Virus record (IMG/VR): IMGVR_UViG_3300007735_000615
Coordinates: 1-32,193 of that record
Strand: one strand, 5' to 3'
DNA length: 32,193 nt
Origin: a virus
Shown here: one piece after another, positions 1 to 32,193 of the stretch
Layout: every line of letters begins with the position of its first letter
Position numbering within the stretch: the stretch's first letter is position 1
The notes under the pieces: generated by a model
What the model was told of the DNA's origin: nothing
Seen by the model: the letters and a program-made list of their open reading frames with translations, nothing else
Database searches by the model: none
Translations under genes and position numbers: made by a program

Positions 1-288
1 TCCGCCTCGATTGCCGTAGCCGCTATTCAGGCTTTGACCAAATGGGCTTTGCCCTTGCGGTTGAAATCCGCCACCAAAACCTTGACCACCGCCATAGCCG
101 CCCTGCATCTGGCCGTTATTACCCCCATAGCCGCCAAAGGCTTGACCGCCGTAGCCTTGACCGCCGCCGTAACCACCACCAAAACCTTGACCGCCGCCGT
201 AGCCGCCTTGCATTTGGCCACCGCCAAACGGGTTAGATTGTTGACCGTAGCCACCACCAAAAGAACTTTGTCCTGCACCATTAGCCAT
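1..288 (-). CDS. Gly-rich repeat protein, C-terminus cut by window edge
   Basis: The frame is open from the ATG at 288 to base 1 (96 codons) with no stop, so the gene continues beyond the left edge. The product is dominated by Gly, Gln, Tyr and Phe, with repeats of the type GGYGGGQGFGG and GGQMQGGYGGGQ; there is no recognisable enzyme motif. The start overlaps the stop of the upstream gene (TAATG). Low-complexity Gly-rich proteins in phage late operons are often virion or assembly accessories, but no function can be assigned here. Overlapping frames in the same bases are artefacts of the repetitive codons. Confidence 0.75.
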   Translation of the reverse strand, partial: MANGAGQSSFGGGYGQQSNPFGGGQMQGGYGGGQGFGGGYGGGQGYGGQAFGGYGGNNGQMQGGYGGGQGFGGGFQPQGQSPFGQSLNSGYGNRGG

Positions 289-521
289 TATCTGTACCCC
301 GCTGTTTTCTTTGCAATAGTTTTTGGCTGGGCCACAAACTGCTTACCTGCCGCCTTACCCTTGCGTTTGGCTTTGGTTGTCGCAGCATACTCTGCTGGTG
401 ACAATGACTTAATAGCCGCTTCAGGCAAATACCGTTCGCCCGTCTTGCTTGAAGGCTTCCCCGACTTGGTACGCCACTTCTGGTCGCCCCAGTTTTTTAA
501 GGACTGTTGCGGCGCTTTCAA
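288..521 (-). CDS. Small basic phage protein, DUF5872-like
   Basis: A 77-residue, very basic protein with the central signature WGDQKWRTKSGKPS followed by GERYLPEAAIKSL and a Lys-rich C-terminus ending KKTAGYR. From memory this pattern (W-x-x-x-KWRTKSGK, then GERYLP, then SPAEYAATT) matches a short domain of unknown function found in phages and large DNA viruses (DUF5872); the family name is recalled, not searched. It overlaps the upstream gene by 4 nt (ATGA) and its stop overlaps the next start, so translation is probably coupled. Charge and size would fit a DNA- or virion-associated accessory, which is inference. Confidence 0.75.
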   Translation of the reverse strand: MKAPQQSLKNWGDQKWRTKSGKPSSKTGERYLPEAAIKSLSPAEYAATTKAKRKGKAAGKQFVAQPKTIAKKTAGYR

Positions 522-793
522 TCTTTGTAGCCCCCGCCTGCGGCCTTGTATTTCTTGGCAACAAGTTGCGCTTTACGGGCTGACCATTGACCTGCGCCAG
601 TACCTTGGGTAGCCGCTGCCTTGACCTGAGACACAATCTTCTTGCGCAGGGTAGGCTTGGTGTAGTTACCCGCCGCGTTGACTTTGCCGCCTTCTTTGTA
701 CTGAGTGAAGTCGGTGTCATCGCGGCGTGATTTCTTCACACCATTGGGCATTTTGGAGGGGTTGATGTCCCCCATCCCACGGCTGGCTCTCAT
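518..793 (-). CDS. Conserved small phage protein of unknown function
   Basis: A 91-residue basic protein starting MRASRGMGDINPSKMP and containing RRDDTDFTQYKEGGKV and a C-terminal QWSARKAQLVAKKYKAAGGG segment. I recognise this as a recurrent small late protein of environmental phages, always without assigned function. The ATG at 793 lies 2 nt downstream (in the reading direction) of the upstream stop at 795-797, with a weak purine-rich ribosome site. It overlaps the next gene by 4 nt. No transmembrane segment or catalytic motif is visible. Confidence 0.75.
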   Translation of the reverse strand: MRASRGMGDINPSKMPNGVKKSRRDDTDFTQYKEGGKVNAAGNYTKPTLRKKIVSQVKAAATQGTGAGQWSARKAQLVAKKYKAAGGGYKD

Positions 794-794
794 C

Positions 795-1124
795 TCAGCA
801 CTTCCCGCCTTTTTTCATGACGATCTGCTTGGCTTTGGTTTTGCCTTTGGTAGCAACGCCATCAGCCGCGCTGGTGTAACCACCAGCAGCCATTTTCTTC
901 ATTGGCATTTCTTTTTTACCTGCTGCCATTGCTTTTTTCTTGGCAATCATTTCCATGAACGGGTTTGCTTTAGCCATATCACCACCTCTTTTAAAAGTTT
1001 TGCCTTTGTCGGCAGTTGAAAAATCCTTGCCCACAGACTGTGGGACTCCGACTTTCTTGGCGAACGATGGCGAGTGCGCAATCGCTTCCATGAAATTGTG
1101 TTGTTTCTTACTCGTGCTTGGCAT
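795..1124 (-). CDS. Small phage protein with MPSTSKKQHNFMEAIA signature
   Basis: The frame is open further upstream to 1235, but the family signature begins at the ATG at 1124 (MPSTSKKQHNFMEAIA), with a purine-rich AAGAAAG six bases upstream, so that start is chosen (109 residues). A second conserved stretch is FAKKVGVPQSVGKDF. The C-terminus, AAGGYTSAADGVATKGKT, closely resembles the C-terminus of the gene at 1305-1520, suggesting a shared tail module. The N-terminal part is a common unassigned phage late protein. It overlaps the holin-like gene by 17 nt. Function unknown; a virion-associated role is only inferred from position. Confidence 0.75.
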   Translation of the reverse strand: MPSTSKKQHNFMEAIAHSPSFAKKVGVPQSVGKDFSTADKGKTFKRGGDMAKANPFMEMIAKKKAMAAGKKEMPMKKMAAGGYTSAADGVATKGKTKAKQIVMKKGGKC

Positions 1125-1308
1125 CGTCATCTTTCTTGCGATTAAGAAGCTTTTGCACAGTGTCAGTTTCGTAGATGCGGATTGCCACCCAAACAATACT
1201 GAGCAGTGCTGAGACAGCAGGTAAGAATTCCACAAGCGTTCCTATGACGGTGATTAAAGACGCACCATCAAGGATGTGCTTCAAAGTTTCTTGGTTCTGT
1301 TCGTTCAT
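1108..1308 (-). CDS. Putative holin (small membrane protein)
   Basis: A 66-residue protein with a polar N-terminus (MNEQNQETLKHILDG), one or two closely spaced hydrophobic segments over about residues 17-45 (ASLITVIGTLVEFLPAV, ALLSIVWVAIRIY), then a charged Lys/Asp-rich tail. This layout and the IVWVAIRIYETDTVQ motif resemble small phage holins that perforate the inner membrane to trigger lysis. The ribosome site AGAGGT sits 8 nt upstream. No endolysin gene lies in the window, so lysis function rests on sequence pattern and late-operon position only. Confidence 0.7.
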   Translation of the reverse strand: MNEQNQETLKHILDGASLITVIGTLVEFLPAVSALLSIVWVAIRIYETDTVQKLLNRKKDDDAKHE

Positions 1309-1520
1309 ATGTATTTACCTCTTGTTTTGCCTTTGACCGCACAGCCATCTGCGCGGGAAGAAGCTGAGCCACCCTTGGCGTAATTCTTATCAGGAATTTT
1401 TAATTCCGAATTGGGTTTACTGCGTTGCGCGGGAGGAGGAATACGTGCTTCCGCTTTTTCACCCATATAAGGCAATTGTTGGATTGGCACTTTGAACTGC
1501 GGTGTGTCTGATTTAGCCAT
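1305..1520 (-). CDS. Small late protein with shared C-terminal tail module
   Basis: A 71-residue protein, Pro- and Lys-rich, starting MAKSDTPQFKVPIQQLPYMG. The last 25 residues (YAKGGSASSRADGCAVKGKT and on) match the C-terminus of the protein at 795-1124 in the pattern GG-x(2)-S-x(2,3)-DG-x-A-x-KGKT. A GAGGT ribosome site lies 6 nt before the ATG at 1520. The stop overlaps the holin-like start (ATATGA). Function is unknown. Confidence 0.75.
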   Translation of the reverse strand: MAKSDTPQFKVPIQQLPYMGEKAEARIPPPAQRSKPNSELKIPDKNYAKGGSASSRADGCAVKGKTRGKYI

Positions 1521-1527
1521 GATTACC

Positions 1528-1782
1528 TCAACATTTCCAAGCCCGAAGGCTTTTGTTAATCCTCGAATCTGGGTCTTTTGCGGTCTTGGCGCTTGTCAGC
1601 TTCTTCTTCATGCCTTCCATACGGGCGCAAAAGGAGTCGCGGCGTTTGCCGCCCTCTGGTTGAGGAGCTTTCAGACCCGGCTTGCCGGGGTTCGCCTTGT
1701 TGTAGGAAGCCCGACCTTTGGCGTTCAAGCCGCCCTTCTCGGATTTCCCTTCCTTGCGTTGCCATGCTGGGGACTTAGCCAT
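1528..1782 (-). CDS. DUF6321-like small basic phage protein
   Basis: An 84-residue basic protein with PAWQRKEGKSEKGGLNAKGR near the N-terminus, a central DSFCARMEGMKKKLTSAKTA and the C-terminal DSRINKSLRAWKC. These three blocks in this order fit the phage domain DUF6321 as I remember it. It overlaps the upstream gene by 8 nt (stop TAA inside the second and third codons) and has almost no ribosome-binding site of its own, so it is probably expressed by translational coupling. No biochemical role is known to me; the basic charge would allow nucleic-acid contact. Confidence 0.8.
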   Translation of the reverse strand: MAKSPAWQRKEGKSEKGGLNAKGRASYNKANPGKPGLKAPQPEGGKRRDSFCARMEGMKKKLTSAKTAKDPDSRINKSLRAWKC

Positions 1783-2065
1783 AGAACACCGTCACGCTGG
1801 CAATGTTTGTCAGCGTTGCATAAATGTTGGTGTAGCACCTGACACCCTCGCCCGGCACCAACACGTAGAACGAGTTGGGGTTTGAGTTGGAGGGAATATC
1901 AATCTCAATCATCGTGGTGCCGCTGGAACCGCCGTCTTTTAGAAGGAGGGTGCCAGCAGAACTTGCGGTGGCGCAAATTGAAAACCCTTTGATACGCGCT
2001 GGCTGACCAAAGATCGAACCAGACGCGTTCAAGTGCGTTGACTTAACGTCATACTGCATTGTCAT
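1775..2065 (-). CDS. Small virion-type protein (MQYDVKS family)
   Basis: The open frame reaches a TTG at 2071, but the AGGAGT ribosome site lies 6 nt upstream of the ATG at 2065, so translation most likely begins MTMQYDVKSTHLNASG (96 residues). The rest is beta-rich and alternates short hydrophobic stretches with Gly/Ser/Thr (SAGTLLLKDGGSSGTTMIEI, VPGEGVRCYTNIYATL), typical of small phage head or tail structural proteins. It follows the gene at 2111-2650 after a GC-rich hairpin. I recognise the family as recurrent in phage late operons; the exact virion position is unknown. Confidence 0.7.
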   Translation of the reverse strand: MTMQYDVKSTHLNASGSIFGQPARIKGFSICATASSAGTLLLKDGGSSGTTMIEIDIPSNSNPNSFYVLVPGEGVRCYTNIYATLTNIASVTVFYG

Positions 2066-2086
2066 AATCAAACTCCTGATTTAACA

Positions 2087-2100
2087 GGGGCCGAAGCCCC
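2087..2100 (-). other. GGGGC-TTCG-GCCCC intergenic hairpin
   Basis: On the minus strand the bases read GGGGC, loop TTCG, GCCCC, a stable UUCG tetraloop hairpin in the 45-nt gap between two late genes. It is followed by TGTTAAATC, not a T-run, so it is a weak candidate for termination and more likely an RNA 3'-end stabiliser or processing signal. Confidence 0.6.
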
Positions 2101-2110
2101 GTTGGGTTGA

Positions 2111-2650
2111 TTAAGAGTTGGCAAACGGTGTGGCAACAGTGCCTGTACCCAATGCAACACCATTGACCATGTACTTCAGTGCGGCGATTGCGTAAATCTG
2201 CACCCAAGTACCAGCAACGCCGCCGGTTGTTCCACCGTTGAAGTTGATGAAGTCGTTTGCGGCTGCGGCAGTGTAGGCCACCAAAGCGTTGGAGCTATCG
2301 GTGTCCACACCAAAAATGGTGCCGATGTACTTGTCAGTACCGTCAGTACCGATCTTCAAAGAACTGGTAGCAATGGTTGTGGGAACCCAGATTGTGTACA
2401 CAACACCTTGGTTGTTTGAAGTGCTGGGGTCTTGGCCGGGGCCAGAAGTAGTTGGGTTGGCATCAGCATTGATGGTAGGCAGAGTCAAAGTGATGTCTGC
2501 GGCCAAAGTGCCACCAACGGAAAGAATGCGACCGCCGTGGTCAACAGGGTTCAGTGTGGTTGAAGCAGTGATTGCAACAACAGCGGCTGGGCCTTGGTTG
2601 TACATACCAGCCAAAGAACGGACTGGGCCTTGAAATGTAGTGCGTGCCAT
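2111..2650 (-). CDS. Putative head-associated structural protein
   Basis: A 179-residue protein rich in Ala, Thr, Gly and Val, with predicted beta structure throughout and no charged coiled coil. It begins MARTTFQGPVRSLAGMYNQG, a start typical of phage structural proteins encoded just after the major capsid gene. An AAGGAA ribosome site lies 5 nt before the ATG. It is separated from the capsid gene by 135 nt that hold a terminator-like hairpin and inverted repeats, so its level may be set separately. A decoration or fibre-like surface role is plausible but not shown. Confidence 0.7.
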   Translation of the reverse strand: MARTTFQGPVRSLAGMYNQGPAAVVAITASTTLNPVDHGGRILSVGGTLAADITLTLPTINADANPTTSGPGQDPSTSNNQGVVYTIWVPTTIATSSLKIGTDGTDKYIGTIFGVDTDSSNALVAYTAAAANDFINFNGGTTGGVAGTWVQIYAIAALKYMVNGVALGTGTVATPFANS

Positions 2651-2785
2651 GATGATTCCTTACATGCAAGTAGCGCATCTGTCTGCATGTCGTCAGCCGG
2701 GACTGTCAGATGCACCGGAAACCCCGGAATGGTTTGAATATACCTTAAAAGAATAGGGGGCGCTAGCCCCCTTCCCCACTTTCGC
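2651..2785 (-). promoter_or_regulatory. Structured intergenic region after the capsid gene
   Basis: The 135-nt gap has, in reading direction, a GC hairpin (2771-2756), then two 7-bp inverted repeats: CAGATGC (2713-2707) with GCATCTG (2681-2675 as read on plus), and TGCATGT/ACATGCA (2690-2684 and 2668-2662). The last repeat abuts the ribosome site of the next gene and could shield it. I see no convincing -35/-10 pair. Confidence 0.45.
2743..2771 (-). terminator. Candidate intrinsic terminator after major capsid gene
   Basis: Read on the minus strand: GGGGGC, loop TAGC, GCCCCC, followed by TATTCTTTTAAGG. The stem is 6 GC pairs and starts 15 nt after the capsid stop codon (2786-2788). The T-tract is interrupted, so partial termination that lowers downstream expression relative to capsid protein is likely. 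Confidence 0.6.
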
Positions 2786-3715
2786 TTACGCGCCAGCAGA
2801 ACCCCACATACCGAGGGGATCAGACCAGCCGAAGCTGTAACGTTCACGAGCTTTGTAACGGACGTTGCCGGTATCAAAGTCGCCGTCCATTGAGTTAGCC
2901 AGAGGCATACGCTCAAAGTGCTTCATGCCGTTGGGAACGTCAGTAATCAAATACCAGCCGTTGACATCGGTCAAGAAGTGATTGACGGTGTAGCCTTCAG
3001 GGATTGCACCCATCTGCTTCAACGCGTTGATGTCGTTGTCAGCAGTAGAGACACGCAGTTCAGTGTCAAGCAAACGCTTGGCAACGAACATCAGTGAAGG
3101 TGGAATAACCATCTTGCGAGGCTTGGCGGCAATCAACAGACCGCGCTCATCAGTCCATGCTGCGATTTGAATCACGGCATTTTCCAAAGAGGTTTCGTTC
3201 AGGTCAACACCAGTGGTGGGGCTGTTGTAGTTAACAGAGCCGTTCACCAGTGGGTGGCCAACACGAGTGCTGGAGCTGTTGTTACCGAACAAGGTAACGC
3301 CGTCACCGCCCAAGTATGAACCGTTGAAACCGTTGTTGATAACGGAAGCGGCTTTAACTTGCTTGGTGTAGGACATGGCACGGGCCAGAGCTTTGGTGTA
3401 ACGAGCAGACAGGCTGTCGTACAAGTTATCTTCGACCGCTTCTTCAGTGATCGAGAAACCCAGAGCAATGGTTTCGTGGTTGTAACGTGCGGTGAAAGCT
3501 TCCTGCGCATTGTCATAAGAAATTGCAGAACCTTCATTCTTTACGGGAGCGGCACCGAAACCAGCAAGCTTGGTCTCTTCTTCAAAGCTACGCTCAGATT
3601 TCTCTGTTTCGTAGATTTCTTTGTGCTCTTCGCCGTAGCGTGCGTACTCCATACCAAACAATGCGTTCAGTCCGGGGAGCAACTCTTTCAGTAGTTGTGC
3701 GCGTGAAATTGCCAT
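2786..3715 (-). CDS. Major capsid protein
   Basis: A 309-residue protein with an N-terminal helix (MAISRAQLLKELLPGLNALF), an acidic segment around ETEKSERSFEEETKLAGFGA, and the C-terminal DGDFDTGNVRYKARERYSFG ending in SDPLGMWGSAGA. These blocks match the widespread phage major head protein family of about 300 residues with the HK97-type fold (including Mu gpT-like relatives). It forms the icosahedral shell, assembled on the scaffold encoded at 4816-5766. The ribosome site AAGGAG is strong, as expected for the most abundant virion protein, and a terminator-like hairpin follows the gene. Confidence 0.92.
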   Translation of the reverse strand: MAISRAQLLKELLPGLNALFGMEYARYGEEHKEIYETEKSERSFEEETKLAGFGAAPVKNEGSAISYDNAQEAFTARYNHETIALGFSITEEAVEDNLYDSLSARYTKALARAMSYTKQVKAASVINNGFNGSYLGGDGVTLFGNNSSSTRVGHPLVNGSVNYNSPTTGVDLNETSLENAVIQIAAWTDERGLLIAAKPRKMVIPPSLMFVAKRLLDTELRVSTADNDINALKQMGAIPEGYTVNHFLTDVNGWYLITDVPNGMKHFERMPLANSMDGDFDTGNVRYKARERYSFGWSDPLGMWGSAGA

Positions 3716-3728
3716 TTTGAGTTACTCC

Positions 3729-4355
3729 TTACAGGCCAACTGCGTTGGTAAATGAGTGATAGCCGGGGTTAATTTTGACAAGGATGTCGGTGTAAGCATC
3801 GCCTACAGTCGAGAAGCCTTGCATATTAACGAACCCAACAACACGGAAAGCTGCGGTGGTAGTCACAGCAGAGGAACCGGCTACGACAGAAGCCGTAGAG
3901 TTACCTGTTGATGTGCTGCCTGTTGCCACAGCGCTGGTTGTGAAAAACACGTTTGCGCCCAATGCAGCTTGCGTGACAGAGCCAGCAGACTGAACTTGGA
4001 ACACAACACCGGGATCATCCACAACGTAAGCGTTAATCACGCCAGTCGTACCTGTGGGGTAATACTGTGCATAGATTACTTGGCCTTGTGCGTTGATGTA
4101 CGAACAGCCAACGAACACACCTACGATACCGGTGTTAGCGGTGCCAGTAGGAAAGCCATTGGTGGTCGCGTCAGCGCCGGTTGCGGTTGCCACAGCCAGA
4201 TAGCCAGACGCATTCACGTACACGGGCGAGCCGTTGTAAATGTTCGAGGCAGTACCTGCGGGGTCGATGAGATAAGAACGGGTCGCACCTGCATACGGTG
4301 TGCCGCCCAACTCATTTACGGCTTTTAGGCCGTAAGGGGATGCTACTGATGCCAT
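3729..4355 (-). CDS. Putative head decoration / structural protein
   Basis: A 208-residue protein immediately upstream of the capsid gene, beginning MASVASPYGLKAVNELGGTP and very rich in Ala, Gly, Thr, Val. Segments such as SPVYVNASGYLAVATATGAD and GVFVGCSYINAQGQVIYAQY suggest a beta-barrel style virion protein. The family regularly sits beside the capsid gene in environmental phages, so a head-decoration role is a reasonable inference. Strong AAGGAGT ribosome site; 13 nt to the capsid gene. Confidence 0.75.
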   Translation of the reverse strand: MASVASPYGLKAVNELGGTPYAGATRSYLIDPAGTASNIYNGSPVYVNASGYLAVATATGADATTNGFPTGTANTGIVGVFVGCSYINAQGQVIYAQYYPTGTTGVINAYVVDDPGVVFQVQSAGSVTQAALGANVFFTTSAVATGSTSTGNSTASVVAGSSAVTTTAAFRVVGFVNMQGFSTVGDAYTDILVKINPGYHSFTNAVGL

Positions 4356-4370
4356 TTAAGGACTCCTTGT

Positions 4371-4823
4371 TTATTTAGAACCTGAACCAAATCCGGCTCC
4401 GCGACTGACTGACGATTTTTTCTCGGCAAACAGCGGCATTATCGGATTGTTGTTTCGCATGAAGTGGTTGTCCACTGATTCCATCTGGTTCTGAGCTTGT
4501 TTGTCGTAGTACTCATTACGTGCATCCGCTTTATCGGAAGGCATCTTGCAAAGCATGAGGCCACCAATTTCAACGTTACCCGTTTTTTCACTCCCAACAA
4601 TCATTAACTCAGGATGATCTACTGCTTTCACCGGCTCCCAGCCATCGCGGAACTTACGTGACACGTTGGTCGGTTCGTGCTGACCCAAGACATGTGTAGC
4701 TACCCAACGGTAGATATATCCGGGTTCAGGTGTCGGATCGGGCAGTGCAGTCGGCGGTACGTATACAGCACGAGCCTGCTTTTCGCGTGACACATTGTCA
4801 CGAGGGTTACGGTTTTCAGCCAT
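4371..4823 (-). CDS. Conserved head-morphogenesis-region protein
   Basis: A 150-residue hydrophilic protein located between scaffold and capsid-region genes. Conserved-looking blocks are NVSREKQARAVYVPPTALPD near the N-terminus, a central IGGLMLCKMPSDKADARNEY and a C-terminal SRGAGFGSG tail. I recognise this as a recurring phage gene at this position (SREKQAR..YTPP start) with no assigned biochemical role. It overlaps the scaffold gene by 8 nt and has GGAGAA upstream, giving coupled translation. It may be a minor virion or assembly protein. Confidence 0.75.
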   Translation of the reverse strand: MAENRNPRDNVSREKQARAVYVPPTALPDPTPEPGYIYRWVATHVLGQHEPTNVSRKFRDGWEPVKAVDHPELMIVGSEKTGNVEIGGLMLCKMPSDKADARNEYYDKQAQNQMESVDNHFMRNNNPIMPLFAEKKSSVSRGAGFGSGSK

Positions 4824-5766
4824 TTTGATTCTCCAGTTTTAAAACTTCTGCAACATATTTTTTTGGGTCGAGGTTGTACTTTTTAATTAACGCAGCTTGA
4901 GACGGCGTTAACTGTATCTTCCTTGTCCCGGTTGAACGTGATGCAGGGGCCACCACGGATGATGGACGCCTCGGAGTCTCACTCGACCTAGGCCTTTCGT
5001 CGCTTCCACCGAAAACTTCAGGGAACTTCGACTTCACGCGAGCATCTATTTGCTCGAAGTAATCATCGCTGCGGGGATCGACCCCGTTGTTGACTAGTTT
5101 CTGGTGCAGCCCTAGTGCAAAGCTGGTAACTTCTTCAAACCCGTCTGTGCCAAACCACTGGTTTTTTGCTTGCCAGCGCAAGGTTTTTTCGTCAGCACGC
5201 ACCGGTTCGGGTGCTTGTTGTCGCGGTTGTACCTCATAATTTTCGGTTTGTAAAGGGGGTGGCCGAAAATTTTGTGCATATTGCATTTTTGATTTGGCTT
5301 CAAACAACGCTTCTTGGGCGGCAAGAATAGCGTCCGAGTCAAAAGACTCTTGTGCTGCCTTGTATTCCCGGCGTGCTTTGTCCAATTCAGCTTCGGCAGC
5401 AGACTTGGCCATTGCGCCATACTGTTCTGTGCCGTTGCTTACGTACTGCTTTAGTTTGTTGTTTTCGCTGACGTAGTGCTGTGCAAGACGCTCAAGCTCT
5501 TGCTTTTCCCTCAAAAGGGTTTCTTTGGCTCGACGTTCGTCGTGACGGGCATGGGTCAACTCTTTGATGCGTTTTTGGGCACCTTGGGTGTATGACTCAA
5601 TCTCATCATCGGTTGGGTCTGCTACCTCTTTGTCAAGGGGGCGGCGACCACGATCCTGTTCAGGCGTGTCGTCAACGATTTCAATTTCAACATCCTCTTC
5701 GGTTTGAATTTCAACCTTCTGATTCTTGTTGTCATCAAGTTCGTCGGGGAACTTGTATTCGGCCAT
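4816..5766 (-). CDS. Capsid scaffolding (assembly) protein
   Basis: A 316-residue, highly charged protein with an acidic N-terminus (EDVEIEIVDDTPEQD), a long predicted coiled coil at about residues 70-165 (HARHDERRAKETLLREKQEL and onward), a flexible Pro/Gln linker, and a C-terminal helix region (LTPSQAALIKKYNLDPKKYV). This matches the organisation of T7 gp9-like scaffold proteins, which line the inside of the procapsid and leave before or during DNA packaging. Its place two genes before the capsid gene supports the call. An AAGGAGT ribosome site precedes the ATG at 5766. Confidence 0.88.
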   Translation of the reverse strand: MAEYKFPDELDDNKNQKVEIQTEEDVEIEIVDDTPEQDRGRRPLDKEVADPTDDEIESYTQGAQKRIKELTHARHDERRAKETLLREKQELERLAQHYVSENNKLKQYVSNGTEQYGAMAKSAAEAELDKARREYKAAQESFDSDAILAAQEALFEAKSKMQYAQNFRPPPLQTENYEVQPRQQAPEPVRADEKTLRWQAKNQWFGTDGFEEVTSFALGLHQKLVNNGVDPRSDDYFEQIDARVKSKFPEVFGGSDERPRSSETPRRPSSVVAPASRSTGTRKIQLTPSQAALIKKYNLDPKKYVAEVLKLENQNG

Positions 5767-5777
5767 ATCTACTCCTT

Positions 5778-6212
5778 TTAAGCGCGGGTAAGCCCACGAG
5801 GGTCTTGCACAACAGCGTCCACTTGGTCATCATTGATGAGCCGGAACTCTTTTCCAAAAATCTTAAAGCGCGTACCTGAATATGTACGCACGAGCACAAA
5901 GTCACCTTTCTTGCACCACGCTCCTGCGGGGAACTTGGTCTGGTCTTTGTACGCGTCGGGGCCAACCTTGAGCACAAACAGAACAGTTGTTGCATGTTCT
6001 TCTTGACGCATGGAGGAGGTGGCTTTCACGAGATCAAGCTCAGTACCGTCAATCCTTTCGGAGATATCGGGTACGGCACACAGCAGCTTCCAACCTGTCG
6101 GCTCTGGCAGCATGGTGGCTTTTTCATCGTCTGTTGCGTCTTGCGCTGGCGCTTCGACGGGTTGGATTTCAGGCAGGGCAAATTGCCCCGGTTCTAGATC
6201 GAGTTCACTCAT
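5778..6212 (-). CDS. GroES-like (co-chaperonin 10 fold) phage protein
   Basis: A 144-residue protein with a ~38-residue acidic extension followed by a domain that follows the GroES/Cpn10 pattern: WKLLCAVPD at residue 41, VLFVLKVGPDAYKD at about 77-90, then CKKGDFVLVRTYSGTRFKIF and KEFRLINDDQVDAVV at 100-135. The GD-x-VL-x(3)-YSGT-x-x-K-x-x-G-KE order is that of the GroES beta-barrel base. Members of this family appear in phage head operons; T4 gp31 is the classic case of a phage GroES analogue needed to fold capsid protein by host GroEL. The neighbouring scaffold and capsid genes support such a role; a GroES-type mobile loop is not obvious, so co-chaperonin activity is inference. Confidence 0.72.
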   Translation of the reverse strand: MSELDLEPGQFALPEIQPVEAPAQDATDDEKATMLPEPTGWKLLCAVPDISERIDGTELDLVKATSSMRQEEHATTVLFVLKVGPDAYKDQTKFPAGAWCKKGDFVLVRTYSGTRFKIFGKEFRLINDDQVDAVVQDPRGLTRA

Positions 6213-6399
6213 TGGCTTCTTCTACTTTCTTAGCAAGGTCAAGGAGATGGCGCTCTGCGATGGCTAGACCCTGAATAGTCCCGCAGAGTTTTTGATACTC
6301 GTCAAAATTGCGGCATGCCCCACCAGCGCAGTCATCTGCGTAGTTGTTCATGTCGGTGCGTAATTTCTCGCGCAATACGCGTGCGAATTCGGAAATCAT
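6205..6399 (-). CDS. Small helical protein between portal and GroES-like genes
   Basis: A 64-residue mostly helical protein (MISEFARVLREKLRTDMNNY, then ADDCAGGACRNFDEYQKLCG, then a Leu-rich helix). Its ATG overlaps the portal stop (ATGA) and its own stop overlaps the next start by 8 nt. The CAGGACRNFDEYQKLCG block looks conserved among phages that share this gene order, and its location next to the portal gene is constant as I remember it. Function is unknown; a minor virion or assembly factor is possible. Confidence 0.75.
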   Translation of the reverse strand: MISEFARVLREKLRTDMNNYADDCAGGACRNFDEYQKLCGTIQGLAIAERHLLDLAKKVEEANE

Positions 6400-8906
6400 T
6401 TAGTGGGTGTCTCCTTTTGTTGGTTGGCTTGGTGTTGCATCTGCATCTGTTCACGCTTGGTCTTTATGTCCCCCGCCTTGCCCATTGCAGAGATGTTTGC
6501 CGTTGCCTTCTGCTGTTGCAGTTGACCGGCTTTGTGCATGGCATCAATGTTTGCCACTTCCTTTTGTTGTTGCAGTTGACCGGCTTTGTGCATGGCTTCC
6601 ATTTCAAGCCGCTTGTTGTCCAGCTCCAACCGACCCTGCACCTCTTGTTGCTTGATCTGCATGTCTTGCTGCTTGAGCTGAAGTTCTTGTTGCTTGATCT
6701 GCAACTCTTGCTGTTGCATCTGAATCATTGGGTCTTGCTGTTGTTGCTGATTTTGCTTCTGAGCTTGCTGAGCTTGGTTCTGCTGGAGCACTTGCTGTGC
6801 AGCTTGAGCCATCATGCCCGACAACTGAATTTCCATCTCAGGCGGCAGCTTCTCATCTTCCGGTGGCAAGGGCATGCCCATCTGCTGCTCAATCTTTTGG
6901 CGGTAAGCAAAACCAACGTGCTCGGCAACGTGCGCCATCATTGCGCCTTGAATCATTGGTGCCTTGGGGTTCTGGCCAATCAACTCCATGATTACAGGGT
7001 CTTGCATTGCCATCATGTGCACTTTGATGTGGGACTCATGGTCTTGGTAGAAGAACGCCTTCATTGGCTCCAGACGCAACGCGGCCATGTTCTCGGACAC
7101 AGGGTCTTTTGGCTTCTGGTCGTCCGGCAGGGGCACGAGCTTGTCGGCATCCTTGATACCCAACACCGCCAACATTTGCCTGTGAAGCTGTGGCAGGTCA
7201 TAAATATCCGGTGCCATCTGCGCCATCTGAATGACTGCTTGGTACTGCACAACCCGCTGGCTCATGGTGGCCGCGTTCGGGTCGCTCACGGGGATGATGT
7301 CTACGTGGTCGTAGTCAGCAGCCTTGGCCTTGCGTGGGGCATCAATCGGATCGTAGTCATAGTCTGGGTCGGTGTAGTCGCGGATGATCGCGGCCAGCAG
7401 ACGCAGCTCTTGTTTGAATGTGTAGTGCAGTCGCGCTTGCACGGCGCTCATGACTTTAAGCTGGCGCTCCAAAAGAGCCAGTGTGGTGCCCACAGGGGCT
7501 TGGGCAGACATGTCCGACACTTTCATGTCGGCAGTGGCGGCAAACCTACGGCCTTCTTCTACGATCTGGCCAAGCAGACCCATCAGGACTTGGCTTGGCT
7601 CCTTGTACGGTAACGGCAGGATACTGTCACGCAACACCCCAGAGGCAATGTCTACGTCACGCCATTCTCCGGGTGCGATGGGGGTGTCGTCGCCCTTGAT
7701 GCGCATTCCGCGAGTTTTAAGACCTCCGGGTAGGTTAGACAGCGTGCCAGCATCAACAAGTTGGCGCATGAGGCTGGTGGCTGATTTGGCATATCCACCA
7801 ATGAGATGGAAAAGGCCGAAGCCGTAAGCTCCAAAACCCGGGATGTATTGGTAGTGAACAAAGTGTTGTCGTTTGAGTTCAAGTGGATCTTTCTGTTCCC
7901 AGTTTCTACGGATGGCCAGAACATCGTTCGAGCCTTTTATTAGGGTAACTACGTATGGACGTGTAATGCCTGTCGGTTCGCCGTCGTCATCCAAGTCTTC
8001 GTCGCCCTTGAGCACCAAGTCAACATGCGACTCATACAGCGTGTAGCGGTCGTCATTTATATCAGAGAAGCCCGTTTCTTTGTCCTTGGCCTTCTTGATG
8101 TTGTCCTGCTCCTTGCTGGGGTCAGGCAGATCAATGTCGCGGTAAAAACCTGCCTGTTGCAGTTTAACAATTTCGTTTTTTGTCTTGCGCATGACGTGCG
8201 TCAGGCGGTAGCAGGTGTCCAGATCGGATGTGCCGTAGGGCAGGATAATGTCTTCAGCCGGTACAAATACTGAAATCTGGCGGCCAATGTTGGGGTCGTA
8301 GTACACCTTCTTGAACGCCGAGCCGGTGGCTGGCAAGCTCCACAGCATGCGCTCATGCTCAGGACGGAACTCGCGCATGACTTCTGTCAACTCGTAGTTC
8401 ATGTCTTCTTCCACCCGTACGGACGCTTCTTTCTTCTCGGGGGTTTCTTTGCCCAGAATCTTTGTGCGTACCGGCCCTTGGGCTGGGAATGTCTCGGTGA
8501 TGGTCTCTGACTGGAAGCGCACCACAGCTTCTGTAATCATGGGGTGGAACACGCCAGATGCGCCGTTCCACGGCTCCGTGCGCTCTTCGTACTGCAAGCC
8601 CAGCAGCTTGATGCCTTCTGTATAGGCTTTCTCCCAATCCTTGCGGGAACTCTTGTCTTGCTCAATGTCTCCGGCCAACTCAGAAGCCATCTCCATGATG
8701 TCGTCTTCGGAGAGGGTGTCGGCCAAGTTCTCGTCAAAGGTATCTTCCTCTTCACCGGGCTTGATGCTCAGCTCCAAGTCCCCTGCGTGGATGTTGACCT
8801 CTTCCGGGTCAATGATCTCAATTTCAATCGGGTCTTCCTCTTGGGCAAGCGACTCTATGCCTTGGGGTTGCTGAAACAGAGCTTTGTCTATGTTGGTGGC
8901 CATCAT
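6396..8906 (-). CDS. Portal protein
   Basis: An 836-residue protein directly after the large terminase gene, of P22-like large portal type. Landmarks are an acidic N-terminus, RTEPWNGASGVFHPMI at about 110-127, SLPATGSAFKKVYYDP near 190-205, HYQYIPGFGAYGFGLFHLIG in the middle, and SDMSAQAPVGTTLALLERQL at about 465. The last ~180 residues are Gln-rich with 7-residue repeats (KQQELQL type) and 18-residue repeats (MHKAGQLQQQ type), predicted to form a long coiled coil, as in portal barrels. The portal forms the dodecameric vertex through which DNA is packaged. Two adjacent ATGs exist (8906 and 8903); GAGG lies 4 and 7 nt before them, so 8903 may be the real start. Confidence 0.93.
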   Translation of the reverse strand: MMATNIDKALFQQPQGIESLAQEEDPIEIEIIDPEEVNIHAGDLELSIKPGEEEDTFDENLADTLSEDDIMEMASELAGDIEQDKSSRKDWEKAYTEGIKLLGLQYEERTEPWNGASGVFHPMITEAVVRFQSETITETFPAQGPVRTKILGKETPEKKEASVRVEEDMNYELTEVMREFRPEHERMLWSLPATGSAFKKVYYDPNIGRQISVFVPAEDIILPYGTSDLDTCYRLTHVMRKTKNEIVKLQQAGFYRDIDLPDPSKEQDNIKKAKDKETGFSDINDDRYTLYESHVDLVLKGDEDLDDDGEPTGITRPYVVTLIKGSNDVLAIRRNWEQKDPLELKRQHFVHYQYIPGFGAYGFGLFHLIGGYAKSATSLMRQLVDAGTLSNLPGGLKTRGMRIKGDDTPIAPGEWRDVDIASGVLRDSILPLPYKEPSQVLMGLLGQIVEEGRRFAATADMKVSDMSAQAPVGTTLALLERQLKVMSAVQARLHYTFKQELRLLAAIIRDYTDPDYDYDPIDAPRKAKAADYDHVDIIPVSDPNAATMSQRVVQYQAVIQMAQMAPDIYDLPQLHRQMLAVLGIKDADKLVPLPDDQKPKDPVSENMAALRLEPMKAFFYQDHESHIKVHMMAMQDPVIMELIGQNPKAPMIQGAMMAHVAEHVGFAYRQKIEQQMGMPLPPEDEKLPPEMEIQLSGMMAQAAQQVLQQNQAQQAQKQNQQQQQDPMIQMQQQELQIKQQELQLKQQDMQIKQQEVQGRLELDNKRLEMEAMHKAGQLQQQKEVANIDAMHKAGQLQQQKATANISAMGKAGDIKTKREQMQMQHQANQQKETPTK
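6514..6596 (-). repeat. Two 29-bp exact direct repeats in portal 3' end
   Basis: The plus-strand bases 6514-6542 and 6568-6596 are identical over 29 bp with a 54-bp period. They encode the start of two 18-residue protein repeats (MHKAGQLQQQ type) in the C-terminal coiled coil of the portal protein; a third, diverged unit (MGKAGDIKTK) follows in the protein. This looks like in-frame tandem duplication. Confidence 0.85.
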
Positions 8907-8912
8907 TTATCC

Positions 8913-10448
8913 TCAGTAGTACGCCGCGTGGCGTTTAAAAAATCGGGGTTCGTCCTGCTCATCTGTGTCAATTCTGATGAAGCCGCCTTGTCTGACGCGC
9001 AGCAGTGCTTGGGTGGTCGTGTCCACATAGTCGTCGTTCTCCCCCACAGGGAAGGCTGCAACCTCTTCAATGACTTCGCGTGCCCAGCGTGTGTCAGGTG
9101 CCCACACCAAACCGGATGCAAACATGTCGGCCACGGCATTGACACGCACCATCTTATCGTTTCCACGGCTGGGTGTAAATTCCTGCACCGGGATGCCCAT
9201 CGCCCGAAGCTCTTGGATCAGGGGGCCACCAGCGGCTTTCTTCTCCACAATGAACGCATCCGGCTCCCACTCCGTCCAATGCTTAAAGGCAGATACCTTG
9301 AGTTCAGGGAACGGCATCCTGTCCTTGAACGCGTCCAGCAGTATCACCTGTGCCTTGCTGTTTTCTTCCTCGTTGTAGAACACGCCCCACGTTGTGCAGG
9401 CACTGTAGTCAGATGTGCTCTTTGTCTCGTGCGCCGTGTCCCAGCTCTGGATTATGTACTCACAACTGGGGGGTTCTTTGGGTTCCCATATGCGCCAGTG
9501 CTTTCTGGAGATGATCGCCGCCGTGTCGCTGGTTGGCTGCTGCATGTATTGCGCGTTCCAGTACCGTGGCTCCATTGAGGACTTGGCGCTCAGGAGGGAC
9601 TCCAGCGGCCACTGCTCTGGCCAGAGTGACTTCTCGTTGTCCGTGCCTTCGTTCAGGATGGCCGGTAGCTCCACGATCTCCCATGTGGGAGAGTCCGGGT
9701 TATTGACTTGGTACTGGATGAGGCGACCGGTTAAGTCCAGCGGCCCCCAGCGTGTCATGATGACAATGATCGCCCCGTTGGGCATCAGTCGTTGGAGTGG
9801 GCCGGTCTGGAACCACGACCATGCCGTGTCGAAGGCAAGTCGGCTATTGGCTTTAACATCTTGCTCAGAATGCGGGTCGTCGATAACGAAAAGATCAGCT
9901 CCCCGACCAGCCAAAGCACCACCAACACCGGCAGCATAATACTGACCACCAGCAGCAGTAGACCACTTTCCAGCAGCCTTCTGATCGTCTGCCACAAGCG
10001 TTTGAGGAAAGAGTTCATGGTATTGCTCATCGTCCAGTAAGTTTCTGACTCTGCGTCCGAAGTCCTCGGACAGCGATGCGGTGTGCGTTCCCATGATGAT
10101 CTTCTTATTAGGGAAGTTCCCTAGGAAGAACGCGGGGAATAGATAGCTGGAGAACTCTGACTTACCCATACGTGGCGCAATGTTGATGATGACGCGCTTC
10201 TTTTTACCGGCAATCACGTCCTGAAATATCTTGGCCAGCTTCCTGTGGTGCGGCCCGACCTTGAATCCGGGGTAGACGTGCAAGGCAAACTTAATCATGT
10301 CCGTGCGCCCGGCCACCAGCGCGTACCGCTTCTCACGCTCCTCCAACATATCCATGAGTTCAATCTTTTCCTTGAGGCTCATGGTGGGGAGGGCACGCTG
10401 AATCGCCTGTATTTCCCCAATGTTTAACGTTAGACTTTCAAGATTCAT
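8913..10448 (-). CDS. terL: Terminase large subunit (packaging ATPase/nuclease)
   Basis: A 511-residue two-domain packaging motor. The ATPase half shows a Walker A-like loop (NIAPRMGKSE, K96), Walker B (LFVIDDP, D190/D191) and the coupling motif IMTRW (231-234). The nuclease half shows SWDTAHETKS (D337), VEKKAAGG (E402) and NDDYVDTTTQALL (D472/D473/D476), the acidic residues expected for an RNase H-fold headful or cos nuclease. It translocates DNA into the prohead through the portal encoded next. The ATG at 10448 lies inside the end of the small-subunit gene (11-nt overlap) with a weak ribosome site, so coupled translation is likely. Confidence 0.95.
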   Translation of the reverse strand: MNLESLTLNIGEIQAIQRALPTMSLKEKIELMDMLEEREKRYALVAGRTDMIKFALHVYPGFKVGPHHRKLAKIFQDVIAGKKKRVIINIAPRMGKSEFSSYLFPAFFLGNFPNKKIIMGTHTASLSEDFGRRVRNLLDDEQYHELFPQTLVADDQKAAGKWSTAAGGQYYAAGVGGALAGRGADLFVIDDPHSEQDVKANSRLAFDTAWSWFQTGPLQRLMPNGAIIVIMTRWGPLDLTGRLIQYQVNNPDSPTWEIVELPAILNEGTDNEKSLWPEQWPLESLLSAKSSMEPRYWNAQYMQQPTSDTAAIISRKHWRIWEPKEPPSCEYIIQSWDTAHETKSTSDYSACTTWGVFYNEEENSKAQVILLDAFKDRMPFPELKVSAFKHWTEWEPDAFIVEKKAAGGPLIQELRAMGIPVQEFTPSRGNDKMVRVNAVADMFASGLVWAPDTRWAREVIEEVAAFPVGENDDYVDTTTQALLRVRQGGFIRIDTDEQDEPRFFKRHAAYY

Positions 10449-11037
10449 CGGTTGTGGCCGGTGAGTTAGTGCTAACTTCTATGTCTTCAATTGGCTCTGC
10501 GTCTTGCACGCCCATGAACTTGGCCAGCTTCTCTTTGAGCTTGCGGTCAATCTCCTCATCCGTCAGGTCGGTCTTCTTGACTTCAATTTTGTCGGTGAAC
10601 AAACCAACTTCGGTGACCTTACCCAAAAGGCCAAGCGCTTTCAGGCGGATGTTGGCGTTGGGGTTTTCGCATTCTTCCAACAGTTTGGCCACGGTGTAGC
10701 CGCGGAGTTCACGGGCCTGATGCACAAACTCCCAGTCGTAGGCGGTCAGCATGCCAACCAGATGCTGCACCGCAGCAGGCGTTTTGATCTGGGTAAGATG
10801 TTCGTGGGTAATTTCTGCTGGCGCAGAAGAGATGAGATTTGTGAAAGATGCGCGTGCCGCTTGCACTTCCGCTTGGGTGACCACGGTCTCTGTATCGGCG
10901 GCACCCAGACCCTTGAGCCACTCGACTGTGTTGACTTGGGCGTCGATCACGTCCGCCGGATGTTCTTTTGCAAGCGGCGTGGGTTTACCAGAGTGATCGC
11001 TCACTTCAGGTTCAAAATCAATAAGGTGGTCTAACAT
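10438..11037 (-). CDS. terS: Putative terminase small subunit
   Basis: A 199-residue acidic, helical protein, first gene of the leftward arm and directly upstream of terL, the normal terS place. The central block HLVGMLTAYDWEFVHQAREL and RGYTVAKLLEE, then IRLKALGLLGKVTEVGLFT and KTDLTDEEIDRKLKEKL, are typical of a family I associate with small terminases in environmental phages; the small subunit recognises the packaging site and loads TerL. No clear HTH motif is visible by eye, so the call relies mainly on position and recalled family pattern. AAGGGA lies 11 nt before the ATG, which is longer than usual spacing. Confidence 0.75.
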   Translation of the reverse strand: MLDHLIDFEPEVSDHSGKPTPLAKEHPADVIDAQVNTVEWLKGLGAADTETVVTQAEVQAARASFTNLISSAPAEITHEHLTQIKTPAAVQHLVGMLTAYDWEFVHQARELRGYTVAKLLEECENPNANIRLKALGLLGKVTEVGLFTDKIEVKKTDLTDEEIDRKLKEKLAKFMGVQDAEPIEDIEVSTNSPATTDES

Positions 11038-11052
11038 CGGCGCATAAGTCCC

Positions 11053-11081
11053 TTGTACCTGCGATGCGCGGAGTGTATACT
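11053..11081 (+). promoter_or_regulatory. Candidate rightward promoter of structured RNA
   Basis: TTGTAC (11053-11058), a 17-nt spacer and TATACT (11076-11081), the -10 being 5 of 6 to consensus with TG just before it. The predicted start near 11088 opens a non-coding stretch that ends at a clear terminator (11177-11209). It overlaps the candidate leftward promoter, so the two would compete. Confidence 0.4.
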
Positions 11082-11101
11082 ATTTGTCAGCAGTTGCGCA
11101 A
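11067..11101 (-). promoter_or_regulatory. Candidate leftward promoter for packaging/head operon
   Basis: On the minus strand TTGCGC (11101-11096) is followed after 16 nt by TATACA (11079-11074), about 35 nt before the terS start. The TTGCGCAA around 11094-11101 is an 8-bp palindrome. The match to the sigma-70 consensus is partial, and a late phage promoter may need an activator. Confidence 0.35.
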
Positions 11102-11209
11102 CCCAGTCGAAATATGGCCTTCGGCCATCTTCACTGATTGTTCAGATGCTTCTCCTCAGTTGTGCTCCAACTGTTTAATCCCCCGTCAGCAATGTCGGGG
11201 GATTTTTTT
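11088..11209 (+). ncRNA. Candidate small structured RNA, about 120 nt
   Basis: Between the divergent arms lies a stretch with no plausible ORF but four successive perfect hairpins: ATGGCC-TTC-GGCCAT (11114-11128), CTGA-TTGT-TCAG (11134-11145), CAGTTG-TGCTC-CAACTG (11157-11173) and AATCCCCCG-N10-CGGGGGATT (11177-11204), the last followed by a T7 run. A -10 of TATACT sits at the expected distance upstream. This is the architecture of an independently transcribed small RNA. The 5' end is inferred, not observed; no known RNA family is recognised. Confidence 0.45.
11177..11209 (+). terminator. Intrinsic terminator
   Basis: A perfect 9-bp stem AATCCCCCG (11177-11185) with CGGGGGATT (11196-11204), 10-nt loop, and T run 11203-11209. 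Orientation is rightward; on the minus strand no U-tract follows the stem. It ends whatever is transcribed rightward before the early promoter at 11221 and would insulate the two. Confidence 0.85.
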
Positions 11210-11220
11210 ATGTCTATCGT

Positions 11221-11250
11221 TTGACAGAAGTTATTTGTAATTTTTATAAA
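11221..11250 (+). promoter_or_regulatory. Strong sigma-70-type early promoter
   Basis: A perfect -35 TTGACA (11221-11226), 18-nt spacer and -10 TATAAA (11245-11250), in an AT-rich stretch just after the intrinsic terminator. Transcription would start near 11257 and run into the early arm, leaving a leader of about 255 nt before the first gene. This is the closest match to a host housekeeping promoter in the window, as expected for immediate-early phage genes. Confidence 0.75.
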
Positions 11251-11379
11251 AATTTATGGGGGTATGTGTGATTATCACGAAGGGGGTAGTCTGGAGTATT
11301 AAGTATTACAAAAGTGCTGAGAATCGGTGGGGAATAGTGTTCAGTGCTACGCCGTCATCGTCACCATATATGGGTTGGT

Positions 11380-11430
11380 GGGGGTATGGTGGGGTCTAAG
11401 GTACTCAGTTATAACCCCCCATTTACCCCC
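11380..11430 (+). promoter_or_regulatory. G-rich/C-rich leader hairpin
   Basis: In the early 5' leader GGGGGTA (11380-11386) pairs with TACCCCC (11424-11430), TGG (11387-11389) with CCA (11419-11421) and GGGG (11391-11394) with CCCC (11415-11418), leaving a 20-nt loop and small bulges. The same G-side could alternatively form a two-tier G-quadruplex. No T-run follows, so it is not a classical terminator. A regulatory or stabilising role in the leader is inferred. Confidence 0.55.
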
Positions 11431-11476
11431 TTACATACAATAGAGTTATCGGTCTGAGGCACAAGCCTACAGCGAA

Positions 11477-11493
11477 GGGGAACTGAGTTCCCC
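11477..11493 (+). repeat. GGGGAAC-TGA-GTTCCCC leader hairpin
   Basis: A perfect 7-bp inverted repeat with a 3-nt loop, 7 nt before the ribosome site of the first early gene. It is the first of a recurring family (also 11941, 12429, 13532, 14664, and a variant at 17209). Here it lies upstream of a start codon; the others directly follow stop codons. Confidence 0.85.
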
Positions 11494-11512
11494 GATCAAT
11501 AGGAGTAACACA

Positions 11513-11938
11513 ATGAGCAAAGCAACCAACACAATCACTATCCATGCCGCATTGGATAACGCATTCACGTATGCAGAGAAAATCGCACTGCTTCAAGCGG
11601 CATTCAAGGGCAAGACCGCCGAGCAGATCAGGGATGCCATCCGCCCTGATGTAGCGAGTTACAAAAAGTACCAAGTGCCGTTCGTAGAGGGCAAGGGTAA
11701 GGCCGTAGGCACTAAGGTGCTCGACAAGGATCATCCGCAGTACGAGAACTGCCGCAAAGCAGTGACGAATCTCACCAAGGCCATCTTAGGTGAGACTGAC
11801 GCCACCACCGAGAAAGTCGAACTCGAAGTCCCTGCGGAGATTCTTGCCGCTGCCGCGAAGTTAGCCAAGCTGTGCAATGAGTATGACGAAGCACGCAAAC
11901 TGGCATCGACTGCCATCGCTCAGGCTTTTGCGAAGTGA
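11513..11938 (+). CDS. First early gene, unknown function
   Basis: A 141-residue protein with high Ala and Lys content, mainly helical, with an N-terminal MSKATNTITIHAALDNAFTY and a central basic segment DVASYKKYQVPFVEGKGKAV. I do not recognise a domain. It is the first gene behind the strong promoter at 11221 and has a good ribosome site (AGGAG, 7 nt before the ATG), so it is expected to be abundant immediately after infection. Such genes often act on host takeover, but nothing in the sequence shows this. Confidence 0.85.
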   Translation: MSKATNTITIHAALDNAFTYAEKIALLQAAFKGKTAEQIRDAIRPDVASYKKYQVPFVEGKGKAVGTKVLDKDHPQYENCRKAVTNLTKAILGETDATTEKVELEVPAEILAAAAKLAKLCNEYDEARKLASTAIAQAFAK

Positions 11939-11940
11939 TT

Positions 11941-11957
11941 GGGGAAGTCAGTTCCCC
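11941..11957 (+). repeat. GGGGAA-GTCAG-TTCCCC hairpin after stop codon
   Basis: A perfect 6-bp stem with 5-nt loop beginning 3 nt after the TGA at 11936-11938, followed by GTTGTTTTT. Member of the recurring early-arm hairpin family and, with the following T-rich run, a possible weak terminator. The rest of the leader to 12032 contains a second inverted repeat, GCGGC (11973-11977) with GCCGC (11994-11998). Confidence 0.85.
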
Positions 11958-12032
11958 GTTGTTTTTCCCCGTGCGGCGTAGGCGCGATGTCTTGCCGCTA
12001 TTTCTTTCCTTGTCCAACTGGAGATTATCACC

Positions 12033-12224
12033 ATGAAACAACAATTTTTAAACACACATGAAGACTGTGAATGGCTCAGAAAAGTGCACCTCGGCGGTCG
12101 CACTGACTACAAGTTCGAGTCCTTTGTCCTCTACGGCAATGAGGACTGTCCCGATAAGGTTGACCTGTACTTCACAGCCGACCCGCTTATCACCGATGAA
12201 CCCCACACAATCAACTTCCTGTAA
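12033..12224 (+). CDS. Small early protein, unknown
   Basis: A 63-residue acidic protein (MKQQFLNTHEDCEWLRKVHL, ending DEPHTINFL) with no recognisable domain, predicted mixed alpha/beta. CTGGAG 10 nt upstream of the ATG acts as ribosome site. Its TAA lies in the ribosome site of the next gene 11 nt downstream, so the two form one transcription unit. Confidence 0.75.
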   Translation: MKQQFLNTHEDCEWLRKVHLGGRTDYKFESFVLYGNEDCPDKVDLYFTADPLITDEPHTINFL

Positions 12225-12235
12225 GGAGAATAACC

Positions 12236-12427
12236 ATGTCACGTACCTACCACAGCACCGCCAAGATCAAAGCCCTGAAAGAACTGCGCATCCTGCGCGA
12301 TGAACTCGTGGCCGCCATGCCTCAAGGCAAACCCAAGCAAGCCCTCATTGCCAAGGCACGCAACCGCACCGACCTCGACCACTGGAACGATGCAGTCCGT
12401 GGGTGCAAACAACTGCGACTGCTTTGA
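12236..12427 (+). CDS. Small basic early protein, unknown
   Basis: A 63-residue strongly basic helical protein (MSRTYHSTAKIKALKELRIL, C-terminal DAVRGCKQLRLL). AAGGAGAA is placed 6 nt before the ATG. The charge would suit RNA or DNA binding, but there is no defined motif. The stop is followed at once by a hairpin of the recurring family. Confidence 0.75.
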   Translation: MSRTYHSTAKIKALKELRILRDELVAAMPQGKPKQALIAKARNRTDLDHWNDAVRGCKQLRLL

Positions 12428-12428
12428 A

Positions 12429-12447
12429 CGGGGAAGCGAGTTCCCCG
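12429..12447 (+). repeat. CGGGGAA-GCGAG-TTCCCCG hairpin after stop codon
   Basis: A perfect 7-bp stem with 5-nt loop starting 2 nt after the TGA at 12425-12427, followed by ATGTCGATTTTAAG. It belongs to the recurring GGGGAA/TTCCCC family. Confidence 0.85.
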
Positions 12448-12812
12448 ATGTCGATTTTAAGTGTTCTAATCTTAGCTTCCATGATTCATCCCCATGTACA
12501 GAATTAAAGTCAGCGTTTTGACCAGCAACCACGGGCGTTCAGTTAAAAATTGTCCTACTATACATATATATTTATATATAAAGAGATAAAGAAATGTATC
12601 TGTATGCACGAGCACTCGAATGTCCGTGGTTTGTTTTGGCTTTTGTTCCTTGGGCGTGTGTTGATTGGGAAAAAGATAGATAGTTGGACAAAAGAACACA
12701 AAAACCTCGGCAACCCCCGTGAACATTGAAAAAAAAACTGGCATAATTTCTGTCTACTGTGTTACAATGACGGACACTATCCATTTTTTTCTTTTAGAAA
12801 GGTCATAATGAT
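12448..12812 (+). promoter_or_regulatory. AT-rich intergenic region with promoter candidates
   Basis: This 365-nt stretch has no convincing gene. It includes a very AT-rich tract (about 12557-12593, repeated TATATA) that can fold back on itself, a possible promoter TTGTCC (12550-12555), 17 nt, TATATA (12573-12578), A8-9 and T7 homopolymers (12729-12737, 12784-12790), and an extended -10 site TGTTACAAT (12760-12768) 45 nt before the next gene. It may be a promoter cluster or an easily melted replication start; neither is proven. A 29-codon ORF at 12594-12683 is considered unlikely. Confidence 0.5.
12760..12768 (+). promoter_or_regulatory. Candidate extended -10 promoter
   Basis: TG-T-TACAAT fits the extended -10 form (TGnTATAAT, one mismatch) with a predicted start near 12775, 38 nt before the ATG at 12813. 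There is no good -35. The larger element TACTGTGTTACAATG resembles TACTGTGTACACTG at 29259-29272 upstream of another operon. Confidence 0.4.
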
Positions 12813-13526
12813 ATGGGTTACAAGTACGAACACCTGATGAAACTCACCCCAAAACAGCTTCACAACCACGGCGAACGCCTCAAGAAGAAAGGCGTTCATG
12901 CGCTCATCGTTGCCGAACGAATCCGTGAAGTCGAAGAACAAAAGGCACTCAAACGCAAGCGGCAACTGCACACCGCACAGATGCGTAGTCAGTGGGGGAT
13001 CATAATGATACCTCTCATGCGTGAGAAGAAAACCGTGCGCTCTCTCCTGCTGTACAAGAACTCGAAGTCACATGACGAACGCCTGACTGCACTTGAAGGG
13101 TACATGACGGTCATTGAAAAGGTCGAGGGCAAACTCAGGGAGATTATGCGTACCTCACCAGAGCAGGGGCAAAACCCATTGACTCCGATGCGGCACGACA
13201 ACACAAAGAAGCACTGGACGGACTACGTGCCGCAGCGTATCAAGGACGAGGTGTGTCTGCTGTTCGATGCCATCCCGCACTACCCGAAGATGAAGGTCAA
13301 GCACCCATTCCCACGCACCATGCCCGAGGACTTGCACCGCACTCTCAAGAACCGCCTAATCAAGCGTACTGAGAAAGACCTACGCCGTGCCAAGCAGGAC
13401 GTGCTACTAAACCCCGATGACTACGACTCGAAAGAACTTGTCAAACGAATTACAAAGGCGCTCGACTACATCGACAACCTTGGAACGAACGAGCCTGTGC
13501 CAGCGACATGGCATGGGTTGTACTGA
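12813..13526 (+). CDS. Basic early protein, unknown function
   Basis: A 237-residue, highly basic and helical protein (MGYKYEHLMKLTPKQLHNHG, KKKGVHALIVAERIREVEEQ, ending EPVPATWHGLY). No catalytic motif is apparent. An ATG at 12808 gives only a few codons, so the ATG at 12813, with AAAGG upstream, is taken as start. It is alone between two regulatory gaps, suggesting its own promoter (candidate at 12760). Nucleic-acid binding is possible from composition only. Confidence 0.8.
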   Translation: MGYKYEHLMKLTPKQLHNHGERLKKKGVHALIVAERIREVEEQKALKRKRQLHTAQMRSQWGIIMIPLMREKKTVRSLLLYKNSKSHDERLTALEGYMTVIEKVEGKLREIMRTSPEQGQNPLTPMRHDNTKKHWTDYVPQRIKDEVCLLFDAIPHYPKMKVKHPFPRTMPEDLHRTLKNRLIKRTEKDLRRAKQDVLLNPDDYDSKELVKRITKALDYIDNLGTNEPVPATWHGLY

Positions 13527-13531
13527 ATGAT

Positions 13532-13550
13532 CGGGGAAGTCAGTTCCCCG
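13532..13550 (+). repeat. CGGGGAA-GTCAG-TTCCCCG hairpin after stop codon
   Basis: A perfect 7-bp stem, 5-nt loop, beginning 5 nt after the TGA at 13524-13526; its 17-nt core is identical to the hairpin at 11941-11957. Beyond it, 13563-13609 has a further inverted repeat GTCAGGC (13571-13577) with GCCTGAC (13603-13609), then CATTCGCAACTGAAGGAG leading into the next gene. Confidence 0.85.
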
Positions 13551-13633
13551 TTCCCTGTGTGTGGCATTTCGTCAGGCGATGCCGCGCACTATCCCGAAAC
13601 TAGCCTGACATTCGCAACTGAAGGAGAAGATAA

Positions 13634-14038
13634 ATGAGAACAAGTGAACTGACAGGAGCCGCCCTTGATTGGGCGGTGGCAAAGTGTGAGGGTGCAACAG
13701 ACGAGTGGCGTAGAGATGCGCCGTTCTTGTGGAATGGTGTGCCTTGCATACGCATGGATGGGCACGATGTGAACTACACCCCATCAGCCAACTGGGTACT
13801 AGGCGGCCCGATTATTGACCGAGAAGCCATTGCCCTATCGCCCATGCCCGATGGGTTGTGTCGTGCATACGCCGCCGATGGAACGAGGTGGGCACCGAAT
13901 GGTGATGAGGTGTTCAACTGGAAGCACAAGCAACAGGGGTATCACCCACTCATCGCAGCCATGCGGTGCTATGTGGCAAGCAAGCTCGGCGATGAAGTCG
14001 AGATTCCAGCAGAGTTAACACAAGGAGAAACAACATGA
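13634..14038 (+). CDS. DUF2591 (NinX-like) phage protein
   Basis: A 134-residue protein with the family hallmarks MRTSELTGAALDWAVAKCEG at the N-terminus, NYTPSANWVLGGPIIDREAI in the middle and HPLIAAMRCYVASKLGDEVE near the C-terminus. This is the DUF2591 family, common in phages and prophages of proteobacteria and including NinX-type proteins; its biochemical role is unknown. AAGGAGA is well placed upstream. It starts a run of four genes with overlapping or touching ends (to 14658). Confidence 0.85.
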   Translation: MRTSELTGAALDWAVAKCEGATDEWRRDAPFLWNGVPCIRMDGHDVNYTPSANWVLGGPIIDREAIALSPMPDGLCRAYAADGTRWAPNGDEVFNWKHKQQGYHPLIAAMRCYVASKLGDEVEIPAELTQGETT

Positions 14039-14235
14039 GATTAGATACTGTGATGCAAGAGACGCTTGAGTACATCAACGGCGAGTTAGTAAGTGTTGTG
14101 AAACGCTTGAGCTATGTCGCTAACAACATTGACGACATACGAGAACGCGATGACTGTTGCGAACAAGTCGAACAGTCTATCAACAAACTGCGGGACTTGA
14201 TTAGAGAGACTGATTTAAAAGGAGAAACAAAATGA
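14035..14235 (+). CDS. Small coiled-coil protein, unknown
   Basis: A 66-residue acidic helical protein with heptad-like hydrophobics (ETLEYINGELVSVVKRLSYV, QVEQSINKLRDLIRETDLKG). It overlaps the previous stop by 4 nt (ATGA) and the next start by 4 nt. No domain recognised; it could dimerise with a neighbour. Confidence 0.7.
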   Translation: MRLDTVMQETLEYINGELVSVVKRLSYVANNIDDIRERDDCCEQVEQSINKLRDLIRETDLKGETK

Positions 14236-14450
14236 AATACAAACACCTGCACACATGGGACACCATGATGGGGAGCTATGACTACTGGAAAGAGTTCACG
14301 CAAGCACTAGCAGAGCACGACAACGCACCGCTGGACTGCATCTACAAACGAAGCGAGGACAAGGGTGGTGGCTGGGAGTGCGCTAGTAGTCTGACCACTA
14401 CGCACAGATTTTGGGATACACACAGAGCAATACACAAAGAGGAGAACTGA
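14232..14450 (+). CDS. Small early protein, unknown
   Basis: A 72-residue protein rich in aromatic residues and His (MKYKHLHTWDTMMGSYDYWK, TTTHRFWDTHRAIHKEEN). AAAAGGAGA precedes the start, which overlaps the upstream stop by 4 nt. I do not recognise the family. Confidence 0.7.
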   Translation: MKYKHLHTWDTMMGSYDYWKEFTQALAEHDNAPLDCIYKRSEDKGGGWECASSLTTTHRFWDTHRAIHKEEN

Positions 14451-14451
14451 A

Positions 14452-14658
14452 ATGGCTGCAATTCACTTGGACTACGACATGCTGCACAAGGCAGCACAAC
14501 AGATGGAACGCGAAGGCGGTAGCTTCGCAAAACACATAGCACTAGCGTTCTTTGTCGCTGACGCTATGAATCAGGAAGCACTGGTCAATGCGTTCGATGA
14601 CTTGTTCTTGCAGTTCTATCGCAAGTACCGCAGAGAGCAACGCTTAACACAGGAGTAA
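14452..14658 (+). CDS. Small helical early protein, unknown
   Basis: A 68-residue helical protein (MAAIHLDYDMLHKAAQQMER, FAKHIALAFFVADAMNQEAL) with a basic C-terminus (RKYRREQRL). It begins 1 nt after the previous stop; GAGGAG upstream is the ribosome site. No domain recognised. A hairpin of the recurring family follows its stop by 5 nt. Confidence 0.7.
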   Translation: MAAIHLDYDMLHKAAQQMEREGGSFAKHIALAFFVADAMNQEALVNAFDDLFLQFYRKYRREQRLTQE

Positions 14659-14663
14659 TGAAC

Positions 14664-14680
14664 GGGGAACTCACTTCCCC
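14664..14680 (+). repeat. GGGGAA-CTCAC-TTCCCC hairpin after stop codon
   Basis: A perfect 6-bp stem with 5-nt loop, 5 nt after the TAA at 14656-14658. It is followed by an 8-bp hairpin GCGGTGTG-CCCACT-CACACCGC (14691-14712), then CATTCGTAACTGAGGAG, nearly the same leader end as at 13609-13626. Confidence 0.85.
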
Positions 14681-14690
14681 ATCAGGGTTA

Positions 14691-14712
14691 GCGGTGTGCC
14701 CACTCACACCGC
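14691..14712 (+). promoter_or_regulatory. 8-bp leader hairpin before the Cys-rich gene
   Basis: GCGGTGTG (14691-14698) pairs perfectly with CACACCGC (14705-14712) around a 6-nt loop, 9 nt upstream of the ribosome site GAGGAG. It has no T-run, so it is more likely an mRNA-leader structure than a terminator. Confidence 0.6.
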
Positions 14713-14736
14713 ATTCGTAACTGAGGAGTATTAAAA

Positions 14737-16077
14737 ATGAAGATCAACTTCAATGAGTTAGTTGAACAACTTGCAACCATCTTGCGTGGGGACGCGTACC
14801 ATCGTGATGGTGATTCCTGCAAGAGACAAGATGCACCTGCTCGTGACTGGCACTATCGTGAGCAGCGCAAGTACAAGATGCACCCCGCTGTCATCAAGGC
14901 ACTGGATTCAGACCATCGACCAACGGACTGGCACTTGCTCACACTTGAGTGGCCGCACGTAGCAGCGACAGACACCACACGCTTAGCGTACACAAGAGAC
15001 GAGCGTGCTGGCGAGGCCGACAGGCAAACCGTTACTACCGTGGGCAAGTACATCACACGCCACTTCCCATCCATGCCTGACCACGAGGTACGCAACCTCG
15101 TTGCCTTGTATGCCGCTGGTGAGACGTGCAAGTTTGTGCATACGATGGCCGAGATGATTCACCACCTGCATCGTGGGCCACACTCATGCATGGTGAGTGC
15201 CCGTGAGATACGCTGTCATGACGGTGAGGTACGCCATCCGTATCAGGTGTATGACCCGAAGTTCGGCTGGCACATGGCTGTGCGTATCGAGAACGATGAC
15301 ACCGTAGGCCGTGCGCTGTGTATCGACAACGGTGTTCATGCCAAGTACTTCGTGCGTACCTATGCCAAGACAGGCGGGTACTCATACGCTGACGAGAAGC
15401 TACACGCTTGGCTACTTGAGCAGGGGTATGTGCATCGCAACAACTACATGGACGGCACGAAGATGGCGTACTTCGAGACATCGGATGAATTCCTTGCACC
15501 GTACATTGACGGCAACCAGCAGCACGTAGAAATCTACAACGATGAGCTACGCATCGACTGCAACGGTGAGTACGAGTGTGGCAACACCTGCGGCTCACCA
15601 TCGGGAGGTAATCGCATCGAGTGTGATGATTGCGGTAATCGCTTCGAGGATGGTGATGGGTTCTGGGTCGGTGCGTATGAGGACAGCCATGTCTGTGGGT
15701 CGTGCGGCAATGACGACTACACCTATGCGTACAGCAGACGTGGGCATCGACACTACATACGTAACGACAACACCGTGTATGTCAATGACGAGTACTACGA
15801 TGAGGACTATCTGTCAGACAACGAGATCGTGTGCCTAGAGAACGGTGACTACGCTTCGCTCGGTGACTGCGTAGAGATAGATGGGGACTGGTATGTCAGC
15901 GATGACCCTGACGTGTGCTATGCCGAGGATGTCGAGGAGTACCGCTTGAAGGACGACTGCTGGCAGTGCGAGGATTCTGGCAACTGGTACAACGATGACA
16001 GCAAGCAGGTAATGGTAGATTGCAAGTTCTATCACGCAGACTGCCCACGCTTACCTGAACAAACAACTGAGGAGTAA
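14737..16077 (+). CDS. Large Cys-rich, zinc-ribbon-like phage protein
   Basis: A 446-residue acidic protein with two parts. Residues 1-270 are mixed alpha/beta, with HPAVIKALDSDHRPTDWHLL, a central HPYQVYDPKFGWHMAVRI and GRALCIDNGVHAKYFVRTYA; this last portion resembles a recurrent unnamed phage domain. The C-terminal part has paired Cys: C296/C299 with C320/C323 (CDDC, CGSC), and C408/C411 (CWQC) with C429/C436, plus many Tyr-Asp-rich repeats, so at least two zinc sites are likely. It is 3 nt from the peptidase gene and probably forms a two-gene unit with it. Exact function unknown. Confidence 0.8.
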   Translation: MKINFNELVEQLATILRGDAYHRDGDSCKRQDAPARDWHYREQRKYKMHPAVIKALDSDHRPTDWHLLTLEWPHVAATDTTRLAYTRDERAGEADRQTVTTVGKYITRHFPSMPDHEVRNLVALYAAGETCKFVHTMAEMIHHLHRGPHSCMVSAREIRCHDGEVRHPYQVYDPKFGWHMAVRIENDDTVGRALCIDNGVHAKYFVRTYAKTGGYSYADEKLHAWLLEQGYVHRNNYMDGTKMAYFETSDEFLAPYIDGNQQHVEIYNDELRIDCNGEYECGNTCGSPSGGNRIECDDCGNRFEDGDGFWVGAYEDSHVCGSCGNDDYTYAYSRRGHRHYIRNDNTVYVNDEYYDEDYLSDNEIVCLENGDYASLGDCVEIDGDWYVSDDPDVCYAEDVEEYRLKDDCWQCEDSGNWYNDDSKQVMVDCKFYHADCPRLPEQTTEE

Positions 16078-16080
16078 TCA

Positions 16081-17196
16081 ATGAATAAGAAATCAATTCT
16101 GTACAAGACCCTGACCCGTGCGCTGTCAGTCAAGCGCCCACACAACGGCAAGGGCGTAGCCATGCTGACCACATGGCTAGAAGCACACATCCCTGCGTAC
16201 CTGTTCGACAAGTACGGCTATGACGAGGCAGGTAACCTGCACGTTGACGCTCGTGTCGATGCCACTCACCGCACGCTATTCGTAGCGCACGTTGATACTG
16301 TGCACCGTGAAGATGGCGCGAACAAGATCAGGAAGACCACAGGCAAGTGGTACGCAGACGGTGCGCCACTCGGTGCCGATGATGGCGCAGGTGTTGCCCT
16401 GCTCATGCACTTGCTGTGCGGCGGTGTACCCGCATACTATGTGTTCACACAAGGCGAGGAGTGTGGTGGTATCGGTGCTCGTGCGTTAGCTAAAGATGAG
16501 ATGCTGTTGTCCGAGTTTGATCGTGCCATTGCGTTCGACAGACGTGGTATTGACAGCGTCATAACACACCAAGGGTATGGCCGCTGTTGTTCGGACGAGT
16601 TCGCTCAAGCCTTGGCTGACGAGCTGTCCTCTGGCAACGTGCTCATGTATCTGGGTGACGACACTGGTGTGTACACCGACACTGCCGAGTTTGTTGACGT
16701 GATACCTGAGTGCACCAACATCAGCGTGGGGTATATGTACGAGCACAGCGACAAGGAAGAACTCAACATACACCACTTCACGGCCTTGGCCGATGCCGTG
16801 CTTACCGTGCCGTGGGATAGCTTGCCGACAACCCGTGACCCCAAGGTCATCGAGAGCAAGTGGGACAGCATGGGCTACGGTGCGCCATCAGGTGCGTGGT
16901 CTAAGAACTGGTGGGCTGACTACAAGGACGATCTACCAGCGCCAGCGGTTAACGACACCTACGAGCAGGTAGTCGAGGACGCACTGTATGACGCGATGCT
17001 TGGTGTGTACACAGGGCTTGTTGACATCATCGCTGAGTGTGTGTACCCAGAAGACCCGACACTGGCCAAGCGCAGCATACGTAGGTCATCGCTGACCGAT
17101 GAGTTGTTGGCCGATGCCATGATGTCACTGCGTGAGGGAGAAGACCCAGAGAACATCTTGCTGTGGCTGTATGACGAGGCGTACTGCGAGATTTGA
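16081..17196 (+). CDS. Zinc metallopeptidase of the M20/M28/M42 (MH clan) type
   Basis: A 371-residue protein with all metal-site motifs of di-zinc aminopeptidases: FVAHVDTVH (H70, D72), PLGADDGAGVALLMHLL (D100/D101), FTQGEECGGIGA (E126 general base, E127), AIAFDRRG (D153), and SVGYMYEHSDKEELN (H222). Order and spacing match the MH clan fold, so an active peptidase or deacylase is likely; the substrate is not apparent. The last ~120 residues are an extra acidic helical tail. It lacks a signal peptide, so it acts inside the cell. ATG at 16081 follows GAGGAG closely and lies 3 nt after the Cys-rich gene. Peptidases of this kind are unusual among phage early genes. Confidence 0.85.
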   Translation: MNKKSILYKTLTRALSVKRPHNGKGVAMLTTWLEAHIPAYLFDKYGYDEAGNLHVDARVDATHRTLFVAHVDTVHREDGANKIRKTTGKWYADGAPLGADDGAGVALLMHLLCGGVPAYYVFTQGEECGGIGARALAKDEMLLSEFDRAIAFDRRGIDSVITHQGYGRCCSDEFAQALADELSSGNVLMYLGDDTGVYTDTAEFVDVIPECTNISVGYMYEHSDKEELNIHHFTALADAVLTVPWDSLPTTRDPKVIESKWDSMGYGAPSGAWSKNWWADYKDDLPAPAVNDTYEQVVEDALYDAMLGVYTGLVDIIAECVYPEDPTLAKRSIRRSSLTDELLADAMMSLREGEDPENILLWLYDEAYCEI

Positions 17197-17208
17197 CGGG
17201 TGTATTTT

Positions 17209-17235
17209 GCAGGGGTGGAATTCCCCTGCGTTTTT
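17209..17235 (+). terminator. Intrinsic terminator after the peptidase gene
   Basis: GCAGGGG (17209-17215), 7-nt loop TGGAATT, CCCCTGC (17223-17229), then GTTTTT. It lies 12 nt after the TGA at 17194-17196. The GGGG/CCCC core and the AATTCCCC side make it a diverged member of the recurrent hairpin family, here with a proper T-run. Confidence 0.7.
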
Positions 17236-17254
17236 AAACTAAAGGAGAAGCAGA

Positions 17255-17428
17255 ATGACAGATAGAAAATTTGTAACAGAAGAACAGTTCTACGCATGGA
17301 TGGGTTCAGACACACTGAAAGTACACGACTTAACTGCGTTGTTGCTTGAGGTAATCAATGGTCACTATCCAGTGCAAGTACTGCGTGAGGATGTGTTGAG
17401 CTATGAAACACAAGGAGAAGCAGAATGA
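17255..17428 (+). CDS. Small early protein, 57 residues, unknown
   Basis: ATG at 17255 with AAAGGAGAA 6 nt upstream opens a 57-codon frame (MTDRKFVTEEQFYAWMGSDT, then LKVHDLTALLLEVINGHYPV) ending in TGA at 17426-17428, which overlaps the next ATG by 4 nt. The product is helical and slightly acidic. The spacing and overlap make it a genuine gene although it is very short. No family recognised. Confidence 0.75.
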   Translation: MTDRKFVTEEQFYAWMGSDTLKVHDLTALLLEVINGHYPVQVLREDVLSYETQGEAE

Positions 17429-17643
17429 AAAACTTAGACGCGCACTATGACGCACTGCTGGCCAAGCACTTAGCCGAGGAGGATGTGCAGTGGACAGTAA
17501 TGTGGAACGATGGTGACGAGGGCGGCTACCTTGTCGTTGATGAAGATGGTGAAAGTGACGGCGAGGTTTACGAGACATTGAAAGAAGCCAAAGCCGAAGC
17601 ACACAGAAAGAACACGGAGGTGGATGATGACTTCTATTACTGA
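17425..17643 (+). CDS. Small acidic early protein, unknown
   Basis: A 72-residue very acidic protein (DGDEGGYLVVDEDGESDGEV) with a helical N-terminus and a C-terminal EVDDDFYY. It overlaps both neighbours (4 nt before, 17 nt after). The charge pattern recalls DNA-mimic proteins, but the length and sequence give no firm support. ACAAGGAGAAGCAGA provides the ribosome site. Confidence 0.7.
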   Translation: MKNLDAHYDALLAKHLAEEDVQWTVMWNDGDEGGYLVVDEDGESDGEVYETLKEAKAEAHRKNTEVDDDFYY

Positions 17644-17878
17644 CACACTGAAGCTGGCGCTTGATTACATTGAGTCTGTGCCTGATGATAGATACAACGC
17701 CGAACACATTGACCGAGACGCACTAATCACCGCAATCAAACAAGCCTTGGCACCGCCAGAGCAAGCGCCTACCAGCGAGTTACATAGCTGCCCGTATGCA
17801 GAAGAAATTCACGGGGACTATGAGACATTGTGCGACTGTGACGAAGAGCAGACGCGCCAATGTGCGCAGGATATTTAA
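17627..17878 (+). CDS. Small protein with LKLALDYIE repeat-type N-terminus
   Basis: Two ATGs occur in tandem (17624, 17627); GGAGG at 17616-17620 favours 17627. The 83-residue product starts MTSITDTLKLALDYIESVPD and continues with ALITAIKQALAPPEQAP, the same layout as the N-terminus of the gene at 20428 (EALKLALDALE, AAIKEALAQEQ). The C-terminal half has four Cys (HSCPY, LCDCDEE, QCAQ) that might bind metal. This N-terminal module is common in small phage and prophage proteins without known function. Confidence 0.7.
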   Translation: MTSITDTLKLALDYIESVPDDRYNAEHIDRDALITAIKQALAPPEQAPTSELHSCPYAEEIHGDYETLCDCDEEQTRQCAQDI

Positions 17879-17890
17879 TGAGGAGAACAC

Positions 17891-18190
17891 ATGCTTTTCA
17901 AACTAACCTACATCGCGGCGATCATCGCCATCACACTTGACCTTTTTGTATGGAGACCAGACTATGAACCAGAACAACTACGACCTGAGCACACCAGAGG
18001 GTATGGAGAACTCAAAGCGATGGCTATCGCACGCTCTGACGCTGATTGGAGACAACGGCATCTGGGGCATCCCTCGATCAGGCACCGTCGTGCGTATCGA
18101 CAAGCAGAACAAGACTGCGACAGTCGTAGCCCAAGGCTCACCAGACGTGAGTATCGAGCTTGTATTCGAGGCGCTCGGCTGGACGGTTGA
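17891..18190 (+). CDS. Short membrane-anchored ORF overprinting the next gene
   Basis: The ATG at 17891 has an ideal ribosome site (AGGAG, 5 nt). The first 21 residues (MLFKLTYIAAIIAITLDLFV and W) form one hydrophobic transmembrane segment. The frame stays open for 99 codons, but from about codon 25 it overlaps the gene at 17964 in another frame and becomes Arg-rich, as shadow frames usually do. Translation start is well supported; the length of the biologically meaningful product is not. It may be a small membrane peptide whose tail is a by-product of overlap. Confidence 0.5.
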   Translation: MLFKLTYIAAIIAITLDLFVWRPDYEPEQLRPEHTRGYGELKAMAIARSDADWRQRHLGHPSIRHRRAYRQAEQDCDSRSPRLTRREYRACIRGARLDG

Positions 18191-18212
18191 GTATGCCGAT
18201 AGTGGACACTAA
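17964..18212 (+). CDS. Conserved small phage protein, unknown
   Basis: Translation from the ATG at 17964 (GGAG 8 nt upstream) gives 82 residues: MNQNNYDLSTPEGMENSKRW, then GDNGIWGIPRSGTVVRIDKQ and a C-terminal VFEALGWTVEYADSGH. The NGIWGIPRSGTV-x(n)-KTATVV-x(n)-ALGW pattern is one I recall from phages, so this frame is the conserved one of the overlapping pair. The frame is open upstream to a TTG at 17937, without ribosome site. No function known. Confidence 0.75.
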   Translation: MNQNNYDLSTPEGMENSKRWLSHALTLIGDNGIWGIPRSGTVVRIDKQNKTATVVAQGSPDVSIELVFEALGWTVEYADSGH

Positions 18213-18231
18213 CATTGTCCAACAGTTGACA

Positions 18232-18258
18232 ACCTCGGGAAACCGAGGTACATTTTTT
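18232..18258 (+). terminator. Intrinsic terminator with GAAA tetraloop
   Basis: ACCTCGG (18232-18238), loop GAAA, CCGAGGT (18243-18249), then ACATTTTTT. The stem is perfect, the loop is a stable GNRA type and the T-run is six long. It lies 20 nt after the TAA at 18210-18212 and would separate the genes from 18275 onward. Confidence 0.75.
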
Positions 18259-18274
18259 ATTCAAGGAGAAAGCA

Positions 18275-18793
18275 ATGCCAGACTTAAAAAGTGAGATGAG
18301 CAAGGTTCTCGACGCATGGGAACAAGACGATCAACAAACACAGGAGAAGCAAGTGCCAAAGAAAACATTTCAACCAACCAACAACGTGACGCTTGAGACA
18401 TTCAACTACGTGCGTGACAACCCGAACAAACTCAGCGGTGAGATACGAGATGCCATGAGACAGCGAGGGTTCAACGTGGGGTCAGTGGGTTCTCTCATCA
18501 CGCAGTTCACAAAGCAAGGGCGGTTTATAAGAGACCACAACAACAGATACCACGCCATTGCGCGTGAGTACACGCCGTTGAAGTCAACGAAGAAGTTCCG
18601 ATCAGAAGGCAAGCGCACGAACAAGATAGTGCAGATCAAGACCAAGACACCCAGCGCAGGCATCGCCGCTTTGCATGTCGATACTACGCCCAAGGTCAAG
18701 CCATCGTGGGATGTAGACACAGTGCTCGACACCATGAGTATTTTGCAGGCACGCACCTTGTACGATGCCCTCAAGAAAATATTCGGAGGTTGA
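18275..18793 (+). CDS. Putative winged-helix DNA-binding protein
   Basis: A 172-residue basic protein. Residues ~35-95 (TLETFNYVRDNPNKLSGEIR, VGSVGSLITQFTKQGRFIRD, NNRYHAI) read as a winged helix: helix, helix-turn-helix with a basic recognition part and a beta wing. A basic linker follows, then PSWDVDTVLDTMSILQARTL and a final YDALKKIFGG, a C-terminal module seen on several phage proteins and possibly an interaction site. It begins a unit right after the terminator at 18232 with AAGGAGAA. A role as phage transcription regulator is plausible. Confidence 0.65.
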   Translation: MPDLKSEMSKVLDAWEQDDQQTQEKQVPKKTFQPTNNVTLETFNYVRDNPNKLSGEIRDAMRQRGFNVGSVGSLITQFTKQGRFIRDHNNRYHAIAREYTPLKSTKKFRSEGKRTNKIVQIKTKTPSAGIAALHVDTTPKVKPSWDVDTVLDTMSILQARTLYDALKKIFGG

Positions 18794-18794
18794 T

Positions 18795-18914
18795 ATGTGG
18801 GATGTACTAATAACTGTGGTACTGATGGGCTTCGGTGCAGTCGCGCTGATTGCTATCTGTGCTTTGTTTGGATGGGCTGTATTCTGGATGCAAGAAGGAG
18901 GGCGAGATGAGTGA
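18795..18914 (+). CDS. 39-residue single-pass membrane protein
   Basis: ATG at 18795, with GGAGGT 4-5 nt upstream, encodes MWDVLITVVLMGFGAVALIA and ICALFGWAVFWMQEGGRDE. Residues 3-31 are one long hydrophobic transmembrane segment with an acidic C-terminus. The stop TGA (18912-18914) overlaps the next gene by 8 nt, and the next gene's ribosome site GGAGGG lies in its last codons. It is too short for typical gene calling but is well supported. It may be an inhibitory membrane peptide; function unknown. Confidence 0.7.
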   Translation: MWDVLITVVLMGFGAVALIAICALFGWAVFWMQEGGRDE

Positions 18915-19176
18915 AACTAAATTAAAAGTGACAGACAAAACAAGTGCAGGTTTGTGTGATGCGTTGTTTGATGAGTTTGATTTGTTACGCAATGGTTTGA
19001 GTGATGCACATAGGGCATCGGCTGTTGCCAAACTTGCAGTGCAGATCATCAACACCAAGAAGTTGGAGATCGAAGCGGCGGCTTTCCACAAAGCAGGGCT
19101 ACGCTTCGTACCACTTGCACTCAGCGCCAGCGGTATACCAATCGGAAAAGAAGAGCATGCTGACGCAGCCGTTTGA
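18907..19176 (+). CDS. Small early protein, unknown
   Basis: The ATG at 18907, preceded by AGGAGGG, is preferred over an upstream in-frame start at 18850, giving 89 residues (MSETKLKVTDKTSAGLCDAL, FDEFDLLRNGLSDAHRASAV, AKLAVQIINTKKLEIEA). It is helical throughout its first two thirds. The family resembles short phage proteins I have seen in Burkholderiales phages, unassigned. Its 3' end overlaps the next gene by 20 nt. Confidence 0.7.
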   Translation: MSETKLKVTDKTSAGLCDALFDEFDLLRNGLSDAHRASAVAKLAVQIINTKKLEIEAAAFHKAGLRFVPLALSASGIPIGKEEHADAAV

Positions 19177-19612
19177 GTTTATGCAACAGGCCGATAGGCC
19201 GCATGTGCACGGCGAGACTAGGGCAAAGATACTTGCCCTAGTCAAAGAGATTGATGCCGTGTACAAGCAACACGTACGCGCACCGACAGGCATGGTGTGC
19301 GACATCTGCGGCAAGGGTGACACCGACACCATCCATAAAGTCAAGGATGTTGTCAATGGGTATGAGCACAGAGAACATATGTCACCACGCCTTTGCTACG
19401 GCCACGCTTGTGGCTGGAACACGTCATACACAAACTTTGACTACGACAGGCGGTGCAAGCTGCTTGGTTTGAACCGCAAGGTGTTCACTGACAGAATTGA
19501 AATGTCAAGAACTGTGTTTGATGAACCTGTGTTGTTAGATGAGGAGATTGATTTGCACTTTGCACAATACCTTGCCAAGCAGTTACAAAAAACAATAAAG
19601 GAGAAAGCATGA
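19157..19612 (+). CDS. Phage protein with CxxC zinc-binding region
   Basis: The frame is open upstream to 19001, but the upstream portion overlaps the previous gene and is basic and unconserved in look; the ATG at 19157 is chosen (151 residues). Residues 46-85 hold MVCDICGKGDTDTIHKVKDV and MSPRLCYGHACGW, giving C48/C51 and C80/H83/C85 as a possible zinc site. The C-terminus EEIDLHFAQYLAKQLQK is amphipathic. This arrangement is a recurring phage protein of unknown role, possibly a nucleic-acid-binding factor. Confidence 0.7.
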   Translation: MLTQPFEFMQQADRPHVHGETRAKILALVKEIDAVYKQHVRAPTGMVCDICGKGDTDTIHKVKDVVNGYEHREHMSPRLCYGHACGWNTSYTNFDYDRRCKLLGLNRKVFTDRIEMSRTVFDEPVLLDEEIDLHFAQYLAKQLQKTIKEKA

Positions 19613-19905
19613 CTGAATTCAACAAACCAACAGCAGAGACATTGCCTGAGAAACCAAAATTTGAAGCCATAACAACAAGGCTAGACAGAATTGGCGCTGA
19701 GTCTGGTATTAAAGAAATGACAAATGAGTTATATCATTATGGTGTAAATGTCAGGGAGGATTTGGGTAAGGAGTTTAATTACCTTTTTCACCTTACAAGA
19801 AACGACACCATTGAAGAAGTAGCACTGCACGTTGAGAAGCTCAAGGGCTTTGGCAAGGACACGGTTGATTCGCTGGCTGTTTATATCAGGGAGATGAAGA
19901 AATGA
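19609..19905 (+). CDS. Small protein with LDRIGAESGIKEMT module
   Basis: A 98-residue protein overlapping the previous stop by 4 nt. Residues ~24-45 (TRLDRIGAESGIKEMTNELY) closely match KLDRFGAEAGIKEMTPEIY in the gene at 20974, so the two share a module while their remaining parts differ. The C-terminal half is helical (ALHVEKLKGFGKDTVDSLAV). AAGGAGAAAGC precedes the start. Function unknown. Confidence 0.75.
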   Translation: MTEFNKPTAETLPEKPKFEAITTRLDRIGAESGIKEMTNELYHYGVNVREDLGKEFNYLFHLTRNDTIEEVALHVEKLKGFGKDTVDSLAVYIREMKK

Positions 19906-20186
19906 ACATTGATGACGAAACGTTTTTGTATGAAGTGGCAATTCGATCAAAAGACCCAGTGATGATGCGGCGCATTGTTTCGTCAGCCATTAGCGGACTG
20001 CAAGCCAGCGCAGAAGAAGTGCGACGCCATGCAGTGGACATGGAGGTCGTGGCAAGCATGGCGATGGAAACTCGTCTGTTTAAAGGCAACGAACGGTTCA
20101 TAGCTGACAAGCTGGAGAAGTGGAAACACATGAACGGTTTGCGTTGGGACGATCAAATTAAAAAACTACGGGAGAAAGCAAAATGA
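19902..20186 (+). CDS. Small helical protein, unknown
   Basis: A 94-residue helical protein (MNIDDETFLYEVAIRSKDPV, SSAISGLQASAEEVRRHAVD, basic C-terminus DQIKKLREKAK). It overlaps the genes on both sides by 4 nt. No domain recognised; composition suggests a soluble helical bundle. Confidence 0.7.
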   Translation: MNIDDETFLYEVAIRSKDPVMMRRIVSSAISGLQASAEEVRRHAVDMEVVASMAMETRLFKGNERFIADKLEKWKHMNGLRWDDQIKKLREKAK

Positions 20187-20431
20187 ACATGACTGATGAA
20201 GAAATTATTGCAGCAGCAGAAGCTACTGGCTTGAAGTTGTTTGGGCTCGGCATGGACAAAGCCAAGTTTGAATTTTGCATACTGGCGTTTGCTAAGTTCG
20301 TAGGCAAAATAGAACGCTTTAAAGAACGTGAAACCTGTGTAAAGTTGTGTGAGGAAGAACAAGAATATTGGGGTTGGGGAACTGCTTTTGATGCCGCAGC
20401 ACTAATAAGAGCCAGAGGAGAACAAGCATGA
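20183..20431 (+). CDS. Small conserved phage/prophage protein (MTDEEI family)
   Basis: An 82-residue protein starting MNMTDEEIIAAAEATGLKLF with a C-terminal FKERETCVKLCEEEQ and AALIRARGEQA. The MTDEEII start, central FAKFV helix, ERE-x-C-x-x-LCE block and final IRARG are a pattern very common in phages and prophages of Burkholderiales, always of unknown function. GGGAGAAAGCAAA upstream; 4-nt overlaps on both sides. Confidence 0.78.
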   Translation: MNMTDEEIIAAAEATGLKLFGLGMDKAKFEFCILAFAKFVGKIERFKERETCVKLCEEEQEYWGWGTAFDAAALIRARGEQA

Positions 20432-20817
20432 CACAAGAAGCATTGAAGCTGGCACTTGATGCACTAGAAACGGAGTTGTCTATTGACTGGGGCAACCAAG
20501 ACGAGTTCAACGCATCAGCAGAAAAAATGCACGAAGCCATTGCCGCCATCAAAGAAGCCTTGGCACAAGAGCAAGAGCCTAGTGGTCACTTTCTAGATTT
20601 TGCATACTCCGACAGCATTGCTTATGTCCATGTGTACGATCAATTTAGAAAAGGACAACAGTTCTACAAAGCCCCGCCACAGCGCACATGGGTAGGGCTG
20701 ACAGAGGAAGAAATCGGTGATGAGTATGTGCGTTTTGAAGTATCAAAGGGTGGATTTAACAGATTTGAATATGCCGTCCGAGCCATTGAAGCCAAACTCA
20801 AGGAGAAGAACACATGA
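20428..20817 (+). CDS. Small protein, cassette 1: LKLALDALE plus QRTWVGLTEEE modules
   Basis: A 129-residue protein made of an N-terminal MTQEALKLALDALETELS helix, AAIKEALAQEQEP, then a C-terminal module PPQRTWVGLTEEEIGDEYVR ending AIEAKLKEKNT. The C-terminal module recurs in the genes at 20974 and 21246, and related WVDL appears at 21700. DNA at the module borders is repeated exactly (see repeat entries). Such mosaic small proteins are common in environmental phages; no function is known. Confidence 0.78.
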   Translation: MTQEALKLALDALETELSIDWGNQDEFNASAEKMHEAIAAIKEALAQEQEPSGHFLDFAYSDSIAYVHVYDQFRKGQQFYKAPPQRTWVGLTEEEIGDEYVRFEVSKGGFNRFEYAVRAIEAKLKEKNT

Positions 20818-20981
20818 CATTCCAAGAGCAAATCAAAGCACTACCCGAAGCGGAAAGGGTGCAGTTCTTTCGTGCAATCATGGCGGTGGTTGACGCAGGT
20901 CATAAGGCAGGAGTGCCGCCCGAGGAGTTGGCAAAGATGTATGCCGACACATATAAACAAGTGGAGAAGAACAATGGCTGA
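20814..20981 (+). CDS. 55-residue protein, unknown
   Basis: ATG at 20814 overlaps the previous stop (ATGA) and uses the AAGGAGAA ribosome site of the junction repeat. The product (MTFQEQIKALPEAERVQFFR, AIMAVVDAGHKAGVPPEELA, KMYADTYKQVEKNNG) is helical. The TGA at 20979-20981 overlaps the next gene by 8 nt. Too short for typical calling, but overlap and ribosome site support it. Confidence 0.75.
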   Translation: MTFQEQIKALPEAERVQFFRAIMAVVDAGHKAGVPPEELAKMYADTYKQVEKNNG

Positions 20982-21249
20982 ACGACTGATGGCAAAGCTG
21001 GACAGATTTGGTGCTGAAGCTGGCATTAAAGAAATGACACCGGAGATTTATAAATTTTCGCAGCTACTCAACGATGACAAGCTAAAGCAGTGGGATGAGT
21101 GGCGCTCACAGCGCACATGGGTAGAACTGACAGATGAGGAAGTAGAAAGCTACTGGGACTGGGAGGATTTTCAAACAGGGGCGGGGCGTTCAACCATATT
21201 TGAAATGGTGCGTGACATTGAAGCCAAACTCAAGGAGAAGAACACATGA
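20974..21249 (+). CDS. Small protein, cassette 2: LDRFGAEAGIKEMT plus QRTWVELTDEE modules
   Basis: An open frame extends upstream to 20872, but AGTGGAGAAGAACA before the ATG at 20974 fixes the start (91 residues). The N-terminal part MAERLMAKLDRFGAEAGIKE matches the module in the gene at 19609; the C-terminal SQRTWVELTDEEVESYWDWE and DIEAKLKEKNT match the gene at 20428. The gene is therefore a mosaic of two modules found separately nearby. Function unknown. Confidence 0.78.
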   Translation: MAERLMAKLDRFGAEAGIKEMTPEIYKFSQLLNDDKLKQWDEWRSQRTWVELTDEEVESYWDWEDFQTGAGRSTIFEMVRDIEAKLKEKNT

Positions 21250-21500
21250 CAACGGCTTACAACAGGATTGATCGCATCTTGCGGGAAAAACTCAGTGACG
21301 ATGATTACCCAACATATAAAGAAGAACTAGATGCAATATGTCAAGCAAAAATACAGCGCACATGGGTAGACCTAACGCGCACACAAATTCAAAATGTTTA
21401 TTTTGAAGTCTTAAAAGAACATCGTGGTGGTCACCAGATGCAGGGTCAGCTTGCGTTTGGGGAAGCCTTGCAAGCCAAACTCAAGGAGAAGAACACATGA
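21246..21500 (+). CDS. Small protein, cassette 3: QRTWVDLT module
   Basis: An 84-residue protein with a unique N-terminus (MTTAYNRIDRILREKLSDDD) and the shared C-terminal module IQRTWVDLTRTQIQNVYFEV through EALQAKLKEKNT. It overlaps both neighbours by 4 nt through the junction repeat. In this copy the EEE part of the module has become TRTQ. Function unknown. Confidence 0.78.
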   Translation: MTTAYNRIDRILREKLSDDDYPTYKEELDAICQAKIQRTWVDLTRTQIQNVYFEVLKEHRGGHQMQGQLAFGEALQAKLKEKNT

Positions 21501-21703
21501 AGTTCAAGAACCATCCAGCATTTCCTACGCCTGAGCCAAGAGAGTCGGGTAGGGCTGGTATATCAACGCTAGATTATTTTGCAGCTAAAGCCATGCAGTC
21601 ACTTGTTGATGCTGCGCCAGAAGGGTATGAGTTGGACTATGACGACATCGCAAGAACGGCATACAAACAGGCGAAAGCCATGATGAAAGAGAGACAAACA
21701 TGA
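21497..21703 (+). CDS. Conserved small phage protein (DYFAAKAMQ family)
   Basis: A 68-residue protein with KNHPAFPTPEPRESGRAGIS, then TLDYFAAKAMQSLVDA and the C-terminal YDDIARTAYKQAKAMMKER. The order PAFP, then (S/T)L-x-DYFAAKAMQ, then DDIA-x-x-AY is familiar from many phages and prophages; no biochemical role is established. It starts within the third junction repeat. Confidence 0.78.
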   Translation: MKFKNHPAFPTPEPRESGRAGISTLDYFAAKAMQSLVDAAPEGYELDYDDIARTAYKQAKAMMKERQT

Positions 21704-21999
21704 CACAAGATAAGCATGAATGGCATTGCAGATGCGTGGACTGTCTTGAGGTAAAACTTAAACAGGCCAACGAAGAAATAGTAATGCTGCACAAAGTCTG
21801 CGCCAGTAAAAAACAACGCTGGGTTGATTTAAACGAAGATGAAGTTTTGCGCTTGTGGCAGATATGCAAGATACCCGTGCATCTTGAAAAGCCAAATGAC
21901 ATTGGTCATAGGTTTGCAAAGGCGCTTAGTTTTGGTTTGCGTGAGGTTAACTATTATGCGTTTTGTATTGACGCAAGAGAGGAGAAGAACAGTGCTTGA
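21700..21999 (+). CDS. Small protein with N-terminal Cys cluster and RWVDLNEDE module
   Basis: A 99-residue protein: an N-terminal HEWHCRCVDCLEVKLKQANE with CxCxxC, a short coiled coil, then KKQRWVDLNEDEVLRLWQIC, a diverged copy of the QRTWVxLTxEE module, and a C-terminal tail not shared with the others. The Cys/His cluster might bind a metal ion. It overlaps the preceding gene by 4 nt and the following GTG start by 8 nt. Confidence 0.75.
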   Translation: MTQDKHEWHCRCVDCLEVKLKQANEEIVMLHKVCASKKQRWVDLNEDEVLRLWQICKIPVHLEKPNDIGHRFAKALSFGLREVNYYAFCIDAREEKNSA

Positions 22000-22159
22000 A
22001 ATGATTAGAACATTCTGGGGCAAGGTGCGCGGGTTGCGTGGTGAACGCCGCACAGTGATTGAACAAGGAACAATGTGGCGCTGCACAAAGTGCCAGCTTA
22101 TTTTTGTAACCAAGACAGCAGGAGAACAACATCAATGCCAAGACCAAAGAGTGATTTGA
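21992..22159 (+). CDS. Small zinc-finger protein with GTG start
   Basis: The ribosome site GAGGAG (21980-21985 region) stands 7 nt before a GTG at 21992, the same spacing seen at neighbouring starts, so GTG is chosen over ATG at 22001. The 55-residue product starts MLEMIRTFWGKVRGLRGERR and ends with a finger WRCTKCQLIFVTKTAGEQHQ-C (CxxC, HxC). A single zinc finger with a basic N-terminus suggests nucleic-acid or protein binding. Its 3' end overlaps the next gene by 25 nt. Confidence 0.65.
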   Translation: MLEMIRTFWGKVRGLRGERRTVIEQGTMWRCTKCQLIFVTKTAGEQHQCQDQRVI

Positions 22160-22332
22160 CCAAATCAGGCAGAACAGTAGGCATACGATTAACAGAATGG
22201 GAGTATCAAGAATGGATCAAACTTGGGGGGACAAAATGGCTGAGAGCCGTGCTAAAAGAAAGCAAACAAAAGACCGTCCGGTCTTCGATGGAGTCCGCGA
22301 ATACAACGACTGGAACCCGTTCGAGCGCGTAG
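22135..22332 (+). CDS. Small ribbon-helix-helix-like protein
   Basis: Starting at 22135 (GGAG 10 nt upstream) the 65-residue product begins MPRPKSDLTKSGRTVGIRLT, then EWEYQEWIKLGGTKWLRAVL. A short beta strand (TVGIRLT) followed by two helices fits a ribbon-helix-helix DNA-binding fold, as in similar phage proteins. The last ~20 residues (Ser/Thr-rich) lie in the region overlapped by the next gene and look unstructured. A regulatory role is inference. Confidence 0.65.
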   Translation: MPRPKSDLTKSGRTVGIRLTEWEYQEWIKLGGTKWLRAVLKESKQKTVRSSMESANTTTGTRSSA

Positions 22333-22433
22333 ACCCCGCAGTCATTGAAGACATACACAAACGCCACGATCACAACAAGATCGTACATACACTGGAAGAC
22401 ACAGAGGATGAAGAACATGGACAAACACTTTAA
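22236..22433 (+). CDS. Small charged protein overlapping the RHH-like gene
   Basis: ATG at 22236 with a G-rich run (22225-22230) 5 nt upstream gives 65 residues (MAESRAKRKQTKDRPVFDGV, REYNDWNPFERVDPAVIEDI, HKRHDHNKIVHTLEDTEDEE). It is highly charged with no hydrophobic core segment. A possible earlier start at 22212 has no ribosome site. It overlaps the previous gene by 97 nt in another frame and the next by 17 nt. Function unknown. Confidence 0.6.
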   Translation: MAESRAKRKQTKDRPVFDGVREYNDWNPFERVDPAVIEDIHKRHDHNKIVHTLEDTEDEEHGQTL

Positions 22434-22656
22434 CGGCACACGGGCTGACGACTTGCAGATCAGCGGTAACCACTACAAAGAGATGGCAGTGCAGCCGTGG
22501 GAACTGATGGAGTCAGTGCTGACACACGAGGAGTTTGTCGGCTATCTGAAAGGGAACGTTATCAAGTACGCACTGCGTGCTGGACGTAAAGAGGGGAGCG
22601 ATGACTTGGGTAAGTGTAGACATTACATGATGAAACTAAAGGAAATAACAGCATGA
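22417..22656 (+). CDS. DUF3310 phage protein
   Basis: From the ATG at 22417 (GAGG 9 nt upstream; an ATG at 22408 directly abuts GAGG and is rejected) the 79-residue product contains SGNHYKEMAVQPWELMESVL, then FVGYLKGNVIKYALRAGRKE and a C-terminal DDLGKCRHYMMKLKE. HYK-x(3)-QPWE followed by GN-x-IKY-x-LRAGRK-x(n)-DL-x-K marks the DUF3310 family, widespread in phages of many hosts and sometimes annotated as nucleotide-kinase-like. The enzymatic claim is unproven. Confidence 0.88.
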   Translation: MDKHFNGTRADDLQISGNHYKEMAVQPWELMESVLTHEEFVGYLKGNVIKYALRAGRKEGSDDLGKCRHYMMKLKEITA

Positions 22657-22844
22657 AGAGCATAACTGAACTGAACAACCACTTGACTGACCTGTACACG
22701 GCACTCAAAAATGGCACGATTGATGTGAAGACAGCGGCGGAGATGAACAACACCGCAGGTAAGATCATCAACGTGCAGAAGGTGCAGCTTGAGTACGCCG
22801 AACTACGGGATGAAAAACCCAACATAGACTTTTTGGAGGGCTGA
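22653..22844 (+). CDS. Small conserved phage protein, unknown
   Basis: A 63-residue protein with ELNNHLTDLYTALKNGTIDV, KTAAEMNNTAGKIINVQKVQ and the C-terminal PNIDFLEG. LKNGTID-x(3)-A-x-x-(I/M)-NNTAG-x-I-(I/V)-N is a pattern common to small phage early proteins of unknown role. It overlaps DUF3310 by 4 nt and the next gene by 1 nt. Confidence 0.78.
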   Translation: MKSITELNNHLTDLYTALKNGTIDVKTAAEMNNTAGKIINVQKVQLEYAELRDEKPNIDFLEG

Positions 22845-23293
22845 TGACGGAGGCAACTAAACAATGTTGCCGATGTTTGGAGACAAAGCCGCTTGCTGCG
22901 TTCAATCTGAAACCGCAAGCGGCTTGCAAAGCTTGTATAAATCTATATCAAGTTGTCTACCGCGAACGCAACCGTGAACTCATAAGAGAAAAAGCAAAAG
23001 CGTACAGCCGTGCAAAACAAGAAGAACGCCGTGAATACCTTACCGCTTACAGAAACACCCACCGCGAAAAGTTAAACGCTAACCAGCGTATGTACTCAAG
23101 TAGCGAGGAACGAAAAATAAAAGACAAGGAGTATTTTGTAAAGCGAAATGAGTTGCTGACGGATGGAGATGTTCGTCACGCATTGAGCAGAGGCACAGGG
23201 CTTAAGAAAGAAGCTATTCCACCTGAACTGGTTGAAGCCAAACGTTTACAAATAAAAATTAGGAGGGCATTAATAAATGGCGTTAACACCTGA
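22844..23293 (+). CDS. Zinc-ribbon protein resembling HNH/endonuclease VII accessories
   Basis: A 149-residue basic protein with an N-terminal zinc ribbon C8-x2-C11 and C28-x2-C31 (CCRCLETKPLAAFN, ACKACINLYQ), followed by a long charged helix (YRERNRELIREKAKAYSRAK). CxxCxxxKPxxxF-x(n)-CKxC followed by Arg/Lys/Tyr helices is typical of N-terminal parts of phage HNH and endonuclease VII-like enzymes, but no HNH or catalytic His-Asn pair is seen here, so this may be a stand-alone DNA-binding derivative. GGAGGG precedes the start. Confidence 0.7.
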   Translation: MTEATKQCCRCLETKPLAAFNLKPQAACKACINLYQVVYRERNRELIREKAKAYSRAKQEERREYLTAYRNTHREKLNANQRMYSSSEERKIKDKEYFVKRNELLTDGDVRHALSRGTGLKKEAIPPELVEAKRLQIKIRRALINGVNT

Positions 23294-23582
23294 AGCAAAA
23301 GTAAAGAAGAAGGTCAAGGAGATACTTGACCAGATGGGGGTGTACCACTTCTCGCCTATGCAGAACGGCATGGGACGGGCGGGTATACCCGACATCATCG
23401 GTTGCCTTGAGGGGCAGTTCCTTGGTATAGAGTGCAAGGCAGGAAAGGGGAAGACAACAGCCTTGCAAGAACGCGAACTTAACCGGATACTGAACGCTGG
23501 GGGCTATGCCCTTGTCGTCAACGAAGAGAACATTAATCAACTGTGGGAGATCAAAGAATGGATCACGACGAACAAAAACTAG
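23277..23582 (+). CDS. VRR-NUC domain nuclease
   Basis: A 101-residue single-domain protein with the PD-(D/E)XK core of the VRR-NUC family: GRAGIPDIIGCLEGQFLGIE gives D39, and E52-x-K54 (GIECKAGKGK), followed by ALQERELNRILNAGGYALVV. It is likely a structure-specific DNA nuclease working in replication or recombination, as similar proteins lie near polymerase or helicase genes in phages. It overlaps the zinc-ribbon gene by 17 nt and the next by 25 nt; AGGAGG lies upstream. Confidence 0.88.
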   Translation: MALTPEAKVKKKVKEILDQMGVYHFSPMQNGMGRAGIPDIIGCLEGQFLGIECKAGKGKTTALQERELNRILNAGGYALVVNEENINQLWEIKEWITTNKN

Positions 23583-23830
23583 AAGCGAAATTGGCGCTGA
23601 TGTCAGACGAAGAGAAGCAACACTTCAAGATGGTGATACTTGAACTCGTCCAGTGCTACGGCCCTGATGGGAAGCAAGCGGTCATCCTGTTCCACGGTAG
23701 TGACAAGCTGGGCGGTATCGTCACGCTTAACTGCGACGCTATGGAGGCGGCAGAACTTATGCTGGAAGCCAACGATTTTTTCGGCTTCTTGAACGTTATT
23801 GGCGCACCCCCCAAGGAGGCATTTAATTGA
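23558..23830 (+). CDS. Small acidic early protein, unknown
   Basis: GGGAG (23545-23549) lies 8 nt before the ATG at 23558; a GTG at 23543 is in frame but within the ribosome site. The 90-residue product (MDHDEQKLEAKLALMSDEEK, GPDGKQAVILFHGSDKLGGI, ending VIGAPPKEAFN) is a mixed alpha/beta fold. No known domain. It lies in the overlap chain leading to the polymerase gene. Confidence 0.72.
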   Translation: MDHDEQKLEAKLALMSDEEKQHFKMVILELVQCYGPDGKQAVILFHGSDKLGGIVTLNCDAMEAAELMLEANDFFGFLNVIGAPPKEAFN

Positions 23831-24012
23831 CTGAGCACAAACACGCCGAAGTGCTACGCGCTATTGCTGATGGCAAAACAGTGCAGGTACTGGTACTAAC
23901 AGGTGTCGAACGAGGCGACTTCTGGATTGACATACCCACACGCCCGTCTATCAGCATGTACCACGAGAAAACATACAGAATAAAACCAGAGGAGCAGCAT
24001 GAAACCATTTGA
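23827..24012 (+). CDS. Small phage protein with TTG start
   Basis: Translation apparently begins at TTG 23827, with AAGGAGG ideally placed 7 nt upstream and no in-frame ATG until far into the protein. The 61-residue product (TEHKHAEVLRAIADGKTVQV, GDFWIDIPTRPSISMYHEKT, ending YRIKPEEQHETI) matches a familiar phage pattern: HAE-x-LRAIADGK-x-VQ, then a Tyr-Arg-(I/L)-KPE ending. Function unknown. It overlaps the polymerase start by 14 nt. Confidence 0.72.
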   Translation: MTEHKHAEVLRAIADGKTVQVLVLTGVERGDFWIDIPTRPSISMYHEKTYRIKPEEQHETI

Positions 24013-25963
24013 CAAGATAGTGGCCATCGACTTTGAAACTCGGTGGGACAGCAAAGACTACACGTTATCAAAGATGACAACTGAGGAGTACATACGTGAT
24101 AAAAGATTTACAGCGTTTGGAGCATGCGTACATGAATTCGGAACCGATGATCCTATTGAATGGATTGGAGGAGATGGACTACCTGAATACTTTTCTGGAG
24201 TCGATTGGGGACGAACCGCAGTGCTTGCGCACAACGCACAGTTCGATGTATCCATTATGGAGTGGAGGTATAACGCCAGACCAGCCTTCATCTTCGACAC
24301 ACTATCAATGGCGCGAGCTTTGCGCGGTGTGGAAGTTGGAAACTCCTTGGCTAAACTCGCCAGCGACTTCTCTTTGCAGGAGAAGGGTCAGGCCGTTCAC
24401 TCGACTAATGGACTCACTGAACTTTCCGAAGACATTGAACGGGCGCTCGCTGCATACTGTGCGCATGATGTGTTTTTGTGTGAGGAGATATTCAAGCGAT
24501 TGGGGGAGGGTTATCCAAAGTCAGAACTCAGACTGATCGACATGACGCTCAAGATGTACACACGCCCACAGCTTGAGCTTGATAGCAAGATGCTCATCAA
24601 AGCACTAACAGAAGAAGGAGAACTACGTGAAGGATTACTTCAACGACTCGGCATACAAGAGGCTGAGCTTGCATCGAACCCGAAGTTTGCTGACGTACTT
24701 CAAAGCCTCGGGGTTGTTGCCCCGACTAAGGTCAGTAAAACTACCGGCAAAGAAGCGTTTGCTTTCGCCAAGAATGATGCCTTGTTCCAAGCGTTGCTCA
24801 ACAGTGAACGTGAAGATGTTGCCCTCCTTTGTGAGGCACGCCTTAAAGTTAAATCTACAACCGAGCGCACACGGGCACAACGATTCCTTGACATCAGTCA
24901 GCGCGGCAAACTACCGGTTCCGTTATCGTATTACGGTGCTCTCTCGGGTCGCTGGACGGCGGCAAAGGGTAGTGCCATCAACATGCAAAACCTCAAGCGC
25001 GGAAGTTTCTTACGCAAAGCGATTATGGCTCCCGAAGGCTACCAGCTCGTCGTTGGTGATCTATCACAGATTGAACCGCGAGTTCTCGCGTGGCTTAGTG
25101 ATTACCACGAGATGCTTGACATCTTCAGGGCTGATGGTGACCCTTACGCCGCTTTCGGTGCACAGATGTTTAACATACCCGGACTCACTAAGGTCAGCCA
25201 CCCAGACTTGCGACAGTCTGCTAAGAGCGCGTTACTTGGTTGCGGGTACGGTCTCGGCTGGGCTTCGTTTGCGTCCCAGCTTCTTGTTGGGTTCCTTGGT
25301 GCGCCGCCGGTACGGTATGACAAAGCGTTTGCCAAAGCGTTGGGGGTCGATCAAGCCTATGCCCAGAAGTTTATTGACTGGGAAGACAACGTGACCAAGA
25401 TGCTGGAGATACCGCACACCTATACACAGCAGGAGTTGTTGACGCACTGCCTTGCAGCCAAGAAGATCATTGACATCTACCGCGCCACTGCCCACCCCGT
25501 TGCTACCTTCTGGGACATGTGCTCACAGCTTATCGAGGACAGTTTGTATGGGGGTAGGGTTTACGAGCACAAGTGTTTGACATTCAGCAAGGAACGTATA
25601 GAATTACCAAACGGGATGAGCTTGCTCTACCCCGAACTCAGACGCGAAAAAGATGACAAAGGTAGGAGCCAGTGGGTATACGGGCCAAAAGCTACCAAGC
25701 TGTATGCAGGGAAGGTTACCAATAACGTTACGCAGGCCGTAGCTCGTATTGTCATGACCGATGGAATGTTGAGGGTATCGAAGAAGTACCCAGTGGTAGG
25801 CACAGTGCACGATGAACAGATTGTGTTGGTGCCGGATGCAGAGGTCGCTGTTGCTAAGACTTGGGTCTTGGAGCAGATGACGTTGGAGCCGAAGTACTTG
25901 CCGGGGATACCTCTGGCCGCTGACGGTGGTGCACACCGTAGATATGGAGAAGCAAAACAATGA
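23999..25963 (+). CDS. Family A DNA polymerase with 3'-5' exonuclease
   Basis: A 654-residue replicative polymerase of the PolA/T7 type. Exonuclease motifs: Exo I AIDFETR (D11, E13), Exo II LAHNAQFD (N79, D83), Exo III YCAHD (Y153, D157). Polymerase motifs: SGRWTAAKG, motif A VVGDLSQIEPR (D354), motif B RQSAKSALLGCGYG (R405, K409, Y417), motif C VHDEQ (H604, D605). In motif B the residue equivalent to Phe762 of E. coli Pol I is Leu413. Motif A has IEPR instead of the usual IELR. It copies the phage genome with the helicase and primase encoded downstream. The ATG follows GAGGAGCAGC. Confidence 0.96.
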   Translation: MKPFDKIVAIDFETRWDSKDYTLSKMTTEEYIRDKRFTAFGACVHEFGTDDPIEWIGGDGLPEYFSGVDWGRTAVLAHNAQFDVSIMEWRYNARPAFIFDTLSMARALRGVEVGNSLAKLASDFSLQEKGQAVHSTNGLTELSEDIERALAAYCAHDVFLCEEIFKRLGEGYPKSELRLIDMTLKMYTRPQLELDSKMLIKALTEEGELREGLLQRLGIQEAELASNPKFADVLQSLGVVAPTKVSKTTGKEAFAFAKNDALFQALLNSEREDVALLCEARLKVKSTTERTRAQRFLDISQRGKLPVPLSYYGALSGRWTAAKGSAINMQNLKRGSFLRKAIMAPEGYQLVVGDLSQIEPRVLAWLSDYHEMLDIFRADGDPYAAFGAQMFNIPGLTKVSHPDLRQSAKSALLGCGYGLGWASFASQLLVGFLGAPPVRYDKAFAKALGVDQAYAQKFIDWEDNVTKMLEIPHTYTQQELLTHCLAAKKIIDIYRATAHPVATFWDMCSQLIEDSLYGGRVYEHKCLTFSKERIELPNGMSLLYPELRREKDDKGRSQWVYGPKATKLYAGKVTNNVTQAVARIVMTDGMLRVSKKYPVVGTVHDEQIVLVPDAEVAVAKTWVLEQMTLEPKYLPGIPLAADGGAHRRYGEAKQ

Positions 25964-26205
25964 AGACAAAAATAAACTACACAAAAGCGTATCGTGAAAA
26001 GACGAAAGAGCTTAAAGAGCTGCAAGCCCAAATGGAAAGCAAGGTTCGCTACTTTGAAGATCGGTCAACGCACTATGAAACGGAATTTGATAAAGCCGTA
26101 GCAAGCAACCGCAGGTATCAGGAAATAATACTGGAGCAACGCGGCATCATCGGTTTCTTGGAAGGCAAGATTACAAAACTAACAGAACTAATGGAGGAGC
26201 AATGA
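25960..26205 (+). CDS. Small coiled-coil protein
   Basis: An 81-residue almost fully helical protein (AYREKTKELKELQAQMESKV, GFLEGKITKLTELMEEQ) with heptad-spaced hydrophobics. It overlaps the polymerase and HExxH genes by 4 nt each, so it belongs to the replication operon. A structural or dimerising partner role is likely; no specific function can be given. Confidence 0.75.
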   Translation: MKTKINYTKAYREKTKELKELQAQMESKVRYFEDRSTHYETEFDKAVASNRRYQEIILEQRGIIGFLEGKITKLTELMEEQ

Positions 26206-26522
26206 CAGCAAGAACAAAGACACCGATACCACGGCGTATACGCGTGGGCAGTAAGCAGTACTCAATCGACATCGTGGAGACCATGCTTCGCAAGCGGTGC
26301 ATGGCGCGTATCTACTACGACCACAGCAAGATTGAGCTTGGCCAGTTCAGTAACGTGACAGGTAAGCAGTTCGATGACGACAAGGTGCAGGAGAACTTCT
26401 GGCATGAAGTAACCCACGCCATCCTGTACGACATGGGTGAGAACAGACTCAATGCCAACGAGAAGTTTGTCGTTGAGTTCTCAAAGCGTTTATCACAAGC
26501 AATCAAGTCTGCGAGGTTTTGA
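26202..26522 (+). CDS. HExxH metallopeptidase-like phage protein
   Basis: A 106-residue protein with the zinc motif FWHEVTHAILYDMG (H68, E69, H72) and acidic candidates E87 or E92 in NANEKFVVEFSKRL for the third ligand. N-terminally RRIRVGSKQYSIDIVETM is followed by beta strands (ARIYYDHSKIELG), similar to minimal gluzincin-type proteins such as SprT/ImmA-like domains. This is a recurring phage gene next to polymerases. Substrate unknown; a role on protein-DNA crosslinks or repressor cleavage would be speculation. Confidence 0.75.
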   Translation: MTARTKTPIPRRIRVGSKQYSIDIVETMLRKRCMARIYYDHSKIELGQFSNVTGKQFDDDKVQENFWHEVTHAILYDMGENRLNANEKFVVEFSKRLSQAIKSARF

Positions 26523-26746
26523 TGATTAAAGAAATTGTTGTTACAGATGAGGGCGTTGAGCTTTTAAGTTTTCGCGCTGTTGCCGTTGAAGACTACGGTA
26601 GTGAGGGGTGCAAACCCATCCACAAAGACGACTGCCCTTTAGCTGGTATTTCGTGCATCAGTGGTTCAGGGAATTCCATATGCGGCGGGTACATGGGCCA
26701 CGCAGGGAACCACGTTGTTAAATGCCAAGAGAAAGTAAACCAATGA
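26522..26746 (+). CDS. Small Cys-rich protein, unknown
   Basis: An ATG at 26522 overlaps the preceding TGA by one base, with GAGG 5 nt upstream; a TTG at 26519 is a less likely start. The 74-residue protein has five Cys in its C-terminal half (EGCKPIHKDDCPLAGISC, GNSICGGYMGHA, VVKCQE) spaced as in small metal-binding or redox domains. No family recognised. It overlaps the nuclease gene by 4 nt. Confidence 0.65.
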   Translation: MIKEIVVTDEGVELLSFRAVAVEDYGSEGCKPIHKDDCPLAGISCISGSGNSICGGYMGHAGNHVVKCQEKVNQ

Positions 26747-27408
26747 AACAAGTAACGTGGAGCCACAGTGCCCTGAAAGATTTTGAAGGATGCGCACGCA
26801 GGTATCACGAAGTCAAGGTGCTTAACAAATATCCGTTTCAGGAAACTGAGGCTACGCATTACGGCAAGGAGTTTCACACCGCTGCTGAACTGTACATACG
26901 GGACGGCACACTGTTGCCCAAGCAGTTCTCTTACGCACAGGAAGTTCTTGATGCGTTGCTGGCCAAGCCGGGCAGGAAGTTGTGCGAATACGAGATGGGT
27001 ATCACGCCTGACTTGCAAGCGTGCAGCTTTAACGAGAAGGGCAGGTGGGTGCGTGGTATTGCTGACTTGCTCATCATTGACGACGACAACCTGACCGCCA
27101 CTGTCGTGGACTACAAGACAGGCAACAACCGCTACCCTGACCTTGACCAGTTAAAGCTGATGTCGATGATGGTGTTCAAGCACTTCCCGCACATCCGCAG
27201 GGTCAAGTCAGCGTTGCTGTTCGTGGTCAAGAATGATATGGTTAAGTCCAGCATGGCGCTGGGCGATGCCGATGCTGAGTGGTGGAAGTACCGCGAGCGT
27301 GTGGCCAAGTTAGAGCAGTGCTTTGATACAGGCGTGTGGAATCCCAAGTCCTCTGCGCTGTGTCCGTGGTGCCCAGTTAAATCATGTGAGTACAACCCAA
27401 AACATTAG
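26743..27408 (+). CDS. PD-(D/E)XK nuclease with Fe-S type Cys, Cas4/AddB-like
   Basis: From the ATG overlapping the previous stop (ATGA) the product has 221 residues. N-terminal WSHSALKDFEGCARRYHEVK includes C17; GKEFHTAAELYI carries H45; E84 lies in CEYEMG; RGIADLLIIDD gives D108 and VVDYKTGNN gives D123 and K125, the RecB-family nuclease core. C-terminal ALCPWCPVKSCEY supplies C207, C210, C215, which with C17 fit the four-Cys Fe-S cluster of Cas4 and AddB. It likely processes DNA ends in replication or recombination; no CRISPR genes lie near. Confidence 0.85.
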   Translation: MKQVTWSHSALKDFEGCARRYHEVKVLNKYPFQETEATHYGKEFHTAAELYIRDGTLLPKQFSYAQEVLDALLAKPGRKLCEYEMGITPDLQACSFNEKGRWVRGIADLLIIDDDNLTATVVDYKTGNNRYPDLDQLKLMSMMVFKHFPHIRRVKSALLFVVKNDMVKSSMALGDADAEWWKYRERVAKLEQCFDTGVWNPKSSALCPWCPVKSCEYNPKH

Positions 27409-27417
27409 GAGTGAATC

Positions 27418-27660
27418 ATGGCAACAAAAAGAGTTAGAGATTACAAAGCTGAATACAAACGTGACTTGGAGACAGGCAAGTCCGGCCCCGGCTCCGACCA
27501 ATCAGAGCGCCAGCGTGCACGCAAAACGTATGACGCTAAAGGTATTGACCGAACGGGTAAAGACATTGACCACATCACACCGCTTCGCAAAGGCGGTAAG
27601 TCAACGACAGGTAACTTGAGACTGCGTGCGAAGAAAGCCAATCAAGGCGACAACAAATAA
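27418..27660 (+). CDS. HNH-like small endonuclease
   Basis: An 80-residue basic protein whose C-terminal half has GKDIDHITPLRKGGKSTTGN (D51, H52, N66) and AKKANQGDN (N75), the D-H...N...N arrangement of HNH nucleases. There are no zinc-ligand Cys. The N-terminus is Lys/Arg-rich. It lies between a PD-(D/E)XK nuclease and an SNF2 helicase. In phages, short HNH proteins often help packaging or nick DNA; the specific role is unknown. Confidence 0.78.
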   Translation: MATKRVRDYKAEYKRDLETGKSGPGSDQSERQRARKTYDAKGIDRTGKDIDHITPLRKGGKSTTGNLRLRAKKANQGDNK

Positions 27661-27677
27661 AACAACGGAGAAGCATC

Positions 27678-29237
27678 TTGGAAATCCTTGAAGACAAGGC
27701 ACTAATATTCAGAACCAGAAACCCAGATAAGTACAGCATCATTCCAAAACACAAAGTCATCGAGCGCGATGACGGTGGGTTCGATGTCGCTGTCTACTGG
27801 GGACTGGACGAATGCAGAGTGCTACGCAACCTCGGGGTGAAGGACGTTCCCTCACCAATCACACGCCGCTACAAGTGGCCGGGCAGGTACAAACCTATGC
27901 AACATCAGGTCGAGACAGCAGCGTTCTTGACGATGCACCGCAAAGCGTTTGTGTTCTCCGAACCCGGCACAGGTAAGACGCTTGCTGCACTATGGGCGGC
28001 TGACTACCTGATAAGCATTAAACATGTACGCCGTGTCTTGATCTTGTGCCCACTGTCCATCATGCAGTCTGCATGGTTGGCTGACCTGAGCAACAGCATC
28101 ATCCATCGCTCTGCCATCGTCGCGCACCACCCCCAAGCTAGTCGCAGGATTGAGATGATTCAACAGGACTACGAGTTCGTCATCGCTAACTACGAAGGAC
28201 TGAACCTGATAGCCAATGAGATCAACGCTGATGGGCGCTTTGATCTGGTGATCGTGGATGAAGCCAACGCATACAAGACGGTGACAACCAAACGCTGGAA
28301 GGCACTGAAGTCAATCATCAAACCAAGCACGCACGTATGGATGATGACAGGTACTCCAGCATCGCAGTCGCCAGCAGATGCGTATGGCTTGGCCAAGATC
28401 GTGAACCCTGAAGGTGTACCCAACTTCTACACTTCATGGCGCGACAGAGTGATGAACAAGATCACGCTGTACAAGTGGGCACCGAAAGCCAATGCAGCCG
28501 ATCTGGTACACGAAGCACTGCAACCCGCAATTCGGTTCAGTAAAGCGCAGTGCCTTGACTTGCCGCCCGTGCTGACCACAACACGCGAAGTACCACTGAC
28601 ACCACAACAGGCCAAGTACTACCACCTGTTGAAAGACCGCATGCTGGTGCAGGCCGCAGGCGAGACGATCAGCGCAGTCAACGCTGCCGCTGGTGTGAGT
28701 AAGCTCTTGCAGATCAGTTGCGGTGCTGTGTACACAGATGACAAAGAAGTTATCGAGTTCGATGCTGGCCCACGGCTTGGCGTGTTGGAAGAAATACTAG
28801 ATGAGACAGATCGCAAGGTCATCATCTTCGCGTTGTTCCGCTCCAGCATCGACACCATACAAACGCATCTGACAAAGAAGAACATCCCCAACGAGTGCAT
28901 ACACGGCGGTGTAGCTGCCAACAAACGCGCTGACATCATTCACCGGTTCCAGCATGAGAAGGAGCCAAGGGTGCTGGTGATGCAGCCACAAGCAACAGCA
29001 CACGGGATTACCCTGACTGCTGCCGACACGGTGGTGTTCTTTGGGCCGTTGATGAGCGTGGAGCAGTACATCCAGTGCATTGCACGGGCTGACCGCAAGG
29101 GGCAGAACTCAGACAAAGTTACTGTTATTCACATCCAAGGCTCGCCGATTGAAAAGAAAATGTTCAAAGCACTGGAAGGGAAAGTGAGTGATAACTTACT
29201 TTTAACCCAGATGTTTGAGATAGAAATAAATTCTTGA
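27678..29237 (+). CDS. SNF2-family (SF2) helicase/translocase, TTG start
   Basis: A 519-residue superfamily 2 helicase. Motifs in order: MQHQ (Q75), Walker A SEPGTGKTLAA (K100), Ia LILCPLSIMQSAW, Walker B VIVDEANAYK (D194, E195; DEAN replaces DEAH), III MTGTPASQ (224-227), and in the second lobe VIIFALFRSSIDTIQ, VLVMQPQATAHGITLTAAD and motif VI QYIQCIARADRKGQ. Such proteins move along DNA and remodel forks or recombination intermediates. No ATG is near the start; TTG at 27678 has CGGAG 7 nt upstream and is the likely start. Confidence 0.93.
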   Translation: MEILEDKALIFRTRNPDKYSIIPKHKVIERDDGGFDVAVYWGLDECRVLRNLGVKDVPSPITRRYKWPGRYKPMQHQVETAAFLTMHRKAFVFSEPGTGKTLAALWAADYLISIKHVRRVLILCPLSIMQSAWLADLSNSIIHRSAIVAHHPQASRRIEMIQQDYEFVIANYEGLNLIANEINADGRFDLVIVDEANAYKTVTTKRWKALKSIIKPSTHVWMMTGTPASQSPADAYGLAKIVNPEGVPNFYTSWRDRVMNKITLYKWAPKANAADLVHEALQPAIRFSKAQCLDLPPVLTTTREVPLTPQQAKYYHLLKDRMLVQAAGETISAVNAAAGVSKLLQISCGAVYTDDKEVIEFDAGPRLGVLEEILDETDRKVIIFALFRSSIDTIQTHLTKKNIPNECIHGGVAANKRADIIHRFQHEKEPRVLVMQPQATAHGITLTAADTVVFFGPLMSVEQYIQCIARADRKGQNSDKVTVIHIQGSPIEKKMFKALEGKVSDNLLLTQMFEIEINS

Positions 29238-29243
29238 AAGGAG

Positions 29244-29271
29244 TTGCAAACCCGAATTTACTGTGTACACT
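29244..29271 (+). promoter_or_regulatory. Candidate promoter upstream of SSB-type operon
   Basis: TTGCAA (29244-29249), a 16-nt spacer and TACACT (29266-29271), located just after the helicase stop and 35 nt before the next ATG. The element TACTGTGTACACTG shares its core with the site at 12755-12769. A booster promoter for the abundant DNA-binding protein would make sense. Confidence 0.4.
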
Positions 29272-29305
29272 GTCCAACCTTAGACAAACAAAACAGGAGA
29301 AGCAA

Positions 29306-29710
29306 ATGGACGAACAACAAGTCCCGTTCGATAAATTGGTGAAGGTCTACCGCAAAATGAAGCTGGAGATCGACACGCTGACACAAGAGTACGACACCAA
29401 GGTGGAGTTACTCAAAGCGCAACAAGATGAAATCAAGTTCGCTATCAAAGACCAGATGAAGGCACTCGGTGTCTCATCTGTAAAGAGTCCCTTTGGGACG
29501 GTATCCATGATGACGAAGACGCGTTACAACACGCAGGACTGGTCGTCGTTTAAGGAGTTCATCCTTGAGCACGGCGTAGTCGATCTGCTGGAGAAGCGCA
29601 TCGCTCAAACCAACATGGCCACCTTCCTTGAAGAGAACCCGGGGGTTGTACCTCCGGGATTAAATTCAAACACTGAGTTTGAAATCCGTATCACCAAACC
29701 AACCAAGTGA
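29306..29710 (+). CDS. Conserved phage protein with N-terminal coiled coil
   Basis: An in-frame start at 29234 exists, but AGGAGA lies 7 nt before ATG 29306, which also begins the conserved part (134 residues). The N-terminus FDKLVKVYRKMKLEIDTLTQ and following helix form a coiled coil; then KALGVSSVKSPFGTVSMMTK and DLLEKRIAQTNMATFLEENP with PPGLN. This pattern (VYRK-x-K, coiled coil, G-x-x-S(V)-x(n)-GT, KRI, EEN-x(3)-PPG-(L/V)-N) recurs directly before the ssDNA-binding-type gene in phages; it could be its partner. Function unknown. Confidence 0.78.
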   Translation: MDEQQVPFDKLVKVYRKMKLEIDTLTQEYDTKVELLKAQQDEIKFAIKDQMKALGVSSVKSPFGTVSMMTKTRYNTQDWSSFKEFILEHGVVDLLEKRIAQTNMATFLEENPGVVPPGLNSNTEFEIRITKPTK

Positions 29711-29717
29711 GTTTTAT

Positions 29718-30698
29718 ATGTCAAACATAACGCTTTTCTCCCCCGCAAACGTACCTGCATTCGCTCGTAACAACGAACTGTCCGACACAGCCAAAGCCCT
29801 CACAGGCGGCGGCGTATCCAACACCAAGCGCATCTCTATCAAAGGCGGCGTGTTCCGTCTGGTAGCTGGTGGCAAGGAAGTTGCCGCGATTGATGACCGC
29901 CATCTGGAGATCATCATTGTGAAAGCTGCCCCCAAGGTCAGCCGCATCTTCTACGTTGCCTCCTACGATGCCGACAACATCACCGGCCCTGACTGCTGGA
30001 GCAACGATGGCGAACGCCCTGACGCTTCTGCACAGAACAAGCAAGCCGATACCTGCATGACCTGCCCGAAGAACATCGCGGGTTCTGGCCAAGGTAATAG
30101 CCGTGCTTGCCGCTACCAACAGCGCCTTGCTGTTGTGCTGGCCAACAACCCGTCAGGGGATGTGATGCAGTTGACCCTGCCAGCCACTTCGGTGTTTGGT
30201 AAGGAAGAAGGTGACAAGCGTCCGTTACAAGCCTATGCACGCTACTTGGCGGCGCAGAATCCTCCGGTCAATCCTGAGCAGATCGTCACTGAGATGCGCT
30301 TCGATACTAAGGCCGAGTCTCCCAAGCTGTTCTTCAAACCTACACGCTGGTTGACTGACGACGAGTACGAGATCATCAAGGAGCAAGCCGAGTCCGATGA
30401 TGCCAAGCGTGCCGTGGTCATGACCGTGGCGCAGAGTGATGGTGTCAAGCCCAATGCACCGAAGATGTCTATTGGTGGCACACGCCCAATGGGTGACTTG
30501 ACCAAAGAAGAAGACGCACCTGCGTACGAGCCGATTGCGGATAAAGCTGAGAAAGCCAAAGCAAAAACCAAAGCCGAACCTGTGGCCGAGGACGATGGTG
30601 CTGAACCTGAAGTTCGCAAGGAAGCCGCCAAGGGTTCTGCCGTGCCTGCCAAGAAGGGCAAGCTGGCTGATCTGGTGTCCGATTGGGACGATGAATAA
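29718..30698 (+). CDS. Putative phage single-stranded DNA-binding protein
   Basis: A 326-residue protein from ATG 29718. Features: LSDTAKALTGGGVSNTKRIS, IKGGVFRLVAGGKEVAAIDD, a putative zinc site in ADTCMTCPKNIAGSGQGNSR with a following Cys (about residues 112-135; also C in GPDCWSNDGERP), QLTLPATSVFGK, EMRFDTKAESPKLFFKP, and an acidic low-complexity tail ending KLADLVSDWDDE. An acidic end is typical of ssDNA-binding proteins that recruit replication partners. I recognise the family as the presumed SSB or replication accessory of many phages in this position, but a standard OB fold is not visible by eye. Confidence 0.68.
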   Translation: MSNITLFSPANVPAFARNNELSDTAKALTGGGVSNTKRISIKGGVFRLVAGGKEVAAIDDRHLEIIIVKAAPKVSRIFYVASYDADNITGPDCWSNDGERPDASAQNKQADTCMTCPKNIAGSGQGNSRACRYQQRLAVVLANNPSGDVMQLTLPATSVFGKEEGDKRPLQAYARYLAAQNPPVNPEQIVTEMRFDTKAESPKLFFKPTRWLTDDEYEIIKEQAESDDAKRAVVMTVAQSDGVKPNAPKMSIGGTRPMGDLTKEEDAPAYEPIADKAEKAKAKTKAEPVAEDDGAEPEVRKEAAKGSAVPAKKGKLADLVSDWDDE

Positions 30699-30700
30699 CT

Positions 30701-30728
30701 AGGAGGAGGGGGCTTCGGCCCCCGCAAC
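30701..30728 (+). promoter_or_regulatory. Ribosome site separated from start by a UUCG hairpin
   Basis: AGGAGG (30701-30706) is followed by GGGGGC-TTCG-GCCCCC (30708-30723) and GCAAC before ATG 30729. Linear spacing (22 nt) is too long for efficient initiation, but if the hairpin folds, the spacing becomes about 6 nt. The hairpin alone, having no T-run, would not be a typical terminator. Confidence 0.6.
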
Positions 30729-31007
30729 ATGGCCTACTCACAAAAAACAATCGACGCAATCATGCGTGCACCAAAAACCCCGGGCAATCAGCTTGGGCGC
30801 TGGGCAGTGCATCTCAACTTCTCAGTTGTGCGTATTGCAAAAGCATTGGGCGTGTCACGGCAGACTGTTTACAACTGGTTTGAAGGCGGTGAAATTTTTG
30901 TTGCCTACGAACACCGAGTTGAAACAATGCTCACCTACCTCAAGTCATCCAAAACAGCAGACGAAGCATGGAGAAAAATATGTCAGCACTACGACCTCGC
31001 ACCCTGA
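30729..31007 (+). CDS. Small HTH (Cro/XRE-like) protein
   Basis: A 92-residue basic protein with a helix-turn-helix at residues 31-52 (SVVRIAKALGVSRQTVYNWF) preceded by APKTPGNQLGRWAVHLNF. The motif IAKALGVSRQTVYNW is a textbook HTH. It may be a phage regulator or a DNA-binding accessory of the adjacent primase; similar short proteins precede primase genes in related phages. The ribosome site is unusual (hairpin-spaced). It overlaps the next gene by 28 nt. Confidence 0.82.
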   Translation: MAYSQKTIDAIMRAPKTPGNQLGRWAVHLNFSVVRIAKALGVSRQTVYNWFEGGEIFVAYEHRVETMLTYLKSSKTADEAWRKICQHYDLAP

Positions 31008-31168
31008 GCAACCAAGAACTCATCAAGTACTTTGCTATGTATGTGGACGACAACCCAATGGGTGCACCACTGGATTGGCAGATTGAATTGTTGCGCCGCT
31101 TCACGGCAGTTGCATCAGAACACGCATACCCTGTACAAGACGAACGCCAGCTCGACCTGTTCAAATAA
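30980..31168 (+). CDS. Small phage protein, unknown
   Basis: ATG 30980 has GGAG 6 nt upstream (30970-30973) and is preferred over the in-frame ATG at 30968. The 62-residue product contains LSNQELIKYFAMYVDDNPMG, APLDWQIELLRRFTAVASEH and the C-terminal QLDLFK. Helical, acidic; the QLDLF end resembles clamp-binding motifs (QLxLF), which would fit a protein in the replication module that contacts the host sliding clamp. That reading is inference from five residues. Confidence 0.68.
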   Translation: MSALRPRTLSNQELIKYFAMYVDDNPMGAPLDWQIELLRRFTAVASEHAYPVQDERQLDLFK

Positions 31169-31185
31169 CCCAACCGAGGATACAC

Positions 31186-32193
31186 ATGAACCCGCTTGAA
31201 TTTCTAGCGGTTGTTTTGCCGTCCCCGGATAATGGGTTGTACTGTGCGGCAGAGCTAACTACAAAAAAGAAGGAGCACAATTTTGTTGAACATCTGGAGG
31301 AACTATCCGCTACCGTAGCTAAGTGGGGCGACAAGAAGGACATCTACTTCGCGTTGTCCACGTTCGAGAACAAAGGCAAGCGCACAGCCGAGAACGCACG
31401 ATCCATCCGGTCGCTGTTCATTGACATGGACGGCTACGACACCAAGAAGGCAGCGGCAATGTCGCTCAACGACTTCATGGTCAAGACGGGTCTGGACTTG
31501 CTTGGCACCCCGTACATCGTGGACTCAGGCGGCGGCTTGCACTGTTACTGGCCGTTCACCAAGGACGTGGCTGTTGAGGAATGGAAGCCCGTTGCAGAGA
31601 ACCTCAAGCGCCTGTGTAAGCAAGAAGGCTTGAGCATTGACATGACGGTGACCGCTGACTCTGCCCGAGTACTGCGCTTCCCCGGCACGTACAACAACAA
31701 GGCCAAGTACGCTACGCCGCGACCGGTGCGCATACTAGCCGAGGGTGACACGTTCGACTTTGAAGACTTGGCCCAGCACATTGAGAGCCAACTCAGGTCG
31801 ATGCCGATGCTGCCACGACAGCAGACCACAACCCTTGCACTACCCGGCCAGCGCCCTGACGCACCCCACACCCCCACCACGGTCAAGCTGTTTGAGAACA
31901 GTGTCACGCTGTTCAAGAATATCTACAAGAAAACCCGCGATGGCACAGGTTGTGAGCAGCTTCGGCACTACGCGGAGAACGCAACAGAAGATGGTATGGA
32001 ACCGTTGTGGCGTGGTTGGTTGAGCATTGCACAGAAGTGCAACGATGTTGAGAAGGCGGTGATCTGGTTATCTGACCTGCACCCATACCCACACGAGCGC
32101 ATGCACCAGAAGCTGGCCGAGATCAAGGGGCCATACCCCTGCGTGAAGTTTGACTCAGAGAATCCCGGAGTCTGTGACGGGTGTATGCACAGG
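31186..32193 (+). CDS. Primase (archaeo-eukaryotic type), C-terminus cut by window edge
   Basis: An ATG at 31186 (CGAGGA upstream) opens a frame that continues through the right edge (336 codons seen). Primase motifs: RSLFIDMDGYD (D80, D82), VDSGGGLHCYWPF (H119), and DMTVTADSARVLRFPGTYNN (D152, R161/R164), as in archaeo-eukaryotic primases of phages. A helical region follows (GCEQLRHYAENATEDGMEPL, WLSIAQKCNDVEKAV) resembling PriCT-type domains, then PYPCVKFDSENPGVCDGCMH, a Cys cluster that may bind zinc. In such phage proteins a helicase domain often follows, outside the window. It makes primers for the polymerase at 23999. Confidence 0.88.
   Translation, partial: MNPLEFLAVVLPSPDNGLYCAAELTTKKKEHNFVEHLEELSATVAKWGDKKDIYFALSTFENKGKRTAENARSIRSLFIDMDGYDTKKAAAMSLNDFMVKTGLDLLGTPYIVDSGGGLHCYWPFTKDVAVEEWKPVAENLKRLCKQEGLSIDMTVTADSARVLRFPGTYNNKAKYATPRPVRILAEGDTFDFEDLAQHIESQLRSMPMLPRQQTTTLALPGQRPDAPHTPTTVKLFENSVTLFKNIYKKTRDGTGCEQLRHYAENATEDGMEPLWRGWLSIAQKCNDVEKAVIWLSDLHPYPHERMHQKLAEIKGPYPCVKFDSENPGVCDGCMHR

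What the first reader, a model, noticed from the sequence alone, without database searches (positions are those of the whole stretch)
11053..11209. Candidate phage small RNA between the divergent arms
Seen: a TTGTAC-17-TATACT promoter match, then about 120 nt without coding potential but with four consecutive perfect hairpins (11114-11128, 11134-11145, 11157-11173, 11177-11204), the last followed by seven T. A complete terminator so close upstream of the main early promoter makes sense only if a rightward transcript starts before it. Known: intergenic phage small RNAs with intrinsic terminators exist. Inferred: an RNA here could regulate the switch between the arms, or an antisense partner could act on the late leader, since its first bases lie over the leftward promoter.
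Basis: partly seen in the sequence, partly recalled or inferred. Interest (0 to 1): 0.72.

Follow-up and report, generated by a model that had tools for sequence, protein, structure and literature searches.

The report
Phage sRNA targeting helicase ribosome sites
Between its two divergent gene arms this environmental phage carries a conserved small RNA whose exposed CU-rich stretch matches the ribosome-binding sites of several of its own early genes, above all a DNA helicase 16.5 kb away; the two change together across related phages, so the RNA very probably controls (most likely represses) the making of those proteins.

Summary
Window 11087-11209 (+) is one member of an RNA family not in Rfam (no match at the gathering score). 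It lies next to the TerS-like gene in all 179 relatives tested. A covariance model finds one strong copy in each of 100 loci, and all three stems covary.

The single-stranded stretch complements an extended Shine-Dalgarno (GGAGAAGCA, often up to the start codon) of rightward (early) genes, not leftward (late) genes. The best evidence is compensatory. The sRNA exists in at least 12 natural seed variants, and the ribosome-binding site of an SNF2/DEAD helicase gene (window 27678) changes with the seed: own pairs -18.0 kcal/mol, permuted pairs -13.3, 0/10000 permutations. Polymerase, exonuclease and all ten late gene families show no such signal.

I conclude that it is a trans-acting antisense sRNA that blocks translation initiation of helicase, a Gam-like gene and others. 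It works like betaproteobacterial S17/bdhR1 (RF02278) but is not a member by score. Expression, repression and timing are inferred. One clade has lost the RNA yet keeps a matching site.

The parts
11053..11081 (+). sRNA promoter: -35 TTGTAC 11053-11058, 17 nt, -10 TATACT 11076-11081
   Evidence: Sequence; conserved upstream of the element in relatives.
11087..11209 (+). small RNA gene (ends predicted, not measured)
   Evidence: Covariance model hit 11087-11208, 57 bits; covariation; fold z -5.5.
11088..11144 (+). 5' part with a lineage-specific insertion (hairpins 11114-11128 and 11134-11145); in most relatives the compact hairpin GCAAGCAGUUGC
   Evidence: Alignment; helix 1 covaries in the family.
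11145..11156 (+). single-stranded seed GAUGCUUCUCCU
   Evidence: Conserved, UCUCCU core unpaired 0.74-0.98 in 116 members, complementary to early RBSs.
11157..11173 (+). hairpin directly 3' of the seed, sequence free but pairing kept
   Evidence: Helix 2: all 5 pairs with double changes.
11177..11209 (+). intrinsic terminator, 9-bp stem and seven T
   Evidence: Sequence; helix 3, 95% of cells paired.
27666..27677 (+). main target site CGGAGAAGCATC in front of the helicase start TTG 27678
   Evidence: Duplex -21.7 kcal/mol; seed covariation 0/10000.
27678..29237 (+). target gene: SNF2/DEAD helicase, 519 aa
   Evidence: PF00176, PF00271, phrog_62.
29294..29305 (+). target site CAGGAGAAGCAA of the Gam-like gene 29306-29710
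   Evidence: Duplex -18.4; own-seed matches in B and C lineages; permutation 111/10000.
26191..26201 (+). target site of a 106-aa gene (26202-26522)
   Evidence: Duplex -15.9; family permutation p 0.003.
25944..25955 (+). predicted target site ATGGAGAAGCAA of the gene at 25960
   Evidence: Duplex -16.1; not tested by covariation.
17242..17254 (+). predicted target site AAGGAGAAGCAGA of the gene at 17255
   Evidence: Duplex -17.9; only -5.1 with folding costs.
17412..17424 (+). predicted target site AAGGAGAAGCAGA of the gene at 17425
   Evidence: Duplex -17.9; -17.8 with folding costs.
14439..14451 (+). possible target site GAGGAGAACTGAA of a 68-aa gene (14452-14658)
   Evidence: Weak in this phage; family permutation p 0.004.

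Best explanation
The element is a phage-encoded, trans-acting antisense small RNA. It is read from its own sigma70-type promoter and ended by its own terminator. Between two hairpins it exposes a CU-rich seed that pairs with the extended Shine-Dalgarno sequence, in many phages up to the start codon, of a set of early (replication/recombination) genes. The best-supported target is an SNF2/DEAD helicase, followed by a Gam-like gene. Pairing would mask the ribosome-binding site and so lower translation of those genes, while late genes, whose sites often read GGAG-T, escape. Because the sRNA gene has its own promoter, its dose should rise with phage genome copy number, so the likely purpose is negative feedback on replication/recombination genes and the early-to-late handover. 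Shown by comparative sequence evidence: the RNA family, its fold, the conserved seed and the seed-target covariation (my confidence about 0.9). Inferred: expression, repression as the direction of effect (about 0.8), timing or copy-number feedback (about 0.5), and any chaperone need.
For: RNA family with covarying stems, always beside the divergent TerS-like gene (179/179). Seed conserved and its core unpaired. Seed complements enriched at early RBSs: 17/48 early against 1/17 late starts at -12 kcal/mol or better, scrambled extension 1/500. Helicase RBS covaries with 12 natural seed classes in 22 genomes: own -18.0, permuted -13.3 (sd 0.84), 0/10000; class level 0/20000. Control families: polA, exonuclease and ten late families show none. 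With folding costs, the helicase site falls from -12.6 to -2.9 on seed shuffling. Precedent for the mode of action: S17 (PMC11722255) and RF02278 RNAs (PMC5688073).
Against: No transcript data. A clade without the RNA (G063 and kin) still has AGGAGAAGCAAATG before the Gam-like gene and two similar sites elsewhere. Three helicase orthologues (G002, G009, G029) have weak sites. In D-, E- and J-seed phages most early sites keep AAAGC with one mismatch. The sequence invariance of the 5' hairpin is not explained. The permutation test does not model the phylogeny explicitly; control gene families stand in for that.
Confidence: 0.8

Rival explanations
1. The RNA is mainly aimed at host mRNAs: a general anti-Shine-Dalgarno RNA that dampens host translation, as the toxic double-hairpin RNAs can; matches to phage early sites are a by-product of similar SD sequences.
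For: UCUCCU pairs with any strong SD; weak similarity to RF02278 (27 bits), whose overproduction slows growth (PMC5688073). The host is unknown, so host targets could not be scored.
Against: A by-product would not covary with one phage gene over 12 seed classes, nor spare late phage genes. Host targets in addition to phage ones are not excluded.
Confidence: 0.12
2. It is only a cis element: an insulating terminator before the early promoter, with a short by-product RNA.
For: A terminator sits just before the early promoter (TTGACA 11221-11226) in nearly all relatives.
Against: Insulation needs neither a conserved unpaired seed, nor a covarying second hairpin, nor seed-RBS covariation 16.5 kb away.
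Confidence: 0.03
3. The RNA or an antisense partner acts on the late (leftward) leader.
For: The promoter lies in the TerS-like 5' region; the palindromic -10 could serve both directions.
Against: The transcript (from 11087) does not overlap the TerS-like start (11037). Late starts show no complementarity beyond scrambled seeds (217/500) and no covariation (p 0.10-0.95). The terminator is followed by T only on the + strand.
Confidence: 0.03
4. It is a protein sponge or decoy (for an RNA-binding protein of the host).
For: The 5' hairpin GCAAGCAGUUGC is more conserved in sequence than pairing alone demands, so an unknown partner may bind it.
Against: Does not predict seed-RBS covariation. A second, protein-binding function of the 5' hairpin is not excluded.
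Confidence: 0.05

Closest known systems
Betaproteobacterial 'toxic' double-hairpin sRNAs, RF02278 (B. cenocepacia ncS03, ncS05, ncS27, ncS62 / bdhR1; B. pertussis S17)
   Same: Short RNA, CU-rich unpaired stretch followed by a hairpin and a terminator hairpin; pairs with ribosome-binding sites of many mRNAs (PMC5688073, PMC11722255).
   Different: Below the family's cut-off (27 against 50 bits; 13.7-23.6 bits in five relatives). Seed reads UUGCUUCUCCU, not UGUCUCCUCC; no second CU site in the following loop; phage-borne with phage targets that covary.
suhB/mmgR (RF00519) and anti-hemB (RF02837) RNAs
   Same: Sub-threshold matches sharing a CU-rich stretch and a terminator (32.8 of 41 bits and 27.1 of 49.5 bits at best).
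   Different: Below cut-off; matches reflect general architecture.
T4 RegA translational repressor
   Same: What it would do: compete with the ribosome at initiation regions of many early phage mRNAs (about 30 in T4; PMC3014915).
   Different: RegA is a protein; here an RNA, by base pairing. Works like, not a member.
Other phage regulatory RNAs: P1/P7 c4, lambda OOP, PreS, VP882 VpdS
   Same: Phage-encoded RNAs acting on phage or host mRNAs; c4 masks an RBS (review PMC12197685).
   Different: As described there, one or few phage targets, or Hfq-dependent effects on host and phage mRNAs; no sequence kinship found (no Rfam match at the cut-off).

Membership tests
RF02278 (Betaproteobacteria toxic sRNA / S17) | Covariance-model match at the gathering score (50 bits) | tested here: not met
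   27.0 bits in the window; 13.7-23.6 in five relatives, none in a sixth.
RF02278 (Betaproteobacteria toxic sRNA / S17) | Unpaired CU-rich stretch, hairpin, then terminator hairpin | tested here: met
   Alignment to the model; fold and covariation.
RF02278 (Betaproteobacteria toxic sRNA / S17) | Second CU-rich site in the loop of the hairpin after the seed | tested here: not met
   In the window the loop is UGCUC, and across the family the loop varies freely.
RF02278 (Betaproteobacteria toxic sRNA / S17) | Pairs with and represses mRNAs at the RBS in cells | not testable with these tools
   Complementarity and covariation shown; repression needs a reporter.
Trans-acting antisense sRNA (functional class) | Own promoter and terminator | tested here: met
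   By sequence and conservation only; transcription not measured.
Trans-acting antisense sRNA (functional class) | Target sites elsewhere in the genome that covary with the seed | tested here: met
   Helicase RBS, 0/10000 permutations; controls negative.
Any Rfam 15 family | Match at the family's gathering score | tested here: not met
   None in the window nor in five relatives.

The most novel reading that the evidence does not exclude
A dedicated phage sRNA is the RNA counterpart of T4 RegA: a multi-target translational repressor of the phage's own replication/recombination regulon. Its dose rises with genome copies and so times the early-to-late handover, and seed and target sites coevolve over a large environmental phage group.
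Probability: 0.5. Interest if true: 0.82.

Novelty: new variant of a known kind. Interest (0 to 1): 0.74.

Why it matters
If true, a widespread group of uncultured environmental phages controls its replication genes by base pairing instead of by a repressor protein. Nature has already supplied at least 12 seed variants with matching target changes, so the regulon can be read and tested directly from sequence. It also gives an RNA family, absent from Rfam, that marks this phage group, and a natural knock-out clade.

Tried and rejected
DNA similarity to cultured phages: none, only two short chance matches; TerS protein: none. The model R1 gives no match in three related seawater phages and in phage MinM2, and only a 20-bit chance-like hit beside the end of polA in DSL-LC04. 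GTDB pattern scan: 29 scattered hits in unrelated taxa that look like chance and were not examined one by one; no host identified. Rfam at gathering: none. Late-leader antisense: no complementarity or covariation. The idea that intramolecular AAGCAG/UUGCUU pairing explains the invariant 5' hairpin fails in the C lineage (seed UUUACUUUU with GCAAGCAG unchanged). Counts of GGAGAAGC against GGAGAAAGC over whole early regions did not separate seed classes cleanly; orthologue-level permutation did. My first regular expressions for the element and seed had wrong spacing or missed seed types and were corrected. Start codons come from a simple in-house gene caller, not a trained one. Literature searches for a phage sRNA acting on early RBSs found no such case in the held open-access library, which is not a full search.

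Full report
Observation. The RNA strand 11088-11212 folds at -46.2 kcal/mol, z -5.5, no shuffle as low. The generic promoter/terminator scan did not list either site: the -35 is weak by consensus (3/6) and the terminator loop is 10 nt. The case for the element therefore rests on comparison, not on consensus.

Context. The window is a 32,193-base virus record. Leftward lie a TerS-like gene (10438-11037; no PHROG match, named so from its place beside TerL), TerL (phrog_38), portal and major head protein. Rightward lie early genes with a PolA-type polymerase (23999-25963), a PD-(D/E)XK nuclease (26722-27408) and an SNF2/DEAD helicase (27678-29237). 'Early' and 'late' are inferred from gene content. 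TerL is 46-53% identical to phage DSL-LC04, 023Pt_psg01 and Pelagibacter phages HTVC027P/023P. No isolate in the collection carries the TerS-like protein or similar intergenic DNA. The host is unknown.

RNA family. The TerS-like protein pulled in 80 environmental contigs; nearly all that reach far enough carry the element directly upstream. Pattern scans added about 100 more, and more distant TerS relatives about 146 further loci, some of them overlapping contigs already held. A covariance model built on 26 members found one strong copy in each of 100 loci, the window at 57 bits; three weak extra hits at 17-19 bits (E 0.009-0.06) look like chance. On the 103 aligned matches 89% of cells pair, 17 of 19 pairs carry double changes, and the covariation score is 0.468, against 0.142 for shuffles and at most 0.131 for slid partners. 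That alignment is fitted to the model, but the second hairpin's compensations are visible in raw sequence (GATGG..CCATC, AGACT..AGTCT, CAGGG..CCCTG, CTAGG..CCTAG). All 179 loci with enough upstream sequence have the divergent TerS-like gene. In 129 distinct upstream regions 126 have the CU seed, 125 a terminator and 92 a promoter-like pair.

Seed. What hardly varies is the unpaired stretch between hairpins, UUGCUUCUCCU (window GAUGCUUCUCCU, 11145-11156). In ensembles of 116 members the UCUCCU core is unpaired with probability 0.74-0.98; its 5' extension is often paired, so pairing with a target would have to start at the core and open the rest (inference).

Targets. In the window, complements of the seed are enriched on the + strand right of 13.6 kb and many sit at ribosome-binding sites. 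17 of 48 rightward starts but 1 of 17 leftward starts pair at -12 kcal/mol or better. Scrambling the bases upstream of the UCUCCU core matches the real early value in 1 of 500 trials and the late value in 217 of 500. In relatives with the main seed, GGAG is followed by AAGC or AAAGC in 70 of 507 early sites and 7 of 162 late ones; GGAG-T makes up 58 of 162 late and 82 of 507 early sites. With folding costs of the full RNA and mRNA, early sites bind at -2.8 to -18.6 and late sites at -1.6 to -9.1; the helicase site drops from -12.6 to -2.9 (sd 1.9) when the seed is shuffled.

Compensatory change. Natural seeds differ by insertions and substitutions. The helicase RBS follows: window and G030 CAGAUGCUUCUCC with GGAGAAGCATC-TTG; G004 CGGUUGCUUCUCC with GGAGAAGCAAC-TTG; G062 CAUUGCUUCUCC with GGAGAAGTA-ATG; G001 CAUUUGCUUCUC with GAGAAGCAA-ATG; G015 GUUUGCUUUCUCCU with AGGAGAAAGTAA-ATG; G055 AUUUGCUCUCUC with GAGAGAGCAA-ATG; G017 UUUACUUUUCUC with GAGAGAAGTAA-ATG; G051 UUUGUUUCUCUCUCU with GAGAGAGAAACAG-ATG. 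Own pairs average -18.0 against -13.3 (sd 0.84) with seeds relabelled among classes, 0 of 10000; counting each of 12 classes once, 0 of 20000; the own seed is best or tied in 15 of 22 and in the top two in 19. Relatedness alone should act on every gene of these genomes, yet polA (p 0.35), exonuclease (0.36), 101-aa (0.17), 326-aa (0.40) and ten late families (0.10-0.95) show nothing; the 106-aa (0.003), 68-aa (0.004) and Gam-like (0.014) families show weaker signals. These p values are not corrected for the 27 families tested; only the helicase survives such a correction clearly. The Gam-like gene still has uninterrupted own-seed matches in the B and C lineages (AGGAGAAAGCAC, AAGGAGAAAAGTA).

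Limits. The clade that lost the RNA (G063 and kin) keeps AGGAGAAGCAAATG before the Gam-like gene and two similar sites elsewhere: recent loss, another pairing RNA, or an independent reason for that RBS. Three helicase orthologues have weak sites. In D-, E- and J-seed phages most early sites keep AAAGC with one mismatch. The extra sequence conservation of the 5' hairpin is unexplained.

Mechanism. Masking of the SD and start codon by an RNA is an established way to block initiation; in Bordetella, S17 down-regulates genes with matches near the RBS (PMC11722255), and overexpression of the Burkholderia RF02278 RNA ncS27 attenuates growth (PMC5688073). I therefore infer repression. Feedback by gene dose and early-to-late timing are a hypothesis, resembling in purpose T4 RegA, which competes with ribosomes on about 30 mRNAs (PMC3014915).

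Known or new. No Rfam family matches at its cut-off; RF02278, suhB/mmgR and anti-hemB match below it. It works like RF02278 but fails its score and lacks its second CU site, so it is not filed there. The passages read of the phage-sRNA review PMC12197685 mention no multi-target RBS regulator of this design. I rate it a new variant of a known kind.

Noticed in passing
window 11211-11250: Palindrome TGTCTATCGTTTGACA (TGTCTAACGTTAGACA in relatives) overlaps the -35 of the early promoter (TTGACA 11221-11226, TATAAA 11245-11250): a candidate repressor operator just after the sRNA terminator, kept in nearly all relatives and in the clade without the sRNA.
   Followed up: no
window 11270-11450: Conserved non-coding stretch before the first early gene with GGTGGGGAATAGTGTTCA and G-rich motifs (GGGTTGGTGGGGGTATGGTGGGGTC); origin or regulatory region possible.
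   Followed up: no
L009, L019, L026, L059, L063, L066, L415: between sRNA terminator and early promoter: Insertion cassettes of about 80-110 nt with ends TGTTGGTGG...CCACCAACA and very variable interiors; ARAGORN finds a tRNA-Met in L026 and six tRNAs at the same spot in L415, none in the others tried.
   Followed up: partly
L286-L289 (contigs of L137, L085, L154, L134): The same core (GGTAAGCAGTTGCCGC...TTGCTTCTCCT plus terminator, without hairpin 2) in another setting, in L286 just downstream of a 142-aa ORF and not beside a TerS-like gene; model scores 29-41 bits.
   Followed up: partly
G063, G064, G065, G068 (loci L426, L422, L435, L420): Clade of relatives in which the sRNA is missing between TerS and the early operator, a natural knock-out; G063 keeps AGGAGAAGCAAATG before the Gam-like gene.
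   Followed up: partly
window 11088-11144 and relatives: Small hairpin modules such as TTGGCCTTTGGCCAA inserted at the same place in the sRNA 5' part in several lineages, as if this spot accepts mobile palindromes.
   Followed up: no
window 13634-14038: NinX-like protein (PF10765, E 2.7e-18) among the early genes.
   Followed up: no
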